Below, one piece after another: positions 1 through 64,000 of a stretch of 64,000 bases of DNA. A program made the position numbers and the translations under genes. The notes beneath the pieces are model-generated. The model was not told where the DNA came from, did no database searches, and worked only from the letters and a program-made list of their open reading frames with translations. Position 1 is the stretch's first letter. Each line of letters opens with the position of its first letter. The stretch is from contig JARRPX010000002.1 of the NCBI GenBank assembly GCA_037382465.1, positions 194,714 to 258,713 on the forward strand, in the 5' to 3' direction. The stretch is from Anaerolineales bacterium. Lineage in GTDB: Bacteria; Chloroflexota; Anaerolineae; Anaerolineales; E44-bin32.

Positions 1-107
1 AGTCACACACAACGATATCGTTTGAGGAAGCAATGAAGAACGGTATCGTCCCCACAAGTTTCACCGGGGAGGATGGCAAAGAAGAATCGAAAAGGAAAGT
101 AGCCTGA
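1..107 (+). CDS. 3' end of an unidentified gene (partial)
   Basis: An open frame enters from the left edge (frame beginning at base 3) and stops at the TGA at 105-107. The visible tail is about 34 residues, hydrophilic and Lys/Glu-rich at the end (GEDGKEESKRKVA). A rho-independent terminator follows 45 bases later, which supports this being the true end of a plus-strand gene. Too little is visible to name a family. Confidence 0.5.
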   Translation, partial: SHTTISFEEAMKNGIVPTSFTGEDGKEESKRKVA

Positions 108-152
108 CCATAAAAACGGCAGGGATCACTTATCAGCTTACCCATGCATAAG

Positions 153-182
153 AATCGAGAGCGGATACCGCTCTCGATTTTC
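153..182 (+). terminator. Rho-independent terminator
   Basis: An 11-bp perfect stem (AATCGAGAGCG at 153-163 with its complement at 169-179) encloses a 5-base loop. The right arm runs into TTTT. It lies downstream of the partial plus-strand gene and just before the converging acetyltransferase gene. Confidence 0.8.
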
Positions 183-218
183 GTAATCTCTCTCGTGCAG
201 ACCAACTTGCGCAGTGTA

Positions 219-680
219 TCACGAACCCTGTTGGGTCGTGCGAAATGAATAGCGAAACAGGTTTGTGTTCCACTTCACGAAGCCCAGCTTGGAATACAAT
301 CGGATGGCCGCAACGCGGTCAGGATTGGAGGTGAGATCGACGGACTTTGTTCCCGCCTCCTTTGCGAGTCCCAACGCATGCCGCAAGAGCAGTTCCGCTA
401 TTCCCTGTCTGCGCACATCGTGATCGACAACCAGGTCTTCGATGCGCGCCACCTTCCTTGTGGGAATGCGATAGAGGACCAGGGTCAAAACGCCAACGAT
501 ACTCCGGGTAGTTCGAGAATCATCGATCGCCAGAAGTACTTTCGTTGCTTCCGCCTCGATGATGGCTTGAAGTTCATCACGAGCAGGCACTTCGGACGTT
601 GTGGTAAGCTGCGGAATGAGAGAACGGAAAGCTGCACAAAGCTCGTCGCTTGCCTGCTTCGCCTCTACGATTTCTATCAT
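219..680 (-). CDS. GNAT family N-acetyltransferase
   Basis: A 153-residue protein with the GNAT fold pattern. The acetyl-CoA binding motif A is visible as DHDVRRQGIAELLLRHAL (about residues 87-104), after a beta strand that ends in ARIEDLVV. The usual C-terminal element AAIRLYSKLGFV follows. The acceptor substrate cannot be read from the sequence. The start codon overlaps the stop of the upstream MaoC-like gene by four bases (677-680), so the two are probably translationally coupled. GNAT proteins transfer an acetyl group from acetyl-CoA to an amine. Confidence 0.85.
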   Translation of the reverse strand: MIEIVEAKQASDELCAAFRSLIPQLTTTSEVPARDELQAIIEAEATKVLLAIDDSRTTRSIVGVLTLVLYRIPTRKVARIEDLVVDHDVRRQGIAELLLRHALGLAKEAGTKSVDLTSNPDRVAAIRLYSKLGFVKWNTNLFRYSFRTTQQGS

Positions 681-1162
681 TCAAGAATGCTCTCCTGCTT
701 ACTCATCACCAGTAAGGCCCATTTACCTTGCTGCACGACGCGATTTGCCTGGTTCAACAGATCCACTTTGAAATAGACCAACCCTCCTCCCAACTGACGC
801 ACGAATTTGGTGTCGGTCACTTTGGCGCGCATCGAAATGGTATCCCCGAGGTAGATCGGCAATCGGAATTTCCAGTCTTCGATTTCACGAAATGCCAGCA
901 CCGTTCCCTCGATGAATCCCGTGCGGGTGGCGAGGGACACGGCGATGGATAGTCCGAGTAATCCATGCGCCACCCGCTGACCGAGCGGATGCTGCGAGGC
1001 GAAAATCGCATCCGTATGTATTCTCGTCCAATCCCCGGTCACACTCGCAAATCCCACCACGTCTGCTTCTGTGACCGTTCGAGCTACACTTTGAATTTCC
1101 TGACCTATTTCAAATTCATCGAAATACAAACCTCTTTGATACGGATGTATTAATTCAACCAT
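677..1162 (-). CDS. MaoC-like (R)-hydratase / hot-dog fold protein
   Basis: Starting at the ATG at 1160-1162 gives 161 residues (MVELIHPYQRG). An upstream in-frame start at 1249 would add 29 residues that do not look like part of the family. GAAAGG lies about 12 bases upstream of the chosen start. The MaoC pattern is clear: FDEFEIGQEI near the N terminus, then the hydratase core ADVVGFASVTGDWTRIHTD with the expected Asp and His, then RVAHGLLG. The family includes enoyl-CoA hydratases and acyl-group dehydratases of fatty-acid or polyester metabolism. A CoA-linked substrate is likely but unspecified. It is followed by a GNAT gene that it overlaps by four bases. Confidence 0.8.
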   Translation of the reverse strand: MVELIHPYQRGLYFDEFEIGQEIQSVARTVTEADVVGFASVTGDWTRIHTDAIFASQHPLGQRVAHGLLGLSIAVSLATRTGFIEGTVLAFREIEDWKFRLPIYLGDTISMRAKVTDTKFVRQLGGGLVYFKVDLLNQANRVVQQGKWALLVMSKQESILE

Positions 1163-1462
1163 GTCATTCTTTACCTTTCTCGGCGAATTTGGCGTCGTCA
1201 AACCCAATATATAACCTGTAAACACCGAAATCGACCGCGAGTACCGCATTACACCGATCTGATCGGTTTAACCCCGATTTCGTCCAAACGTCTTCTGGAA
1301 ATATGATCAGTGTAAAATTGCCAGGGGGTGCCGCCGGCAAATACGGTAATCGATCACGAATTGAGGGTGAAGAACCACTTCGGGGGTTCCTGAGAAGGAC
1401 CGGTACGCCTGTGGCATCTTTCCGCCAACGCAGCGGCCATAGCCTCACGGCAGTTCGTTGCC
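1163..1462. other. Intergenic region upstream of the MaoC-like gene
   Basis: No convincing gene is seen in these 300 bases; the short open frames here lack family features. The one notable element is a perfect 7-bp dyad around a central T (ACCGATC-T-GATCGGT, 1253-1267), about 90 bases upstream of the MaoC-like start. It has the size of a repressor half-site pair, but no regulator can be named. Confidence 0.4.
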
Positions 1463-1900
1463 TTAAGCGACGATCCAATGGGTCGCACGCGCACGTGCCA
1501 GCAGACTCCCCTCAAGATCACGAACCCGCGCCGTAAAATACAGCTTCTTTTCATCTGCTTCGACGAATTGCGCTTCGATGGTGATATGACCCATCGCAGG
1601 TGAAACGGATCGATTGTAGGTAATTTCTAAACTGCGTGTGACGTTTGGTGGGGCAACCAGCATACTCAGCGGGCCGAGCGTGTTGTCGATGGCAGCCGCC
1701 AGCATACCTCCCTGCATCGTGCCGTAAGGATTGCAGTAGCGTTCGAGAACCGGGAAACAGGTTACCAGGCAGCCTTCTGTAGCATCGAAATGCACGAATT
1801 CACCCTGCATGTCTACAAATACAGGCGGTGGAATCTGATAGTTTTCAAACTTATCGCCAAGTCTGGATTTCAGCAGTTCCAACAATGATGAAGAGACCAT
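1463..1900 (-). CDS. PaaI-family thioesterase (hot-dog fold)
   Basis: A 145-residue protein with the 4HBT/PaaI signature NPYGTMQGGMLAAAIDN in the middle (about residues 57-73). The Gly-rich turn and Asp of that signature sit at the start of the long hot-dog helix. It is followed by beta strands such as TRSLEITYNRSV and GHITIEAQFVE. Family members hydrolyse acyl-CoA or aryl-CoA thioesters. The exact substrate is not deducible. It lies on the same strand as the MaoC-like hot-dog gene and about 300 bases upstream of it, so a shared acyl-CoA role is possible but unproven. Confidence 0.8.
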   Translation of the reverse strand: MVSSSLLELLKSRLGDKFENYQIPPPVFVDMQGEFVHFDATEGCLVTCFPVLERYCNPYGTMQGGMLAAAIDNTLGPLSMLVAPPNVTRSLEITYNRSVSPAMGHITIEAQFVEADEKKLYFTARVRDLEGSLLARARATHWIVA

Positions 1901-1965
1901 ACGATTTTTCCCCTACTGGCTGTTTATTTGCTACGATCTACATCGATATACTGGCTACACGCAAT

Positions 1966-2496
1966 CTACTCTTCGTCCGGAATCTCAAAATCAATACTTT
2001 CCAGGAAAGTCTCCTTTTCCTCCGCACTCATGCGATCCACCAGCACACGCAAAGTGTATCCGCCGAGCAAAACGCCGTCCTCGATGATCATCCAATCCGA
2101 GACGTCTTCACGAGGGACCTTCACTTTTTCATCGAGGTTCAGGTACGTGGCGTCCAGCGGCTGATTTCCGATTCGTCCTGAGAATTGCTCCCCATCGTAC
2201 TCTACATCATACAACCAGATGTGTTCGAAGGAAGCAGGTTCATCCGTCGTCGCGAACTTCGCCTTGATCGAAAAATGAGTTTGTCCAGGTTTCGGAGAAT
2301 TGAGGAACTCAACAAACGCATCCAGAGTCGCCTGAGCTTGCTCGATGGCCGCGTTCATGTCCTCATCTTCAGAAGCGATGCGGTATACATCGGGTTCCCC
2401 CTCCCGTTTGACGACGTCCTCTCCTTGCAGCAGCGAGCAGCCTGAAACCAGTGTCCATGCCAATATGCATATAAGAATCGTTCGTTTCACTTTCAT
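1966..2496 (-). CDS. Putative lipoprotein of unknown function
   Basis: A 176-residue protein with a classic lipoprotein signal: positive N terminus (MKVKR), a hydrophobic stretch and the lipobox LVSGC, with Cys at about residue 20. The mature part is acidic and soluble, without a domain I recognise. GGAGG abuts the ATG at 2494-2496 but is spaced six bases from the GTG at codon 3 (2488-2490). That GTG may therefore be the real start. The protein would be anchored by lipid to the outer face of the membrane. Confidence 0.7.
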   Translation of the reverse strand: MKVKRTILICILAWTLVSGCSLLQGEDVVKREGEPDVYRIASEDEDMNAAIEQAQATLDAFVEFLNSPKPGQTHFSIKAKFATTDEPASFEHIWLYDVEYDGEQFSGRIGNQPLDATYLNLDEKVKVPREDVSDWMIIEDGVLLGGYTLRVLVDRMSAEEKETFLESIDFEIPDEE

Positions 2497-2561
2497 CCTC
2501 CGTTGCGTAAGGTCGTTCCTACCAAATCAAACGAAACACCCTCTCCGGCAAGTCGTAGCGC

Positions 2562-3461
2562 TCACACCTGCGTGATCTCGAGATATTTACTGGCAAACAC
2601 ACCATTTTCGATGCGCAGGCAGGGAATGCCGCCGATGATCGGATAAACTACCAACGCCTCCGGACTGAACAGCATTCCACCGACCTCTTCTAACCGCGTC
2701 TTGTACTTCGGGCATGCCAGGATGTGGTTCGAGGACGACGTTCGTTCGTCCTTCTTGATAATCGTGAGGGCCGTCGGGTTCAACGGATTAGAGGTGACCG
2801 GAAATAGCTTGTGCTCGATGACCTCGTATCCGAGCGATTCGGATGTGCCTGGCAAATTCTTGCAATAGCCGTGTGAATCCATGCGCCGCCTGGCTTCGTC
2901 GCTGGACAATTCGTATCCGGGCTCCAGCAGTATGATGTACCGCATCGCAACCCGATGCAGCTCCTTGAGGATGATCTCCTCATACCCCCCATTGGGTTCG
3001 ATCGAATGAGATGTATAAACGACATCGATCGAATTGTCCGCATACGGCAGGTGGAGCAAACTACCTGTACACAGGGTCGCATTCCCGATTCCAGCATCTT
3101 TAAGCCATCTTCGTGCATACGCTACCCGCGACCAGCTCAAGTCAAAGGCGTAACTTGGTATCGTCCTTTCTAAGCCGAGCAGAACACCGGAATACGTCGT
3201 GCCCTCCCCCACACCCGATTCTAAAATCGATTTGGGCCTGCATAAAGATTGGATCGTTTTGACGATTTCGGCACAATAATTCCGCTTGCGTAGTGCGACA
3301 TCACCATCCTTCTGTGCATCCGTGTAGCTCCCTGTTTGTAAATCATATGAAATTTCGATAATTTCATCCGTGTTGTGGTCGACTTCCAATTCTTCACGCA
3401 ATATTTCACTGATGTTCTTTCCCTGTTCGTACAACATCTTCAATTGTCGAGGCGTCAGCAT
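2562..3461 (-). CDS. Class I SAM-dependent methyltransferase with Trm112-like tail
   Basis: About 299 residues from the ATG at 3459-3461. An ATG nine bases earlier (3470) is nearly on top of the GGAGAG ribosome site, so the later start fits better. The SAM-binding glycine motif is ILESGVGEGTTYSGVL (motif I). The acidic region IDVVYTSHSIE (motif IV) and LHRVAMRYIILLEPGYE (beta-strand region) follow. The last 55 residues (ILACPKYKTRL...YPIIGGIPCLR) resemble the small Trm112p-like zinc/accessory domain found at the end of some methyltransferases. The substrate is unknown. It diverges from the terpenoid-synthase-like gene that starts about 245 bases away. Confidence 0.7.
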   Translation of the reverse strand: MLTPRQLKMLYEQGKNISEILREELEVDHNTDEIIEISYDLQTGSYTDAQKDGDVALRKRNYCAEIVKTIQSLCRPKSILESGVGEGTTYSGVLLGLERTIPSYAFDLSWSRVAYARRWLKDAGIGNATLCTGSLLHLPYADNSIDVVYTSHSIEPNGGYEEIILKELHRVAMRYIILLEPGYELSSDEARRRMDSHGYCKNLPGTSESLGYEVIEHKLFPVTSNPLNPTALTIIKKDERTSSSNHILACPKYKTRLEEVGGMLFSPEALVVYPIIGGIPCLRIENGVFASKYLEITQV

Positions 3462-3674
3462 CAGCCACATCTCTCCTTGTCAGCCGCAGATCGCCTTCAG
3501 TAACAGCCTGGTGGTCTCGGTCCGGGCAGCTTTGAGATTTCGCATGACTTAAATACGCACAGAAATCAACCCATTATAAATGATCTTCCGAAGCAGACAT
3601 GCGATCCCATTTCAACGTTACACTTTTCCTCGAAAACCTGATTGTACGTGACTATTGCGAATCGTCGAACTTGA

Positions 3675-3680
3675 TATAAT
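3675..3680 (+). promoter_or_regulatory. Extended -10 promoter element
   Basis: TATAAT preceded by TGA (TG-n-TATAAT extended -10), 26 bases before the start of the squalene/phytoene-synthase-like gene. No good -35 box is present at 17 bp, which is typical of extended -10 promoters. Confidence 0.5.
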
Positions 3681-3706
3681 AGCGCGACATAGGATTTAGC
3701 AGGATC

Positions 3707-4621
3707 ATGAAAACCGCAGAACTCGCTCGTTCGATCACCCGAAACGGAAGCAAACAAACGTACGTCACCGCACGTTTAATGGTGGACAGGGAACTCGTGG
3801 ACGACTTCCTCAGTGCGTATGCGTATTTTCGCTGGGTCGATGATGTGATCGACGTTTATTCTCGCTCCGATCAAGAACGCATCGCCTTCATGGAACGCCA
3901 GAAAATAATCATCGAAGGACTTTTTAATGGCGAGACGTTCGAAGACTTTTCAGAAGAAGAAACGATAATCGCCAACCTCATTCGACACCGTTCGTCGAAA
4001 GACGAAGGATTGGCATCATTCGTACGCAACATGCTGGCGATCATCGATTTCGATGCCCACCGCAAGGGACGCCTGATCAAACGAAACGAACTTGCCTGGT
4101 ATACAGAAAGGTTGGGAATATCTGTCACCGATGGCATCCAATATTTTATCGGGCACGGTCATCCTTATTCCAAAACAAACGAACAATATCTGGCCGCCAC
4201 CGCGGCACACATCACTCACCTTCTGCGGGATATGCTCCTGGACATCGCAGATGGATTTGTCAATATCCCGATGGAATATCTTCAGGCACACAATATTGAT
4301 CCCTATGACTATACGACTCAAGCATTTCGAGCGTGGGTAAAGGATCGAGTGGAATTGGCCCGACGGTTGTTTATTGAAGGTAAAAAATATCTGGACCGTC
4401 TGGATGTACTGCGTTGTAAAATTGTCGGCTATTGGTATTGTGCACGTTTCGAAGGTGTATTGGACTTGATCGAAAGGGATAATTACGTCCTACGCGAGGT
4501 GTACAACGAAAGACGGAGTATCGCCACCCATTTGAAAATTGGCTGGATCGGGATCAGCGTCACGCTGCGCCATTTGTTCCGCAAGCTGACGAACATCATC
4601 TCCCCTCTAAGTATCCGCTGA
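3707..4621 (+). CDS. Squalene/phytoene synthase family protein
   Basis: A 304-residue protein of the trans-isoprenyl diphosphate head-to-head synthase family. The two Asp-rich motifs are readable: WVDDVIDV (about residues 42-49) and HLLRDMLLDIADG (about 168-180). The latter is followed by VNIPMEYL, which matches the family pattern of the second motif leading into '(Y)LP'. Typical enzymes condense two prenyl diphosphates to squalene, dehydrosqualene or phytoene. No desaturase or cyclase gene is adjacent, so the product cannot be assigned. It is a lone plus-strand gene with its own extended -10 element, converging on an acetyltransferase gene. Confidence 0.75.
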   Translation: MKTAELARSITRNGSKQTYVTARLMVDRELVDDFLSAYAYFRWVDDVIDVYSRSDQERIAFMERQKIIIEGLFNGETFEDFSEEETIIANLIRHRSSKDEGLASFVRNMLAIIDFDAHRKGRLIKRNELAWYTERLGISVTDGIQYFIGHGHPYSKTNEQYLAATAAHITHLLRDMLLDIADGFVNIPMEYLQAHNIDPYDYTTQAFRAWVKDRVELARRLFIEGKKYLDRLDVLRCKIVGYWYCARFEGVLDLIERDNYVLREVYNERRSIATHLKIGWIGISVTLRHLFRKLTNIISPLSIR

Positions 4622-4666
4622 TCGGTCTACTGCTTACCGAACGAAGTTATTCGCTGTCGGACCCCA

Positions 4667-5188
4667 TTAGTTGCTTGCCAGTCTGCAAACCATCACCCGA
4701 TCCTTTTGACGGTCTTTTCCGACCCAGAAGTCTTTCGTTCCTGTGATACGAAAACCTTGCTGCGTGTAAAAAGCAATCGCACGGCCGTTTTCCTCCCAAA
4801 CCCCAAGCCAGAGAGTCCGGCCATCCAGTTCAATCGCAGATGCTTTCGCTGCTTTCATCAAATCCTGTGCAGCCCCCTTGCCTTGCCATGGTTTGTCGAT
4901 ATAGAAGCGCCAGAGTTCTATCGGAGACTCGCCAGACACACATGCTGGTGCATCTCCTCGCCTGATCTGAGCGTAGCCGATCATTTGACCGTCGAGTTCA
5001 ACGATCAACGTCCGGATTTCGCTGTTCGTTATTTCTGCTCGCTGCTGGCGAATACTGTACCGTGTAGACAGGAATTCCTCTAGATCGCGGGGGTCAGTGA
5101 ACTCTCCGAATGTCTGTGCATAGGTCCTGGAGGCGAATTCAGTTAGAACTTCCGCATCCTGGGGTAGGGCTCGTCGGATAGTGATCAT
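4667..5188 (-). CDS. GNAT family N-acetyltransferase
   Basis: A 173-residue protein. Motif A is FYIDKPWQGKGAAQDLMKAA (about residues 94-113), with the Q-x-x-G-x-A pyrophosphate-binding turn. The C-terminal part ENGRAIAFYTQQGFRITG has the Tyr of the usual catalytic/CoA position. The N terminus (MITIRRALPQDAEVLTEFA) is the standard first strand and helix. The substrate is unknown. Its ATG directly follows a TAG of a doubtful small upstream frame. Confidence 0.85.
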   Translation of the reverse strand: MITIRRALPQDAEVLTEFASRTYAQTFGEFTDPRDLEEFLSTRYSIRQQRAEITNSEIRTLIVELDGQMIGYAQIRRGDAPACVSGESPIELWRFYIDKPWQGKGAAQDLMKAAKASAIELDGRTLWLGVWEENGRAIAFYTQQGFRITGTKDFWVGKDRQKDRVMVCRLASN

Positions 5189-5768
5189 CTAGACACCACC
5201 ACATAGAATCGAATGTTTTTCGATTAGCGTACCGCTTCCCGTATCTGAAACGAACATGTGATCCGCATCACAACAGGTCTCGATTTCATCATCAACTGCC
5301 ACTTCGATTAGATGCATACCCAATTTCATCACTTGGATCAAGCGGATGTACACATTGTAAAGCGAACGTCCGGACAGCCATTCGCCTTCCAAACCCATGT
5401 CGCCCTCAGATCCGATAGGGACACATGCTACTCCTTGATGGGATACCAAATCCCACAATGTTGGATTAGCGGCATGTTCCTACTTCTGTATGACTTTCAA
5501 TGACGTCTTACGGCTCCCATCTATTATTTATAATCGATTGGCTGAAAGTGTTAATATCCAATCTCAGTGAGACCAGGTTAAGATTAACCCACAAGATTAC
5601 TGCATTCCGGGAATATGCTAAGGATACAATTGACTTAATAATATGGCTATCCGCAGTTTTACGGGCAGATTCCGCAGATTGACAGCGACCGCCTCGCGCG
5701 ATAGAGTAGGCACCGGTCGATCTACATTCGATCCGGATCGACAACGATGCAACAACAAGGAGTTTAAC
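5189..5768. other. Long intergenic region without a supported gene
   Basis: About 580 bases lie between the GNAT start and the lipoprotein start. An 89-codon minus-strand frame (5189-5458) begins only with TTG, lacks a ribosome site and has no recognisable domain. The part from 5500 to 5640 is visibly more A+T-rich than its surroundings and contains a TATAAT (5529-5534) and a TTGACT (about 5629). These are not spaced as one promoter. The transcript of the downstream lipoprotein gene probably starts here. Confidence 0.4.
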
Positions 5769-6938
5769 TTGAAACGTATCCTGCTCGACTTCGCCGCGAT
5801 TTTCGTACTGGCTGCCTGCAATGCACCGGTAAACGTATCACCTTCCCCGACGATTGCGATCCCTCCGCCGCCCACTGAAACGGTCACTCCGGAACCTACA
5901 AGCACCGCGACACCACAGGTGCTCGAGGTCGAGATGCCGGATTCGTCGACCATCGTGCTCGATTTCGTCGCTGCGGTGTGTACCGCCGAATGGTCGAACA
6001 ACGGTGAATACTTGCCTTGTCCCGGGGACCCCAACGACACGGGCGCCGGTTATGTCCAACGACTGGATCATACGATCATTTCAGGCAACATTCTGGTCGA
6101 GTCGCCTTCTCTTATTACCATCCCGGCGTACGATAGACTCGCGGGTATTTTCGGCCATTATCCGGCCGTTGAGGTATGGCAAGGCGATACGTTTCACGCT
6201 GTTCTGGCATGTAAACCTTCCGCTATCGCTTGCAACGTCGATTTCGGTCTCAGCTACTTCGACGCCAACGGCACTTTCCACGACCTTTCACCTGATCTCG
6301 GACCACGACCGATCTCAGATCACGACGCCGCCAGCGGTGCGTACACCGAGGTCGTAATCGATCTCAGCTCGCTGACCGGTCAAACGGTGGAATTTGTCCT
6401 CGTGGTGCGCACATCAGGGGATCGGGAACTTTACAATCCAATTTGGATCAGCCCTTATATCCAACGAGATCCCGATGCTGAACGGCCCGTTCCGGTCGTC
6501 GTCGCTACGGCGACCACATCAAGCGCCGGCACTTCGAGCGGCACGCCGGGTACGATATCGGGAATGGTCGACATGTCGTCCGCACCTCCGTATCTCAAGG
6601 ACTCCTACACGGGCGGCGAATCACCCGTCGTGGTCATGTTCTTCAACCTGGATGACAACACCTGGTGGTGGATCCACAGCACACCGACTCACCCGTATTA
6701 CCGGATGACGGTTCCACCAGGGAATTATCACGTCGTGGCCTACGCCAAGGGCGTCGGTGGCGTTCCATACGTTACCGGCGGATACACCGGCAGCAACCCT
6801 TCCTGCGGGAAAGCGCTGAAAACCGTAACCGTACCGTCAAACGGCAGCGTCGAGAACATCGTCATCGCCGATTGGAATTGGAGTTGCGGTGGTGATGCTT
6901 ATCGTCCGGATAAACCCCCATCCGTGCCGATTCCGTAA
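5769..6938 (+). CDS. Secreted lipoprotein of unknown function
   Basis: Start chosen at TTG 5769-5771 because AAGGAG sits six bases upstream and the residues that follow form a lipoprotein signal (MKRILLDF, hydrophobic run, lipobox VLAAC). This gives 389 residues. After the lipid-anchored Cys comes a Pro/Thr/Ser-rich linker (about residues 20-50). A beta-rich region follows, and after a second Gly/Ser/Thr-rich linker (about 240-260) there is a C-terminal domain with NLDDNTWWWIH and GNYHVVAYAKG. That domain looks like a carboxypeptidase-regulatory-like or similar beta sandwich. This points to an extracellular protein. No catalytic motif is evident. It ends at a strong terminator. Confidence 0.7.
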   Translation: MKRILLDFAAIFVLAACNAPVNVSPSPTIAIPPPPTETVTPEPTSTATPQVLEVEMPDSSTIVLDFVAAVCTAEWSNNGEYLPCPGDPNDTGAGYVQRLDHTIISGNILVESPSLITIPAYDRLAGIFGHYPAVEVWQGDTFHAVLACKPSAIACNVDFGLSYFDANGTFHDLSPDLGPRPISDHDAASGAYTEVVIDLSSLTGQTVEFVLVVRTSGDRELYNPIWISPYIQRDPDAERPVPVVVATATTSSAGTSSGTPGTISGMVDMSSAPPYLKDSYTGGESPVVVMFFNLDDNTWWWIHSTPTHPYYRMTVPPGNYHVVAYAKGVGGVPYVTGGYTGSNPSCGKALKTVTVPSNGSVENIVIADWNWSCGGDAYRPDKPPSVPIP

Positions 6939-6953
6939 GGCATCGTGACAGTT

Positions 6954-6989
6954 AACCCCAAGCTCCCCTTTGAGGGGAGCTTGGGGTTT
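6954..6989 (+). terminator. Rho-independent terminator, long perfect stem
   Basis: A 15-bp perfect stem (6954-6968 with 6974-6988), loop TTTGA, ending in TTT. It lies between the converging lipoprotein and permease genes and could stop transcription from both sides, although the T-tract is short. Confidence 0.8.
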
Positions 6990-7010
6990 CGAATGGAAAA
7001 TCTATTAGAA

Positions 7011-9323
7011 TCAATCCAACGGTTTCGGAACGGTAGGCTCTAGCAGCGCCTGACGCACGAAGCTGTGAAGCGGCGTACTGCGCCTTTTTACCATCATCAC
7101 CGTCACTTTGGCCTGGCGGGCGACACGTTCCGTCATCGTGCCGACCAATAGATTCTTGAACACCGGCTCGTCGCTCGCCGCCAGGACGATCAAGTCGTAG
7201 CCCTCCGCCTGCTCCAGGATGGTCGTCCCAAGATCTGCGCCTTGCACGACACGCGATTCCAGGTTTCCGAAGTCGATCCCGTCGACGCTGTCTTCCAGCG
7301 CACGGGAGCCGCGCACGTGACTATGCTCTTTGGCATGGAAGGGAACGATGTGCAGCGCAGTGACCAATGCGGGTTCCGGCTTCTCCGCCGACGCCATGTC
7401 CACCGCCAATTTGACCGCACGCCGGCTGTTAGGTCCTCCGGAGACCGGCACGAGTATTTTCTTCAAAGGACGCCATTGCCGGTAACGAACGACGACAACG
7501 TCCGTGGGCGGATTATCCACGATGGGATCGATCACCGATCCGAAAACCTTGCCGGATGTATGAGTGTATCCGGGCCACCCCAAGACGATAAGGTCTGAAG
7601 CGTTTTCCATCGCCGTCTGTCGTATTGCCGCCGACACATTTCGTCCGAGGCGGATGATGGTGTGTACGGGAACTTCGTAGCTGCGTGCTTGCTCTATCAC
7701 TTCTTCCAGGTACACGCGGCCTTCGCGGAGCAAGAAGCGCCCGTCTCCCAGCGTGAGCTGCGGTGGTACTTTGGCCACGTTCAACGCCAGGACTTCACCC
7801 TGCCGCTGCTGTGCGAGAATCGCGCCTATAGCGCCCAGAACCCGCGCCTCCTCCTTCGTGGACACAGGGACCAGGACAGAGTAATCCCGGCTGACCAAAA
7901 CCTCTTCGAGTAAAATTTCTTTGGGCCTTTCCATCTCCTCGACGCGCGAGAAATAAAATGCGTAGGCGAGCAGGCCAATCACCACCCAGATGATGGTCGC
8001 ATACCAGGCGATAGAACTAAATTGGAAAACATACAGCGCCAGAACCGCATTGGAGAGAATCGCGAGCATTGGCAGCACCGGAAACCAGGGCACCATAAAA
8101 CCTCGCTTGAGTTCGGGCTGCTGCAAGCGCAAGAACAGTACAGCGAGATTTACCATCAAAAAAAGCAGCAAGAACATGATACTCGCCGCTGAGGCGACAT
8201 CCTGGATGGGGAGAGTCCAGGCCATGATGACCATCAAGCCGCCGGTGGCCAGCACGGCCAAATACGGCGTGTGACGCTGCGGGTGGATCTTGGCAAAAAA
8301 CGACGGCAGGTTGTGGTCGCGGCCCATGGCAAAAGACACCCGAGATGAAGCGTAGGTCGTGGCGTTCAAAGCTGACGTCGTGGACGCCAGGCCGCTCAAG
8401 AGCAGGATCAACCCGCCAATGCCAAATGGGAATACCTGCTGAGCGACTTGAATCACGGCGACTTCACCCTGCTGGCCGAGGTAGGCGTAACCCGCCTGAC
8501 CATTCGGTGGTTGGACGGCACCGATCACCACGAAACCTACAAGAACATAAATCAGGACCGCGATTCCGATGGAATAGAAAACTGCCCGCGGAATGTTGCG
8601 ATTCGGATCGATGACTTCCTCTCCCGATTGAGCGATAATCTCGTAGCCCTCAAAGGCGATAAAGGTCAACCCCATCGCCACGAATACACTGAAGAAACCG
8701 TTCGGGAAGAAATCTGCGGTGAAGCGCGTGTACCAGGAATCCGTCCGCATCATGGCAATGATGCCGAAGAACACTAGACAGCCAAGAATGGCGATTTTGG
8801 TCACCGTAAGAAAATTACCGACTGCGGCGGTTTCTGATGCACCCCGGTAATTGGTAGCGATGAATATGAAGATGATGAGCGTCATGAAAATCCGGCTCAA
8901 CTGCTCTACAGACAACCCCACAACCGGTATATTGAAGAGGAATACCAATTCGGCTGCGAAACGACCAAAAGCCAGTGCATACAAGCTGCCGGCAACGGTC
9001 TGGGCAAACCAGCTCATCCAGCCGGACAAGAACCCCAACGTCCCTCCGAGCGCCTCCCTGATCCATTGATAGCCGCCGCCGGCACCGGGAAATGCAGAAC
9101 CAAGCTCGGCATAGGACATCGCCGTAAACGAAGTTACGAGACCATTGAGCAGGAAGACCAGGATCAAAGCGGGGCCGGCAATACCCGCGGCGATTCCCGT
9201 GAGAACGAAGATCCCCGCACCCACCATGCCACCGACACCAATCATGGTAACGGTGAACAAATTGAGGTCACGGCTCAACGTGACATCTTCTCTTCTTTGT
9301 TCGCGTTCGATTTCCGCGTTCAC
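7011..9323 (-). CDS. APC-family amino acid permease fused to two UspA domains
   Basis: A 770-residue membrane protein starting at GTG 9321-9323 with GGAGAG four bases upstream. Residues 1 to about 460 are an amino acid-polyamine-organocation transporter with about 12 membrane segments. The first has the substrate-binding pattern VGGMVGAGIFVLTG. The cytoplasmic tail holds two universal-stress-protein-like domains. One begins at about residue 477 (SRDYSVLVPVS). The other begins at about 623 (KKILVPVSGGPNSRRAVKLA) and carries the VGTMTERVARQAKVTVMMV end of the UspA fold. Such fusions are thought to link uptake to nucleotide binding. The transported amino acid is not known. It is a single-gene unit. 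Confidence 0.88.
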   Translation of the reverse strand: MNAEIEREQRREDVTLSRDLNLFTVTMIGVGGMVGAGIFVLTGIAAGIAGPALILVFLLNGLVTSFTAMSYAELGSAFPGAGGGYQWIREALGGTLGFLSGWMSWFAQTVAGSLYALAFGRFAAELVFLFNIPVVGLSVEQLSRIFMTLIIFIFIATNYRGASETAAVGNFLTVTKIAILGCLVFFGIIAMMRTDSWYTRFTADFFPNGFFSVFVAMGLTFIAFEGYEIIAQSGEEVIDPNRNIPRAVFYSIGIAVLIYVLVGFVVIGAVQPPNGQAGYAYLGQQGEVAVIQVAQQVFPFGIGGLILLLSGLASTTSALNATTYASSRVSFAMGRDHNLPSFFAKIHPQRHTPYLAVLATGGLMVIMAWTLPIQDVASAASIMFLLLFLMVNLAVLFLRLQQPELKRGFMVPWFPVLPMLAILSNAVLALYVFQFSSIAWYATIIWVVIGLLAYAFYFSRVEEMERPKEILLEEVLVSRDYSVLVPVSTKEEARVLGAIGAILAQQRQGEVLALNVAKVPPQLTLGDGRFLLREGRVYLEEVIEQARSYEVPVHTIIRLGRNVSAAIRQTAMENASDLIVLGWPGYTHTSGKVFGSVIDPIVDNPPTDVVVVRYRQWRPLKKILVPVSGGPNSRRAVKLAVDMASAEKPEPALVTALHIVPFHAKEHSHVRGSRALEDSVDGIDFGNLESRVVQGADLGTTILEQAEGYDLIVLAASDEPVFKNLLVGTMTERVARQAKVTVMMVKRRSTPLHSFVRQALLEPTVPKPLD

Positions 9324-9424
9324 AAAACTCTCCTACATGCCTGGCTCGTTGTTCGACGTGCACCATTCGATCGTCTCGTCATTGTACACGAAACCAGGGG
9401 CTGCGACTATTTTCGATTTCACGA

Positions 9425-9462
9425 CAAAATACAAAGGGCACATCCCAAGAGGATGCACCCTT
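9425..9462 (-). terminator. Terminator downstream of ppdK
   Basis: On the minus strand a 12-bp stem with two G-U pairs (arms 9451-9462 and 9434-9445, 5-base loop) is followed by TGTATTTTG. It lies 30 bases after the ppdK stop. Confidence 0.7.
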
Positions 9463-9492
9463 CGTTTGGTCGATTCGAATTACCTGACAGGT

Positions 9493-12186
9493 TTACGCTT
9501 GCTCCAAAGCCGCATGGGCCGCAGCCAGTCGTGCAATCGGCACGCGGAACGGCGAGCAACTCACGTAGTTCAATCCGTACTCATGACACTGACGGATCGA
9601 ATCAGGATCTCCACCGTGTTCGCCGCAGATGCCCACTTCCAATTCGGGCCGAGTCTCGCGGCCTTCCGTGGTTGCGATTCGCATCAATCGGCCCACTCCA
9701 TCGCGATCGATCGTCTGGAACGGGTTGGATGGCAGAATGCCTTTGTCGATGTACTCAATGAGGAAACCCGCCTCTGCATCGTCGCGGCTGATGCCGAAGG
9801 TCGTTTGGGTGAGATCGTTCGTGCCGAAGGAGAAGAATTGCGCATACTCGGCAATCTGTCCCGCCGTAAGTGCGGCGCGAGGGATTTCGATCATCGTGCC
9901 AAACATGTAATGCACTTCGCAGCCCTGCTCTTCCATCACGGCCTTGGCTACTTCTTCCAGTGTAGCCTGCTGGACCTTCAACTCGTTCACGTGGCTGGTC
10001 AGCGGGATCATCACCTCGGGATGGACTTCGACGCCGTCCTTGGTTACCAGACAGGCCGCCTCGAAGATCGCGCGTACCTGCATCTTGGTCACACCCGGCA
10101 TGTGGATCCCGAGGCGGACGCCGCGCAACCCCAACATCGGGTTGGCTTCTCGCATCGATTCGACGGCCTCCAGCATCTCCTCTTTCTTGGCCAGTTCTTT
10201 CTTGTCGCCGCCTTTGATCCTCAATTCTGTGACTTCCACGAGGAGTTCATCGTGACTTGGAAGGAATTCGTGGAGCGGTGGATCGATCAGGCGGATGATG
10301 ACCGGCAGGCCGTCCATCACACGGAACAAGCCCTCGAAATCAGAACGCTGGAACGGCAGCAATTTCGTCAACGCGTCCTCGCGTTCTTTATCCGTCTTGG
10401 CCAAAATCATCTGCTGCACGAATGGCAATCGTTCCGTTTCAAAGAACATGTGCTCCGTGCGGCACAGACCGATACCCTGCGCGCCATAATCCCGAGCGCG
10501 TTGTGCGTCTCGTGGATAGTCCGAGTTGGCATAAACGCCAAGCCGACGAATGTCGTCCGCCCAGGAGAGCAGCTTGATCAGATAGGGATCATTGATGTCA
10601 GGAACGACGGTATCCAGCTGGCCGAGGTACACCTCACCGAGCGTACCGTCGATCGATACCCAATCACCTTCTTTAATTACCTTTCCATCGACGGTCATCT
10701 GCCGTTCAAAAAGGTCGAGCTCCAATGCCGAACAGCCAACGACTGCCGGCTTGCCGAATTGGCGTGCGACCAGCGCAGCGTGGCTCGTGCGGCCGCCTCG
10801 GCTGGTGAGGATGCCGTTCGCCGCCAACATGCCGTGTACGTCATCGGGCTTGGTTTCGGGGCGCACCATGATGACTTCGAGGCCGTCTTCCTTGGCCCAC
10901 TTTTCTGCCGTGTCGGCGTCGAAAGCAATCTGCCCTACTGCTGCACCGGGGGAGACATTCAAGCCCTCGGCGATTTTCTTCCCGGCTGCGGCGGCTGCTT
11001 TTTTAGCCTTGGGGTCGAACTGGGGGTGAAGGAAGAAGTCCACCTGATCGGGCGAAATGCGTTTCACCGCTTCTTCCTTGGAGATCAACCCTTCGTCCGT
11101 CAGATCTACGGCGATGCGAACTGCAGCCTGTGCGGTACGCTTACTGTCGCGCGTCTGCAGCATCCACAACTTGCCGTGCTCGATGGTGAATTCGACGTCC
11201 TGCACCTCATGGTAATGATTTTCGAGGTTCTGGAGGATGTCTTCGAATTGTTCGTAAATCTTGGGCATCTTCTTCTTCAGCTCTTCGATCTCGAGTGTCT
11301 GGCGGATACCCGCAACCACGTCTTCTCCCTGGGCATTGATGAGGAAGTCGCCTTCGACGTCTTTCGTCCCCACGGTGATGTTGCGCGTCGTGGCCACCCC
11401 GGTTCCCGAGTCGTCCCCCATGTTCCCGAAGACCATGGTCTGAATATTTACGCCCGTTCCCAGATCGTGGGAAATGCCGGCGCCGTTACGATAATCCACG
11501 GCTCGTTTCCCGTTCCAGGAAGCGAATACTGCTTCGGTCGCCATGCGCAGTTGCTCGTACGGATCCGTCGGGAATTCCTTGCCGGTGTTCTCTTTGACGA
11601 TTTTCTTGAACTTTTCGGTGATCTCTTTCCAGTCTTCCGCGGAAAGCTCAGCGTCGGTTTCCACACCACGTTTCTTGCGGTACTCGGTGATGACCTCTTC
11701 GAAAGGTTCGTCCGAGACACCCATCACCACGGTGCCGAACATCTGCACCAGCCGTCGATACGAGTCGTAGACAAAGCGAGGGTCTTTGGTCAACTCGATC
11801 ATTCCAGCGGCCGTTTCGTCGTTGAGGCCGATGTTGAGCACGGTATCCATCATACCCGGCATCGAGAACTTGGCGCCGGAGCGGCTGGAAACCAGGAGCG
11901 GGTTCTTGGGATCGCCGAACTTCTTTCCCGTCTTCTTCTCAACTTCCTTCATTGCTTCAAGTACTTGATCCCACAGCCCTTCAGGAAATTTGTTTCCTGC
12001 TTTGAGATAGGCGTTGCAAGCTTCGGTCGTCACCGTAAAACCGGGCGGCACGGGGGCGCCGATGCGCGTCATATCACCCAGGTTGGCGCCTTTTCCCCCC
12101 AGTAACGCACGTACGCCTTCCCAGGAGCCGGCCTTCTTCTCGGCCTGATCAACTTCGTCGAACATAAAAACCCATTTTTTAGCCAT
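9493..12186 (-). CDS. ppdK: Pyruvate, phosphate dikinase
   Basis: Full length at 897 residues. The enzyme interconverts pyruvate, ATP and phosphate with phosphoenolpyruvate, AMP and pyrophosphate. The N-terminal ATP-grasp domain begins LLGGKGANLGDM (about residues 28-39). The phosphohistidine swivel domain has GGRTSHAALVARQFGKPAVVG, written here as two parts: GGRTSHAALVARQ with the catalytic His, then FGKPAVVG. The C-terminal PEP-binding barrel shows GLCRTEHMFF and ends with VGICGEHGGDP, which contains the conserved catalytic Cys region. The ATG has GGAGG seven bases upstream. It stands alone between two terminators. In anaerobes it usually serves glycolysis or gluconeogenesis. Confidence 0.97.
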   Translation of the reverse strand: MAKKWVFMFDEVDQAEKKAGSWEGVRALLGGKGANLGDMTRIGAPVPPGFTVTTEACNAYLKAGNKFPEGLWDQVLEAMKEVEKKTGKKFGDPKNPLLVSSRSGAKFSMPGMMDTVLNIGLNDETAAGMIELTKDPRFVYDSYRRLVQMFGTVVMGVSDEPFEEVITEYRKKRGVETDAELSAEDWKEITEKFKKIVKENTGKEFPTDPYEQLRMATEAVFASWNGKRAVDYRNGAGISHDLGTGVNIQTMVFGNMGDDSGTGVATTRNITVGTKDVEGDFLINAQGEDVVAGIRQTLEIEELKKKMPKIYEQFEDILQNLENHYHEVQDVEFTIEHGKLWMLQTRDSKRTAQAAVRIAVDLTDEGLISKEEAVKRISPDQVDFFLHPQFDPKAKKAAAAAGKKIAEGLNVSPGAAVGQIAFDADTAEKWAKEDGLEVIMVRPETKPDDVHGMLAANGILTSRGGRTSHAALVARQFGKPAVVGCSALELDLFERQMTVDGKVIKEGDWVSIDGTLGEVYLGQLDTVVPDINDPYLIKLLSWADDIRRLGVYANSDYPRDAQRARDYGAQGIGLCRTEHMFFETERLPFVQQMILAKTDKEREDALTKLLPFQRSDFEGLFRVMDGLPVIIRLIDPPLHEFLPSHDELLVEVTELRIKGGDKKELAKKEEMLEAVESMREANPMLGLRGVRLGIHMPGVTKMQVRAIFEAACLVTKDGVEVHPEVMIPLTSHVNELKVQQATLEEVAKAVMEEQGCEVHYMFGTMIEIPRAALTAGQIAEYAQFFSFGTNDLTQTTFGISRDDAEAGFLIEYIDKGILPSNPFQTIDRDGVGRLMRIATTEGRETRPELEVGICGEHGGDPDSIRQCHEYGLNYVSCSPFRVPIARLAAAHAALEQA

Positions 12187-12300
12187 TTAAGTCCTCCAAA
12201 CTCCGAATGGAGTATTCGTATCATCGAGGGGACAGTATCCGCGCCGCGTCCGCTGCTTGCGCGGCCACGGCGCCACTCACACAATTTGTAATCATAATAC

Positions 12301-12326
12301 AAAAACACCCCGATGTCAGGGGCGTT
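12301..12326 (-). terminator. Terminator at the end of the suf operon
   Basis: On the minus strand, AACGCCCC pairs with GGGGTGTT (8 bp including one G-U; arms 12319-12326 and 12304-12311) and continues into a run of T. It lies about 85 bases after the Rieske gene stop, closing the seven-gene suf unit. Confidence 0.7.
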
Positions 12327-12411
12327 TCGTCATATTTATCGGCTTACTTCCAACGTATGCCCGACAGGATGAGATAAATCCCACTTGGTCGATTCCAAGT
12401 TCTATAGAGGC

Positions 12412-12762
12412 TCACGCCACGGGCAGCCCGACCAGAATCTGCTTTCCTTCCACGCGCACGGGATAGGCAGCGATGTCTACGACGGCCGGCATGGAGAGTG
12501 CCTTTCCACTCTCCAGATCGAAGCGGGCTCCATGCCGTGGACATTCGATCGAATGATCGACGAGATCGCCTTCCGCGACCGGTCCATTATCGTGCGAACA
12601 GACGTCGTCGATTGCAAAGTAGCGCCCGGCAATGTTGAAAACCGCGATCGGTGCGCCATCGATTTCCAGGAATATTCGCTCGCCGTCTGCCAGATCTGTC
12701 ACTTCCGCAACGGCCACGAATTCGAGTTTCTCGTCAGGAAGTTCGCGGTAATTGAACGTCAA
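12412..12762 (-). CDS. Rieske [2Fe-2S] ferredoxin-like protein
   Basis: A 116-residue soluble protein with one Rieske domain. The cluster ligands are visible as C-S-H (about residue 63) and C-P-R-H (about residue 82) with the usual spacing (CSHDNGPVAEGD ... ECPRHGARFDL). It resembles the small ferredoxin components of dioxygenases and NirD-like proteins rather than membrane Rieske subunits, since no transmembrane segment is present. It is the last gene of the suf operon, three bases after sufU, so it is probably an electron donor or a scaffold-associated ferredoxin in Fe-S assembly. That role is inferred from position. Confidence 0.88.
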   Translation of the reverse strand: MTFNYRELPDEKLEFVAVAEVTDLADGERIFLEIDGAPIAVFNIAGRYFAIDDVCSHDNGPVAEGDLVDHSIECPRHGARFDLESGKALSMPAVVDIAAYPVRVEGKQILVGLPVA

Positions 12763-12765
12763 CGG

Positions 12766-13164
12766 CTACTCCAACGTGATCTCGTCCTCGATCGTATCCA
12801 ACCCGTAAACGCTCGCCTTCAACACTTTCAGGGAAAGCAAAGCGCACTTCAAGCGAATCGGCCCCACTTCGATGCCCAGCATATCGAGTACGTCCTGTTT
12901 GGTGAGCTTTCGGATTTCATCGAGCTTCTTGCCTATGATCGATTCAACGAGTAAATCCGCCGAGGCGATCGATATGGCGCAGCCCGTGCCGCTGAACGCC
13001 GCCTCCGTCACACGATCCTCACCATCCACACGCAGGTCGATGCGAATTCGATCGCCGCAGAGCGGGTTGTCGTCCTCATACGAAAAATCATGCGGGTCGA
13101 GGGATCCCCGCATGCGAGGGTTTTTATAGCGGTCGATGATTTGTTCCCGGTAAAGATCTTCCAT
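12766..13164 (-). CDS. sufU: SufU-type Fe-S scaffold / sulfur acceptor
   Basis: A 132-residue NifU-N/IscU-like protein. Three conserved Cys positions are visible: NPLCGDRI (about residue 35), GTGCAISI (about 60) and RLKCALLS (about 111). The first includes the following Asp used for zinc or cluster binding. The insertion between the second and third Cys is typical of SufU. In Gram-positive-type SUF systems SufU is a zinc protein that takes sulfur from SufS. It lies directly downstream of sufS and three bases upstream of the Rieske gene. Confidence 0.93.
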   Translation of the reverse strand: MEDLYREQIIDRYKNPRMRGSLDPHDFSYEDDNPLCGDRIRIDLRVDGEDRVTEAAFSGTGCAISIASADLLVESIIGKKLDEIRKLTKQDVLDMLGIEVGPIRLKCALLSLKVLKASVYGLDTIEDEITLE

Positions 13165-13245
13165 GGTTTGGCGTTAATGATAACGCATAATTTCCTATTC
13201 GTGATTTATCCGCCCGCGAGATGCCAAAGCGCTCGGACCTATGGA

Positions 13246-14490
13246 TCAGATGTCGAAAACCTTGATGACTTTGTGCAACCCTTCGATCAGCCGATCGATC
13301 TCCTCCATCGTATTGTACAGGTAGAAAGATGCACGCACGGAAGCAGGGATCTTGAAACGTTCGTGAAGCGGCATGGTGCAATGATGGCCGGCCCGCACTG
13401 CGATTCCATCATGGTCCAATATCTGGGCGACGTCATGGGGATGAATGCCTGCCATGGTATAGGAGACGACACCTCCACGCGCGTCGAGTTCGGGTCCGTA
13501 GATCGTCACACCGGGGACTTCGCTGAGGCGGTCCAGGGCATAACCTGTCAGGACTCGCTCATGCGTATGAATATCTTCGATGCCCACGTCGTTCAAGAAA
13601 TCAACCGCAGCACCCAGCCCGATTGCCTGCGCGATCGCCGGGGTTCCCGCTTCGAATTTCCAGGGGATGTCGTTCGGTGTGAAGCCATCAAAACTGACCC
13701 GTTTTATCATGTCGCCACCGCCCATGAACGGCGGCATCGCTTCTAAAAGCGCTTCTCGCCCATAAAAGACCCCTATTCCCGTCGGGCCGCACATCTTATG
13801 GCCGGAGAATGCATAAAAATCGACATCTAATTCGCTTACATCGACAGCAAGGTGAGGGACGGACTGCGCACCGTCGACCAACACCAAAGCGCCCGCTTCA
13901 TGCGCCATACCCGTCATCTGCGCCACGGGATTGATCGTACCCAGCATATTGGAAACGTGTACGAAAGCGACCAAACGCGGTTCTTCTTCCAGCAGCGTTC
14001 GGTACGCATCGAGATCCAATTTTCCCTGGTCGGTCACGGGCACGAATTCCAGGCGCAAACCGATTTCCTCGGCCAACAAATACCAGGGCACGAGATTCGA
14101 ATGGTGCTCCATTTCCGTGAGCAGCACGAGATCGCCGGCTTTCAGATTTGCTCTTCCCCAAGCGTTGGCCAGTAAATTGATGGATTCGGTCGCATTGCGC
14201 GTGAAAACCACTTCGCGCGCGGTACGGGCGCCGATAAAATCTGCGATACGCTTGCGGGCTCCTTCGTGCGCCTGGGTAGCTTCTTCCGCCAATTTATGAA
14301 TGCCGCGGTGGATGTTTGAATTGTGATGCTCGTAAAAATCCACCAAAGATTCGATCACCGACCTGGGTTTTTGTGAGGTCGCCGCCGAATCGAGATAAAC
14401 CAGCCTCGTGCCGGGATAGACTTCCCGCGAGAGCACCGGAAATTGTTCACGAATTCGTTCGACGTCGAAGAGCTTCACCTGAGAGTGCAC
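13246..14490 (-). CDS. sufS: SufS-type cysteine desulfurase
   Basis: A 414-residue PLP enzyme that removes sulfur from L-cysteine and leaves it as a persulfide on its active-site Cys. The PLP lysine is in FYAFSGHKMCGPTG (about residue 233). The catalytic Cys is in RAGHHCTMPLHERF (about residue 371). Near the N terminus, LVYLDSAATSQKP is the class-V aminotransferase start typical of SufS group II enzymes. It sits between the small basic protein and sufU, and SufU is its expected sulfur acceptor. Confidence 0.96.
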   Translation of the reverse strand: MHSQVKLFDVERIREQFPVLSREVYPGTRLVYLDSAATSQKPRSVIESLVDFYEHHNSNIHRGIHKLAEEATQAHEGARKRIADFIGARTAREVVFTRNATESINLLANAWGRANLKAGDLVLLTEMEHHSNLVPWYLLAEEIGLRLEFVPVTDQGKLDLDAYRTLLEEEPRLVAFVHVSNMLGTINPVAQMTGMAHEAGALVLVDGAQSVPHLAVDVSELDVDFYAFSGHKMCGPTGIGVFYGREALLEAMPPFMGGGDMIKRVSFDGFTPNDIPWKFEAGTPAIAQAIGLGAAVDFLNDVGIEDIHTHERVLTGYALDRLSEVPGVTIYGPELDARGGVVSYTMAGIHPHDVAQILDHDGIAVRAGHHCTMPLHERFKIPASVRASFYLYNTMEEIDRLIEGLHKVIKVFDI

Positions 14491-14515
14491 GATTCAAATC
14501 CTTGTCTGCAGATAC

Positions 14516-14821
14516 TTACTTCTTCTTCGACTTGGAGCGCTTACTCGAGCGTCGTTTCGTCGCCGAACGGATCTTATCGCTTCCCTGTGGACACCACAGG
14601 ACGCGATCCGGAACCATCCAGCCGTCGGTCAGGTAGACGTCCTCGGCAAATTGAACCGCAACGCGTTTCTCTTCGGCCTGTACCACGACGCCTTCCATCC
14701 AATCTCGCACGCGGCGCCCCTCGCGGTCGTGATCGCAGAACACCTCGACACGATCTCCAACCTGGTACTGTTCCTGGGCAATCTGCCCATCTATTAAAGG
14801 ATTCATTGTCTTTTTCGTCAC
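14516..14821 (-). CDS. Small basic-tailed protein of unknown function in the suf operon
   Basis: A 101-residue protein between sufD and sufS on the same strand (39 bases from sufD and 25 from sufS), so almost certainly co-transcribed. The middle (YQVGDRVEVFCD ... WMEGVVVQAEEKRVAVQF) has the pattern of a small beta-barrel of the KOW/Tudor/SH3 type. The last 20 residues are almost all Lys, Arg and Ser (KRRSSKRSKSKKK), suggesting contact with nucleic acid or an acidic partner. It is not a known Suf component. Function unknown; position suggests an accessory role in Fe-S assembly. Confidence 0.7.
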   Translation of the reverse strand: MTKKTMNPLIDGQIAQEQYQVGDRVEVFCDHDREGRRVRDWMEGVVVQAEEKRVAVQFAEDVYLTDGWMVPDRVLWCPQGSDKIRSATKRRSSKRSKSKKK

Positions 14822-14859
14822 TTGAATACCCCGCCTTTACATCGAGCTGAGCTGCTTGT

Positions 14860-16224
14860 TCATGCAAGCAACGAATCACCGTTTAGTTTCTCGTCGATCA
14901 TCCTTTTAAACCGTTGGCGAACGCGCTCGAATGGAATACGCTCCATTATGGGCGCGAAAAAGCCGTCGATGACCAATCGCTCCGCCATGTCCCGCGGAAG
15001 TCCGCGGGACATGAGATAGAAGATCGGTTCAGCTTCGAGCTGTCCAACGGTTGCCCCATGGGTACAGCGTACATCGTCCGCCAGAATCTCCAGCCCGGGA
15101 ATCGAATCCGCACGTGCATTTTCACTCAACAACAAGTTGCGGTTCGCCTGGTAGCCGTCCGTGATTTGCGCGCCCGGCGCGACGTAGATCATGCCCTGCC
15201 AGACGGAACGGCTGTGATCCAAAAGCGCCCCTTTGAAGAGCAGATCACTGGTCGTGTGGGGAGCCAGGTGATTCTGCTGGGTGTCGTGATCCAGATGCTG
15301 CTCGCCGTTCGCAAAATAGAAAGCGGACATGCGTACTTCGGCACCCTCTCCCAGAAGATCGATGTCGCTGAAATTTTTCGTCAGATGGCTGCCCACGCCA
15401 GCGTAGATCCAGTTCAAGTTTCCGTCAGCCTTTATTTTTGCACGTTCGTGGGAAAAATTCCAGACATTTTTTCCCAGATTCTGGACTTCGACGAACGTCA
15501 ACTCCGCGCCTTTTCCGATAGAAATCTCTACGATGCCGGCGTGCATCGCTTCGCCATCCTGCCGTGTAGGTGAGGCCAGTTCGTGTACGAACGTCGCCGA
15601 CGCCCCCTGCTCTAGCACGATCATCAGACGACTGAAAAACGCCGTCTCGACTCCCGCAGGCCAGATTACTGCGTGTAGAGGCTGTTCGAGATGCACGTCC
15701 TTGGGAACATAAAGCAGCACGCCGTCTCTCGCCAGCGATGCCGCCAGCGCCGAAAACTTGCCTTCATCTGCGGCGACGATCGTCCCCAGATACTTTTCCA
15801 GGATCGACGCATGTTCGCCGACCGCCGTCGCCCAATCGGTAAAAATCACGCCTTGTTTGTCCACCTCCGCATCGTGTTCCCACTGAGGTGAATGTCCCGG
15901 TCTGACGACCAGCAGCGAACCATGTTGGTCGGCGGCGAGGGATTCCAGCAATGCTGGGTTCACCTCGACGTCTTCCGCAGGTTTCAATTCAAATGTATCG
16001 GCCGGTATCGAGCGGATATCCGTACGTCGCCAGGGCTCGTCTTTCAAAGTCGGCAGCGGCATGTCCTTGAAGCGCTTCCATGCCATCACGCGTTTCTCGG
16101 CCAACCAATCCGGCTCGTTCAAGTCCGCAGACACATTGCGTACATCCGCTTCGGAGAAAGTGAAATCCGCCGTCATGCGCCGGACGGCAGGTTGTTTTCG
16201 TTTCACAACTGTACGAGTGCTCAT
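14860..16224 (-). CDS. sufD: SufD, Fe-S assembly scaffold subunit
   Basis: A 454-residue protein of the SufB/SufD beta-helix family. The C-terminal conserved region is clear: DHSRSVWQGMIYVAPGAQ (about residues 331-348), then [28 protein letters not shown] with the key His in CTHG. It is shorter and less Cys-rich than SufB, as expected for SufD. With SufB and SufC it forms the SufBC2D complex that builds the cluster. It lies between sufB (about 50 bases upstream) and the small unknown protein. Confidence 0.93.
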   Translation of the reverse strand: MSTRTVVKRKQPAVRRMTADFTFSEADVRNVSADLNEPDWLAEKRVMAWKRFKDMPLPTLKDEPWRRTDIRSIPADTFELKPAEDVEVNPALLESLAADQHGSLLVVRPGHSPQWEHDAEVDKQGVIFTDWATAVGEHASILEKYLGTIVAADEGKFSALAASLARDGVLLYVPKDVHLEQPLHAVIWPAGVETAFFSRLMIVLEQGASATFVHELASPTRQDGEAMHAGIVEISIGKGAELTFVEVQNLGKNVWNFSHERAKIKADGNLNWIYAGVGSHLTKNFSDIDLLGEGAEVRMSAFYFANGEQHLDHDTQQNHLAPHTTSDLLFKGALLDHSRSVWQGMIYVAPGAQITDGYQANRNLLLSENARADSIPGLEILADDVRCTHGATVGQLEAEPIFYLMSRGLPRDMAERLVIDGFFAPIMERIPFERVRQRFKRMIDEKLNGDSLLA

Positions 16225-16272
16225 GCTCCAAGTTATCCTTGCGGTCGACCCTTCGTTTGCAGCACAAAGGGA

Positions 16273-17685
16273 TTAGCCAATCGAACCTTCCATCTGGACC
16301 TGGATTAATCGATTCATTTCCACGGCGTATTCCATGGGCAGTTCTTTGACCAACGGCTCGATGAAACCAGAGACGACCATGGTGATCGCCTCCTCTTCGC
16401 TCAACCCACGACTCATCAAATAGAAGAGTTGATCTTCGCCCACCTTGCTCACCGAAGCCTCGTGGCCGATGTTCACCAGTTCTTCGTCGATCTCGATGGA
16501 CGGATAGGTATCTGATTGGGAATTCTCGTCGAGCAGCAGCGCGTCACAAACAACATTGGATTTCGAATTCTTGGCGCCATCGTACACCTTCAACAGGCCG
16601 CGATAAGATGCCCGGCCGCCGCCCTTGCTGATCGACTTCGATGTAATCTTACTGGTCGTATTGGGCGCAACGTGGATCACCTTGCCGCCGGTATCCTGAT
16701 GCTGGTGGTCGGCGGCGAAGGCCATGGAGAGAATCTCGCCGTGCGCCCGCGGTCCCATCAGGTAGCAGGAGGGATACTTCATTGTCACCTTGCTGCCCAG
16801 GTTGGCGTCGATCCATTCCATGGTGCCACCTGCGCTCACCATCGAGCGCTGTGTCACCAGGTTGTAAACGTTGGTCGACCAGTTCTGAATGGTGGTATAG
16901 CGGCAGCGGGCGTTCTCTTTCACGATGATCTCAATTACACCGCTGTGGAAGGAATTCGTCGTGTAAGATGGCGCTGTACAGCCTTCCACGTAATGCACCT
17001 GCGCACCCTCGTCGACAATGATCATCGTCCGCTCAAACTGCCCGATGTTGGCGACGTTGAGGCGAAAATAGGCTTGCAAGGGCAGCTCCACTTTCACACC
17101 CGGCGGCACGTAAACGAATGAGCCGCCCGACCACACGGCGCTGTTCAACGCCGCGAATTTATTGTCCGTGATCGGAATTACGGTTCCGAAATACTTGCGG
17201 AACAATTCTTCGTGATCGCGCAAGCCGTTTTCGATGCTCACGAAGATGACGCCCTTTTTGGCCAGTTGTTCCTGCACGCTATGATAGACCATCTCCGATT
17301 CATACTGCGCGCCCACACCGGAGAGGAATTTCTGCTCCGCTTCCGGGATCCCTAGGCGGTCAAACGTTTCTTTGATCGTTTCTGGTACGTCATCCCAGGA
17401 TTTTCCTTCTTGCTCAGCAGGCCGAACGTAGTAATAGATGTCGTCGAAGTCGAGCTGACTCAGGTCCGCGCCCCACGTGGGCATCGGGCGCTCCTGAAAG
17501 TGTTTCAGACCTTTGAGGCGGAATTCCAGCATCCAATCCGGCTCCCCCTTCATCGCCGAAATCTGCCGAACAACTTCCTCATCGAGGCCTTTGCGGGTTT
17601 TGAAAACCGAGACATCCGGATCGCGAAATCCGTACTTGTATTCATCCAAACCTTCGAGATGTTCGAGATCCGATCGCGTCGCCAT
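16273..17685 (-). CDS. sufB: SufB, Fe-S assembly scaffold subunit
   Basis: A 470-residue SufB of normal length. The N-terminal part has [13 protein letters not shown], the central part [19 protein letters not shown], and the C-terminal part [17 protein letters not shown] and [19 protein letters not shown], which carries the His/Glu region near the SufB-SufD interface. The pattern matches the Gram-positive-type SufB. It is the second gene of the operon, 25 bases after sufC. Confidence 0.96.
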
Positions 17686-17709
17686 GTCAATACCTCCACT
17701 CCACCTTCA

Positions 17710-18492
17710 CTACGCCTTCACTGGCTCCTCGGCGTACTTCTCTCGAACCCAATCGTAGCCATGCTCTTCGAGCTGCAAGGCCAATTCCGCCGAACCGGAT
17801 TCTACGATGCGTCCGTTCAACATGACGTGGACGAAATCCGGTTTGATGTAATTCAAAATCCTCTGGTAGTGCGTGATGATGAGTACGCCCAGATCCGGAC
17901 CCGCTAAAGCGTTTACACCATGGGAGACGATCTTGAGGGCATCGATATCAAGACCCGAATCCGTTTCGTCCAGAATGGCTATGCGAGGTTCCAACGTGGC
18001 CATCTGCAGGATCTCGGCCCGCTTCTTCTCTCCTCCGGAGAAACCTTCGTTCAAATACCGCCCCGCAAAATCATGCGACATCTCGAGCAAGTCCATCTTT
18101 TGCTTGAGCAATTTCCTGAACTCGGGAATCGAGATTCCCTTGTACTCCGGATCGTCGTTTTTTCGTTTGGCGTTGATCGCCATGCGCAGGAAGTTCGCCA
18201 TGGTCACACCGGGAATGGACACGGGATATTGAAAGGCGAGGAACAATCCCAGTCGCGAGCGTTCATCCGGGTTGAGTTCGATGATATTTTTACCTTGGAA
18301 ATCCACTTCCCCACGAGTTACTTCATAATTGGGATGTCCCATGAGTGCGTACGCGAGCGTGGATTTTCCGGTTCCGTTCGGTCCCATCAACGCGTGAATC
18401 TCACCTTGCTTGATCTTCAGATTGACGCCCTTAAGGATTTCTTTCCCCTCGATGGAGACGTGCAGGTCCCGTATCTCCAGCGCGGTACCCAT
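17710..18492 (-). CDS. sufC: SufC, ABC ATPase of Fe-S assembly
   Basis: A 260-residue soluble ABC ATPase. Walker A is GPNGTGKST (about residues 38-46), the ABC signature is [13 protein letters not shown] (about 151-163), and Walker B with the catalytic Glu replaced by the family-typical Asp is [11 protein letters not shown]. It drives the conformational change of the SufBCD complex. It is the first gene of the suf operon; its ATG is 63 bases downstream of a strong sigma-70 -10 box shared in mirror fashion with sufR. Confidence 0.97.
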
Positions 18493-18554
18493 TTATTCCC
18501 TCCAGTCGCAGTAAGCAACGCTGCGACCTAGCTTGTCTGAATCGCATAGACGGG

Positions 18555-18583
18555 ATTATAGCATCCTTCAATCTAGTCGTCAA
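18555..18583 (-). promoter_or_regulatory. Sigma-70 promoter of the suf operon
   Basis: On the minus strand TTGACG (complement of 18578-18583), 17 bp, TATAAT (complement of 18555-18560). It lies 63 bases upstream of the sufC ATG. The -35 box overlaps one copy of the candidate operator AAATATTGAC. Confidence 0.8.
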
Positions 18584-18591
18584 TATTTCTG
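18579..18591 (-). promoter_or_regulatory. Candidate SufR operator, copy 1
   Basis: The element AAATATTGAC (minus strand, 18579-18588) overlaps the -35 of the suf promoter. An identical copy in inverted orientation covers the -35 of the divergent sufR promoter (18677-18686). The wider shared pattern is TCAATATTTnnGA. Binding by SufR is inferred from position. Confidence 0.5.
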
Positions 18592-18676
18592 ATAAAAATA
18601 ATAAATATTCACCTATCGTACGGCCTCGAAAAGTCGACATCGGAATTATGTGGGGGATAAAAATGATAAAAATCTA

Positions 18677-18686
18677 AAATATTGAC
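18677..18686 (+). promoter_or_regulatory. Candidate SufR operator, copy 2
   Basis: AAATATTGAC on the plus strand, the inverted mate of 18579-18588, about 90 bases apart. It overlaps the sufR -35 box, so binding would repress sufR itself as well as the suf operon. Confidence 0.5.
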
Positions 18687-18710
18687 AGATCGTCCCCATG
18701 AGGTTATACT
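18682..18710 (+). promoter_or_regulatory. Sigma-70 promoter of sufR
   Basis: TTGACA (18682-18687), 17 bp spacer, TATACT (18705-18710). The predicted transcription start is about 18717, only a few bases before the ATG at 18721, so the mRNA should be near-leaderless. Confidence 0.8.
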
Positions 18711-18720
18711 CGCGATTACT

Positions 18721-19353
18721 ATGACTTCTGGAACGCGTGATACGATCTTACGTGCATTGCGTGTTCAGGACGAGTGCACGGTCAAAGAACTGGCCGAGAC
18801 AGTTGGCATTTCTCCCGTATCCGTACGCCATCACCTCACCCATCTTCAAGCGGAAGGCCTGGTTCAAGCCAAAGAAGTGCGCAGCGGCGTCGGCAGACCG
18901 CATCACGTCTTCCTGCTCACCGATGACGGCCGGGAGCGTTTTCCCTCCCGCTATTTCCGCCTGACAAATCGTTTATTGGAGGAGATCAAAGATTCCATTT
19001 CGGACGAGAAGGTCAACGAGTTATTTTCGGGAATCGCAGACACGCTCGCCGAACGATACGCCGAACAATTACGAGCCCTTCCGCTGCACGAACGGCTGCA
19101 GCGATTGGTTGACCTGCTCTCCGATGAGGGTTTCGACGCAGAATTGGAGTTGAAGGAAGACCAGGTCATCATCCGTGAATTGAGTTGTCCGTACTTCAAA
19201 CTCGCACAAGAGCATCCGGAAGTCTGCCTGCTCGATCAGGAGTTCATCGCCAAATCGCTTTCCCTGCCGGTCGAGCAAGTTACGTGTCTGACGAAGGGAG
19301 ATTCCCACTGCGCCTTCGCCATCGCTACCGCGGCGGAAGAGGTATCTCCATGA
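18721..19353 (+). CDS. sufR: SufR-like transcriptional regulator
   Basis: A 210-residue DeoR/ArsR-type winged-helix protein. The HTH is VKELAETVGISPVSVRHHLTHLQAEG (two parts: VKELAETVGISPVSV and RHHLTHLQAEG), followed by a wing GVGRPHHVFLLTDDG. The C-terminal part carries four Cys: ELSC-PYFKLAQEHPEV-C, then TC and HC (spacing C-X12-C-X19-C-X7-C), fitting a SufR-type Fe-S sensor. The longer frame starting with TTG at 18682 is rejected because that codon is the -35 box. It is divergent from the suf operon and overlaps sufT by four bases. By analogy it represses suf when holding a cluster. Confidence 0.88.
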   Translation: MTSGTRDTILRALRVQDECTVKELAETVGISPVSVRHHLTHLQAEGLVQAKEVRSGVGRPHHVFLLTDDGRERFPSRYFRLTNRLLEEIKDSISDEKVNELFSGIADTLAERYAEQLRALPLHERLQRLVDLLSDEGFDAELELKEDQVIIRELSCPYFKLAQEHPEVCLLDQEFIAKSLSLPVEQVTCLTKGDSHCAFAIATAAEEVSP

Positions 19354-19697
19354 CCCAGGACAACACTGAATTGAAGACCATTTGGGAGGCCGATTCAACG
19401 CATCCCAAGCTCGCTGCGGAAATCCGAGATACCCTCCGGCAAGTAGTCGATCCCGAACTCGGCTTGAACATCATCGAATTGGGATTGATCCGAGAAGTGC
19501 ACATCGAGGACGAGAGCATGACGGTGAAAATGATCCTCACCACGCCGTTTTGCCCTTACGGACCTGCACTGCTTGAGATGGCTCGCGCCAAGGCAGAAGA
19601 AGTCGCCAACAAGCCGACGAAAATCGAACTGGGAATGGAAATGTGGGACCAGAGCATGATGGAAGATGAAGCCGCGGCGGAATGGGGGTTATTCTAA
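19350..19697 (+). CDS. sufT: SufT-like / MIP18 family (DUF59) protein
   Basis: 115 residues from the ATG at 19350, which overlaps the sufR stop as ATGA. The DUF59 core is VVDPELGLNIIELGLI (about residues 29-44), and the conserved Cys is in TTPFCPYGPALLE. Family members (SufT, PaaD-like, eukaryotic Cia2) help mature Fe-S proteins. Earlier in-frame starts would lie inside sufR. Coupling to sufR places it under the same iron-sulfur control. A strong terminator follows. Confidence 0.9.
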   Translation: MTQDNTELKTIWEADSTHPKLAAEIRDTLRQVVDPELGLNIIELGLIREVHIEDESMTVKMILTTPFCPYGPALLEMARAKAEEVANKPTKIELGMEMWDQSMMEDEAAAEWGLF

Positions 19698-19734
19698 CCG
19701 ATCGGCATACGCAGCGGCAGAGTATTCGTCAACG

Positions 19735-19768
19735 ACCGAGACGCTCATATCGAGCGTCTCGGTTTTTT
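19735..19768 (+). terminator. Rho-independent terminator after sufT
   Basis: A 12-bp perfect stem (19735-19746 with 19752-19763), loop ATATC, followed by TTTTTT. Confidence 0.92.
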
Positions 19769-19825
19769 CGACACACAATGTGATGGGCCATGCGCCGGAA
19801 TGCCGGTATATCGGTGGAATCAACC

Positions 19826-20128
19826 TCAAGCCGAAATCGAAGTGGGTTCTGTCGAACCACGCCGCCTGCGGCTCAAGTTGTTGATCAACCCACCCCACGA
19901 CGAAATGCCGCGCACGAAAAGCCGGATGATGGTCACAGCGACCAGGATGATAGTTGCCAAGACGACGATGACCATCCAACCCGAAAACAGATTGCCGCCG
20001 TGATAATGAACCAGCCGAGCTTTCAGTCGTTTGACGAATAAGCTCCTGGGTTCGACGGGTACCAAGGTTTCGGCCAATATCCGCTCTAAGTCTTTATTAT
20101 CGAGTTGCTCAGGCTTGACCGCGGCCAT
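19826..20128 (-). CDS. Small single-span membrane protein, possible anti-sigma factor
   Basis: 100 residues from the ATG at 20126-20128 (GGAGG ten bases upstream; an earlier ATG at 20152 has no ribosome site). The N-terminal half is soluble (LDNKDLERILAETLVPVEPR). A single membrane segment follows (MVIVVLATIILVAVTIIRLF, about residues 51-70), then a short Arg-rich tail (NLSRRRRG). It lies 95 bases downstream of the ECF sigma gene on the same strand, the place where anti-sigma genes usually occur. No zinc motif is present, so this is inference only. Confidence 0.65.
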   Translation of the reverse strand: MAAVKPEQLDNKDLERILAETLVPVEPRSLFVKRLKARLVHYHGGNLFSGWMVIVVLATIILVAVTIIRLFVRGISSWGGLINNLSRRRRGSTEPTSISA

Positions 20129-20222
20129 TGTGGATTTTCCTCCAACATCCATACTCGCTCAGCTACTGCCATCATTTACATGCATTGCAACGGTCGTCGA
20201 ATGCAATAGACTATGATGATTC

Positions 20223-20798
20223 CTATTCATCTCCCGAAGCCGACTGGTTTTCTCTGGCGTGCACTTCTTCGCGCAGTGCAATCAGCGTCCGATGATATAA
20301 ACTCTTAATTGCGCCTTCCGTTCTGCCCATAATCTCGCCGATTTCGGCGTTCGACAATCGTTCCACGAACTTCAATATCAGCAATTGTTGTCGATCGTCG
20401 GGCAAGGTCCGGACCGCATCGAGCAGCATCGATTGTTCTTCTTGTACGATCGCCTCCGCCTCCGGATGGTGACTGACCTTGCTGACGGCCACGTGATCTT
20501 CCAGTGGAATGACGGGCCGGCGGCTTCGATCCCGGTGCCAATTTGCCACGAGATTGTGGGCGATACGATAAAGCCAGGCCGAGAATGGAACGCCCTTGTC
20601 TTCAAATTTCGGCACGTGGCGTAGCGCCCGCTGGAATACCCGTGCAGTCAAATCCTCCGCATCTTGCTGGTTTCCCGTGCGATAGTAGATGTAGTTGTAT
20701 ATTCTACGGACGTGCCGTTCGTACAACTCCCCAAACGCTTCCGCATCGGTTGCAGCCATCGCCGCAAGTTCGAGATCGTTGATCTCGTGATGCGTCAT
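20223..20798 (-). CDS. ECF-type RNA polymerase sigma factor
   Basis: 191 residues from the ATG at 20796-20798; the longer frame upstream runs into the dinG promoter region and is not family-like. Region 2 is GELYERHVRRIYNYIYYR ... DAEDLTARVFQRAL (about residues 18-55), with WLYRIAHNLVANWHR at the end of region 2. Region 4 is LPDDRQQLLILKFVERLSNAEIG followed by GRTEGAIKSLYHRTLIALR (helix-turn-helix). Shown in parts: region 4 HTH NAEIGEIMGRTEGAIKSLYH. It would direct polymerase to its own set of promoters. It diverges from dinG. Confidence 0.93.
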   Translation of the reverse strand: MTHHEINDLELAAMAATDAEAFGELYERHVRRIYNYIYYRTGNQQDAEDLTARVFQRALRHVPKFEDKGVPFSAWLYRIAHNLVANWHRDRSRRPVIPLEDHVAVSKVSHHPEAEAIVQEEQSMLLDAVRTLPDDRQQLLILKFVERLSNAEIGEIMGRTEGAIKSLYHRTLIALREEVHARENQSASGDE

Positions 20799-20954
20799 CA
20801 AGAGAGATTCCTCACTGCACGCCTGTTGAAAATGAAAACACCGAGAATCATTGTTCGTTTCCCTGATCCATTGAATTTCATGCCTCCATCGCGCGTAAAT
20901 CGATTCCGCCGTATTTTGGCACGACCCGAGTATAGCATGGATGGGACGCTCTGA

Positions 20955-20963
20955 TGCTATAAT
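20955..20963 (+). promoter_or_regulatory. Extended -10 promoter of the dinG-like gene
   Basis: TGC-TATAAT (20955-20963) 13 bases before the ATG at 20977; the predicted start leaves a leader of about seven bases. No clear -35 box at 17 bp. Confidence 0.55.
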
Positions 20964-20976
20964 GCGCCAGAATAAC

Positions 20977-23769
20977 ATGAAAGAAACCCTGCTTGCCTTT
21001 GATTTAGAGACCACCGGACTGGACCCCGAACGAGATTCCATCATCGAAATCGGGGCCGTCCGATTCCGCGGCAATCGTGTCGAAAACGAATTTTCGACGC
21101 TGGTCAATCCGGGTCGGCCGCTCGATCCGCTCATCACCTCACTGACCGGCATCACAGACGAGATGCTCGCCAATGCCCCACGCCTTTCGCACGTCATTCA
21201 AGATTTTCAAGATTTCGCCGGCGATCTCATTGTGCTGGGACACAACGTCCGATTCGATCTCAGTTTCCTTCAACCGAAAGGTGTTTTACGCAACAATCTC
21301 GGTTTGGACACTTACACCATCGCCACCGTGCTTTTACCCTCCGCCGGACGATACAATCTGGCCGGACTGGCGAGCTTCCTGGCCGTTCCCGTGATGACCT
21401 CCCACCGTGCGCTCGAAGATGCCCACACGACACGACAGGTTTTTCTACGTCTGATGGATAAAGCACTGGAGCTTCCTCCGGAAGCGCTGGAGGAGATTTG
21501 TCGTTTGGGTGCCGAAATCGAATGGGATGCCGGATGGTTCTTCGATCGAACGCTCGAGGAGATGCAATCTGATCGAGGGGCTTCGTCTTCAACCGATGCC
21601 GGACGAGCACGTTTTTTCAAACCCGCTTCCTCGGATGCCTCTCCACTCACCGCCAATGAAAATCTCGAACCGCTCGACCGTGATGAAATTGCCGCCATCC
21701 TGGAGCCCGGCGGCCTTTTCGATAAGCGTTTCCCGGCCTACGAACATCGCCCGCAGCAAATCACCATGCTGCAGGCAGTATGCGATGCCTTGTCTTATGG
21801 CCAGCACCTGCTCGTAGAGGCCGGAACCGGCATCGGGAAATCGATGGCGTACCTGCTGCCCTCGCTTTCCTGGGCTTCAATGAACAAGGAACGTGTGGTC
21901 ATTTCTACCAATACCATCAACCTGCAGGACCAACTCATCCGCAAAGACATTCCCGACTTGTGCAGCATTCTCGATGCCGATTACCGCGCCGCTATACTGA
22001 AAGGGCGCTCGAATTACATCTGCCCCAGACGATTGGCCAGCTTGCGCCAAATCGGTCCGCGCACACCGGAGGAAATGCGCATGTTGGCGAAGATCCTGGT
22101 CTGGCTTTACAGCGGCGGCAGCGGAGATCGGAGTGAGATCAATCTATCATCCCGGGAAGCTGCTGCCTGGTCGCGTCTGTCGGCCGAAGGGGAAGACTGT
22201 TCCGCCGAAGTCTGCCTCGAGCACACCAACGGCGCCTGCCCCTACTACCAGGCTCACCGCCTTGCGGAGAGCGCACACGTCATCATCGTCAACCACGCAC
22301 TCTTGCTGGCCGATATCGCCACGGGCAACCGAGTCATCCCTGAATATCGCTACCTCATCGTCGACGAGGCGCATCATCTCGAATCAGCGACCACGAACGG
22401 CTTGAGTTTCCAGGTCAGCCAAAGCGCGTTGGGGTTCATGCTGCGGGACCTCGGAAGCGTCAAAGACGGCCTGCTTCATCAAATCCTCGAACTGGCGCGC
22501 AAAGAACTGCCGGCCAACGTGGTCAAGAACGTGGAGCAAATCGTCGTCTCCATTTCCGACCAGCGGCACGATTGTACGGAACTTGCCCAACGATTGTTCG
22601 ACACGCTATCGGAATACCTGACGGAGCAGCGCGATGACAAACCCGTCGGACCCTATGGGCAGCGTCTTCGCATCGTACCCGCTTCACGCACCCTCCCCAA
22701 ATGGTCCGACGTCGAAATCGCCTGGGAGAACGCCCGCGGGCCGCTCTCGGCCGTCACACAATCTTTATCCACCCTGAGTGAAGCATTGGAGGACATGGCC
22801 GCCACCGGCGTAGAGACCGCCGAGAACCTGGCCACGGCAGCACGCATTGCGACGCGCAGTCTGACGGAGATCGTCACCAACCTGGAGAACATGATTTTCG
22901 AGCCCGACCCACAGATCATCTATTGGCTGCAAACCAAGATCGGTGCAGGTGACCTGGTTTTGCACGCGGCGCCGCTCAGCGTGGGGCCACTCGTGGAGCG
23001 GTTTCTGTGGCACGAGAAAGAAACGGTGGTGATGACTTCCGCCACACTGACCGTCGGTGGGGAATTCGATTACATCAAGCAGCGCTTGAACGCCGTAGAC
23101 GCCGATGAGCTTGCTCTCGGTTCCCCCTTCGATTTCGAGACTTCCACCCTGCTCTACCTCATCAACGACATTCCGGAGCCGTCTGACGGAAAGGCGTATC
23201 AGCGCGCCGTCGAAAAAACGTTGATTCGGCTCTGCCACACCACGCTCGGTAGAACTCTCGTTTTGTTTACATCGAATATGCAATTGAATCGGACGGCTCG
23301 CGCCATTGCCCCTTCGCTCATGCAGGCAGGCGTCGACGTGCTGGAACAGACCTCGGGAGCGTCTCGCCACGCGCTTCTCGAGAGGTTCCGCTCTTCCAAA
23401 CAGTCCGTACTAGTGGGGACTCGCTCTTTCTGGGAAGGCGTTGACGTGCCCGGTGAGGCTTTGTCCGTATTGGGAATCGCACGCCTGCCTTTCGACGTAC
23501 CCAACGATCCTATCGTCGCTGCGCGTGCGGAAATGTATGAATCTCCGTTCGACCAGTACACCCTTCCGGAGGCCGTACTTCGATTTCGACAGGGATTTGG
23601 CCGCCTCATACGCACCCAGTCCGATAGGGGCGTCGTATTCGTGCTCGATCGTCGAATTATTTCCAAGAAATACGGCCGTGCCTTCATAGACTCGCTTCCC
23701 CGCTGTACGATGCGCACAGGTTCCATGGAAGAACTTGCAGAAGCTACGTCACGCTGGCTGGGGATTTGA
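20977..23769 (+). CDS. dinG: DnaQ-like exonuclease fused to DinG-type helicase
   Basis: 930 residues from ATG 20977 (MKETLLAFDLETTG). Earlier in-frame starts lie in or before the -10 box. Residues 1-170 are a DEDDh 3'-5' exonuclease: FDLETTGLDPE (ExoI), LGHNVRFDLSFL (ExoII), HRALEDAHTT (ExoIII). From about residue 250 comes a superfamily-2 XPD/DinG helicase, with Walker A VEAGTGIGKS, the Walker B DEAH box (YLIVDEAHHLE) and the late motif QGFGRLIRT. Cys residues (ICPRR, CSAEVCLEHTNGACPYY) may hold an Fe-S cluster. The layout is that of Gram-positive DinG. Role: DNA repair or replication-block removal. Confidence 0.93.
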   Translation: MKETLLAFDLETTGLDPERDSIIEIGAVRFRGNRVENEFSTLVNPGRPLDPLITSLTGITDEMLANAPRLSHVIQDFQDFAGDLIVLGHNVRFDLSFLQPKGVLRNNLGLDTYTIATVLLPSAGRYNLAGLASFLAVPVMTSHRALEDAHTTRQVFLRLMDKALELPPEALEEICRLGAEIEWDAGWFFDRTLEEMQSDRGASSSTDAGRARFFKPASSDASPLTANENLEPLDRDEIAAILEPGGLFDKRFPAYEHRPQQITMLQAVCDALSYGQHLLVEAGTGIGKSMAYLLPSLSWASMNKERVVISTNTINLQDQLIRKDIPDLCSILDADYRAAILKGRSNYICPRRLASLRQIGPRTPEEMRMLAKILVWLYSGGSGDRSEINLSSREAAAWSRLSAEGEDCSAEVCLEHTNGACPYYQAHRLAESAHVIIVNHALLLADIATGNRVIPEYRYLIVDEAHHLESATTNGLSFQVSQSALGFMLRDLGSVKDGLLHQILELARKELPANVVKNVEQIVVSISDQRHDCTELAQRLFDTLSEYLTEQRDDKPVGPYGQRLRIVPASRTLPKWSDVEIAWENARGPLSAVTQSLSTLSEALEDMAATGVETAENLATAARIATRSLTEIVTNLENMIFEPDPQIIYWLQTKIGAGDLVLHAAPLSVGPLVERFLWHEKETVVMTSATLTVGGEFDYIKQRLNAVDADELALGSPFDFETSTLLYLINDIPEPSDGKAYQRAVEKTLIRLCHTTLGRTLVLFTSNMQLNRTARAIAPSLMQAGVDVLEQTSGASRHALLERFRSSKQSVLVGTRSFWEGVDVPGEALSVLGIARLPFDVPNDPIVAARAEMYESPFDQYTLPEAVLRFRQGFGRLIRTQSDRGVVFVLDRRIISKKYGRAFIDSLPRCTMRTGSMEELAEATSRWLGI

Positions 23770-23974
23770 GCACCCCTTCAGAATCCATTTGATTTAAAGA
23801 TCACAAAAGAGGACGACAACGCTGGGCGATACCATCAGACCGGATTTCCGTTCAAATCGTGAATTTTGGTAAATTGCCGGAAAAATAGTTCCGTTATAGT
23901 ATGGCCGTGTTGCAGCATTAAATTGACAGATCATTTTTCGGCGCTTGAAGGCCGAAAATCAATGGAGTGACAGG

Positions 23975-24709
23975 ATGGAGTATGGCGCTGCTACGGACAC
24001 AGGTATCGTGCGCGAGAAGAACGAGGACAATTACAGCGTCGACACGGATTTGAGTGTTTATACTGTGGCTGATGGGATCGGGGGTCATCTGGCCGGTGAA
24101 ATTGCGAGTTACATTGCCGTCCGCACTATTCAAGAATATTTATCGGCTCACAATCCCAACGACCATCAAACGCCTCAGGAAACCATTCTGGCCAGCATAA
24201 TTGCGGCGCACGAAGCCATACTTGCAGCAGCCGGTGGTAGCGACAACAACCTCCGCATGGGAACGACCATCGTCCTCCTCTGGATCCCCTCCCCGCCCCA
24301 TACGGCTTGGGTGGCGCATGTGGGTGACAGCCGTGCCTACCTTTATCGTCACGACAGACTTCGCGTCCTCACCCAGGATCACACCCTCCTCCTGCAGGCG
24401 AAGCGTGACGGAGTCCTTCCTGAGAATCCAAGTTTATGGCCTCCAAGACAGGCATTGAGCCAGGCACTTGGGGCGAGCGATCGCATCGAACCCGAAACGC
24501 ACGAACTCGAGCTGCAGCCAGGCGACCAGATCCTTCTCTGTACCGACGGCCTGACCGACATGGTTTCGGAGAAGGAAATTCTGGCATTGCTGCGCCGCGG
24601 CGAACCACCCCAAAAGACGTGCGACGAACTCATCCTGACCGCCATCGCCAACGGCGGAAAAGACAATATCACCGCCCTTCTCGTCCCGATCGACGCAGAT
24701 ACAAACTGA
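23975..24709 (+). CDS. PP2C-family protein serine/threonine phosphatase
   Basis: 244 residues from ATG 23975 (GGAG about 11 bases upstream; an in-frame TTG at 23945 is less likely). All PPM-family metal motifs are present: REKNEDNYSVD, VADGIGGHLAGEIAS, HVGDSRAYLYR, LLCTDGLTDMV and GGKDNITALLV. It is soluble, with no membrane segment, so it is cytoplasmic. It probably reverses Ser/Thr phosphorylation by Hanks-type kinases, none of which is in this window. FHA-domain proteins that read such marks are encoded at 50.4-52.6 kb. It is a single gene, with efp next. Confidence 0.92.
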   Translation: MEYGAATDTGIVREKNEDNYSVDTDLSVYTVADGIGGHLAGEIASYIAVRTIQEYLSAHNPNDHQTPQETILASIIAAHEAILAAAGGSDNNLRMGTTIVLLWIPSPPHTAWVAHVGDSRAYLYRHDRLRVLTQDHTLLLQAKRDGVLPENPSLWPPRQALSQALGASDRIEPETHELELQPGDQILLCTDGLTDMVSEKEILALLRRGEPPQKTCDELILTAIANGGKDNITALLVPIDADTN

Positions 24710-24781
24710 AGCTGGGACAATCTTAAACGATTCCGATTTTGCACCGCGGCCATCGACGAAGTCCGTCTCATCGCGCCACAA

Positions 24782-24811
24782 TTGACGCTTCCACGCGAGA
24801 GACGCTATAAT
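24782..24811 (+). promoter_or_regulatory. Sigma-70 promoter of efp
   Basis: TTGACG (24782-24787), 18 bp, TATAAT (24806-24811), 30 bases before the GTG start of efp. AAAGGA lies about eight bases upstream of that start. Confidence 0.75.
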
Positions 24812-24841
24812 GCCACCATCTCAGCTTAAAGGAAAAACCCA

Positions 24842-25399
24842 GTGATTGACGTCAACGAACTGCGAAACGGAGTGACTTTCGAGTTGGATGGCAGCTTGTA
24901 TAAAGTCATCGAATACAGCCATCATAAGCCCGGTCGAGGCAAGGCGACCATTCGCACCAAGGTCCGTGATCTTCGGACCGGTTCCGTGCTGGAAAAAACC
25001 TTCACCTCCGGCGACAAGGTACAGGACATTCGTCTCGATTATCACGTGGTGCAATTCCTCTACAAAGACAACGACCTGTATCACTTCATGGACACAGAGA
25101 CGTACGAACAACCGGCGCTCAACGCATCCATACTCGGTGAGGCGGTATACTACTTAACTGAAGGATTGGAAGTCAAGCTTACTTTTTACGAAGGTGAAGC
25201 GTTGGATGTTGAACTGCCCACGACCGTTGATTTGAAGGTCGTCGAAGCTGAGATGGCCGTCAGAGGGGACACCGCCACCGGAGCGAACAAAAGCGTCACA
25301 ACCGAAACGGGCTTGAAAGTCCAAGTACCGCTTTTTGTCGAAACAGGCGATACCATTCGAGTGGACACACGCAACGGATCGTACGTCACCCGAGCCTGA
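24842..25399 (+). CDS. efp: Elongation factor P
   Basis: A 185-residue three-domain EF-P starting with GTG 24842-24844 (AAAGGA about ten bases upstream). The domain I loop that reaches the peptidyl-transferase centre reads HHKPGRGKA, with Arg32 at the tip where many bacteria have Lys. The C terminus TGDTIRVDTRNGSYVTRA is the EF-P signature region. It relieves ribosome stalling at polyproline. It is the first gene of a three-gene set with the Cys-rich protein and the HAD-DinB fusion. Confidence 0.96.
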   Translation: MIDVNELRNGVTFELDGSLYKVIEYSHHKPGRGKATIRTKVRDLRTGSVLEKTFTSGDKVQDIRLDYHVVQFLYKDNDLYHFMDTETYEQPALNASILGEAVYYLTEGLEVKLTFYEGEALDVELPTTVDLKVVEAEMAVRGDTATGANKSVTTETGLKVQVPLFVETGDTIRVDTRNGSYVTRA

Positions 25400-25415
25400 C
25401 CCCAGAAAATTGGCT

Positions 25416-25757
25416 ATGCGAACACCTGCGGGAAACGAATGTCCCTATTATTACCAGGACTTCCATCGAGGCCGCTCGATCCAGGAATGCCGGTTGATCG
25501 AACGCACACCGAACGGTGGCAAGTATACGCCCGATCTGTGTGCAAAATGCCGCGTGCCTCGGATCGTGATGGCAAACGCATGCAAGCGTATGGTTCTGGA
25601 AGCGCGCGTGGTTTCCGGCTTCCTCGGGTTAAACCGCCGGGTTGAAGTGAGTGCATTTTGCACGCGTACGTTGGAAAACGTCGCCGAACCAGAAATTGGA
25701 TGCGGTGAGTGCCACCTCGAGCTCGCCGCTCTACTCCATCCAGAGAATGATACGTGA
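25416..25757 (+). CDS. Cys-rich conserved hypothetical protein
   Basis: 113 residues from ATG 25416, 17 bases after efp. Eight Cys residues occur in a zinc-ribbon-like layout: ECPYYY, ECRL, LCAKC, ACKR, FCTR, and GCGEC near the end. This suggests one or two structural metal sites. The N terminus reads PYYYQDFHRGRS. I do not recognise a family. The stop overlaps the next start as GTGA, so it is translationally coupled to the HAD-DinB gene. Its place between efp and a phosphatase-like gene gives no clear function. Confidence 0.7.
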   Translation: MRTPAGNECPYYYQDFHRGRSIQECRLIERTPNGGKYTPDLCAKCRVPRIVMANACKRMVLEARVVSGFLGLNRRVEVSAFCTRTLENVAEPEIGCGECHLELAALLHPENDT

Positions 25758-26941
25758 TATCCGCTCTGCTCATCGATCTCGACGACACACTGCTCGCTAA
25801 CGACATGAAACGCTTCTTGCCGGTCTACCTCGACCGGCTGGGCGAGCATCTCTCGAATCTGGCGCCGGCGGAACAGATCACCTCGCTGGTCATGGCCGGC
25901 AGTCTGGCGATGATGGAGAACACCGATCCCACCCGCACCTTGCAGCAGGTTTTCGCCGATCATTTCTTTCCCCATTTTGACATCGAAGCGGAAGACTTGA
26001 TCCCAGAGATCAACCAGTTCTACGCTGAGGTTTTCCCCGGCCTGCAATCGCTAACGGCGCCTCGCGGTGGTGCCGATCAACTCATAAAGTCGGCGCTCGA
26101 TAAAGGCATCGAAGTCGTTATTGCCACCAGTCCCCTTTTTCCACTCGCTGCGATCGAGCATCGATTGGATTGGGCGGGAGTACCGGTGGACAGGTATGCG
26201 TATACGCTCGTGACGAGTTATGAAAGTTTCCATTTCGCCAAGCCCCGTTTGGAATACTACGCGGAAATTCTCGCTCGATTGGGTCTTCCACCGCACCAGG
26301 CCGCAATGATCGGCAACGATCCAACAGACGATCTCCTTCCGGCACAAAACCTGGGGCTTGCAGTCTTCGATGTGAATCACGATTCGGACCACTACCCCGG
26401 TGGAGACCTTCTCGCTGCCACGGCCTGGATCGAGCGAGCCCACCAGGAAGTTCGTAACGACGCCGAAGGACACCCCCAGGCAATCCTGGCCCGCTTGCGA
26501 GGGAATCTTTCCGCCCTGCACAGCGTACTTCCTGCGTTGGACGAAACGGAGTGGAATCGACCACCCAAGAAAAACGCCTGGGCGGTCAATCAGATTCTAT
26601 GCCACCTGCGCGATGTCGAACGCGAGGTGTACTTGCCTCGTGTGCGGACATTGATGTCGGAAGACAACCCGCATATTTCCGCCAAAGATACCGATCAATG
26701 GTCTGCAGAACGCGGCTACGCGCAGCAATCCGGCGAAGACGCCTTCGAGGTTTTTACGCAAGCACGTTTAGATCTCATCGAACAGCTTGAATCTCTCACC
26801 CACGAGCAATGGAACCGGCCTGCCCGCCACTCCCTCCTGGGACCCACGAACCTCGCAGAAATACTGAAATTCGCCACCGATCACGACGTGATTCACCTGG
26901 CGCAGATCCGCTCCAACCTGAAAACGATCCGGAAGCAGTGA
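25754..26941 (+). CDS. HAD-superfamily hydrolase fused to a DinB-like domain
   Basis: 395 residues from GTG 25754. Residues 1 to about 235 are a HAD hydrolase: the nucleophile motif LLIDLDDTLLAND, the motif II region VVIATSPLFP, and FAKPRLEYYAE...MIGNDPTDDLLPAQ with the motif III Lys and motif IV Asp. Residues from about 236 are a DinB/YfiT-like four-helix bundle: LHSVLPALDETEWNRPP, then CHLRDVEREVY and DHDVIHLAQIRS, whose His residues could bind a divalent metal. A two-domain arrangement of this type is not one I know well. The substrates are unknown. Confidence 0.8.
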   Translation: MISALLIDLDDTLLANDMKRFLPVYLDRLGEHLSNLAPAEQITSLVMAGSLAMMENTDPTRTLQQVFADHFFPHFDIEAEDLIPEINQFYAEVFPGLQSLTAPRGGADQLIKSALDKGIEVVIATSPLFPLAAIEHRLDWAGVPVDRYAYTLVTSYESFHFAKPRLEYYAEILARLGLPPHQAAMIGNDPTDDLLPAQNLGLAVFDVNHDSDHYPGGDLLAATAWIERAHQEVRNDAEGHPQAILARLRGNLSALHSVLPALDETEWNRPPKKNAWAVNQILCHLRDVEREVYLPRVRTLMSEDNPHISAKDTDQWSAERGYAQQSGEDAFEVFTQARLDLIEQLESLTHEQWNRPARHSLLGPTNLAEILKFATDHDVIHLAQIRSNLKTIRKQ

Positions 26942-26948
26942 GCCCGTC

Positions 26949-26977
26949 TTTACACAGTCCTGCACGGAAGCTATAAT
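26949..26977 (+). promoter_or_regulatory. Promoter of the tRNA-Leu gene
   Basis: TTTACA (26949-26954), 17 bp, TATAAT (26972-26977). The predicted start is about three bases before the mature tRNA 5' end at 26987. Confidence 0.8.
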
Positions 26978-26986
26978 CTCCTGAAC

Positions 26987-27068
26987 GGGGAAGTGCTGGA
27001 ACTGGCAGACAGGCGTGACTTAGGATCACGTGCCCTCGGGCGTGCGGGTTCAAATCCCGCCTTCCCTA
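26987..27068 (+). tRNA. tRNA-Leu (anticodon UAG)
   Basis: An 82-base cloverleaf. The acceptor GGGGAAG pairs with CTTCCCT (one G-U at the end). The D arm lies around GCTGGAACTGGCAGACAGGC. The anticodon stem CGTGA/TCACG has loop CTTAGGA, giving anticodon TAG at 27021-27023. A long variable arm (GCCCTCGGGC) marks a class-II tRNA. The T arm is GCGGGTTCAAATCCCGC and the discriminator is A. CCA is not encoded. It reads CUN leucine codons. Confidence 0.95.
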
Positions 27069-27159
27069 CTCCTGCATTCGGAAAATCGAGCTGAACAAGA
27101 GTCTGCCTTCGAAGCGCACGAAATCCGCGCCAGCCGATGGTGCAGATTCCGAGAGGATA

Positions 27160-28542
27160 ATGGCTTTGAACGTAAAAACGCAAGATCTTGAAAATCGTCA
27201 GGTCGAAATGACGGTCGAGGTGCCCGAAGACCGCTTCCGAGCCGCCATGCAAGCCGCTGCTCGCCGTTTGGCGAAAGACGTCAAAATCCCGGGTTTTCGC
27301 CCCGGAAAAGCGCCTTACGAAGTGATACTCAATAAAGTCGGCCACGAGGCGATTTTCGAGGAGGCGTTGGACGGTCTCGGTCAGGAAATGTACCGGGAAG
27401 CGATCAAGGAATCTGACCTCAATCCCTATGCTCCGGGGACTCTCGAAGAAATCGTGAGCCAGGATCCGCTCGTCTTGCGCTTCACCGTGCCGCTTGAACC
27501 CAATGTAGAATTGGGTGACTATCAGAAGGTCCGCGTCCCTTTCGAAACCCCCGAGGTCAGCGACGAAGAATTCGAAAAAGTACTGGAAGAAATCCGGCAA
27601 AGTCGAGCCTTGATCGAGCCTGCCGATCGCCCCGCGCAAATGTCGGACGTCGTCATCATCGACGTGACCAGCGAACTGAAGGCGCCTGAAGCAGGAGAAG
27701 ATACTTCGATCATGGACATGAAAGGCACGGAGATTCTTCTCAGCGAAGATGCGCGCTGGCCGATCCAGGGCATCGCTGAGCATCTCGTGGGTATCGAAGC
27801 GGGTCAGGAACTCGACTTTGAAGACACGTTCCCGGAAGATTATCCCGTCGAGTCGCTGCGCCAACGGGAAGCGAAGTTCCACGTTAAATGTGTCGAGGTC
27901 AAATCACGCCTCATACCAGAATGGTCGGACGATCTCGCCCAGAGCATGGGTGAATTCAACGACCTCCTCGATCTGCGTCTGAAGCTGCGGGACAATCTCA
28001 TCCAATCGGCACAGCAGGAAGCCGATTCGAACTACACGGAAGAAGTCATGGCGGCCCTTGTAGATAAAGCCGACTTCGAGTATCCGCCGATCCTGTTGGA
28101 AGAAGGAATCGACGAACTGGTCACCGAATGGAGCAAGAGCCTGGCTTCGCAAAACATGACCCTGGATGACTATTTGAAGATCGAAGGGAAGACGCTGGAC
28201 GACCTACGCGAGGAGCTGCTTCCACAAGCCCAAAACCGCCTGCTGAAGGCGCTCGTATTGGGTAAAATCGTTGAAGAGGAAAACCTGGAAGTCGATGATC
28301 AGGAAATCGACGAGCAGATCGAACGCATCGTTGAGCCCTTCAAGGAACGTGCCGGTGAATTCCGCAAAGTCATCGACACCCCAGAGGGCAGACGCCGCAT
28401 CCGCCTGGATCTACTGACCGAGAAGGCGTTCAAGAGAATAATCGCGATCGCGAAAGGCGAAGGCGATAAAATAGAAGTACAAGAAGAAGCGGTATCCGAG
28501 AAAGAACCATCCGAAACGGAAGAGACGTCCGAAAAAGAGTGA
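27160..28542 (+). CDS. tig: Trigger factor, ribosome-associated chaperone
   Basis: A 460-residue protein with the three trigger-factor domains. The ribosome-binding loop is [12 protein letters not shown] (about residues 46-57). The central FKBP-type domain includes [17 protein letters not shown]. The C-terminal helical chaperone domain runs to about residue 430, followed by an acidic tail ([19 protein letters not shown]). GAGAGG precedes the ATG. It is followed by clpP and clpX, the common tig-clpP-clpX order linking folding and degradation of new proteins. Confidence 0.96.
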
Positions 28543-28553
28543 GGGTAGAAACG

Positions 28554-29195
28554 ATGACAATTATTGATCCTAGATCTGCCATTCCCATGGTAATCGAACC
28601 TACCGGCCGCGGAGAACGAGCGTACGACATCTATTCGCTGCTCCTGAGAGAACGAATCATCTTCCTGGGAACACCGATTAACGATCAGATATCCAATCTG
28701 ATCATCGCCCAATTGTTGTATCTCGATCGTGAAGACCCCGAGCGGCAGATTTACATGTACATCAATTCGCCAGGAGGCGGGATCTATGCCGGCCTGGCGA
28801 TCTACGACACGATGCAGCAGGTACGCGCGCCGATATCGACCGTCGCCGTCGGCGTTACGGCCTCGTTCGGCACCGTGCTCCTGACCGCCGGCACCAAAGG
28901 CATGCGTTACGCTTTACCCCACGCCACGATCCACCTGCATCAACCCTTGGGCGGCGTACAGGGTCAAGCAACCGACATCGAGATTCAAGCCAAGGAAATC
29001 TTGCGCCTGCGGGAAAAATTGAATACTATACTCTCAAAGCACACCGGACAGTCCTTGGATTTGATCGAAGCTGACACGGAACGCGATTTCTACATGGACG
29101 GTGATGCGGCGAAGAATTACGGCATCATCGACCACGTGCTTTACCCTTCCGATGAAAGAGAATCGGACGAAAAAGAGAAAAAGGAAAGTAAATAA
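28554..29195 (+). CDS. clpP: ATP-dependent Clp protease proteolytic subunit
   Basis: 213 residues from ATG 28554 (GAGGG upstream; a GTG at 28539 overlapping the tig stop is the alternative). The catalytic Ser is in [10 protein letters not shown] (residue 104), where most ClpP have ASMG. The catalytic His is in IHLHQPLGG (residue 129) and the Asp in [19 protein letters not shown] is the conserved substrate-groove strand. The tail is rich in Glu and Lys. It forms the tetradecameric protease chamber fed by ClpX, whose gene follows after six bases. Confidence 0.96.
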
Positions 29196-29201
29196 AGGTC
29201 G

Positions 29202-30503
<1,302 letters not shown>

Positions 30504-30529
30504 TTCTTCCCAAAGCCAGGAAAAGCGAC

Positions 30530-31402
30530 TTGCTCAGACTATCGACGTTTTCCATCGTGGCATTTGATCCCAACGAAACTGCCTGGGGAATCGCTGTGGC
30601 TTCGAAATTCCCCGCCGTAGGCGCCGTCGTACCCTGGGCCAGAGCCAACGCAGGCGCCGTGGCGACGCAGTCCTACGCCAATACGACCTATGGACCTCGC
30701 GGGCTGGCCTATATGGAAGAAGGCTTGTCTGCGAGTGAAACCCTCGCACTGCTGCTGGAAGACGACGAGGAACGCGAAATGCGTCAGGTTGGCCTGATCG
30801 ATACGCACGGCAAAGCGGCCACGTTTACCGGAGATGACTGCCATGACTGGGCCGGTGGACGCACAGGTGAGCATTACGCCGTCCAGGGAAACATCCTTAC
30901 CGGTCCGGAAACCATCGATGCAATGATTCGGGCGTATCTGGAATTCGAAGGCGATTTCCCCGAACGCCTGCTCAATGCGCTGCTCGCCGGAGATCGCGCC
31001 GGCGGCGACCGCCGGGGGCGGCAGAGCGCTGCGCTGTATGTCGTCAAACCCGAGGCCGGCTACGGCGGTATGAACGATCGCTGGATCGATTACCGCGTGG
31101 ACGACCACATCGACCCGGTCCCACAACTGGCGTCGCTGTTGAAACTACATCGGCTTTATTTCGGAAAGAGTTCGAAAGAAGATGAACTCCAAATCGAGGG
31201 CGACGTGGCGAAGACGCTGCAAGAGATCATGCAGCAGCAGGGATACTACAAGGGCGCAATCCATGGAGAACTCGACGTTGAAACTCAAAAAGCTCTACAG
31301 AGTTTCATCGGCAACGAAAATTTCGAAGACCGCACTGATTTACAAGCCGGACGAATCGACAAGCCGGTCTTCGATTATCTCGTACAGAAATTCATTCCAT
31401 AA
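30530..31402 (+). CDS. DUF1028 protein with C-terminal peptidoglycan-binding-like domain
   Basis: A 290-residue protein. Residues 1 to about 205 match the DUF1028 (Ntn-hydrolase-like) pattern: STFSIVAFDPNETAWGIAVASKFPAVG at the N terminus (parts: STFSIVAFDP and WGIAVASKFPAVG), GARANAG-like turns, and GRTGEHYAVQGNIL. Residues from about 215 (IEGDVAKTLQEIMQQQGY ... DVETQKALQSFIG) look like a PG_binding_1 three-helix domain. There is no signal peptide. The role is unknown. It follows clpX closely and may be co-transcribed. Confidence 0.82.
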   Translation: MLRLSTFSIVAFDPNETAWGIAVASKFPAVGAVVPWARANAGAVATQSYANTTYGPRGLAYMEEGLSASETLALLLEDDEEREMRQVGLIDTHGKAATFTGDDCHDWAGGRTGEHYAVQGNILTGPETIDAMIRAYLEFEGDFPERLLNALLAGDRAGGDRRGRQSAALYVVKPEAGYGGMNDRWIDYRVDDHIDPVPQLASLLKLHRLYFGKSSKEDELQIEGDVAKTLQEIMQQQGYYKGAIHGELDVETQKALQSFIGNENFEDRTDLQAGRIDKPVFDYLVQKFIP

Positions 31403-31575
31403 TTTCCTCTAACCCACTCCCGAAGAATCACACAGGCGCTGAAACGTGAATATCGATCTCCGGCAGCGGAAAGCTCCTGTTGATCCCCATGAAATCAGGG
31501 AAGCCATTATAATGTTCCGGGAAGCGATTATCCCGGTCGAGTTCGTTGACACTGAAGAATAACGAAAGGATGCAT

Positions 31576-32379
31576 GTGAAGACTCTGGATCAAATCCGCG
31601 CCTTGATCATCGACATGGATGGCGTCCTGGTGCGTGGCGCTACTCCCCTGCCCGGACTCTCTGAATTTTTCTCCGTGCTGGACACCCGTCAGCTTGATTT
31701 TGTCGTGGCGACGAACAACGCAACTACGACACCAGAATTACTCGCAGACCGTCTCGGGACCGCAGGCGTGCGAATTCCCCCGAGTCACGTGATCACCTCC
31801 GCAATGGCGGCAGCAGATTACCTGCGCCATCACGGCAATCTGGATGGAAAAGTCTTCATGGTGGGCGAATCCCCCCTGAGACAAGCGCTCGAAGCCGCCG
31901 GCTTCGAGATCTGCACAAAATCAGATGGGGCCAGCGCCGTCGTCGTCGGTCTGGATCACGAGGTATCCTGGCGCAAGCTGTCCGAAGCGGCCTACGCCAT
32001 CGGGGACGGCGCCATGTTTATCGGCACGAATCCCGACCCGAGCATTCCGACGGAACGCGGGATTGCAATCGGAAACGGCGCCCTGCTTGCTGCGCTTCAA
32101 GTCGCGACGGGCATAAAACCCCTTGTCATCGGAAAACCTGAAACCCACCTGTTCGAGCTTGCGCTGCACAAGTTGAACACAGAACCGGACGAGACGCTCG
32201 TTCTCGGCGACAGGCTCGATACGGATATACTGGGAGGCAAGAACGCGGGCCTGGCTACGGCGCTGCTGCTCACTGGCGTGACTGACCGGCACGATCTCGA
32301 AAACGCCTCGATCCAACCGGACTGGGTTTTCGATGACCTCAAAGCGCTCAGCGTCGAGTTGGCCGCAGTGACTGTATGA
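31576..32379 (+). CDS. HAD-IIA hydrolase (NagD/AraL-like phosphatase)
   Basis: About 267 residues. GAAAGG is correctly spaced (six bases) for GTG 31576 but abuts ATG 31570; a TTG at 31546 is a third option. The HAD nucleophile motif is IIDMDGVLVRGATPLPG (Asp residues at about 10 and 12). VVATNNATTTPE is motif II. The class-IIA cap follows, then VIGKPETHLFE (motif III Lys) and LVLGDRLDTDILGGKNAG (motif IV). Members act on small phosphorylated metabolites such as sugar phosphates or nucleotides. The stop overlaps the rlmN start by four bases. Confidence 0.9.
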   Translation: MKTLDQIRALIIDMDGVLVRGATPLPGLSEFFSVLDTRQLDFVVATNNATTTPELLADRLGTAGVRIPPSHVITSAMAAADYLRHHGNLDGKVFMVGESPLRQALEAAGFEICTKSDGASAVVVGLDHEVSWRKLSEAAYAIGDGAMFIGTNPDPSIPTERGIAIGNGALLAALQVATGIKPLVIGKPETHLFELALHKLNTEPDETLVLGDRLDTDILGGKNAGLATALLLTGVTDRHDLENASIQPDWVFDDLKALSVELAAVTV

Positions 32380-33431
32380 GGTCAAAAGCGTCGATCTTCG
32401 ATCTCTCCCTGGATCAACTCACACTGCAGCTCGAAGAATGGGGGGAACCAGCATACCGCGCCCGACAGATTTGGCATGGCGTATACCAACGCCTGGCCTC
32501 GGATCCTGACGGTATGACGGATTTATCCATCGCTTTGAGGGCAAAAATTAAAGCCCGGTTCTCCTTCAAGGATTTGAGTGAAGCAGCGACTCTACGCTCC
32601 GAGGACGGAAGCACGGAAAAGACTCTGTTCGCACTGGCTGACGGACTCCGTGTGGAAGCGGTTCTCATGCGTTATAAAAATCGGAACACGGTCTGCATCT
32701 CTTCACAAGTTGGCTGTGCCATGGGCTGCACGTTCTGTGCTACCGGGCAAATGGGATACGGTAGAAATCTGAGCAGCGGAGAAATCGTCGAACAGGTCAT
32801 CCGTTTTGCCGGACGGCTTGCCAAACAGGAGAAACAGATCACCAACGTCGTTGTTATGGGTATGGGAGAGCCCTTCCACAACTACGACGCCGTTCTCGAT
32901 GCACTCGTTCGTCTCAACCATCCGGCGGGCTTTAATTTCGGTGCCAGGCGGTTTACGGTATCGACCGTGGGATTGGCCCCGGGGATCGAACGCTTCACCC
33001 GGGAAGGATGGCAGTTCAATCTGGCCGTATCCTTGCATGCCGCCACAAACTCTCTGCGGGACCAACTACTCCCGGTGAATCGACGCTACCCTTTAGAAAC
33101 TCTCATCGCTGCTTGCAAAGAATACGTGCACAAATCCGGCCGACGGATCACCTTCGAATGGGCGTTGATACGGGGAGTCAACGACAGCCCCGAGCAGGCG
33201 GATGCCCTTATAGAGCTTATCCACGGCCTTAATTGCCACGTTAATCTCATTCCCCTCAACCCCACTCCGGAATTCGTCGGCGATGCAACGACGAAGAAGG
33301 TCGCCGATCACTTTCTGGAAAGGCTTACACGACTCGGGATCTCCGCAACGATGCGTCTGCGCCGTGGGATCAACATACAGGCTGGCTGTGGCCAACTTGC
33401 GACGGAAAAGAATCCGTCCGCACGAAGATAG
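32376..33431 (+). CDS. rlmN: 23S rRNA (adenine-2503-C2)-methyltransferase RlmN
   Basis: A 351-residue radical-SAM enzyme. The cluster motif CAMGCTFCATGQMGYGRNL (CX3CX2C) lies at about residue 115. VVMGMGEPFHNYD is the conserved motif after it. The two catalytic Cys are expected upstream of the cluster and in the C-terminal GCGQL (NIQAGCGQLA). LNPTPEFVGDATTKKVADHF is the usual late region. It methylates C2 of A2503 in 23S rRNA and A37 of some tRNAs. It is translationally coupled to the preceding HAD gene (ATGA overlap). Confidence 0.96.
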   Translation: MRSKASIFDLSLDQLTLQLEEWGEPAYRARQIWHGVYQRLASDPDGMTDLSIALRAKIKARFSFKDLSEAATLRSEDGSTEKTLFALADGLRVEAVLMRYKNRNTVCISSQVGCAMGCTFCATGQMGYGRNLSSGEIVEQVIRFAGRLAKQEKQITNVVVMGMGEPFHNYDAVLDALVRLNHPAGFNFGARRFTVSTVGLAPGIERFTREGWQFNLAVSLHAATNSLRDQLLPVNRRYPLETLIAACKEYVHKSGRRITFEWALIRGVNDSPEQADALIELIHGLNCHVNLIPLNPTPEFVGDATTKKVADHFLERLTRLGISATMRLRRGINIQAGCGQLATEKNPSARR

Positions 33432-33813
33432 TTGACATAAATGTTCATCCTTTTCCCGAGCAGTCCGTGTCTCGTATGCCGATTACCGGGAGTCTCGACG
33501 TCCAATGATTCAACTTGTCAAGCGGAGATCGAGAAGGTATGATTGCGTACACATTGTACGGGTTATGTTCTCATACCGACCCGTTTGCGTTTTTTCTCTA
33601 CCCAAACGCAAATCTACACAGCCACTTCAGCAGGATGAAAAGAGATCCGTTTACACCGCAGAATTCCGTATTTGCATCAACTTTGACGACGTGCTCGAGT
33701 GAGCGGAATATATCGAAGCCAATCGGCGAATTTCGGGTTAAATTAATGGAGAAGACCGCCGAGGCGGCGGTCCATAGACGGGTTTAATTCAGTAGCTAAG
33801 ATGTCTATTGATG
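33432..33813. other. Intergenic region with dyads, no supported gene
   Basis: About 380 bases lie between the converging rlmN and rpmB genes. Two short overlapping frames (33505-33702, 33515-33787) have no family features. Structures seen: a perfect dyad CGTACA-CAT-TGTACG (33546-33560), a 9-bp stem (33584-33592 with 33604-33612) without a T-tract, and the hairpin near rpmB described separately. The region may hold the 3' ends of both transcripts or a decayed gene. Confidence 0.4.
33754..33772 (-). terminator. Probable terminator downstream of rpmB
   Basis: A 7-bp G+C-rich stem GACCGCC/GGCGGTC with a 5-base loop. On the minus strand it is followed by a pyrimidine-rich TTCTCCATT. It lies 40 bases after the rpmB stop. 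The T-tract is imperfect. Confidence 0.5.
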
Positions 33814-33993
33814 TCAGACACGAGCGAGGCGTTTTATACATTTCGTACACAGCGTCTTCTGCACCAAACGACCATTCTCGACCACGCGGATCTTCTGAAG
33901 GTTCGGTCGAAAGGTGCGTTTGGTAGCCTTCATCGAGAAGCTGCGGTTGTGTCCGAATGTCGTCGTCTTGCCGCAATTTTCACACTTGGCCAT
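33814..33993 (-). CDS. rpmB: 50S ribosomal protein L28
   Basis: A 59-residue L28 starting at ATG 33991-33993 (MAKCENCGKTTTFG); GAAAGG lies seven bases upstream. The longer open frame upstream is not L28-like. It keeps the Cys4 zinc-binding form: CENC at the N terminus and CTKC near the C terminus. The core NRSFSMKATKRTFRPNLQKI is the L28 signature. Cys4 forms are often expressed when zinc is sufficient. It is transcribed alone, divergent from asp23. Confidence 0.95.
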   Translation of the reverse strand: MAKCENCGKTTTFGHNRSFSMKATKRTFRPNLQKIRVVENGRLVQKTLCTKCIKRLARV

Positions 33994-34039
33994 CGGATAC
34001 CCTTTCTTAAGGAGTTGACAATCCACTCCAGCGGCACAA

Positions 34040-34068
34040 ATCTTACCACATGATAATGGATGTATCAA
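34040..34068 (-). promoter_or_regulatory. Sigma-70 promoter of rpmB
   Basis: On the minus strand TTGATA (complement of 34063-34068), 17 bp, TAAGAT (complement of 34040-34045), 46 bases upstream of the rpmB ATG. Confidence 0.7.
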
Positions 34069-34099
34069 ATGATTGCTGCCACCTCGGAGGCAAAGATAA

Positions 34100-34456
34100 A
34101 TGACCGGTGAAACTACGTATTTGGGACGAATCACGATCGCCCCAAAGGCAATCGCCACAATTGCATCGCAAGCTGCGCTACAATCTTACGGCGTGGTCGG
34201 CATGGCGTCCAAGAACTTCGTGGACGGCATCGCCAATGTGATCGCACGAGATCCTCGGCACGGTGTCGATGTAAACGCCTACGAAGATCACATGTCGATC
34301 GATCTTTACGTGATTGTCGAATACGGGACACGCATCTCCTCCGTTGCTGGAAGCGTCGCCAATGCCGTGCGCTTTCAGGTCGAGCGGGCGATCGGAATGC
34401 CGGTTTCTGCAGTTAACGTTCACGTGCAGGACCTGCGCGTCAGCGACACGGACTGA
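34100..34456 (+). CDS. Asp23/Gls24 family envelope-stress-response protein
   Basis: A 118-residue protein with the Asp23 (DUF322) pattern: LGRITIAPKAIATIASQAAL at the N terminus, GVDVNAYEDHMSIDLYVIVEYG in the middle (parts: AYEDHMSIDLYVIVEYG), and the closing VERAIGMPVSAVNVHVQDL. GGAGG precedes the start. Next to fakA, such proteins are usual in Gram-positive genomes and may link lipid metabolism to the cell envelope. It is the first gene of the asp23-fakA-degV-degV run. Confidence 0.93.
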   Translation: MTGETTYLGRITIAPKAIATIASQAALQSYGVVGMASKNFVDGIANVIARDPRHGVDVNAYEDHMSIDLYVIVEYGTRISSVAGSVANAVRFQVERAIGMPVSAVNVHVQDLRVSDTD

Positions 34457-34477
34457 TCGACTGAGGACAGGTAGACA

Positions 34478-36172
34478 ATGAGTGATGTGATCCCGCAGAT
34501 TGACGAATCGGCCCGCCAGCGCCTGATCGATCGCTATAAAACCGTCGACGGCAACATGCTGCGCCGGCTCACGGCCGCCGGACTGGTCTGGCTGCGCACC
34601 AATCAACAGCTGGTCAACTCCCTCAACGTATTCCCCGTACCTGACGGAGATACGGGCACCAACATGGTGCTGACCATGCAGTCCGCCATGGACGAGACCT
34701 CCAAGGATACCAACCGCTCGATCGGCCAGGTAGCCCACTCGATCGCACACGGTGCGTTGATGGGCGCACGCGGAAATTCCGGCGTTATTCTTTCACAAAT
34801 CTGGCGCGGATTTTCGCGGGTGCTCGACGACCTGGAAATGATGGATGTCGAGAGTATGACCGCAGCACTCTCCGAAGCGCGAGAAACTGCTTACAAAGGG
34901 GTCGTGCGGCCGGTCGAAGGCACCATCCTCACGGTCACGAAAGACATCGCAAATGAGGCGGAGAAAGCCGTGAAGAACGGCACGCACTCCGCGTACGAAC
35001 TGCTGGAACGCATCGTCGTCGCCGCCGACGAATCGGTTCAGAGAACCCCGGAGCTGCTTCCTGTGCTGAAAGAAGCCGGCGTGGTCGACAGCGGCGGCAT
35101 GGGCTTGTTCCTCATTCTCGAGGGCATGCTGCGGGCGGTGTATTCCATGCCCCTGGACCAACCCGTAATCGGCGTGCAGCCCCTGAGCGCTCTCAATCTG
35201 GACAACGCCACCGAAGCGATCGAACCGGGACAGGATTGGGAAGTGGTGATCGACTTCCATCCGGAGTCCGCACTCAACGTTCAGGATTTCTACAACCACC
35301 TCGAAACGCTGGGGACCTCGATCCAGGTCGGTGAAGGCGACGGCATCATGCGCATGCACATTCACGTGCCCGACAAGACGGAATACGAACCGATCGAATA
35401 CGTGAAGACTCTGGGAACGATCACCAACGTTGCCATCGAGAATTTAATGGCGCAGATGGCGGCGCAATCTTCGAGACAAGCCCTGGAAAGCATTCAGCTC
35501 GAGACGATTCAAGCCGGCGACATTGCGACGGTCGCCGTGGCGCCGGGTATTGGCATCGCCCGTGTTTTCGCCAGCCTCGGAGTCTCTTCAATCGTCGAAG
35601 GCGGCCAAACCATGAATCCCAGCACCCAAGAAATTCTGAGTGCCTTCGAAAACCTCCCCACCGACAAAGTCATCATCCTTCCCAACAACAAGAACGTCGT
35701 CCTGGCCGCCAAGCAAGTAATCGATCTGACCGTCAAGCAGGTTGCCGTCATTCCCAGCGTTTCCGTGCCCCAGGGGATTTCCGCATTGTTCGCCTTCAAC
35801 AAGGAGGGTGATTTCGACCAGACCGTCAAGGCGATGACGGCCGCACTCGAGGACGTCGAATGTGTAGAGATCACAACGGCGACACGTTCCGTCGAGATCG
35901 ACGGCGTCCAGGTTCAAGAAAACCAGATCATCGCGCTCCTCAACGGCCGCCTCGCCGTATCGGGCGATGACATCGAGCAGGTTGCCAAGGATGTGCTCGC
36001 CCTTGCCAAAGCAGAAGAGAAGGAATTGATAACCTTCTTCTACGGTGCGGATCTCAATGCCGTACTGGCAAACGAGATCGCCGACAATTTGCGTAAGATC
36101 TATACGGATCAAGAGATCGAAGTCGTTGAGGGTTGTCAACCCCACTATCAAATCATCATGTCCATCGAATAA
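34478..36172 (+). CDS. fakA: Fatty acid kinase catalytic subunit FakA (DAK2 domain, YloV-like)
   Basis: A 564-residue protein. The N-terminal DAK2/DhaL ATP-binding domain shows NVFPVPDGDTGTNMVLTM with the metal-binding Asp residues, GARGNSGVILSQIW, and DSGGMGLFLILEG. The middle domain and the C-terminal DUF1949/FakA-C region (VIILPNNKNVVLAAKQVIDL and LITFFYGADLN) follow. FakA phosphorylates fatty acids that are held by a FakB (DegV) partner. Two such partners are encoded immediately downstream, two bases after its stop. Confidence 0.95.
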   Translation: MSDVIPQIDESARQRLIDRYKTVDGNMLRRLTAAGLVWLRTNQQLVNSLNVFPVPDGDTGTNMVLTMQSAMDETSKDTNRSIGQVAHSIAHGALMGARGNSGVILSQIWRGFSRVLDDLEMMDVESMTAALSEARETAYKGVVRPVEGTILTVTKDIANEAEKAVKNGTHSAYELLERIVVAADESVQRTPELLPVLKEAGVVDSGGMGLFLILEGMLRAVYSMPLDQPVIGVQPLSALNLDNATEAIEPGQDWEVVIDFHPESALNVQDFYNHLETLGTSIQVGEGDGIMRMHIHVPDKTEYEPIEYVKTLGTITNVAIENLMAQMAAQSSRQALESIQLETIQAGDIATVAVAPGIGIARVFASLGVSSIVEGGQTMNPSTQEILSAFENLPTDKVIILPNNKNVVLAAKQVIDLTVKQVAVIPSVSVPQGISALFAFNKEGDFDQTVKAMTAALEDVECVEITTATRSVEIDGVQVQENQIIALLNGRLAVSGDDIEQVAKDVLALAKAEEKELITFFYGADLNAVLANEIADNLRKIYTDQEIEVVEGCQPHYQIIMSIE

Positions 36173-36174
36173 AC

Positions 36175-37029
36175 ATGGCCCGAATCAGCATCGTAACCGA
36201 TAGTTCTGCACGTTTTCCCGCCCAAAGTATCGTCTCTCAATACCCGGTATCTTTCGCTCCGATGCAGATTCAATGTGGGGGCAAGACAATCGAGGACCGG
36301 GCTGATGTAGATATGCGTGATTATCACTCGGTCATCGAAGAATGCCAGAGTGTCCCGAAGATCGAACCGTTTTCGGTCGACCAGATTGCTTCGATCTATG
36401 CCCGTCTGCAATCCGAGAGCGATCAAATTCTATCCATTCATACCTCTGCGGGCCTCTGTAATGCCGTAGCCAACGCGGAAGCCGCCAGCCAGCGCTTCCT
36501 GGGGAAAACAAAAATCCAGGTCATCGATTCTCAATCCGTGTCCTATGGATTGGGTCTGCTCATCCAGGCGGTGGTCAAGGCTGCCAGCCATGGAGCCGAT
36601 TTCGAATCCCTCATCCGGCTCACGAGAAACATCATCCCCCGACTTTACATGGTCTTTTTCATGCACGATCTTCTCTACCTGGAAGAAAATCAATACATCA
36701 GCCGATCCCAGGCGATATTGGGCAACATGCTGGGGATCATCCCATTTCTCACGCTCGAGGAAGGGAAAATGATCCCGATGGAGAAAGTCCGCTCGCGCAC
36801 ACGCGCGATAGAAAAACTGATCGAGTTCGTACTCGAATTCTCAACCATCGAACATCTGGCGATTCTTCAGGAATGTTCCCAAGCGACGCAAGAAAGCCTC
36901 TCGATCATCGAACGACTGCGGCCTGTATATCCTGACGTTTCCATCTCAACGACTTCCTACGGCGCTTGCCTCACGGCGTACCTCGGACTGGACAGTCTCG
37001 GCATCGTTGTCCTAGAGGCCGCAGATTGA
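36175..37029 (+). CDS. DegV-family fatty acid-binding protein (FakB-like) 1
   Basis: 284 residues from ATG 36175, two bases after the fakA stop (an upstream frame overlaps fakA and is rejected). DegV fold markers: IVTDSSARFP (the fatty acid carboxylate-binding TDSS, residues about 6-9), LSIHTSAGLCN and IDSQSVSYGLGLLI. It would carry an acyl chain to FakA for phosphorylation. It differs from the second DegV in the middle and at the C terminus, so the two probably prefer different fatty acids. Confidence 0.9.
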   Translation: MARISIVTDSSARFPAQSIVSQYPVSFAPMQIQCGGKTIEDRADVDMRDYHSVIEECQSVPKIEPFSVDQIASIYARLQSESDQILSIHTSAGLCNAVANAEAASQRFLGKTKIQVIDSQSVSYGLGLLIQAVVKAASHGADFESLIRLTRNIIPRLYMVFFMHDLLYLEENQYISRSQAILGNMLGIIPFLTLEEGKMIPMEKVRSRTRAIEKLIEFVLEFSTIEHLAILQECSQATQESLSIIERLRPVYPDVSISTTSYGACLTAYLGLDSLGIVVLEAAD

Positions 37030-37034
37030 CTTAC

Positions 37035-37880
37035 ATGAGCGCCCGCGGCCAAAGAACCGCCGTCGTAACCGACAGCACTTCCGATATCCCGGAGCAGACA
37101 GCGAGGGCTTTGGACATCGACGTTGTTCCCGCGCTGCTCACTGTCGAGGGGAAAACCTATCGGGATGGCATCGATCTCACCCGGGACGAATTTTATCGAC
37201 GCTTACCCCAATTCAAGACGCCTCCCACAACCGCCGCCCCGTCCCCTCTTGCCTATGAAGAGGTTTATGAGAGACGACTTTCTTCCGGGTACGACCAAAT
37301 ACTCTCGATTCACCTTTCGGCGAAATTGAGTGGGATGATCAACGTCGTCAATCGGGCTGCGCAGAACTTCGATGGTCGTGTCCACATCTACGATAGTCAG
37401 CAGGTCTCCCTGGGATTGGGATTTCAAGTGATAGAGGCAGCCCAGGCGGTTTCCGAATGTATGCCGATGCCCACCTTACTCCAAAAGATGGACGAAACAC
37501 GAAGCAAGATTCATCTGATCGCCATGCTGGACACACAAGATTATCTGCTGCGAAGCGGTCGCGTGAGATGGGCGACTGCGAATTTGGGGAAGATGCTCCG
37601 CATTCGTTTACTTGTCGGAGTCGAGAAAGGTGAGGTCGTGCGTAAAGCGCTCGTCCGCACGCGAAACCGGGCCATCGAGGAATTATCGGCGCTGGCAAGA
37701 TCGTGGAAAGCTCTCCAACGCCTGGCCATCCTGCATACTGCTGCTGAAAAAGAAGCCGAAGCGCTGGCCGAAGCGCTGGTGGAAATATCCACTACGCCGC
37801 CCATGATCGTCGATGCAACGACACTATTGGGCGTCTACGTTGGCCCCGCTGCCCTGGGCATCGCCGGACTTTGTATCTAG
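37035..37880 (+). CDS. DegV-family fatty acid-binding protein (FakB-like) 2
   Basis: 281 residues from ATG 37035, six bases after the first degV. Motifs: VVTDSTSDIPEQ, LSIHLSAKLSGM, YDSQQVSLGLGF, and late LRSGRVRWATANLGKMLRI. It is a tandem paralogue of the preceding protein. Fatty acid kinase systems with several FakB proteins choose among saturated and unsaturated chains. Specificity here cannot be read from the sequence. Confidence 0.9.
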   Translation: MSARGQRTAVVTDSTSDIPEQTARALDIDVVPALLTVEGKTYRDGIDLTRDEFYRRLPQFKTPPTTAAPSPLAYEEVYERRLSSGYDQILSIHLSAKLSGMINVVNRAAQNFDGRVHIYDSQQVSLGLGFQVIEAAQAVSECMPMPTLLQKMDETRSKIHLIAMLDTQDYLLRSGRVRWATANLGKMLRIRLLVGVEKGEVVRKALVRTRNRAIEELSALARSWKALQRLAILHTAAEKEAEALAEALVEISTTPPMIVDATTLLGVYVGPAALGIAGLCI

Positions 37881-37920
37881 TCTCTGGCAAATTTCCAGCA
37901 TCGCCTTTATTATTAATCCA

Positions 37921-40473
37921 ATGAACCCAGCATTAGAAAAAGTCGCCAAGTATTTAAATCTTGAAATGGATCGCAATTTCGATAATCGTGCCGTCGTCGG
38001 CGGTCTTCAGCGCATGCTCGCGCCATGGGAGGCCGAAGCGCGCTCGACGGGAGTGCCGGATAACGTGATCGAAGCCGTGGTCGCCAGACTCCGGGATTAC
38101 CCCACGTTATCGGTCGCCTCGCGCAAGGAGGCGCTCGAGGGACTCGTGCGCCGCTTGCAGTCCGAGTTCCCCGATCTGCCGCTTCCCGATTTATCGCCCT
38201 CCGGAACGAACGAAGTCGTAGAATCGGTGGCCGAAGTCCAGCAGGAATCACACGCCGAACAACCCTCCGCAGCGACATCCGCGTATGCGAGTCCGGTTGA
38301 ACCGGAAGAGCAGAGTCCAAAGCCTTCGGCAGATTCGGCAGAGACGAAAACAGTCGAAGCCGAAGCAAAGCCCAAAGACGATCGCAAGGCCGGACCACAA
38401 GGGCCTCCGGCCGCGCTCAACGCTCCATTGACCAGCATCGCCGGCATCGGACCAAAATCCGCAAAAACGCTGAATAAACTGAACTTGTCCACCCTGGGCG
38501 ATTTGCTCTGGCATCTGCCCCGCCGTTACGATGATTACTCCAAACTGAAAACCATCAACCAGCTCTTTTATGGAGATGAAGTAACCGTAATCGGCACGGT
38601 CGAAGACGTGAACACCCGGACCGTACGCAGCGGAAAGTTGAAACTGGTCGAAGCCGTAATCAGCGACGGCACCGGCTCGCTGCGAGTGACCTGGTTCAAT
38701 CAGCCCTGGATTGCCGACCGCCTGAAGCCGGACCGGCCGATCGTGTTGTCCGGCAAGATCGATCAATATCTTGGCCACCTGACCATGAACAGCCCGGAAT
38801 GGGAACTGCTGGAGCGAAAACAGCTCCACACCAACCGCATCGTACCGATATACCCGCTGACGGCAGGCGTCTCCAGCAAATGGCTGCGCCGGGTAATACA
38901 TTCCGTCGTCACCCGACTGGCGCCAAGGATCCCCGATCCGCTTCCCGCATCGATACGCGATTCGGCCAACCTGATCCCGTTGGATCAAGCGTTGCAGCAA
39001 ATTCACTTCCCGGATGATTGGGATCATCTACACCAGGCGCAGCACCGTCTCGCTTTCGATGAGATGTTCATGCTCCAGCTCGGTGTCCTGCGTCAAAAGC
39101 AGGCCTGGGAACGCCTCAGCTGTCCTTCCCTGCATGTGGAAACGGAATGGATCGAGCGCTTCCAATCCTCGCTGCCGTACGAGCTGACGGAATCACAAAA
39201 GCGCGCGCTGAAGGAAATCCGATCCGATCTCGAAGCGACCCACCCCATGAATCGATTGCTTCAAGGTGACGTGGGATCAGGAAAGACGATCGTGGCTGCG
39301 GCAGCGGTGGGAATCGCAGCCGCGTGCGATACGCAGTCTGCAATCCTGGCACCGACAAGCATCCTTGCAGAGCAACATTACCAAACCCTGCGTGAAATCC
39401 TGCCTTCCGCTGCCGGGATTCCCGAAGATCGAATCGCGATACTCCTTGGCAGCACTTCGGAAGCCGATAAAGAAGAAATACGCAAGAACCTCGAAAGCGG
39501 CGCCATCCAGGTCATCGTTGGTACCCACGCATTGTTGGAAGGACCGATTAAATTTGCGAACCTGGGCCTCGCCGTGATCGACGAGCAGCACCGCTTCGGC
39601 GTCGAACAGCGGGCCATCCTACGTGACAAAGGCGACAACCCGAATCTGCTGGTGATGACCGCAACACCCATCCCGAGATCGCTCGCCCTGACCGTTTACG
39701 GCGATCTCGATCTGACGGTAATCGACGAGATGCCCAAAGGTCGTATGCCGGTCGAGACGAAGGTTTTCCGGCCGCAAGAACGAACACGTGCGCATCATTT
39801 CATCAGCAAACAGGTGGAGCAAGGGCATCAAGCGTTCATCATCTATCCTCTTGTGGACGATTCGGAGAAAATCGAAGCGAAAGCCGCCGTTAAGGAGTAC
39901 GAGAGTTTGAGCAACGAGGTCTTCCCACAATTCCGGGTCGGCCTGCTGCACGGCCGCATGCGGCCGGACGAAAAAGACGAAATCATGTCCCAATTTCGGG
40001 ATGGAAAAATCGACATTCTCGTCTCTACTTCCGTGGTCGAGGTTGGAATCGACATCCCCAACGCTACGGTCATGCTGGTCGAGGGCGCCAATCGATTCGG
40101 CCTGGCGCAGCTGCATCAGTTCCGCGGGCGCGTCGGTCGAGGGGACCAACCTTCCTACTGCCTACTCATTCCGGACAGCGATGACGCCGCAGATAACGAG
40201 AGACTGGCGGCCATGGAATCCACGACGGATGGTTTCAAACTCGCAGAATACGATCTCGACCAACGCGGTCCGGGTGAATTCCTGGGAACCCGCCAATCCG
40301 GTTTCACAGATTTACACACCGCGCAGATCACGGACGTCAAGTTGATCGAAAAGGCTCGCAGAGAGGCGCAGGCCGTTTTCACCGCCGATCCAACGTTATC
40401 ACAGCCCGAGCATTCTCGGATCGCCGCTGAGATGAAGCGTTTTTGGGGGCTTGAGAAGGGAGAAATGAGTTAA
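37921..40473 (+). CDS. recG: ATP-dependent DNA helicase RecG
   Basis: 850 residues from ATG 37921, longer than usual RecG (about 690-780) because of an N-terminal extension of about 160 residues. The extension has a helical part (residues 1-85) and a Glu/Ala/Ser-rich linker. The wedge domain follows, with ITSIAGIGPKSAKTLNKL-type HhH (LTSIAGIGPKSAKTLNKL), then the helicase core: LLQGDVGSGKT (Walker A), VIDEQHRFGV (DEQH box), TATPIPRSLALT and QLHQFRGRVGRG. It rescues stalled forks and branch-migrates junctions. It overlaps coaD by one base (TAATG). Confidence 0.95.
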   Translation: MNPALEKVAKYLNLEMDRNFDNRAVVGGLQRMLAPWEAEARSTGVPDNVIEAVVARLRDYPTLSVASRKEALEGLVRRLQSEFPDLPLPDLSPSGTNEVVESVAEVQQESHAEQPSAATSAYASPVEPEEQSPKPSADSAETKTVEAEAKPKDDRKAGPQGPPAALNAPLTSIAGIGPKSAKTLNKLNLSTLGDLLWHLPRRYDDYSKLKTINQLFYGDEVTVIGTVEDVNTRTVRSGKLKLVEAVISDGTGSLRVTWFNQPWIADRLKPDRPIVLSGKIDQYLGHLTMNSPEWELLERKQLHTNRIVPIYPLTAGVSSKWLRRVIHSVVTRLAPRIPDPLPASIRDSANLIPLDQALQQIHFPDDWDHLHQAQHRLAFDEMFMLQLGVLRQKQAWERLSCPSLHVETEWIERFQSSLPYELTESQKRALKEIRSDLEATHPMNRLLQGDVGSGKTIVAAAAVGIAAACDTQSAILAPTSILAEQHYQTLREILPSAAGIPEDRIAILLGSTSEADKEEIRKNLESGAIQVIVGTHALLEGPIKFANLGLAVIDEQHRFGVEQRAILRDKGDNPNLLVMTATPIPRSLALTVYGDLDLTVIDEMPKGRMPVETKVFRPQERTRAHHFISKQVEQGHQAFIIYPLVDDSEKIEAKAAVKEYESLSNEVFPQFRVGLLHGRMRPDEKDEIMSQFRDGKIDILVSTSVVEVGIDIPNATVMLVEGANRFGLAQLHQFRGRVGRGDQPSYCLLIPDSDDAADNERLAAMESTTDGFKLAEYDLDQRGPGEFLGTRQSGFTDLHTAQITDVKLIEKARREAQAVFTADPTLSQPEHSRIAAEMKRFWGLEKGEMS

Positions 40474-41000
40474 TGGTTCGAGCCGTCTTTCCTGGCACGT
40501 TTGATCCGATTCATTACGGACACATCGACATCGCCCGACGTGCAAGCCGCTTGTTCGACGAGATGATCATCGCCGTGTACGACAAACCCAACAAAGTGTT
40601 GTTGTTTACACCCGAACAACGCCTGGCGCTCGTTCGAAAGGAATTCGAGAACGATAAACGCATCAGCGCGACGATTTTCAGTGGCTTGACGGTAAATTTC
40701 TGCAAGGAAGTCGGCGCACAAGTCATCGTTCGAGGCTTGCGGGTCTTTTCGGACTTCGAACACGAATTTCGCATGGCGTTGGCAAACCATCGTCTCGAGC
40801 CCGAAATCGACGTCGTCGCACTGATCACCAGCGAGGAACACAGCTTTCTCACGGGAAGCACCGTGAAGGAAATCGCTTCCTTCGGAGGCGACATCAGCAG
40901 TCTCGTTCCGGATCACGTCGCCAAAGCACTCGACCTGCGCTTCAAAGAGCTCGGTGATGACGGTCCGAACAGGGTTCCGGATACTTCTCTACTCGATTGA
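40473..41000 (+). CDS. coaD: Phosphopantetheine adenylyltransferase
   Basis: A 175-residue nucleotidyltransferase. The T-x-G-H substrate motif is FPGTFDPIHYGHIDIA near the N terminus. The late motif ITSEEHSFLTGSTVKEIASFGGD aligns with the ISSTxxR-type region (part shown: FLTGSTVKEIASFGGD). It converts 4'-phosphopantetheine and ATP to dephospho-CoA. Its start overlaps the recG stop. A helical extension of about 15 residues is seen at the C terminus. Confidence 0.95.
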   Translation: MVRAVFPGTFDPIHYGHIDIARRASRLFDEMIIAVYDKPNKVLLFTPEQRLALVRKEFENDKRISATIFSGLTVNFCKEVGAQVIVRGLRVFSDFEHEFRMALANHRLEPEIDVVALITSEEHSFLTGSTVKEIASFGGDISSLVPDHVAKALDLRFKELGDDGPNRVPDTSLLD

Positions 41001-41102
41001 AGCCGGTTGACCGGAACGCAACTTCGGTGTACGCTTCGGCCTGAACCTTGCAACTTCAAGCATGCGGTCCTTATCATCCCGCAATCCGGACCGGAGGAAT
41101 GT

Positions 41103-41591
41103 ATGGACATCCTACACCTGGTGGATCGATTAGAGGAATTGTTCAACGAGAGCAGACCGATTCCGCTGACCCACAACGTCGTGGTTGACGAAGATCGTAT
41201 GCTGGAAATCATCGATCAAATGCGTATTTCCATTCCGGATGAAGTCAAAAAAGCGCAGCAAGTGCTGGCACAGCGCGACCGCGTGCTCGCTCAAGCTCAG
41301 GAAGAAGCCAATCGAACCATCGCCATGGCAAAGAAGAACGCCGACGATGTCGTCTCCCGAGACGCCATTGTGGAAGCCTCTCAAGCTAGAGCAGAACAGA
41401 TACTCGCTCAGGCCAGGGCGGATGCAGAGTTGATCCGCCGTGAGGCGGATGATTACATCGTTGAATCTTTGGGGGCAATCGAGGCGGAATTACTGCGCCT
41501 CGTAAATCAGACCCGGAACGGCATCGCCAAGCTGACTGCGGATCGTCTCAACGTTTCCGAACAGGCGCCGGAAATTCTGGACGGCGATTAG
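41103..41591 (+). CDS. Coiled-coil protein, DivIVA/SepIVA-like
   Basis: 162 residues from ATG 41103 (GGAGGA seven bases upstream; the longer frame upstream is not supported). The N terminus is a short conserved helix and loop (MDILHLVDRLEELFNESRPIPL in parts: DRLEELFNESRPIPLTHNV), then DQMRISIPDEVKKA. A continuous coiled coil rich in Ala, Gln and Glu fills most of the rest. Proteins of this type follow coaD in many Gram-positive and related genomes. The actinobacterial relative SepIVA takes part in septum placement. The assignment is tentative. No membrane segment is present. Confidence 0.65.
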   Translation: MDILHLVDRLEELFNESRPIPLTHNVVVDEDRMLEIIDQMRISIPDEVKKAQQVLAQRDRVLAQAQEEANRTIAMAKKNADDVVSRDAIVEASQARAEQILAQARADAELIRREADDYIVESLGAIEAELLRLVNQTRNGIAKLTADRLNVSEQAPEILDGD

Positions 41592-41619
41592 CCCAATCTT
41601 CACATCATCCAGGAAACAA

Positions 41620-41636
41620 GCGACCATCCTGGTCGC
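41620..41636 (-). terminator. Possible terminator downstream of pyrG
   Basis: A 6-bp stem GCGACC/GGTCGC with a 5-base loop. On the minus strand TTGTTTCC follows. It lies just after the pyrG stop. The stem is short. Confidence 0.4.
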
Positions 41637-41641
41637 AGGGC

Positions 41642-43408
<1,767 letters not shown>

Positions 43409-43418
43409 TTATACATCT

Positions 43419-43745
43419 TCATGTGCGGACAAGGTCTCCCAGGTCGCTGACTGCTTTGTGCATCTCCAGAAAGAGTAAGCCGAGTTTGGCTTGCTGGCGA
43501 GCCAAAACAGAGAGCAGCGCCTCATTTCCCATCGACATCAGTAGGATATACCCGTCGTCTCCCTGGACGTAGACTTCATCCAACATGCCTCGTTCCAATT
43601 CACTCGAAATGCGCTTACCAATATTCAACATGCTGGCCGACATCGCAGACACACGCTCCTCCTCCACCCCGAGAGGGAAGGAAGATGCGATCGTCAACCC
43701 ATCGACACCCACGATTGCCGCAGCTTCGACATCCGGTGTGTTCAC
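43419..43745 (-). CDS. Roadblock/LC7 domain protein
   Basis: 108 residues from GTG 43743-43745. The Roadblock/LC7 pattern is clear: EAAAIVGVDGLTIASSFP, SAMSASMLNIGKRISSEL, EVYVQGDDGYILLMSMGNEALLSVLA. The usual first helix of about 15-20 residues before EAAAIV is almost absent, and no better start is found upstream. Bacterial members such as MglB act as dimers that regulate small Ras-like GTPases; no such GTPase is in the window. It occupies the place where trmD is often found after rimM. Confidence 0.8.
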   Translation of the reverse strand: MNTPDVEAAAIVGVDGLTIASSFPLGVEEERVSAMSASMLNIGKRISSELERGMLDEVYVQGDDGYILLMSMGNEALLSVLARQQAKLGLLFLEMHKAVSDLGDLVRT

Positions 43746-43855
43746 ATGGAGTTGCGTGAAGCACGCAATTCGAATTGTCCGGTCCTTTGAACGAACGCGC
43801 GACCTGTCCGTTCTTTAAAATCTATAAGTTCTTAACACGTTTGGTAGGGGATTCG

Positions 43856-44281
43856 TTACTCGATCAAACCCGGAATCAAACGAACGACGATTCTCTCATT
43901 TTCGAGATCCACATCCTGAATCACCGATTCGATCGCGGGGAGCAAGATTTCCTTTCCAGTGGAATCCCGCACGAGGTACACGTCGTTCGCCCCGGTTTCC
44001 ATGATCTCCTCGATCGTGCCGAGCTCTTCACCCGCCGTTGTAATGACGTGCAGCCCCACAATTTGCCAATGAAAGAATTCCCCCTCCGGAAGAGGCGCCA
44101 ACGGATCTTTCTTGGCCCCGAGATAGATATTCACGGAAGGTTCAAGCTTGTAGATGAGTTCAGAATTGGAAGAGACTTTCAATCCGCCTCGTACACCGTG
44201 AGGACGAACGACGCGCCCGACAGCCAGATATTCCGGTGGTTGTCGGGCGCTTTTGTTTGTAGATGGATGGTCGGAGTCCAT
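43856..44281 (-). CDS. rimM: Ribosome maturation factor RimM, internally shortened
   Basis: 141 residues, against about 165-180 normally. The start of the N-terminal domain is intact (YLAVGRVVRPHGVRGGLKV). The PRC-barrel part is complete: LPEGEFFHWQIVGLHV, GTIEEIMETGANDVYLV, ILLPAIESVIQDVD. The missing part is the second half of the N-terminal beta barrel: after KKDP (about residue 60) the chain goes directly to LAPLPEG, skipping about 40 residues. The frame is uninterrupted. RimM helps assemble the 30S head with S19. It is six bases downstream of khpA in the ffh-rpsP-khpA-rimM order. Confidence 0.85.
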   Translation of the reverse strand: MDSDHPSTNKSARQPPEYLAVGRVVRPHGVRGGLKVSSNSELIYKLEPSVNIYLGAKKDPLAPLPEGEFFHWQIVGLHVITTAGEELGTIEEIMETGANDVYLVRDSTGKEILLPAIESVIQDVDLENERIVVRLIPGLIE

Positions 44282-44286
44282 GAAGC

Positions 44287-44514
44287 CTAGAGGATATCCA
44301 GGGAAACGCGATTTCCACGGCGCGACGCCGCGACTCGCAAGAGGGTGCGCATGGCATTCGCCACCCGGCCTTTGCGGCCGATCACTCGGCCCATGTCCTC
44401 ATCTGCAACGCTCAACGTGATCCGAACGTTTCGGCGCTGCGTGTACTCCATGACCTTCACTTGCGTAGGATCGTCCACCAAGGACTTCGCAATGAACTCA
44501 ATCAAGGCTTTCAT
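44287..44514 (-). CDS. khpA: KH-domain RNA-binding protein KhpA
   Basis: A 75-residue KH protein, the usual size for KhpA/YlqC. The GXXG loop is in MGRVIGRKGRVANAMRTLL. The N terminus MKALIEFIAKSLVDDP is characteristic. KhpA forms a dimer with KhpB/Jag and binds many RNAs, affecting cell division and elongation. Gene order rpsP-khpA-rimM is conserved. Confidence 0.93.
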   Translation of the reverse strand: MKALIEFIAKSLVDDPTQVKVMEYTQRRNVRITLSVADEDMGRVIGRKGRVANAMRTLLRVAASRRGNRVSLDIL

Positions 44515-44652
44515 ACCAGGTTATCTTTCTCCCCACGCTGCTGCCGGAACCCGCAGTGAATGGGCTACTCAGTCCAATGAGAAGCTACTGAACGGACATT
44601 GGATGCGCCATGACATGAGCTTCAAATCGGGCGCATTCCAACCGTTTGTAGA

Positions 44653-45219
44653 TTATTCTTCCGACGCTTCTTCCGTTTCGTCTGCTTCTTCTTGAACTTC
44701 TTCCGCTTTCACCTCTTCGGTTTCAGCTTCAGCCTTTTCTTCCGCTGCTTCTTCGGCGGTTTTTGCCTCAATCGCCGCCTCGTCTTCTATCGCTTCCTCG
44801 GCGGATTCTTCCTTTACTGCTTCTTCAGAAGCTTCCTTTCCCTTCGTTTTCCGTTTCTTGGCGGCACGTTTTTCAGTGAGATCATCCCTTCTCGTACGCG
44901 GATCGACTTGTGGGATGGCCGCTTCGGCTTCCTTGAGTAGTTTTTCAAGCTTTTCACCACCCTTGAACCGCTCCCAACGCTCCCAAGTTCCGATGGAACG
45001 AAGCGCATCTACGACAGAGTCAGATGGCTGTGCACCATTCTGAAGCCAGTGGAATAAACGAGCTTCATCGATCTGGATCGTCGAAGGTTCAGTCCGTGGA
45101 TTGTAATGCCCAAGAATCTCGAGGAATTTGCCATCGCGCGGACTTTCCTTGTCTGCCGCGATGATTCTGAAGCTTGGCTGGTTCCGTGAACCTACCCGGC
45201 GTAATCGAATTCGAACCAT
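44653..45219 (-). CDS. rpsP: 30S ribosomal protein S16 with long acidic tail
   Basis: 188 residues from ATG 45217-45219 (GGAG about 14 bases upstream; the longer frame upstream is not S16-like). Residues 1-85 are S16: MVRIRLRRVGSRNQPSFRI, LGHYNPRTEP, LHWLQNGAQPSDSV-like (FHWLQNGAQPSDSV). From about residue 100 a Lys-rich stretch (EKRAAKKRKTKGKE) is followed by about 70 residues that are mostly Glu and Ala. The tail more than doubles the usual length of 80-90 residues. It is probably disordered. Confidence 0.93.
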   Translation of the reverse strand: MVRIRLRRVGSRNQPSFRIIAADKESPRDGKFLEILGHYNPRTEPSTIQIDEARLFHWLQNGAQPSDSVVDALRSIGTWERWERFKGGEKLEKLLKEAEAAIPQVDPRTRRDDLTEKRAAKKRKTKGKEASEEAVKEESAEEAIEDEAAIEAKTAEEAAEEKAEAETEEVKAEEVQEEADETEEASEE

Positions 45220-45335
45220 TGTATTCTTTACTCTCCTATTTTTATTGATCGCCGTCGATTTGCGCAGTGAGGGGAGAGGTATGCCAGGAAGGTTAGCACG
45301 TATCACCTCGTTGCGAATAGCATGCGGCGGCGTTG

Positions 45336-46652
45336 TTACATTAAATTCGAAAGTCCTCTAAAAGCGTCACTGCCGGTACTTTTCAACAACCTTTGCATCT
45401 GACGGTACTGGCGCAGGAGCTGATTCACTTCTTGAACCGTCGTTCCCGATCCAGCGGCAACACGTCTCTTTCGACTTGCGTTCAATTTCTGCGGATGCTG
45501 CCGTTCGTACACTGTCATAGATTGTATCATTGCTTTCGTTCGATTCAGCTGTTTCTCGGCAGCAATTTGATCGATCTGTGCGCCGCCGGTCAATCCACCC
45601 GGGAGCATCGACAATACCTTGCCGAAAGGGCCGATGCGTTGGATCATGGCGATCTGCTCCAGGAAATCCTCCAACGTAAACTCACCGCTGCGCAGGCGAT
45701 CTACCTGTTTGCTTGCCAGCTGCGGGTCCAATCCCGCTTGCGCTTTCTCGACGAGTCCGCTGATGTCTCCCATTCCCAGGATTCTCGAAGCCAGTCGCTC
45801 CGGATCGAAAATCTCAATTGCATCTCTTGCTTCACCGACGCCGATGAATTTTATCGGTACGCCGGTGACGGCACGCATGGAAATCGCCGCGCCGCCGCGC
45901 GCGTCGCCATCCATTTTCGTCAAGATAATCCCCGTGATATCCAGGGCTTCACGAAAGCCTTGGGCGATGTTCACCGCTTCCTGACCCGTCATGGCGTCCG
46001 CCACGAGCAGGATCTCGACTGGCGCAAGCCGATCACGGATCGATTCGAGTTCGTCCATCATGTTCTCGTCGATTTGCGAACGTCCTGCGGTATCCAGTAT
46101 AACGACGCTCGCTCCTGCGTTCGAAGCGGATCGGAATCCGGATTCGCTCATCGCCAACGGTGAAAGACCTGGTTCGTAGGACACGGGGACCTTGATTTCC
46201 TCGCCAAGGATGACCAACTGTTCGGCAGCCGCCGGCCGGTATGGATCGACGGCAACCAGCCAAACCCGCTCTCCGCCCGTCTTCAACAGCCGCGCCAGTT
46301 TCGCCGCGGTGGTCGTTTTACCTGCGCCCTGGAGGCCCACCAACATGACGATTCGTGGCTTATCTCCCGTGAGATCAAGCGCGACGGGTTGCCCCAGAGT
46401 CTTGACCAATACTTCCTGGACGATCACGATGACCTGTTGGGCAGGATTTAACGCCCGGGCAACTTCCGCACTCAAGGCACGCTCGCGTACGATCTCGAGC
46501 AGTTCTTTTACGACTTTGTAATGTACGTCCGCCTCGAGCAGCGCCAGGCGGATTTCTTTAAGCGCCGCATCTACGTCCTCGGGACGCAAGCGACCTCTCC
46601 TGGCGAGCAGTCGAAATGTGCTTTGCATACGCTGGGTTAGAGATTCAAACAT
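45336..46652 (-). CDS. ffh: Signal recognition particle protein Ffh
   Basis: 438 residues. N domain first, then the GTPase G domain with GLQGAGKTTTAAKLA (P-loop), VDPYRPAAAEQL, ILDTAGRSQID and TKMDGDARGGAA. The Met-rich M domain has GPFGKVLSMLPGG and SRKRRVAAGSGTTVQEVNQLL, which binds 4.5S RNA. With SRP RNA and FtsY it targets membrane proteins. It is the first gene of the ffh-rpsP-khpA-rimM run, with a hairpin-containing gap of about 125 bases upstream. Confidence 0.97.
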   Translation of the reverse strand: MFESLTQRMQSTFRLLARRGRLRPEDVDAALKEIRLALLEADVHYKVVKELLEIVRERALSAEVARALNPAQQVIVIVQEVLVKTLGQPVALDLTGDKPRIVMLVGLQGAGKTTTAAKLARLLKTGGERVWLVAVDPYRPAAAEQLVILGEEIKVPVSYEPGLSPLAMSESGFRSASNAGASVVILDTAGRSQIDENMMDELESIRDRLAPVEILLVADAMTGQEAVNIAQGFREALDITGIILTKMDGDARGGAAISMRAVTGVPIKFIGVGEARDAIEIFDPERLASRILGMGDISGLVEKAQAGLDPQLASKQVDRLRSGEFTLEDFLEQIAMIQRIGPFGKVLSMLPGGLTGGAQIDQIAAEKQLNRTKAMIQSMTVYERQHPQKLNASRKRRVAAGSGTTVQEVNQLLRQYRQMQRLLKSTGSDAFRGLSNLM

Positions 46653-46778
46653 TTTTCAGACTTCATCCGTACACACAAGCCGCCGGATCGGGCTGTCTTT
46701 CGACAGCAACCGGCCGGCGGGCAGAATTCCGCTCGATGCCAACAAACAAAAACATTGTAGTCTCGAAGATAGGCATGG

Positions 46779-49457
46779 TCAAGGGGGGCTGGACGATGGA
46801 TCATGCCAAGCGAGCAACGACAACCCGATCGCCTGTGCTCGTACCAGCGGGGCATCTTCCAATATCACCAATACCAGTTGAGCGAAGCCCAGATCATCGA
46901 CGTTCGAACACACAAACCAGCTCAAGCTCTCCTCAGCCGTTCCTGCGATCGCTTGAGCCGTGTATCGAAAGATAGAACCCGAATCATCCGTAAGCGCCGT
47001 GCGTATTCTTTCACTTATTTCGGGAGCAATCGCTTCATCCCGTCCAGCGAGAGAATCGACTTCCTGCCAGCGGCCGTTCATATCTTTCGTCGCGGCTACG
47101 ACACGCAACGCCGGGAGATCGCCGTCTGCAAGCAAGGCCGCAAATGCCCGTGCGACCTGCAGCGGCGTGACGGTTGTGTCGCCCTGCCCAACGGCCGCCA
47201 TTTGCCAATCGCTTTCGCTTGGGCCGACCACGGCGGGCGGCACAGGAACGGTCTCGAGGCGGATCGAAGGCGGTTGAGTAAAACCGAAAGCCTGCAGCAT
47301 ACCGACGAGGTTTTTCGCTTCGAAATCTGCCCCCAATTCGGTGAATGCGCCGGGGCATCCAGCGCGCAGCGCCTGTGCATAATCAACTTCCTCATTATTG
47401 GACAAGTCCATCAAACAACGCAGCTCCGTCCCGTCCACAGAAACGGCGGAAGCTGCATTCGATGCTCGATCTTCCAGCCGCACCAACCCAGCCGTTTCTG
47501 ACCAGGCCATGACGAACGGGGCAAACGTCATTCCGGGTTGATAGCTAGCCTGTGTGGCGCGATTCAGCAAGGGCGCCCCTTCCTGGTCGATCAAGGATTG
47601 CCAGTCCGCATCCACACGATTGGGATCGTATGACGGTGACGAGACCATGGCCAGGATGTCTCCGGTCGAAGGATCGAGGATCACGATCGCCCCCGTCTCA
47701 CCTTGCAGCGCTTCCCAGGCTTCACGCTGCAAAGCGCTATCGACCGTCAGACGCACATCCAATCCCGGAGGCGGATATCCCGTAAGCAGCCGGTCCCACC
47801 AGCCGACGGACAGCGGATAACCCTCTTCCCCGCGGAGCACTTTGTCCATCGTTCGTTCGACGCCGGTTTGACCGTAGGCCAGTGAACTGAACCCCGTTAC
47901 GGTCGCAGCCCAGGGCGCCGGATAAACGCGTTCGTACGACCCTTGTTCACCGGTCGACATTGCCAACACCTCACCCGTTCGGTCGACGATTTTCCCGCGC
48001 AGGTTATAAAGTTCGGATACCGTCCTGCGGGGATTGTCCGTACGCGCCGTTAGAAGCGGTGCACGATAAATCGTCCACCACCCAAGCAGAACGGCCAAAC
48101 CCACCCAGGCGGCGGTGATCCAGCCATGAATCGTAAGCAGCGGCCGGGAGAAATTGCCGGCTCCTCCTGAACTATCCGAAAGCAAGAGAAGAAAGGAAAG
48201 CGCAATCAGATTGGTCATCAATGATGAGCCACCGTAGGATACGAAGGGCAGCGTCACGCCGACGAGAGGCAGCATGCGGATATTGCCTCCGACAATCAAG
48301 ATCGTCTGAAAGGCAAAGCCGATCGACAGACCACCGGCAAGAATCACACCGAAAGGTTCTCTGGACCTGGCCGCCACCCGAAATCCTCGAGCCACGAGAA
48401 TTGCGAACAACGCAATCAGACCGAACCCGCCGAGTAAACCCCACTCCTCCACGATGGCCGTAAAGACGAAATCGGAATGAACGACAGGGACGAAAGCCGG
48501 AGAACCGATCCCAGGGCCTCGTCCGAGTACACCGCCGGATGCGACGGCAATGAGTGCCTGTACCAACTGATAAGAACCGCCGCTCGGATCGCTCCATGGA
48601 TCGATCCAGGCTTGAATACGATTCTGTACAGATGCAGAAAAGCCAAATCCAATCAATCCTCCGGCCAATATGATCAGGGCTGCAGCGACGAGGATGCGTC
48701 GTCTGCCCGTTACCAGGTACAGCAGGGCAGCGAGAATGACCAGATAGAGCGTCCCTGCACCTATGTCCCCCTGCAAGACGAGCAGCGCGACCGACAATCC
48801 CCACACGATGATCAACGGGGCATATGCAATCGGCCAGAATTTCGAACGTTCCCCCCAGCGGAACGCCATTCGATCCGCCAGATACGAGGCGAAAAACGAG
48901 ATCAACAGCAGCCGCAGTGGCTCGGAAGGTTGAAGATAGATGCCGCAGCATCCCAACCAGAGGCGCGGTTCGACGCTGGACGGATTGGTGCCCAACAGGA
49001 GCGTCAGGGCAGTCAGGGCAACGCCCACGATCAGCCACAAGTAACGATATCGCCGCAGCCAACTCAGGTCCGCAGGCAAACGGAACACGATCAGCATCGC
49101 CCCCACACCCAAAACAAACCAACCCATCTGCCGCATCCCGAAACCTGGAGCGAGCCGCCAGATGGTCAATACACCCCAACCGCTGAGCAGCAGCCCGACG
49201 GGCAGGATGAAGGGATCGCGAAGAGGCCGCAGCCGCTGCAGCGTACGGCGTAAAGCAACCGCCGCGATCAGCCACACCGGTAAGACGGAAAAGTGCTGCC
49301 AGCGCGAACCAAGCGCTTCCGCTGTACGCGTTTTTACCGCGGGCGCCAGGTATAGAGCCAACGATGTCAGGCAGAGGAAAGCGAAAGCGAGACCCAAAAG
49401 CAGGGCCTCGCGGCGATCGTTTTCCTCGACCTGATCACGGAAGATAGCGCTCGACAA
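46779..49457 (-). CDS. SEDS polymerase (RodA/FtsW-like) fused to an inactivated PBP transpeptidase domain
   Basis: 892 residues from TTG 49455-49457 (GAGGAGG ten bases upstream). Residues 1 to about 430 are a SEDS glycosyltransferase with about 10 membrane segments, including the conserved IDPWSDPSGGSYQLVQAL (Asp) and VVHSDFVFTAIVEEWGLLGG. One further membrane segment (about 440-460) leads to a class-B PBP-like region from about 490 (LRGKIVDRTGEVLA). The three transpeptidase motifs are lost: the SXXK position reads PGMTFAPF (Met and Ala), the SXN position reads GCP, and KTG reads IAG. The rest of the fold is kept. It should polymerise glycan but not cross-link. It overlaps mtnP by 23 bases. 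Confidence 0.88.
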   Translation of the reverse strand: MSSAIFRDQVEENDRREALLLGLAFAFLCLTSLALYLAPAVKTRTAEALGSRWQHFSVLPVWLIAAVALRRTLQRLRPLRDPFILPVGLLLSGWGVLTIWRLAPGFGMRQMGWFVLGVGAMLIVFRLPADLSWLRRYRYLWLIVGVALTALTLLLGTNPSSVEPRLWLGCCGIYLQPSEPLRLLLISFFASYLADRMAFRWGERSKFWPIAYAPLIIVWGLSVALLVLQGDIGAGTLYLVILAALLYLVTGRRRILVAAALIILAGGLIGFGFSASVQNRIQAWIDPWSDPSGGSYQLVQALIAVASGGVLGRGPGIGSPAFVPVVHSDFVFTAIVEEWGLLGGFGLIALFAILVARGFRVAARSREPFGVILAGGLSIGFAFQTILIVGGNIRMLPLVGVTLPFVSYGGSSLMTNLIALSFLLLLSDSSGGAGNFSRPLLTIHGWITAAWVGLAVLLGWWTIYRAPLLTARTDNPRRTVSELYNLRGKIVDRTGEVLAMSTGEQGSYERVYPAPWAATVTGFSSLAYGQTGVERTMDKVLRGEEGYPLSVGWWDRLLTGYPPPGLDVRLTVDSALQREAWEALQGETGAIVILDPSTGDILAMVSSPSYDPNRVDADWQSLIDQEGAPLLNRATQASYQPGMTFAPFVMAWSETAGLVRLEDRASNAASAVSVDGTELRCLMDLSNNEEVDYAQALRAGCPGAFTELGADFEAKNLVGMLQAFGFTQPPSIRLETVPVPPAVVGPSESDWQMAAVGQGDTTVTPLQVARAFAALLADGDLPALRVVAATKDMNGRWQEVDSLAGRDEAIAPEISERIRTALTDDSGSIFRYTAQAIAGTAEESLSWFVCSNVDDLGFAQLVLVILEDAPLVRAQAIGLSLLAWHDPSSSPP

Positions 49458-50301
49458 GAATGCCCAGCCTCCTCGCTGCTTCGGGATCGAGATGTTCTGG
49501 ATCAGTGAGAATGGTGTCCTTCAACGCGTCCGCACAATCACATGCACGTGAACCATCCAATTCATCAATGAGAATGTTGATCGCGGCCTGTGCAAGCTCT
49601 GTATTCTCACGCAGCGTACGTACGATTCGCTCAACACTCACCGGCTCCTCGGAGGTATGCCATACGTCGTAATCCGTAACGTGCGCCATCACGGCATAGC
49701 ACATCTCAGCTTCCCGCGCTAAAAATGCTTCCGGACACGTCGTCATGCCGATAATGGACATCCCCCAGCCACGATATGTATTCGATTCCGCCTTCGTCGA
49801 AAACCGCGGTCCCGGGATCGTAATGTAGGTTCCACCGCGATGTACATGGCCACCGGCCTCCTCGACACTCGCAGCCAGCGTCGCTGATAAATCCGCACAA
49901 AAAGGCTCAGCAGCGCTGATATGGGCCACAATGCCGCGGTCAAAAAAGGAACGATGACGTCCCTCGGTCCGGTCGAATAACTGGTCGGGCACTACGATTT
50001 CGCCGGGCGCGTAATCTTCACGCAAGGAGCCGCATGCACTTACGGCAAGGATGCGACCCACACCCATCATTTTCATCGCATAGATGTTCGCACGATAATT
50101 CACCGCTGTCGGTGTATACACGTGCCCGATTCCGTGCCGTGCCAGAAATACAATCCGCTTGCCAGCCCGCTCTCCGACGAACAACCGGGAAGACGGCCTT
50201 CCAAAAGGCGTATCAAGCTCACGATACTCCCCATTTTCGAGGCCATCCATGGCATACAAACCGGATCCGCCGATCACTCCGAGTACTGGCGCAGCAGGCA
50301 T
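49435..50301 (-). CDS. mtnP: S-methyl-5'-thioadenosine phosphorylase
   Basis: 288 residues from ATG 50299-50301; GGAGG sits four bases upstream, better than the ATG 12 bases earlier. The purine nucleoside phosphorylase family II pattern is clear: GVIGGSGLYAMDGL, FLARHGIGHVYTPTAVNYRANI (parts: LARHGIGHVYTPTAV), and MTTCPEAFLAREAEMCYA. It cleaves methylthioadenosine (or 5'-deoxyadenosine) with phosphate to adenine and a ribose-1-phosphate, for methionine salvage. It lies between the fha genes and the SEDS-PBP fusion. Confidence 0.93.
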   Translation of the reverse strand: MPAAPVLGVIGGSGLYAMDGLENGEYRELDTPFGRPSSRLFVGERAGKRIVFLARHGIGHVYTPTAVNYRANIYAMKMMGVGRILAVSACGSLREDYAPGEIVVPDQLFDRTEGRHRSFFDRGIVAHISAAEPFCADLSATLAASVEEAGGHVHRGGTYITIPGPRFSTKAESNTYRGWGMSIIGMTTCPEAFLAREAEMCYAVMAHVTDYDVWHTSEEPVSVERIVRTLRENTELAQAAINILIDELDGSRACDCADALKDTILTDPEHLDPEAARRLGILVERYLP

Positions 50302-50456
50302 GCTTCCTCCCATGAGATATCAAAGCGATATATTAACATACCTGGAATGAAGTGTCATTGAGCGCTTAAGAGAGTCGAGACATGGAAATAAGTGTCTGTG
50401 GAACCACCCCCGATTCCGTAGTGTTTCCAGGAAGCAGCTGTCTGGCGGTGGTGCAC

Positions 50457-50903
50457 TCAGTCTTGCACAGGCTCCGATTCAGACGGGTTCTTTTCAAATC
50501 GTGCAGTGACTTTTCCAAGCTGGATTCGATCGCCATCCGCCAACGCGAGCGGTTCGTTTACGGGGATGTCATTGACCTTCGTGCCATTTCTTGAGCCCAA
50601 ATCCTCCAGCAGCCATTGGCCTTTGTAGAACGCCAGTCTTGCATGCCGCGTAGAAACGGTTTCATCGACGATCGGGATCGTGTTCTCCGCAGCGCGTCCG
50701 ATGATATTCTCTTCCTGCAATTTGAATTTGCTGCATTCATCCCCCATTCCTTCGAGGTCGAGATATGCAAGTGGGATGCGCAGCGCATACGTACTGGCAG
50801 CCCGCAGATCGCGCCAGAGTACGAGAATCACCCCTGCGATGAACAAGTACAGAATCAACGCTGCGAGAAATCGCAGCACCAGGAACAGGACATCGAGACT
50901 CAC
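50457..50903 (-). CDS. Membrane-anchored FHA-domain protein (FhaB-like)
   Basis: 148 residues. One N-terminal membrane segment (VLFLVLRFLAALILYLFIAGVILV, shown in part: LAALILYLFIAGVILVL), then a cytoplasmic FHA domain: NIIGRAAENTIPI, VSTRHARLAFY, EDLGSRNGTKVND, ALADGDRIQLG. FHA domains bind phosphothreonine. The size and layout match FhaB (FipA) of Actinobacteria. Its start overlaps the stop of the upstream FhaA-like gene (50900-50903). Confidence 0.9.
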   Translation of the reverse strand: MSLDVLFLVLRFLAALILYLFIAGVILVLWRDLRAASTYALRIPLAYLDLEGMGDECSKFKLQEENIIGRAAENTIPIVDETVSTRHARLAFYKGQWLLEDLGSRNGTKVNDIPVNEPLALADGDRIQLGKVTARFEKNPSESEPVQD

Positions 50904-51721
50904 CGTTCCGACATATCCTTTTTGAGAGTCGTTCTGGTTGGTTGATCCCCGGCCGGCAGAGGAGGAAATCGAGGATGGTACGACGGAGTCTCATCTGGTG
51001 GTCCGTTGGGGTCTTCGCCATATACAAGAAGCGTACTGGCAATGGTGATCACGTCCCCCGGCTGCAGCACATGCTGCTTCGCCTTACGATCGTTCACACG
51101 CGTCCCGGACGTCGATCCCAGGTCGAAGAGAACGAAACGAGAATCTCGTAAACGCAGTTGGGCATGAGTTCGAGATACGTGCGGATCATCCAAAATGAGT
51201 TGATTGTCGAGACGTCGTCCGATGTTTATGACCGGGCGATCCAATGGGAAGTGGCGGGAACCACTGACGATAAGGTAGGCACCGATCGGCATCTCCCCTT
51301 GTTCTTGGCTGAGATCTTGAGACATTCCTTGTGTGGCTTCGATCAACGTTTCGCTGTGCCAGGCGACGACGCGCACTTCGTGCTCGGCCAGGGTTGGATC
51401 CGCCGCAATGGTAATATGCGGCTCGCAGGAAAGAAAATAGCCGCTCTCGCGCACAATCGACAGCAAACCCGCTGCAAGCTCATCCCGTAAATCGGGAATT
51501 TTCTCCAGCAGCATCTCCACGGCAGCCTGATTGAACGTCAAGGCATATCGATCCGGTGCGAGTAATTTTTCCCCCTCTCCATTCCGCACACCATCACTCA
51601 TCGCCCGCGCCAATTGCCCCGCCAGCATCGCAGGTTGAACTTGTGCGCCGAGCAATCGACTCAACGCACCCTCGACGAGACCTTCTATTCGCTCCTCTAG
51701 CCTGCTAAAATGCTCTTTCAT
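50900..51721 (-). CDS. FhaA-like protein (DUF3662 + FHA), copy 2
   Basis: 273 residues from ATG 51719-51721; the longer open frame runs back into the neighbouring gene and is rejected. The N-terminal DUF3662 domain starts EERIEGLVEGALSRLLGAQV and includes RYALTFNQ and RVVAWHSETL. The C-terminal FHA domain has NIGRRLDNQLILDD, VSRTHAQLRLRD, DLGSTSGTRVND and QPGDVITIA. FhaA proteins bind phosphorylated partners at cell-wall synthesis sites. It is a tandem paralogue of the next gene upstream (35 bases apart). Confidence 0.9.
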   Translation of the reverse strand: MKEHFSRLEERIEGLVEGALSRLLGAQVQPAMLAGQLARAMSDGVRNGEGEKLLAPDRYALTFNQAAVEMLLEKIPDLRDELAAGLLSIVRESGYFLSCEPHITIAADPTLAEHEVRVVAWHSETLIEATQGMSQDLSQEQGEMPIGAYLIVSGSRHFPLDRPVINIGRRLDNQLILDDPHVSRTHAQLRLRDSRFVLFDLGSTSGTRVNDRKAKQHVLQPGDVITIASTLLVYGEDPNGPPDETPSYHPRFPPLPAGDQPTRTTLKKDMSER

Positions 51722-51755
51722 ACGCTCATTCTTCAGTTGGGTGTGAATCTGGATT

Positions 51756-52607
51756 TCACTCGTCCGGCTTACCCGTCGGTGTGGTATCGCCTTCGAGTTC
51801 CGATTTCTTAATATAGAGTGGGGTTTCCGCATCACGTTCATCAACTGGTTTCGCGGGAGGGCTGTACGGTGGAGTGACCGCGGGTGGAACTTCCGCCCCT
51901 TCTGCATAGACCAACTCGACATCGGCCAAAGTAATCACGTCTCCGGCGAACAAAGTCTGTTTTTCGACCTTGCGTCCATTAACCTTGACGCCCGCCATCG
52001 AATCGAGATCGACGATCTGATATCGACATTCATGAGCTTCTATCTGCGCATGTTTTCGTGAAACATGGTGGCCGTCCAGCACGAGATCGTTATCGACGCG
52101 GCGGCCAATCGTGATTACCGGCTTGCTGAGTGGAAAATGCCTGCGGCCTTCAACAACGAGGAAAGCATTTCTTCTGGGTAGCTCAGACCTTACTACGGAC
52201 AGATTTCTCGGATCGGGCGTGATCTCCATCGGATCGGCACTGTGCCATGCGATCACCCGTATCTCGCCCTTCTTCAGCGTTGGGTCTGTCGCCAGCGTGA
52301 TGTGCGGCTCTCTGGTAAACGAGAAGTTGCATTCGTTCAACGCCTTCTCAAGGTTCGCGGCCAAATCATCTTGGATTTCAGGCTTGACGGATTGTAACTC
52401 ACCCGTTTCGTGAGGATGAATGGTCAATGTAAACTGATCGGGAGCAAAGCGCTGCGAATCCCGATCGACTTTGACCGTAGCCAGCACTTCTGTTGCGATC
52501 TGATGAGAAAGCGTCGAAACCGAAAAATCGCGCCATGGCAAAAGCTTTACGCTGTTGTGTATCGCCAGTTGGATTGTCTTTGCAAGTGTTTGAAGTTGGT
52601 CATCCAT
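51756..52607 (-). CDS. FhaA-like protein (DUF3662 + FHA), copy 1
   Basis: 283 residues from ATG 52605-52607. The alternative GTG at 52625 overlaps the -10 box and is rejected. DUF3662 part: TLAKTIQLAIHNSVKLLPW, then RFAPDQFTLTIHPHE and RVIAWHSADPMEI. FHA part: TIGRRVDNDLVLDGHH, VSRKHAQIEA, VDLDSMAGVKVNGRKV, FAGDVITLADVEL. It shares its plan with the following gene, so it arose by tandem duplication. It begins a minus-strand run that includes fhaA', fhaB, mtnP and the SEDS fusion, and probably has a leaderless mRNA. Confidence 0.9.
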   Translation of the reverse strand: MDDQLQTLAKTIQLAIHNSVKLLPWRDFSVSTLSHQIATEVLATVKVDRDSQRFAPDQFTLTIHPHETGELQSVKPEIQDDLAANLEKALNECNFSFTREPHITLATDPTLKKGEIRVIAWHSADPMEITPDPRNLSVVRSELPRRNAFLVVEGRRHFPLSKPVITIGRRVDNDLVLDGHHVSRKHAQIEAHECRYQIVDLDSMAGVKVNGRKVEKQTLFAGDVITLADVELVYAEGAEVPPAVTPPYSPPAKPVDERDAETPLYIKKSELEGDTTPTGKPDE

Positions 52608-52613
52608 ATTCAA

Positions 52614-52642
52614 ATTATAAGCCACTGCTCAAAATCAATAAA
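52614..52642 (-). promoter_or_regulatory. Promoter of the fhaA-like operon, predicted leaderless
   Basis: On the minus strand TATAAT (complement of 52614-52619) lies exactly six bases before the ATG. A weak -35 (TTTATT, complement of 52637-52642) is 17 bp upstream. The transcript should start at or next to the A of the start codon. Confidence 0.6.
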
Positions 52643-52735
52643 CCCTCAGGACCTCAATCTTCCGTACTCTCATTCAACCATAAGCCCATCTGATCATGCC
52701 ATATAATACTATATAGATGGAGTAAAAGTGAGGAA

Positions 52736-53170
52736 ATGAACGAATCAAGCCGCATCGATCGGGGAAGTACTGCCGTCGAAGAGATTGAACATACCGCCGA
52801 CTGGGCCATCCGGGTCCGAGGTAAAAACCTCGAGGCGTTATTTCAAAACGCCGCTCAGGGAATGCTGCAATTAATGCAGGCGTCATCACGTTCCGGAACA
52901 CCCCGGTCAAAGACCATCGAGCTTCGCGCGCTCGACAACGAAACCCTGATGGTAACCTGGCTGGAAGAATTACTTTTCAACATGGAAACCCACGAGGTCA
53001 ACTATACGGATATCGATGTTCAGAAAGTGGAAGACTGCCGCCTGCGGGCGATCGTGCGAGAAACGCCGCTTGCGGCGTTGAAGAAAGAGATCAAGGCGGT
53101 GACGTTTCACGACTTGAAAATCGAATCGACAGACGAAGGCTTTATCACCACCATCGTTTTCGACGTCTAG
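52736..53170 (+). CDS. Archease
   Basis: A 144-residue archease. The family pattern is [29 protein letters not shown] (parts: [12 protein letters not shown] and [12 protein letters not shown]), then [12 protein letters not shown] and [10 protein letters not shown] near the end. It activates RtcB ligase by helping guanylate transfer. A TATAAT (52702-52707) lies upstream. It is followed 13 bases later by rtcB, so the two form an RNA-repair operon. Confidence 0.95.
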
Positions 53171-53183
53171 CGGGAGTGACGAT

Positions 53184-54635
53184 ATGATCCGCAAACAAGA
53201 TTTTAAGCGCATCAATCCCGTCACCTGGGAAATTCCACGGTCGTTCCGTGAGGACATGCGCGTGCCTGTACGTATCTTCGCCAGCGACAAGATCCTGGAA
53301 GCGACCCTCGGGGATCGTTCGATCGAACAAGCCGTCAATGCGGCGACCCTCCCCGGCCTTGTGAGTCACGTAGTGGTCATGCCGGACGTTCACCAGGGGT
53401 ACGGCTTTCCCATCGGCGGCGTTGCGGCGACGAGGTTGCCCGACGGCGTCATTTCCCCCGGCGGAATCGGCTATGATATCAACTGCGGTGTTCGAGTGCT
53501 GGCAAGTGGAATTTCCGCAGACGAAGCGGAGCCATGGTTGGACGACCTGGCCGACGCTCTATATGCGCACTGCCCCAGCGGCGTAGGCGTCAAGGGCAGC
53601 GTCCGGCTGACGGCGAAGGCCCTCGACAACGTGCTCCGCCAGGGTTCGGAATGGACTGAACGAAACGGATTCGCCACGTCCGAGGACGTGATGCGAACGG
53701 AAGAACAAGGTCGCTTGGCGGATGCCGACCCTGGCTGTGTGAGCGATCGCGCCAAACAGCGCGGCCGTCCGCAGTTGGGCACGTTGGGCGCCGGAAACCA
53801 CTTCATCGAAGTCGACATCGTCGAAGAGATCTTCCATGCGGAAGCCGCGCAGGCGATGGGCTTGCACGTCGGCAACCTGGCCGTGCAAATTCACTGCGGC
53901 TCGCGCGGATTTGGCCATCAAATATGTTCGGACTACGTGCGTGAGCTTCAGAAAGCCGTCCAGCGCTACAACATCCAACTGCCGGACCGGGAACTCGTCT
54001 GCGCGCCGTTGGACTCTCCGGAAGGGAAGCGTTATTTCGCCGCCATGGCCTGTGCCGCCAATTACGCTTTTGCCAACCGTCAGGTTCTGACCCATCACGC
54101 TCGCAGGGCTTTCGAGGAAACCCTGGCCGGCAAGGTGGGCAATTGGGATCTTTCTTTGGTCTACGATATCGCCCACAACATGGGAAAAATCGAGACACAC
54201 CACATCGAAGGGGAGGAAGTGACCGTCTGCGTGCACCGCAAGGGAGCCACACGCGCCTTCGGGCCCGGATTTGAAGGACTGCCCGAGGAGTATCGAGAAT
54301 TGGGCCAGCCGGTGATGGTTCCCGGCAGCATGGGGACGGGATCGTGGGTATTGTTGGGCACGGAGGCGAGCATGGAATTGGCGTTCGGTTCCTCGTGCCA
54401 CGGCGCAGGACGAACGATGAGCCGCAGGCAGGCGAAACACACCGTGCGAGGCGACCAGCTCCTGGCCGAGCTCGAAAATCAAGGGATTCACATCCGCGCC
54501 GGATCGATGCCGGGACTGGCGGAAGAAGCACCGCAAGCCTACAAAGACGTGGATAGCGTCGTCGACGTCGTATCCGAGGCAGGAATCGCTAAAAAGGTCG
54601 CCCGTCTCAAGCCGCTCATCGTGATTAAAGGCTGA
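53184..54635 (+). CDS. rtcB: RNA-splicing ligase RtcB
   Basis: 483 residues. Metal and guanylation motifs are present: [14 protein letters not shown] (Mn-binding Cys/Asp), [24 protein letters not shown], and the His that takes GMP in [16 protein letters not shown]. Near the end come [15 protein letters not shown] and [11 protein letters not shown]. It joins RNA 2',3'-cyclic phosphate (or 3'-phosphate) and 5'-OH ends. In bacteria it repairs cut tRNA or rRNA. It is paired with archease, and no RtcR or RtcA is visible here. Confidence 0.97.
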
Positions 54636-54660
54636 CCTGAATCAAATTCCAATTGACGAA

Positions 54661-54688
54661 TAAAAAAGGGCTCTGGTTCAGAGCCCTT
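54661..54688 (-). terminator. Rho-independent terminator after tyrS
   Basis: A 10-bp stem (54679-54688 with 54666-54675) and a 3-base loop. On the minus strand it is followed by TTTTTTA. It lies between the converging rtcB and tyrS genes and serves tyrS best. Confidence 0.85.
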
Positions 54689-54725
54689 ACCGATTCCGAT
54701 AATCCTAAAGACGGATGCCGATCCA

Positions 54726-55964
54726 TCATTCTCCAGGCACCAGCCTCACGAAGCGGCGTTTCCCCACCCGCAGCACGATCGGTGACTTGATTTCCATGGC
54801 CTGATCGGCATCCTCGACGACGACATCGTCCAAGCGTACGCCTTTTTGTTTGACCAGTCGACGAGCTTCGCTGTTGCTCTTCACCAGACCCGCGTCCCGC
54901 ATGATGGCCACCAGCGACGATCCCGGTTGGACGGCGAAATCCGGCATGTCGGAAGGCGTTTCTTGCTCCTGAAATACTTTTATGAACGTCTCCTCTGCCT
55001 GCTGGACCGCATCTTCGCCGTAATAAATCTCGACGATCTCCCGCGCCAGTTTCATCTTCACGTCTCGCGGGTGGGAGTTTCCGGAATTCAGGCCCGCTTC
55101 GATGGCTTCGATCTCCGGCGGCGTCCAGCGAGTCACCAGCCGGAAGTAATCTCCCATCGCAGCATCGGGCACACTCATCACTTTGCCATACATGTCTTCC
55201 GGCGTGGTGTTGAGCGGGATGTGATTTCCGAGCGATTTGCTCATCTTAACCACACCGTCCGTCCCGGGAAGGATGCCGAGAATGATGGCGATGTTCGGTT
55301 TCTCCCCCTTGGCTTCCATCAACTTCCGGGCTGCGGTGACGATGTTGAAAAGTTGATCAGTCCCACCGACCTGTACGTCGGTCTTCAGGTGGTAGGCGTC
55401 GTATCCCTGCATCAAGGCGTAGAAGAACTCGTGAAGATAAATCGGATCTTCCTGATCCCAGCGTTTGCGAAAAGCTTCTCGCGAAAGGAACTGCTGGATA
55501 GTGAAATTCGAGGCCAGATGAATTAAATCCTCGAACGTCAGCTTCGACAACCAGGTATCGTTGTATTCGACCTTGGTCCGCTGCGGATCGAGGATGCGAA
55601 ACGCTTGATTGGCATACGTCTCAGCGTTTTTCTGTGCTTGCTCCGGGGATAACTGTGCGCGCACCTTGTCCTTGTCGGATGGATCGCCAACCAGCGACGT
55701 GAATCGGCCGACCAAAAAGATGACTTCGTGTCCCAGGTCCTGGAATTGGCGCAGTTTACGCATCGGGACCGTATGTCCGAGGTGCAGATCGGTCGTGCGC
55801 GGATCGAAGCCACAATATACGCGCAGCGTTCGCCCTTCCTTCTTCGCCTGTTTCAGGCGATCCAATAATTCCTCTCGCATCGATTGTTTGAGATGCTCAT
55901 CTCCATATTCGGTTCCTTGCATCAGCAGATCGGCTTGTTGTTCGAATGTCATTTCATCCATCAC
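54726..55964 (-). CDS. tyrS: Tyrosyl-tRNA synthetase
   Basis: 412 residues, the TyrZ-like length class. The HIGH motif is DLHLGHTVPMRKL (about residues 58-70) and the KMSKS motif is VVKMSKSLGNHIPL. The substrate-binding QGYDAYHLKTDVQVGGTDQLFN is conserved (part: DVQVGGTDQLFN). The C-terminal S4-like RNA-binding domain has SNSEARRLVKQKGVRLDD. Two nearby starts exist (MMDEM). The leader upstream holds an attenuator-like terminator. Confidence 0.96.
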   Translation of the reverse strand: MMDEMTFEQQADLLMQGTEYGDEHLKQSMREELLDRLKQAKKEGRTLRVYCGFDPRTTDLHLGHTVPMRKLRQFQDLGHEVIFLVGRFTSLVGDPSDKDKVRAQLSPEQAQKNAETYANQAFRILDPQRTKVEYNDTWLSKLTFEDLIHLASNFTIQQFLSREAFRKRWDQEDPIYLHEFFYALMQGYDAYHLKTDVQVGGTDQLFNIVTAARKLMEAKGEKPNIAIILGILPGTDGVVKMSKSLGNHIPLNTTPEDMYGKVMSVPDAAMGDYFRLVTRWTPPEIEAIEAGLNSGNSHPRDVKMKLAREIVEIYYGEDAVQQAEETFIKVFQEQETPSDMPDFAVQPGSSLVAIMRDAGLVKSNSEARRLVKQKGVRLDDVVVEDADQAMEIKSPIVLRVGKRRFVRLVPGE

Positions 55965-55980
55965 GATGGCTCCGTCGTCG

Positions 55981-56160
55981 TTAAAAAATCAGGCGTGGGC
56001 TGACACTGCCCACGCATTGGTTCCTTCTCATTAAGGAATCTACCCAATAGATCTCTTAAAATTCGCTGGGCGTGTTCATATGAGTTCGCTGGGGCGCTGA
56101 TCGCCCTCAGGATAGATATATGCAAGTACAAAAGCGTGCATGCGATCTTTCATCCCGCCG
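55981..56160 (-). promoter_or_regulatory. Structured leader with terminator hairpin upstream of tyrS
   Basis: On the minus strand an 8-bp stem GCGTGGGC/GCCCACGC is followed by CTGA and TTTTTT, ending 17 bases before the tyrS ATG. Upstream is a second hairpin (TTCCTT/AAGGAA enlarged by ATTGG/CCAAT). A 25-codon frame (ATG at 56151-56153, stop about 56076) contains TAT-ATC-TAT. It may be an attenuator for tyrS or simply the terminator of ltaE. A T-box is not supported. Confidence 0.5.
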
Positions 56161-56183
56161 CTATGATACCACAAGACCTGAAC

Positions 56184-57224
56184 TCAACTACCCAACAACC
56201 GCTCGAAATTGGTTATCAAACGTGCGACCGCTTCGTCATCGATCCAATAATGGACGACCAGCCGGATCGACCCGTCTCCGGAGGCGCGCAGGATGATGCC
56301 TTGCTCCCGCATTCCTTCCACAATGTTATATGCACCCATTTTGGCTTGCGGAGCGAAATCAATATAGACCATGTTCGTCGCGGGGCGTTCATAGCGCAGC
56401 GAGATTCCTGGGATATTCCGCAGGCCGTCGGCGATCGCACGCGCCCGGCGGTGATCGTCAGACAGGCGTTCGATCATCGAATTCAAGGCCACGATGCCAG
56501 CCGCAGCAAGAACACCCGCCTGGCGCATCCCGCCGCCCAGCGCCTTGCGCATGCGGCGTGCGTGGGTGATAAACGCCTCGTCGCCGCAGATCACGCTTCC
56601 GACGGGCGCGCAGAGTCCTTTGGAAAGGCAGAAGGTTACGGAATCCGCCGGTGCGGCTAGATCGGCTGCGGAAACGCCAAGTTCCACAGCCGCATTGAAG
56701 ATCCGCGCGCCATCGATATGCAATTTCAATCCATGCTTCCTGGCCAGTCCACCGACTGCACGGCTGTATTCGAGCGTCAATGGAATGCCGCCACAACGAT
56801 TATGGGTGTTCTCGAGGACGATCAGGCGGGTGATGGGATAGTGCACGTCATCCTGGCGGATGGCGTCTTCGACCGCATCCAGATCCAGCGTCCCATCTTT
56901 TTCGTTGGGGAGCGTATGCGGCTGGACTCCGCCGAATGCGGCTATACCCCCGGCCTCGTTGATGAAGACGTGGGATTGATCCCCGAGGATCACTTCATCG
57001 CCGCGTCGGCAGTGGGCAAGGACTGAAGCCAGATTCCCCATCGTTCCGGAGGGTACGAACAACGCAGCCTGCTTGCCGAGAAGTCCGGCAGCCATGTCTT
57101 GCAGCCGGTTTACGCTGGGATCCTCACCATATACGTCGTCCCCCACCTCGGCCGCAGCCATCGCCGCGCGCATTTCCGGCGTGGGATGCGTCACGGTGTC
57201 CGATCGGAAATCAACTCGTTCCAT
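56184..57224 (-). CDS. ltaE: Low-specificity L-threonine aldolase
   Basis: A 346-residue PLP enzyme of the beta-eliminating-lyase/GntG type. The start is VDFRSDTVTHPTPEMRAAMA (part: FRSDTVTHPTPEM), with DDVYGEDPSVNRL and the PLP lysine in TFCLSKGLCAPVGSV (about residue 198). It splits L-threonine or allo-threonine to glycine and acetaldehyde. It ends the lspA-rluD-ltaE run, 21 bases after rluD. Confidence 0.92.
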   Translation of the reverse strand: MERVDFRSDTVTHPTPEMRAAMAAAEVGDDVYGEDPSVNRLQDMAAGLLGKQAALFVPSGTMGNLASVLAHCRRGDEVILGDQSHVFINEAGGIAAFGGVQPHTLPNEKDGTLDLDAVEDAIRQDDVHYPITRLIVLENTHNRCGGIPLTLEYSRAVGGLARKHGLKLHIDGARIFNAAVELGVSAADLAAPADSVTFCLSKGLCAPVGSVICGDEAFITHARRMRKALGGGMRQAGVLAAAGIVALNSMIERLSDDHRRARAIADGLRNIPGISLRYERPATNMVYIDFAPQAKMGAYNIVEGMREQGIILRASGDGSIRLVVHYWIDDEAVARLITNFERLLGS

Positions 57225-57245
57225 TGAAGATTTTCCCTCCGCAGA

Positions 57246-58160
57246 TTACTTGAGCTGCTCTAAAAAACGCTGCAGGTCTTCCGGTAAAGGCGCCGTGAAT
57301 TCCGTGGGCTGGTCGTCGCCCGGGAGAATAAAACGCAGCTTGTAGGCATGCAGGAATTGACGTGGAAGTAAGCGGCGCGAACTGCGCTTTCCATACTGCT
57401 TATCGCCCACCACTGGACAACCGATGAAATCGAGATGGAGCCGGATTTGATGCGTCCTTCCAGTGAGGGGCCGAACTTCGAGCAAAGTATACTCCTGATA
57501 CGTTTCGACGGTATGGTATATCGAAATCGCGGGCCGGCCTCGTCCTGGAGTAAGAACGGCCATGCGCTTGCGGTTGCGCGGATCGCGTCCGATCGGTGCT
57601 TCGATTCTTCCTTCGAGTGTTGGGGGTCTGTCGTTCACCAGCGCGAGATAGGTTTTTTCAACCTTACGGTCCTTGAATTGACGTTGGATGAAAAGATGCG
57701 CCGAGTCGCTCTTCGCCAGGATAATTAAGCCCGAAGTATCCTTGTCCAGGCGATGTACGACGCCGGGCCGGATCTCTCCACCTATGCCTTCGATGTCCGG
57801 TGCATGTGCCAACACTGCGTGCACCAGAGTGCCGCCTGTATGGCCGGCCGAGGGATGCACGACCATGCCCGCCGGCTTGTTGACGATCAGGACCTGCTCG
57901 TTTTCAAAAACGACATCGAGGGGAATGACTTCTGGAACGAGATCGGATGGCGCAGGTTCAGGAACGCGCACCTCGATCCACTCACCACCTTCAAGCTGAT
58001 GACCCGGCTTGCGGACAACGCTGCCATCGATCGTAACCAGGCCTTTGCGTATCAAGCGTTGGATGAGCGTACGGGATAAGTCGCTCGTGTTGTCCACCAA
58101 ACACAAGTCTAATCTTCCCCCGGAGGCTGGAGCCTGACAGCGGATGCGTCGCTCACTCAC
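57246..58160 (-). CDS. RluD-type 23S rRNA pseudouridine synthase
   Basis: 304 residues. The N-terminal S4 domain has LIQRLIRKGLVTIDGSVVRK. The catalytic motif with the key Asp is VVHRLDKDTSGLIILAK (about residue 135). RPLTGRTHQIRLHLDFIGCPVVGDKQYG (parts: LTGRTHQIRLHL and CPVVGDKQYG) is the family region after it. It is of the RluA/RluC/RluD family; RluD is most likely by length, but the target uridines are not certain. It overlaps lspA by four bases. Confidence 0.92.
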   Translation of the reverse strand: MSERRIRCQAPASGGRLDLCLVDNTSDLSRTLIQRLIRKGLVTIDGSVVRKPGHQLEGGEWIEVRVPEPAPSDLVPEVIPLDVVFENEQVLIVNKPAGMVVHPSAGHTGGTLVHAVLAHAPDIEGIGGEIRPGVVHRLDKDTSGLIILAKSDSAHLFIQRQFKDRKVEKTYLALVNDRPPTLEGRIEAPIGRDPRNRKRMAVLTPGRGRPAISIYHTVETYQEYTLLEVRPLTGRTHQIRLHLDFIGCPVVGDKQYGKRSSRRLLPRQFLHAYKLRFILPGDDQPTEFTAPLPEDLQRFLEQLK

Positions 58161-58723
58161 TCAACGGGTTGCTCCAGGTTGGTAACTGATTCCTCGCTCG
58201 AATTCTCCGTAGATGCAGGATCGGCCGACTTTCTGGCTCGCTCTTTGCGTTCCTCGATCCACATCGCAGCGATGAGAATCGCGCATCCAATCGACACGCT
58301 CGAATCGGCGACGTTGAACACCGGAAAGGTGCCGACGGAGATGAAATCTGTGACCGTAAAATTTGAGATGAGGCGGTCGGTGAGATTTCCCAACGCACCG
58401 CCCAGCTGCAGCGCTAAGGCAAATCGCACTGCGACCTGCCCCGCTGGAATCCTTGGATAGTAAATGATGATGGCGATCGAAACCAGAATGGCGACGATGG
58501 TAAAAAATATACTTCCGCTGGGAATCATCCCAAATGCTGCTCCCGTGTTGTTCCAATGCACGACACGCACGTACGGTGCCAGCCATTGTATGGGCATCCA
58601 GGTCTCTCCAACCTGAAGCTGTGTGCGTACCAGGTACTTCGTCCACTGATCGAGTGCGACGACGAGACCTGCAATGCCGATCAGGGTCAAGTATTTTCGT
58701 GCTTTCGTCAAATCTACCTCCAT
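58157..58723 (-). CDS. lspA: Lipoprotein signal peptidase (signal peptidase II)
   Basis: 188 residues with four membrane segments. The catalytic Asp motifs are ALGNLTDRLI and VTDFISVGTFPVFNVADSSVSIG (parts: TDFISVG and FNVADSSVSIG). NNTGAAFGM is the conserved loop between segments 1 and 2. The C-terminal tail past the last segment is long and charged. It removes signal peptides from diacylglyceryl prolipoproteins, such as the two lipoproteins encoded in this window. Confidence 0.95.
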   Translation of the reverse strand: MEVDLTKARKYLTLIGIAGLVVALDQWTKYLVRTQLQVGETWMPIQWLAPYVRVVHWNNTGAAFGMIPSGSIFFTIVAILVSIAIIIYYPRIPAGQVAVRFALALQLGGALGNLTDRLISNFTVTDFISVGTFPVFNVADSSVSIGCAILIAAMWIEERKERARKSADPASTENSSEESVTNLEQPVE

Positions 58724-58800
58724 ACGGGGAATTGCTCCCTAGGCAATTGTACCGAATCGTCAGCGCCTTGCGTAGTGCGCTTCTACAGTGGACATAAACT

Positions 58801-58825
58801 CTCCAAGGGCAAGAATCCCTTGGAG
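58801..58825 (-). terminator. Terminator-like hairpin after ileS
   Basis: A 9-bp perfect stem CTCCAAGGG/CCCTTGGAG with a 7-base loop. On the minus strand AGTTTATG follows, a weak T-tract. It separates the T-box operon from lspA. Confidence 0.55.
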
Positions 58826-58885
58826 ATTAAGGAAAATCACGCTCGTTAATCCCCGATCCAGGATCGTCTTCTTGCTGCAAGGAGC

Positions 58886-59986
58886 CTACGCTTTCTGCAG
58901 CGCCACGATGAGAGTCTCTCCATCGAAATCGTGCGAAGCGGTAGCGAGACCCGACGGCGCTCCGACGGCTTCCAGGGAGACAGCAAGAGTCTCACCCAGG
59001 ATGTAATCGCGGTGATGTTCGACGGCTTCGCCGAGCCGGTCGCTGGCTTTGTATTCTATGCGAATGCGTTCGTCCACCTGTAAATCAGCCTGTTTGCGCA
59101 GGTCCTGTATGCGCCGCACGAATTCCCGCGCCAGGCCTTCGAGGATCAAATCCGGCGTCAATTCCGTGTTGAGTGCAACAACTTTCGCACCTTCGGCAAC
59201 GGCGACAAAACCCTCGTGGGCGTCGATCTGCACCTCGACTTCTTCCGGCAGGATTTCGATCTTCTCCCCTTCGACGTCGATCGTGAAAGCCGCGCCTTCC
59301 TTCAAAAGCTTTACGGCGAAGTCCTCCGAATCCTCCGGCCGCAAGGATTGAATCGCCTTTCGGATGGCCGGAAAACGCGAGCCGAATTTCTGCCCCAGCT
59401 GCTTCGGAAGTGGTTTGATTCGCAAGGCAGCGGCTTCGGAAACGGCATCCAGGAGACGGATTTCCTTCACGTTCAATTCCTCGAGGATCAAATCCGCATA
59501 CCGGCGCACCGTCTCCGCTTCGTCCTTCGTTCCGACGAAGAACGCAGCCAGACCAAGCGGCTGCCGTAGTTTGCGGTTGGCCTTGTTGCGTGCAGCGTGG
59601 CCCAAAGAGACCAGCGTCGTTACCAGCGCCATGTCCGCCATCAATTGTTGATCGATGATTTCCGGATTTGCCAGCGGCCAATCGCAGTGATGCACACTTT
59701 CCGGAGCTTCCAGGTCGATCGTGCGGACGAGATTCTGGTACATCGCCTCCGTTACGAACGGCACGAACGGGGCCAGGGCCTTGGCCAGTGTTGTCAGCAC
59801 CTCGTACAGCGTGGAATAAGCGGCATGTTTGTCTTCGTCAGAATCTTCACTCGCGCCGGCCTTCGCCCAGAATCGCCTGCGGCTCCGGCGTAAATACCAG
59901 TTGCTGAGATCGTCGAGGAAAAGGTTGACCGCATCGGTTGCAGCGTCCGGCTCGTAGGTATCCAGGCCGACCTTGATCTGATCCAT
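58886..59986 (-). CDS. ileS: Isoleucyl-tRNA synthetase, C-terminal part after a frameshift
   Basis: An open frame of 366 residues holding the anticodon-binding domain (DLSNWYLRRSRRRFW, NLVRTIDLEAPESVHH) and the C-terminal region with LPEEVEVQIDAHEGFVAVAEG, which is typical of the long IleRS type. It is in the -1 frame relative to the N-terminal part. The missing link is encoded in this frame upstream of its first Met: SYSQIDRWILSRLNEL, which matches normal IleRS. It is therefore the second half of one broken gene, not a separate one. Confidence 0.9.
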   Translation of the reverse strand: MDQIKVGLDTYEPDAATDAVNLFLDDLSNWYLRRSRRRFWAKAGASEDSDEDKHAAYSTLYEVLTTLAKALAPFVPFVTEAMYQNLVRTIDLEAPESVHHCDWPLANPEIIDQQLMADMALVTTLVSLGHAARNKANRKLRQPLGLAAFFVGTKDEAETVRRYADLILEELNVKEIRLLDAVSEAAALRIKPLPKQLGQKFGSRFPAIRKAIQSLRPEDSEDFAVKLLKEGAAFTIDVEGEKIEILPEEVEVQIDAHEGFVAVAEGAKVVALNTELTPDLILEGLAREFVRRIQDLRKQADLQVDERIRIEYKASDRLGEAVEHHRDYILGETLAVSLEAVGAPSGLATASHDFDGETLIVALQKA

Positions 59987-62253
59987 CAGCTCGTTGAGTC
60001 GGGAGAGTATCCAGCGATCGATCTGGCTGTAGGAGACCTTTCGACTCCATCAGGTATCCATTCGTCGATGTTGGCGTAGGTGACGAAGAAAGAATACACG
60101 TTCCACAGGGGGATCAAGAACTGCCGCCGGACCTCGTCCGCGCGATGGTAACCGAAAATGAGATCGCGCTCGGGCTTGTGATTGCAGTAGAGCCAGCGCA
60201 TCACGTCGACGCCCATTTTGTCCGCGGCTTCGTTGAATTCGATTGCATTGCCCCAGGATTTATGCATGGCGCGGCCGTCTTCTGCGAGCAGCGTGGCATA
60301 GGTAAAGACATCGCGAAACGGAGCTTCGCGTTCCAGGATCGTACTCATCGCCAGGAGACTGTAGAACCAGTTGCGGAACTGCCCGGGAAAACTCTCGCTG
60401 ATCAAGTCGGCAGGGAACCACTTGCGCCAGTACGCCGGGTTCGAATGGTACGAAAGCGTGCTCATACCGACGATTCCCGCATCCAGCCACGGATTGCCCA
60501 CATCCGGGATGCGTTCGATCTGGGCGCCGCAATGGCTGCATTCGATTTTCACGGCGTCGATGAACGGTCGATGTGGCGAATGGCCTTCGAATTCTTTCCA
60601 GCCGGCGACGGCACGCTCTTTCAATTCTTCCTTGCTGCCGATGATGTCGTAATTACCGCATTTGCTGCACTCCCAAATCGGAAGGGCAAGTCCCCAGTAG
60701 CGTTTTTTCGAGATCATCCAATCGTGCATGTTGCGCAGCCAATCCAGTTCGCGCTCATATCCGAAGGACGGATACCAACTGGTCTCGTTTATTACCACTT
60801 CCATCATCTGGTAGCGCAGATTATCATCCTTCTCCGCCTGGGTCACCTCTTCGTACGGCTTATCCAATTGATCGCCCATCGAGATGAACCATTCATCCAC
60901 CAGACGAAAGACCAGGTCTTCACCACAGCGCCAGCAAACCGGATAGCGGTGGGTATAGTCGTCGACACGGTAAGACAGTCTTTTCTCAGCAAGATTCTCG
61001 AAAATCGGCTGCGATATCCCGTTGACGTGCATCCCGCTGAGCCAATCGAATCCTTCAACAAAGTGCCCGGATTCATTCAGCGGCGCAATGACCGGTAAAT
61101 CGTATTCCTTACCCAGTGCAAAGTCTTCAGCGCCACAGCCAGGAGCGATGTGGACGATACCGGTACCCTCTTCCTCGCCGACCTCGTCCCAAAGGATCAC
61201 CCGGTGTGCATCCGGAGATTTTTTCTCGATTTGCGCCGGCAGCTCGTCGAAGGGACCTTCATACCGCCAGCCTTCTAGTTCCGAACCAGGAAGTTCCTCA
61301 ACGACCTCGTATTCACCTTTGAGCATGTGCAGCGTACCACGGCTGAGATAAAAGTACTCGTCGCCTTGCTTTACGCGCACGTACGTCAAATCCGGGCCGA
61401 CGGCCGCCGCCACGTTGCTCGTCAGTGTCCAGGGCGTGGTCGTCCAGACCAGGAGGCTCTCACCCGGTCGATCCTTGAGCGGGAAGCGCAGCGTAATGCT
61501 GGGATGGGTCTTCTCCTGGTACCCCTCTGTCACGATCTCGTGCTGACTCAGCCCAGTACCGCAGCGCCAGCACCAGGGCATCACGTCCGTTCCTTTATAA
61601 ATCCAGCCCCGTTCGTCGCAAGATTTGAGCACCGACCAGATTGTGTAATTGTTCTCGTCGGAAAAGGTGAAGTAGGATCCGCCCAATTCCGGCATACCCA
61701 GATGGCCGACGATGTATTCCACGCTGTTCTTCACTGGCCCGCCGGGACCCTGGAATTCAATCCGTTGAGCCGGATCTTCACCCAGTTTTTCACTCAGCCA
61801 GCGCAGCCGCTGCGGATCATTCCAATCCATCCAGTATCCCAGCCGGATGCTTTGCTCGGTTTGCACTGCGGCATAGTTGAGGACTCGCTGCTTGCACAGT
61901 ACGACGAATTTCGCCAGGCCGAATTTTTCGATATCGTGCTTGGTTTTGAACCCCTTGTCCCGCTCGACGTTAACCTCGACCCACAATCCCTGACAGTCAA
62001 AGCCGTTCTGGTAGCGTGTATGGTGCCCTTGCATGCCTTTATAGCGGTGGAATAGATCCTTGTACGTCCGGCCCCATCCATGATGGACACCCATCGGATT
62101 GTTGGCCGTGATCGGTCCATCGATGAATGACCATATCGGTCCACCCTGGCGCAAGGTAACCAGTTTCTCAAAGGCGTTTGTCTGCTCCCAGAACTTGAGG
62201 ATTTCATGTTCCTGCGCGACGAAATCGATTTGACTAGGTACTGCTTTGAACAT
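59986..62253 (-). CDS. ileS: Isoleucyl-tRNA synthetase, N-terminal part (frameshifted gene)
   Basis: 755 residues. The HIGH-like motif is NNPMGVHHGWGRTYKDL, and the editing domain has GTGIVHIAPGCGAEDF. Four Cys-x-x-Cys pairs are seen (WCWRCG, CWRCGED, CSKCGN, CSHCGAQ). The KMSKS-like motif is AMHKSWGN. The end is abnormal: after DEWIPDGVE the frame reads RSPTARSIAG... and stops at 59986. A one-base loss in AAA (60039-60041) would explain it. A good ribosome site (GAGGTGAAAT) precedes the ATG, eight bases after alaX. Confidence 0.92.
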   Translation of the reverse strand: MFKAVPSQIDFVAQEHEILKFWEQTNAFEKLVTLRQGGPIWSFIDGPITANNPMGVHHGWGRTYKDLFHRYKGMQGHHTRYQNGFDCQGLWVEVNVERDKGFKTKHDIEKFGLAKFVVLCKQRVLNYAAVQTEQSIRLGYWMDWNDPQRLRWLSEKLGEDPAQRIEFQGPGGPVKNSVEYIVGHLGMPELGGSYFTFSDENNYTIWSVLKSCDERGWIYKGTDVMPWCWRCGTGLSQHEIVTEGYQEKTHPSITLRFPLKDRPGESLLVWTTTPWTLTSNVAAAVGPDLTYVRVKQGDEYFYLSRGTLHMLKGEYEVVEELPGSELEGWRYEGPFDELPAQIEKKSPDAHRVILWDEVGEEEGTGIVHIAPGCGAEDFALGKEYDLPVIAPLNESGHFVEGFDWLSGMHVNGISQPIFENLAEKRLSYRVDDYTHRYPVCWRCGEDLVFRLVDEWFISMGDQLDKPYEEVTQAEKDDNLRYQMMEVVINETSWYPSFGYERELDWLRNMHDWMISKKRYWGLALPIWECSKCGNYDIIGSKEELKERAVAGWKEFEGHSPHRPFIDAVKIECSHCGAQIERIPDVGNPWLDAGIVGMSTLSYHSNPAYWRKWFPADLISESFPGQFRNWFYSLLAMSTILEREAPFRDVFTYATLLAEDGRAMHKSWGNAIEFNEAADKMGVDVMRWLYCNHKPERDLIFGYHRADEVRRQFLIPLWNVYSFFVTYANIDEWIPDGVERSPTARSIAGYSPDSTS

Positions 62254-62261
62254 ATTTCACC

Positions 62262-62882
62262 TCAAGCCTCCAATTCAACCACCAAACGCTTGTTGATCGC
62301 ACCTTTACTCTTGTAGTCCACGATGTGAATTTCCCCGACTTCCTTTGTGTTGGCAACGTGTGTGCCGCCATCCGCCTGTAAATCCAACCCCTCGATCTCC
62401 ACGATGCGAACCACCTGGATCGCCGGAGGCAGCAGGTTGATCTTGGTCCGGATGAGATCCGGAATTTGAAACGCCTCCTCACGGGGCAGGACGTCTGTCT
62501 TCACGGGCCGCGCGGCAGCGACTTCCTGGTTGATCTTCTCTTCGATTTCTTCGACGAGTTCCTTGTGCATCGATTCAAATTCGAAGTCCATCCTGCCCCG
62601 CAGCGGCTCCATGTTCCCGCCCGTCACCGCCGCCCCGTAGTCCCTCCAGATAACGCCGCAGAGGATGTGCATTGCGGTATGCACGCGCATCAGTGCGTAC
62701 CGCCGCTCCCAATCAAGTTCACCCGTAACAGCCGCGCCGGCTTGCAGTGGGCCACCGTCGATCTGATGCCAGATTTGGCCGTCCCTGCGCTTCACTTTAC
62801 GGACAGGAAATACGGCCTCGCCGGCTCGAAGCAACCCATGGTCGCAAGGTTGACCACCTCCACCTGGATAAACAGTACGCAT
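62262..62882 (-). CDS. AlaX-type alanyl-tRNA editing protein, 5' end damaged
   Basis: 206 residues from ATG 62880-62882. The editing-site motifs are HTAMHILCGV (HxxxH) and ADGGTHVANTKEVG. It removes Ser or Gly from misacylated tRNA-Ala. The N terminus begins only at TVYPGGGGQP, lacking about 25-30 residues. A normal AlaX start (MTEPLYHQDAY, ATG 62905-62907, GGAG six bases upstream) occurs just before it but in another frame and stops at 62797. The gene therefore looks interrupted by an out-of-frame deletion. It is the first gene after the T-box. Confidence 0.8.
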   Translation of the reverse strand: MRTVYPGGGGQPCDHGLLRAGEAVFPVRKVKRRDGQIWHQIDGGPLQAGAAVTGELDWERRYALMRVHTAMHILCGVIWRDYGAAVTGGNMEPLRGRMDFEFESMHKELVEEIEEKINQEVAAARPVKTDVLPREEAFQIPDLIRTKINLLPPAIQVVRIVEIEGLDLQADGGTHVANTKEVGEIHIVDYKSKGAINKRLVVELEA

Positions 62883-63010
62883 CTTGATGATATAGAGGTT
62901 CGGTCATTGAACGCTCCTCTCGGCGATTTGGTGAAGCATCTCCCAGCCGCCCATGTGATCGCAGTCCGGCAATACCAATGGGAGTCAGCGATGAAACGCA
63001 CACTCCCCCC

Positions 63011-63312
63011 AAAAAAATACTCGTCCCGATAAAGGGACGAGAGGAAATGCGTCTCCCGCGGTACCACCCCGATTCCTGCAGCGATGCAGGCGCTCGATCG
63101 AACACGTCCTGAAACATCAGGATTATGTTCGCGCCGTGGATAACGGCTGGCGAAGCCGGTTTCCTTAATAGCGTGTCAACTGCATTCAGGTCACAGCTCT
63201 GGAGGGATTTTCCATCCACCGGGTAAATCCGGCTCACACCAACCCAGACTCGCTTGCTACCCTACAGGGATGTACTCGTCTCCGTCATCGCTTTTCTGAT
63301 CTTTAAATGTCT
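63011..63312 (-). promoter_or_regulatory. T-box riboswitch (isoleucine type)
   Basis: On the minus strand the leader has GAGACGAGTA, then AGCGAGTCTGGGTTGGTG and GTGAGCC (stem I), and a specifier region GAAAATCCCTCC in which ATC (Ile) fits the codon position. The T-box GGGGTGGTACCGCGGGAG is at about 63053-63070. The terminator is CTCGTCCC/GGGACGAG (63020-63027 with 63034-63041) followed by TATTTTTTT. Uncharged tRNA-Ile would stabilise the antiterminator and turn on alaX-ileS. Confidence 0.92.
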
Positions 63313-63318
63313 CGAACG

Positions 63319-63347
63319 ATTATGCCACAAGCAAGAAACACGGTCAA
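63319..63347 (-). promoter_or_regulatory. Promoter of the T-box alaX-ileS operon
   Basis: On the minus strand TTGACC (complement of 63342-63347), 17 bp, CATAAT (complement of 63319-63324). The -35 box overlaps the stop codon of the RNase H gene. Confidence 0.75.
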
Positions 63348-63745
63348 TGGCCCAGGATTTCGACCGTACGATTGCGTGATTGATGGCGAAGGCGCTGTTC
63401 GTTGAAACGAGAAAGTAGTTCTTGCGCTTGATCCCACAACCTTCTCATGCGTAAATTCTTTACCTTCCAATCGCCACTCAGTTGATTAAGAACCAGCTGG
63501 CTGTCGCCTCGGACTTCTACGAGACACGCAGATGGGTCGATGTCTTCCGATTCTATCTTAGCGATCAACGCTTCTAAACCCGCGATCAAAGACTTGTATT
63601 CCGCTTCGTTGTTCGTTCCGCGGCCGAATTCTAACCGCACGGGTCGAAACGGTTTGCGCCCCTTTTCCTGGATCCGGAAGGACCCATAGCTCAAACCAGG
63701 ATTTCCCTTGCTGCCGCCGTCGAAAACGAGAATGTATTCGTTCAT
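63344..63745 (-). CDS. Ribonuclease HI family protein
   Basis: 133 residues from ATG 63743-63745; the longer frame upstream is not RNase H-like. The metal-binding carboxylates are visible: LVFDGGSKGNPG (Asp), GTNNEAEYKSLI (Glu), VRGDSQLVLNQLSGD (Asp). The C terminus ends in SRNRTVEILGH, which fits a short bacterial RNase HI-like subfamily. It would cut RNA in RNA-DNA hybrids. The T-box operon promoter begins at its stop. Confidence 0.85.
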   Translation of the reverse strand: MNEYILVFDGGSKGNPGLSYGSFRIQEKGRKPFRPVRLEFGRGTNNEAEYKSLIAGLEALIAKIESEDIDPSACLVEVRGDSQLVLNQLSGDWKVKNLRMRRLWDQAQELLSRFNEQRLRHQSRNRTVEILGH

Positions 63746-63797
63746 AGTCAATGAATTGCCACCGTTGAGATGCGACGATCTGAGAACTGCAGCCGCC

Positions 63798-64000
63798 CTA
63801 TCGATCTTCCCTGTACCATTTATGATACAAAGCGAGTAAATTTCTGGTATGCAGTTCTTCTGCCAAACCATTCAACAGGATACGGCTCTTGCCACAAGAC
63901 TCGACGTCAATGGACCTGAGGTATTCTTCCGGTTCTCGCCGCCGGGATGCCTTCCGCACATGGCGTCGCAGTTGTTCGAGATAATCGATGTTATCGTCAA
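63798..64000 (-). CDS. C-terminal end of an unidentified gene (partial)
   Basis: A minus-strand frame enters from the right edge and stops with TAG at 63798-63800. About 66 residues are visible, rich in charged residues: YLEQLRRHVRKASRRREPEE, then SIDVESCGKSRILLNGLAEE and ALYHKWYREDR. There is no recognisable motif. It ends about 50 bases before the RNase H start, on the same strand, so the two may share a transcript. Confidence 0.55.
   Translation of the reverse strand, partial: DDNIDYLEQLRRHVRKASRRREPEEYLRSIDVESCGKSRILLNGLAEELHTRNLLALYHKWYREDR

Follow-up and report, generated by a model that had tools for sequence, protein, structure and literature searches.

The possible activation of SEDS polymerases by class-B penicillin-binding proteins (PBPs), independently of cross-linking, has been addressed with laboratory mutants. 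Among the closest described systems, the M. tuberculosis RodA-PbpA pair (PbpA: PDB 3UN7/3UPN/3LO7) belongs to the actinobacterial fhaA-fhaB-pstP-rodA-pbpA-pknAB locus, in which FhaA, FhaB, a SEDS protein and a PbpA-type PBP are encoded, as they are at the locus analysed here; the actinobacterial pstP-rodA-pbpA locus has been described (PMC6554272). The SEDS-PBP fusions of Coriobacteriia, for which transpeptidase structures are available (Atopobium parvulum 4JBF/4N1X, Eggerthella lenta 4MNR), share with our protein the domain order on one chain, the family as judged from sequence and fold, and the FHA neighbours. Besides, catalytically inactive forms of B. subtilis PBP2b and C. difficile SpoVD (S311A) retain partial function, presumably via activation of the SEDS partner (PMC12713402), while in E. 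coli the membrane helix of PBP2 suffices to stimulate RodA, and natural SEDS-PBP fusions as such have been mentioned (PMC10449877 for both). The stimulation of RodA by this helix, together with the partial function of inactive class-B PBPs, makes it plausible that a class-B PBP can act as an activator or scaffold. A natural pseudo-PBP joined to a SEDS protein is reported below; no prior description of one was found in our literature search of open-licence papers.

In the window, i.e., the whole stretch of 64,000 nucleotides analysed, the open reading frame at 46779-49457 encodes a RodA-type SEDS polymerase joined to a PbpA-like class-B PBP in which the SxxK, SxN and KTG motifs are all gone, as confirmed by the analyses below. 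The protein is organised as follows:

46779..49457, minus strand: SEDS / pseudo-PbpA fusion protein, 892 aa, TTG start, no internal stops
48177..49139, minus strand: SEDS (FtsW/RodA/SpoVE) glycosyltransferase domain, residues 107-427 (PF01098)
48471..48473, minus strand: codon of D329 (HSDF), aligned to the RodA catalytic Asp (E. coli D262)
48066..48158, minus strand: eleventh membrane helix, the former PBP anchor, residues 434-464 (AlphaFold2 helix)
47754..47999, minus strand: pedestal / PbpA dimerisation domain, residues 487-568 (PF21922)
46812..47693, minus strand: catalytically dead transpeptidase domain, residues 589-882 (PF00905; Foldseek match to PbpA)

Pfam searches on the 892-aa frame located FTSW_RODA_SPOVE (PF01098) at residues 107-427 (E 3e-67), PBP_dimer_2 (PF21922) at residues 487-568 (E 9e-14) and Transpeptidase (PF00905) at residues 589-824 (E 4e-26). 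An AlphaFold2 model built from 32 alignment rows reached a mean pLDDT of 89.9 and a pTM of 0.84, and a Foldseek search against the PDB returned M. tuberculosis PbpA as the best match, followed by the transpeptidase domains of Atopobium parvulum and Eggerthella lenta. The dead domain is thus predicted by the model to fold like M. tuberculosis PbpA, and the membrane anchor, pedestal and transpeptidase fold that define a class-B PBP are all present in the fusion. An earlier note, made from the DNA letters, had assigned a SEDS polymerase to the N-terminal half and a class-B PBP fold to the C-terminal half, and these matches bear out both assignments. In the SEDS half, D329, which corresponds to the catalytic Asp of the fourth large periplasmic loop, is invariant in all 144 aligned rows, as is P324; the role of the corresponding E. 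coli residue, D262, is described in PMC10449877. Judging from these residues, the SEDS half probably retains polymerase (lipid II) activity.

The three former transpeptidase motifs map as follows:

47520..47531, minus strand: former SxxK, M643-T-F-A646, placed by alignments
47352..47360, minus strand: former SxN, G700-C701-P702, placed by alignments
46941..46949, minus strand: former KTG in the register of the earlier note, I837-A838-G839; the register is ambiguous and Lys occurs in none

In a pairwise alignment with M. tuberculosis PbpA, YPPGSTFK pairs with YQPGMTFA and KSCNTAF with AGCPGAF. Profile-profile alignment with intact relatives (419 columns, E 2e-116) likewise places M643 at the serine and A646 at the lysine of SxxK, and G700-C701-P702 at SxN. 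The replacements M-T-F-A and G-C-P proposed in the earlier note were therefore recovered by both alignments, and the coordinates that it gave for the two codons, 47529-47531 (M) and 47520-47522 (A), are exact. Its reading of KTG as I-A-G stood in part: no alignment register of the fusion protein holds the lysine, KTGT being absent, but I-A-G is one of two possible placements, as two alignments give either IAG (837-839) or Y832-T-A and the profile alignment has a gap immediately before the site.

Orthologues were collected by searching 60 relatives, 200 genomes from the same phylum and a named genome collection; they locate the window in or close to the order Anaerolineales. About 106 were compared, nearly all from the class Anaerolineae (Chloroflexota) and mostly from metagenome assemblies, with Levilinea saccharolytica (L089) and Leptolinea sp. 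HRD-7 among the cultured members. Tabulating the motifs in these related genomes, as the earlier note had suggested, showed all three to be lost throughout: among 62 full-length and 44 deletion-bearing orthologues, none has S643 together with K646, none has S700 together with N702 and none has the KTG lysine. Since 33 intact relatives show 94-100% conservation at these columns, such a loss is not due to chance. A sequencing or alignment artefact was ruled out, as the same losses occur in independent genomes across a class. The claim of a dead transpeptidase beside an intact SEDS active site hence extends to the class. As the pseudo-PBP has no Ser nucleophile, covalent penicillin binding is predicted to be absent, so that a protein annotated as "penicillin-binding" in these bacteria should not bind penicillin.

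In a tree of the SEDS part, 46 of the 47 catalysis-lost representatives fall into one clade (support 100/98, the bootstrap of this careful tree being rough and the quick trees approximate). The trees were built without long rows such as the long-branch paralogue L057, and one of them included a Bacillota outgroup. L161 (G068), a fusion from a different lineage of this phylum, has lost all three motifs too and lies in an unresolved region beside intact Chloroflexota; constraining all lost rows together, L161 included, was not rejected by the AU test (p-AU 0.87). This row, not clearly grouped, represents either a second loss or a deep branch. Intact members outside the clade comprise the Coriobacteriia fusions, a Thermoleophilia fusion, split pairs of Bacillota and, among other Chloroflexota, one fused pair and several split pairs; L169 belongs to the class Anaerolineae, yet its pair is split and active. 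Fused proteins with intact motifs, which the earlier note had named as evidence against its reading, were found only outside the clade (the Coriobacteriia, a single Thermoleophilia and a further Chloroflexota lineage) and so do not apply to the orthologues. The position of the Coriobacteriia fusions outside the Anaerolineae clade also indicates that these fusions probably arose separately. No biochemistry or genetics was found for any clade member.

The fusion gene is preceded by the following genes:

49435..50313, minus strand: phosphorylase-superfamily gene, MTAP-like (PF01048; synteny)
50457..50903, minus strand: FhaB-like FHA protein (PF00498)
50900..51922, minus strand: FhaA-like protein, FhaA_N + FHA (PF12401, PF00498)
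51756..52625, minus strand: second FhaA-like protein (PF12401, PF00498)

Adjacency to fhaA and fhaB, expected of a rodA-pbpA pair of the fha locus, was thus observed; FHA neighbours recur in most relatives with enough flank, and the order FhaA-FhaB-(MTAP)-SEDS-PBP is conserved. The MTAP-like gene lies directly upstream of the SEDS gene, a conserved position in the family, and in the window it overlaps the SEDS start by 23 bases. It separates the FHA genes from the SEDS gene at nearly all Anaerolineae loci, but no such gene was detected at the intact loci of Coriobacteriia. Two tandem FhaA-type genes, as at 51756-52625 and 50900-51922, are shared by many genomes of this family, a single one being found in most of the order's other genomes. 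Downstream of the fusion gene lie Ffh, ribosomal protein S16 and RimM. The same genome encodes FtsW and an intact FtsI in the division cluster with FtsZ, RodA and an intact PBP2 beside MreB and MreC, a class-B PBP of the MecA_N type and two further proteins whose PBP motifs are intact. Cross-linking enzymes are therefore not lacking, in line with the proposal of the earlier note that cross-linking takes place elsewhere. As a side observation, the rodA beside PBP2/MreBC in L057 (10336-11430 and 10439-11008) seems split over two frames, through either a real frameshift or a sequencing error.

Selection on the two halves was compared in close pairs, where dN/dS was about 0.04-0.18 for the SEDS part and mostly 0.07-0.3 for the dead domain, with one pair at 0.53. 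The dead domain is therefore under constraint, though usually weaker than that of the SEDS part, and by these sequence comparisons purifying selection on it persists; a pseudogene was ruled out by the open frames and dN/dS. In the pedestal, R487, G488, G522, E534, L541 and G543 are conserved equally in active and dead forms. In contrast, R472 and D474 at the membrane junction, which belong to an RTDNPR motif (residues 472-477) following the eleventh membrane helix, are conserved in pseudo forms only; N475 of this motif is also conserved in pseudo forms.

The architecture itself is variable. At least eight changes between fused and split states were counted on the trees, so that fusion as such is a labile trait. 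A separate adjacent gene encodes the dead PBP in L101, L104, L106, L109, L131, L047, L048 and L051-L053, which indicates that covalent attachment is not essential; the idea in the earlier note that attachment is the point of the arrangement was consequently not borne out. The fusion is common, yet some lineages have SEDS and dead PBP split. Within the clade, moreover, the whole SxN block is deleted in several lineages (proteins of about 800-860 aa), with at least 8-12 changes of this state on the trees; the structure predicted for a block-deleted form is still confident (pLDDT 87.7). In L120 (5994-7476), L054 and L055 (first SEDS ORF) the protein stops at or just past what used to be the membrane helix of the PBP, and no PBP ORF follows; a transpeptidase-domain search listed five to six places in each of these genomes, of which the ones read retain their motifs intact. 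The SEDS gene of L050 lacks an adjacent PBP, and in genus g3 of the same family the SEDS-PBP gene is absent from the archease-FhaA-MTAP-Ffh-RpsP-RimM block of a single-contig genome (L213, G022:C1:1648000-1660000). Such repeated cutting down, the helix-only forms and the gene loss in g3 show that the dead domain is not needed everywhere. The role as an activator only, proposed in the earlier note, may hold, but the reduction to the membrane helix or even to nothing in some lineages would equally suit a scaffold that is losing importance.

These patterns could be read in several ways. The dead domain might be mainly a docking or sensing module, binding peptidoglycan or contacting other elongation proteins, with no activation of the polymerase. 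The folded ectodomain and invariant cysteine pair of the full-length pseudo forms, which a bare activator does not need, speak for this, as do G599, P608 and R633, which lie outside the membrane-proximal part and are still 98-100% conserved. However, the active-site lobe is deleted in many lineages and the whole ectodomain in a few, and conservation is strictest in the pedestal and at the membrane junction, which are expected to touch the SEDS protein; we regard this explanation as unlikely, albeit worth keeping in mind. A new catalytic activity, with the invariant C701 of the old active site as nucleophile, appears barely credible. Indeed, C701 is the central residue of the former SxN and occurs in 62/62 full-length forms, but so is its partner:

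47415..47417, minus strand: codon of C681, which pairs with C701 (47355-47357)

C681 is just as invariant, and both cysteines are missing in 41/41 block-deleted forms. Being kept together and lost together, as for a disulfide, the two residues probably form one; besides, five active rows share the pair, and other lineages drop the region while keeping the protein.

Alternatively, the transpeptidase half could be a slowly decaying relic, dispensable and without present function, carried along by the fusion. The recurrent block deletions, helix-only forms and loss of the whole gene in one genus fit decay, as does a dN/dS usually above that of the SEDS part. This is rather improbable given that dN/dS stays well under 1, that the frame is open in orthologues class-wide and that the split-gene pseudo-PBPs stay beside the SEDS gene although nothing ties them there. 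It could also be proposed that the SEDS half polymerises a substrate other than lipid II, for which reason the cross-linking domain lost its role, and the clade-wide loss of cross-linking in bacteria that have two other SEDS-PBP pairs for the wall would agree with it. Nevertheless, the polymerase residues are identical to those of active relatives and the fha-rodA-pbpA context is unchanged, which makes such a substrate very unlikely.

Taken as a whole, the probable explanation is that the dead PBP serves its SEDS protein as an activator or scaffold, without catalysis, and that other PBPs cross-link. The gene would be orthologous to the rodA-pbpA pair found in the fha locus of actinobacteria. 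The transpeptidase catalytic residues would have been lost in an ancestor of most Anaerolineae, those of the polymerase being retained, and the dead PBP, with its membrane helix, pedestal and pseudo-transpeptidase domain, would still touch the SEDS protein as an allosteric activator or scaffold. Strands made by this polymerase would be cross-linked by the other PBPs of the cell. For these proteins, the activation by the pseudo-PBP and the choice of cross-linking enzymes are inferred. On balance, we lean towards a nearly class-wide natural pseudo-transpeptidase, in which most Anaerolineae would have a third SEDS polymerase with a purely non-catalytic PBP partner, grading from the full-length dead domain to helix-only forms and gene loss. 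If true, the activating role of a class-B PBP would have been separated in nature from its cross-linking role, the clade being a natural test of the class-B PBP partner as helper rather than enzyme, and the truncated natural forms suggest the smallest useful activator.

Compared with known systems, M. tuberculosis PbpA gives the best sequence and fold match to the dead PBP, but its motifs are intact and it forms acyl-enzymes, whereas the Anaerolineae form is fused and has lost all motifs. The Coriobacteriia fusions also keep intact motifs, the Atopobium structures having been solved with beta-lactams, in contrast to the loss in Anaerolineae. The B. subtilis PBP2b mutant and C. difficile SpoVD S311A resemble the present case in fulfilling a class-B PBP role without transpeptidation; however, they are laboratory point mutants, while the loss in Anaerolineae is natural, complete and nearly class-wide. 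Finally, the engineered fusions of E. coli RodA with PBP2 or with its membrane helix link SEDS and PBP covalently, as here, and the minimal form of the helix construct is the one reached by the graded natural truncations of L120, L054 and L055.
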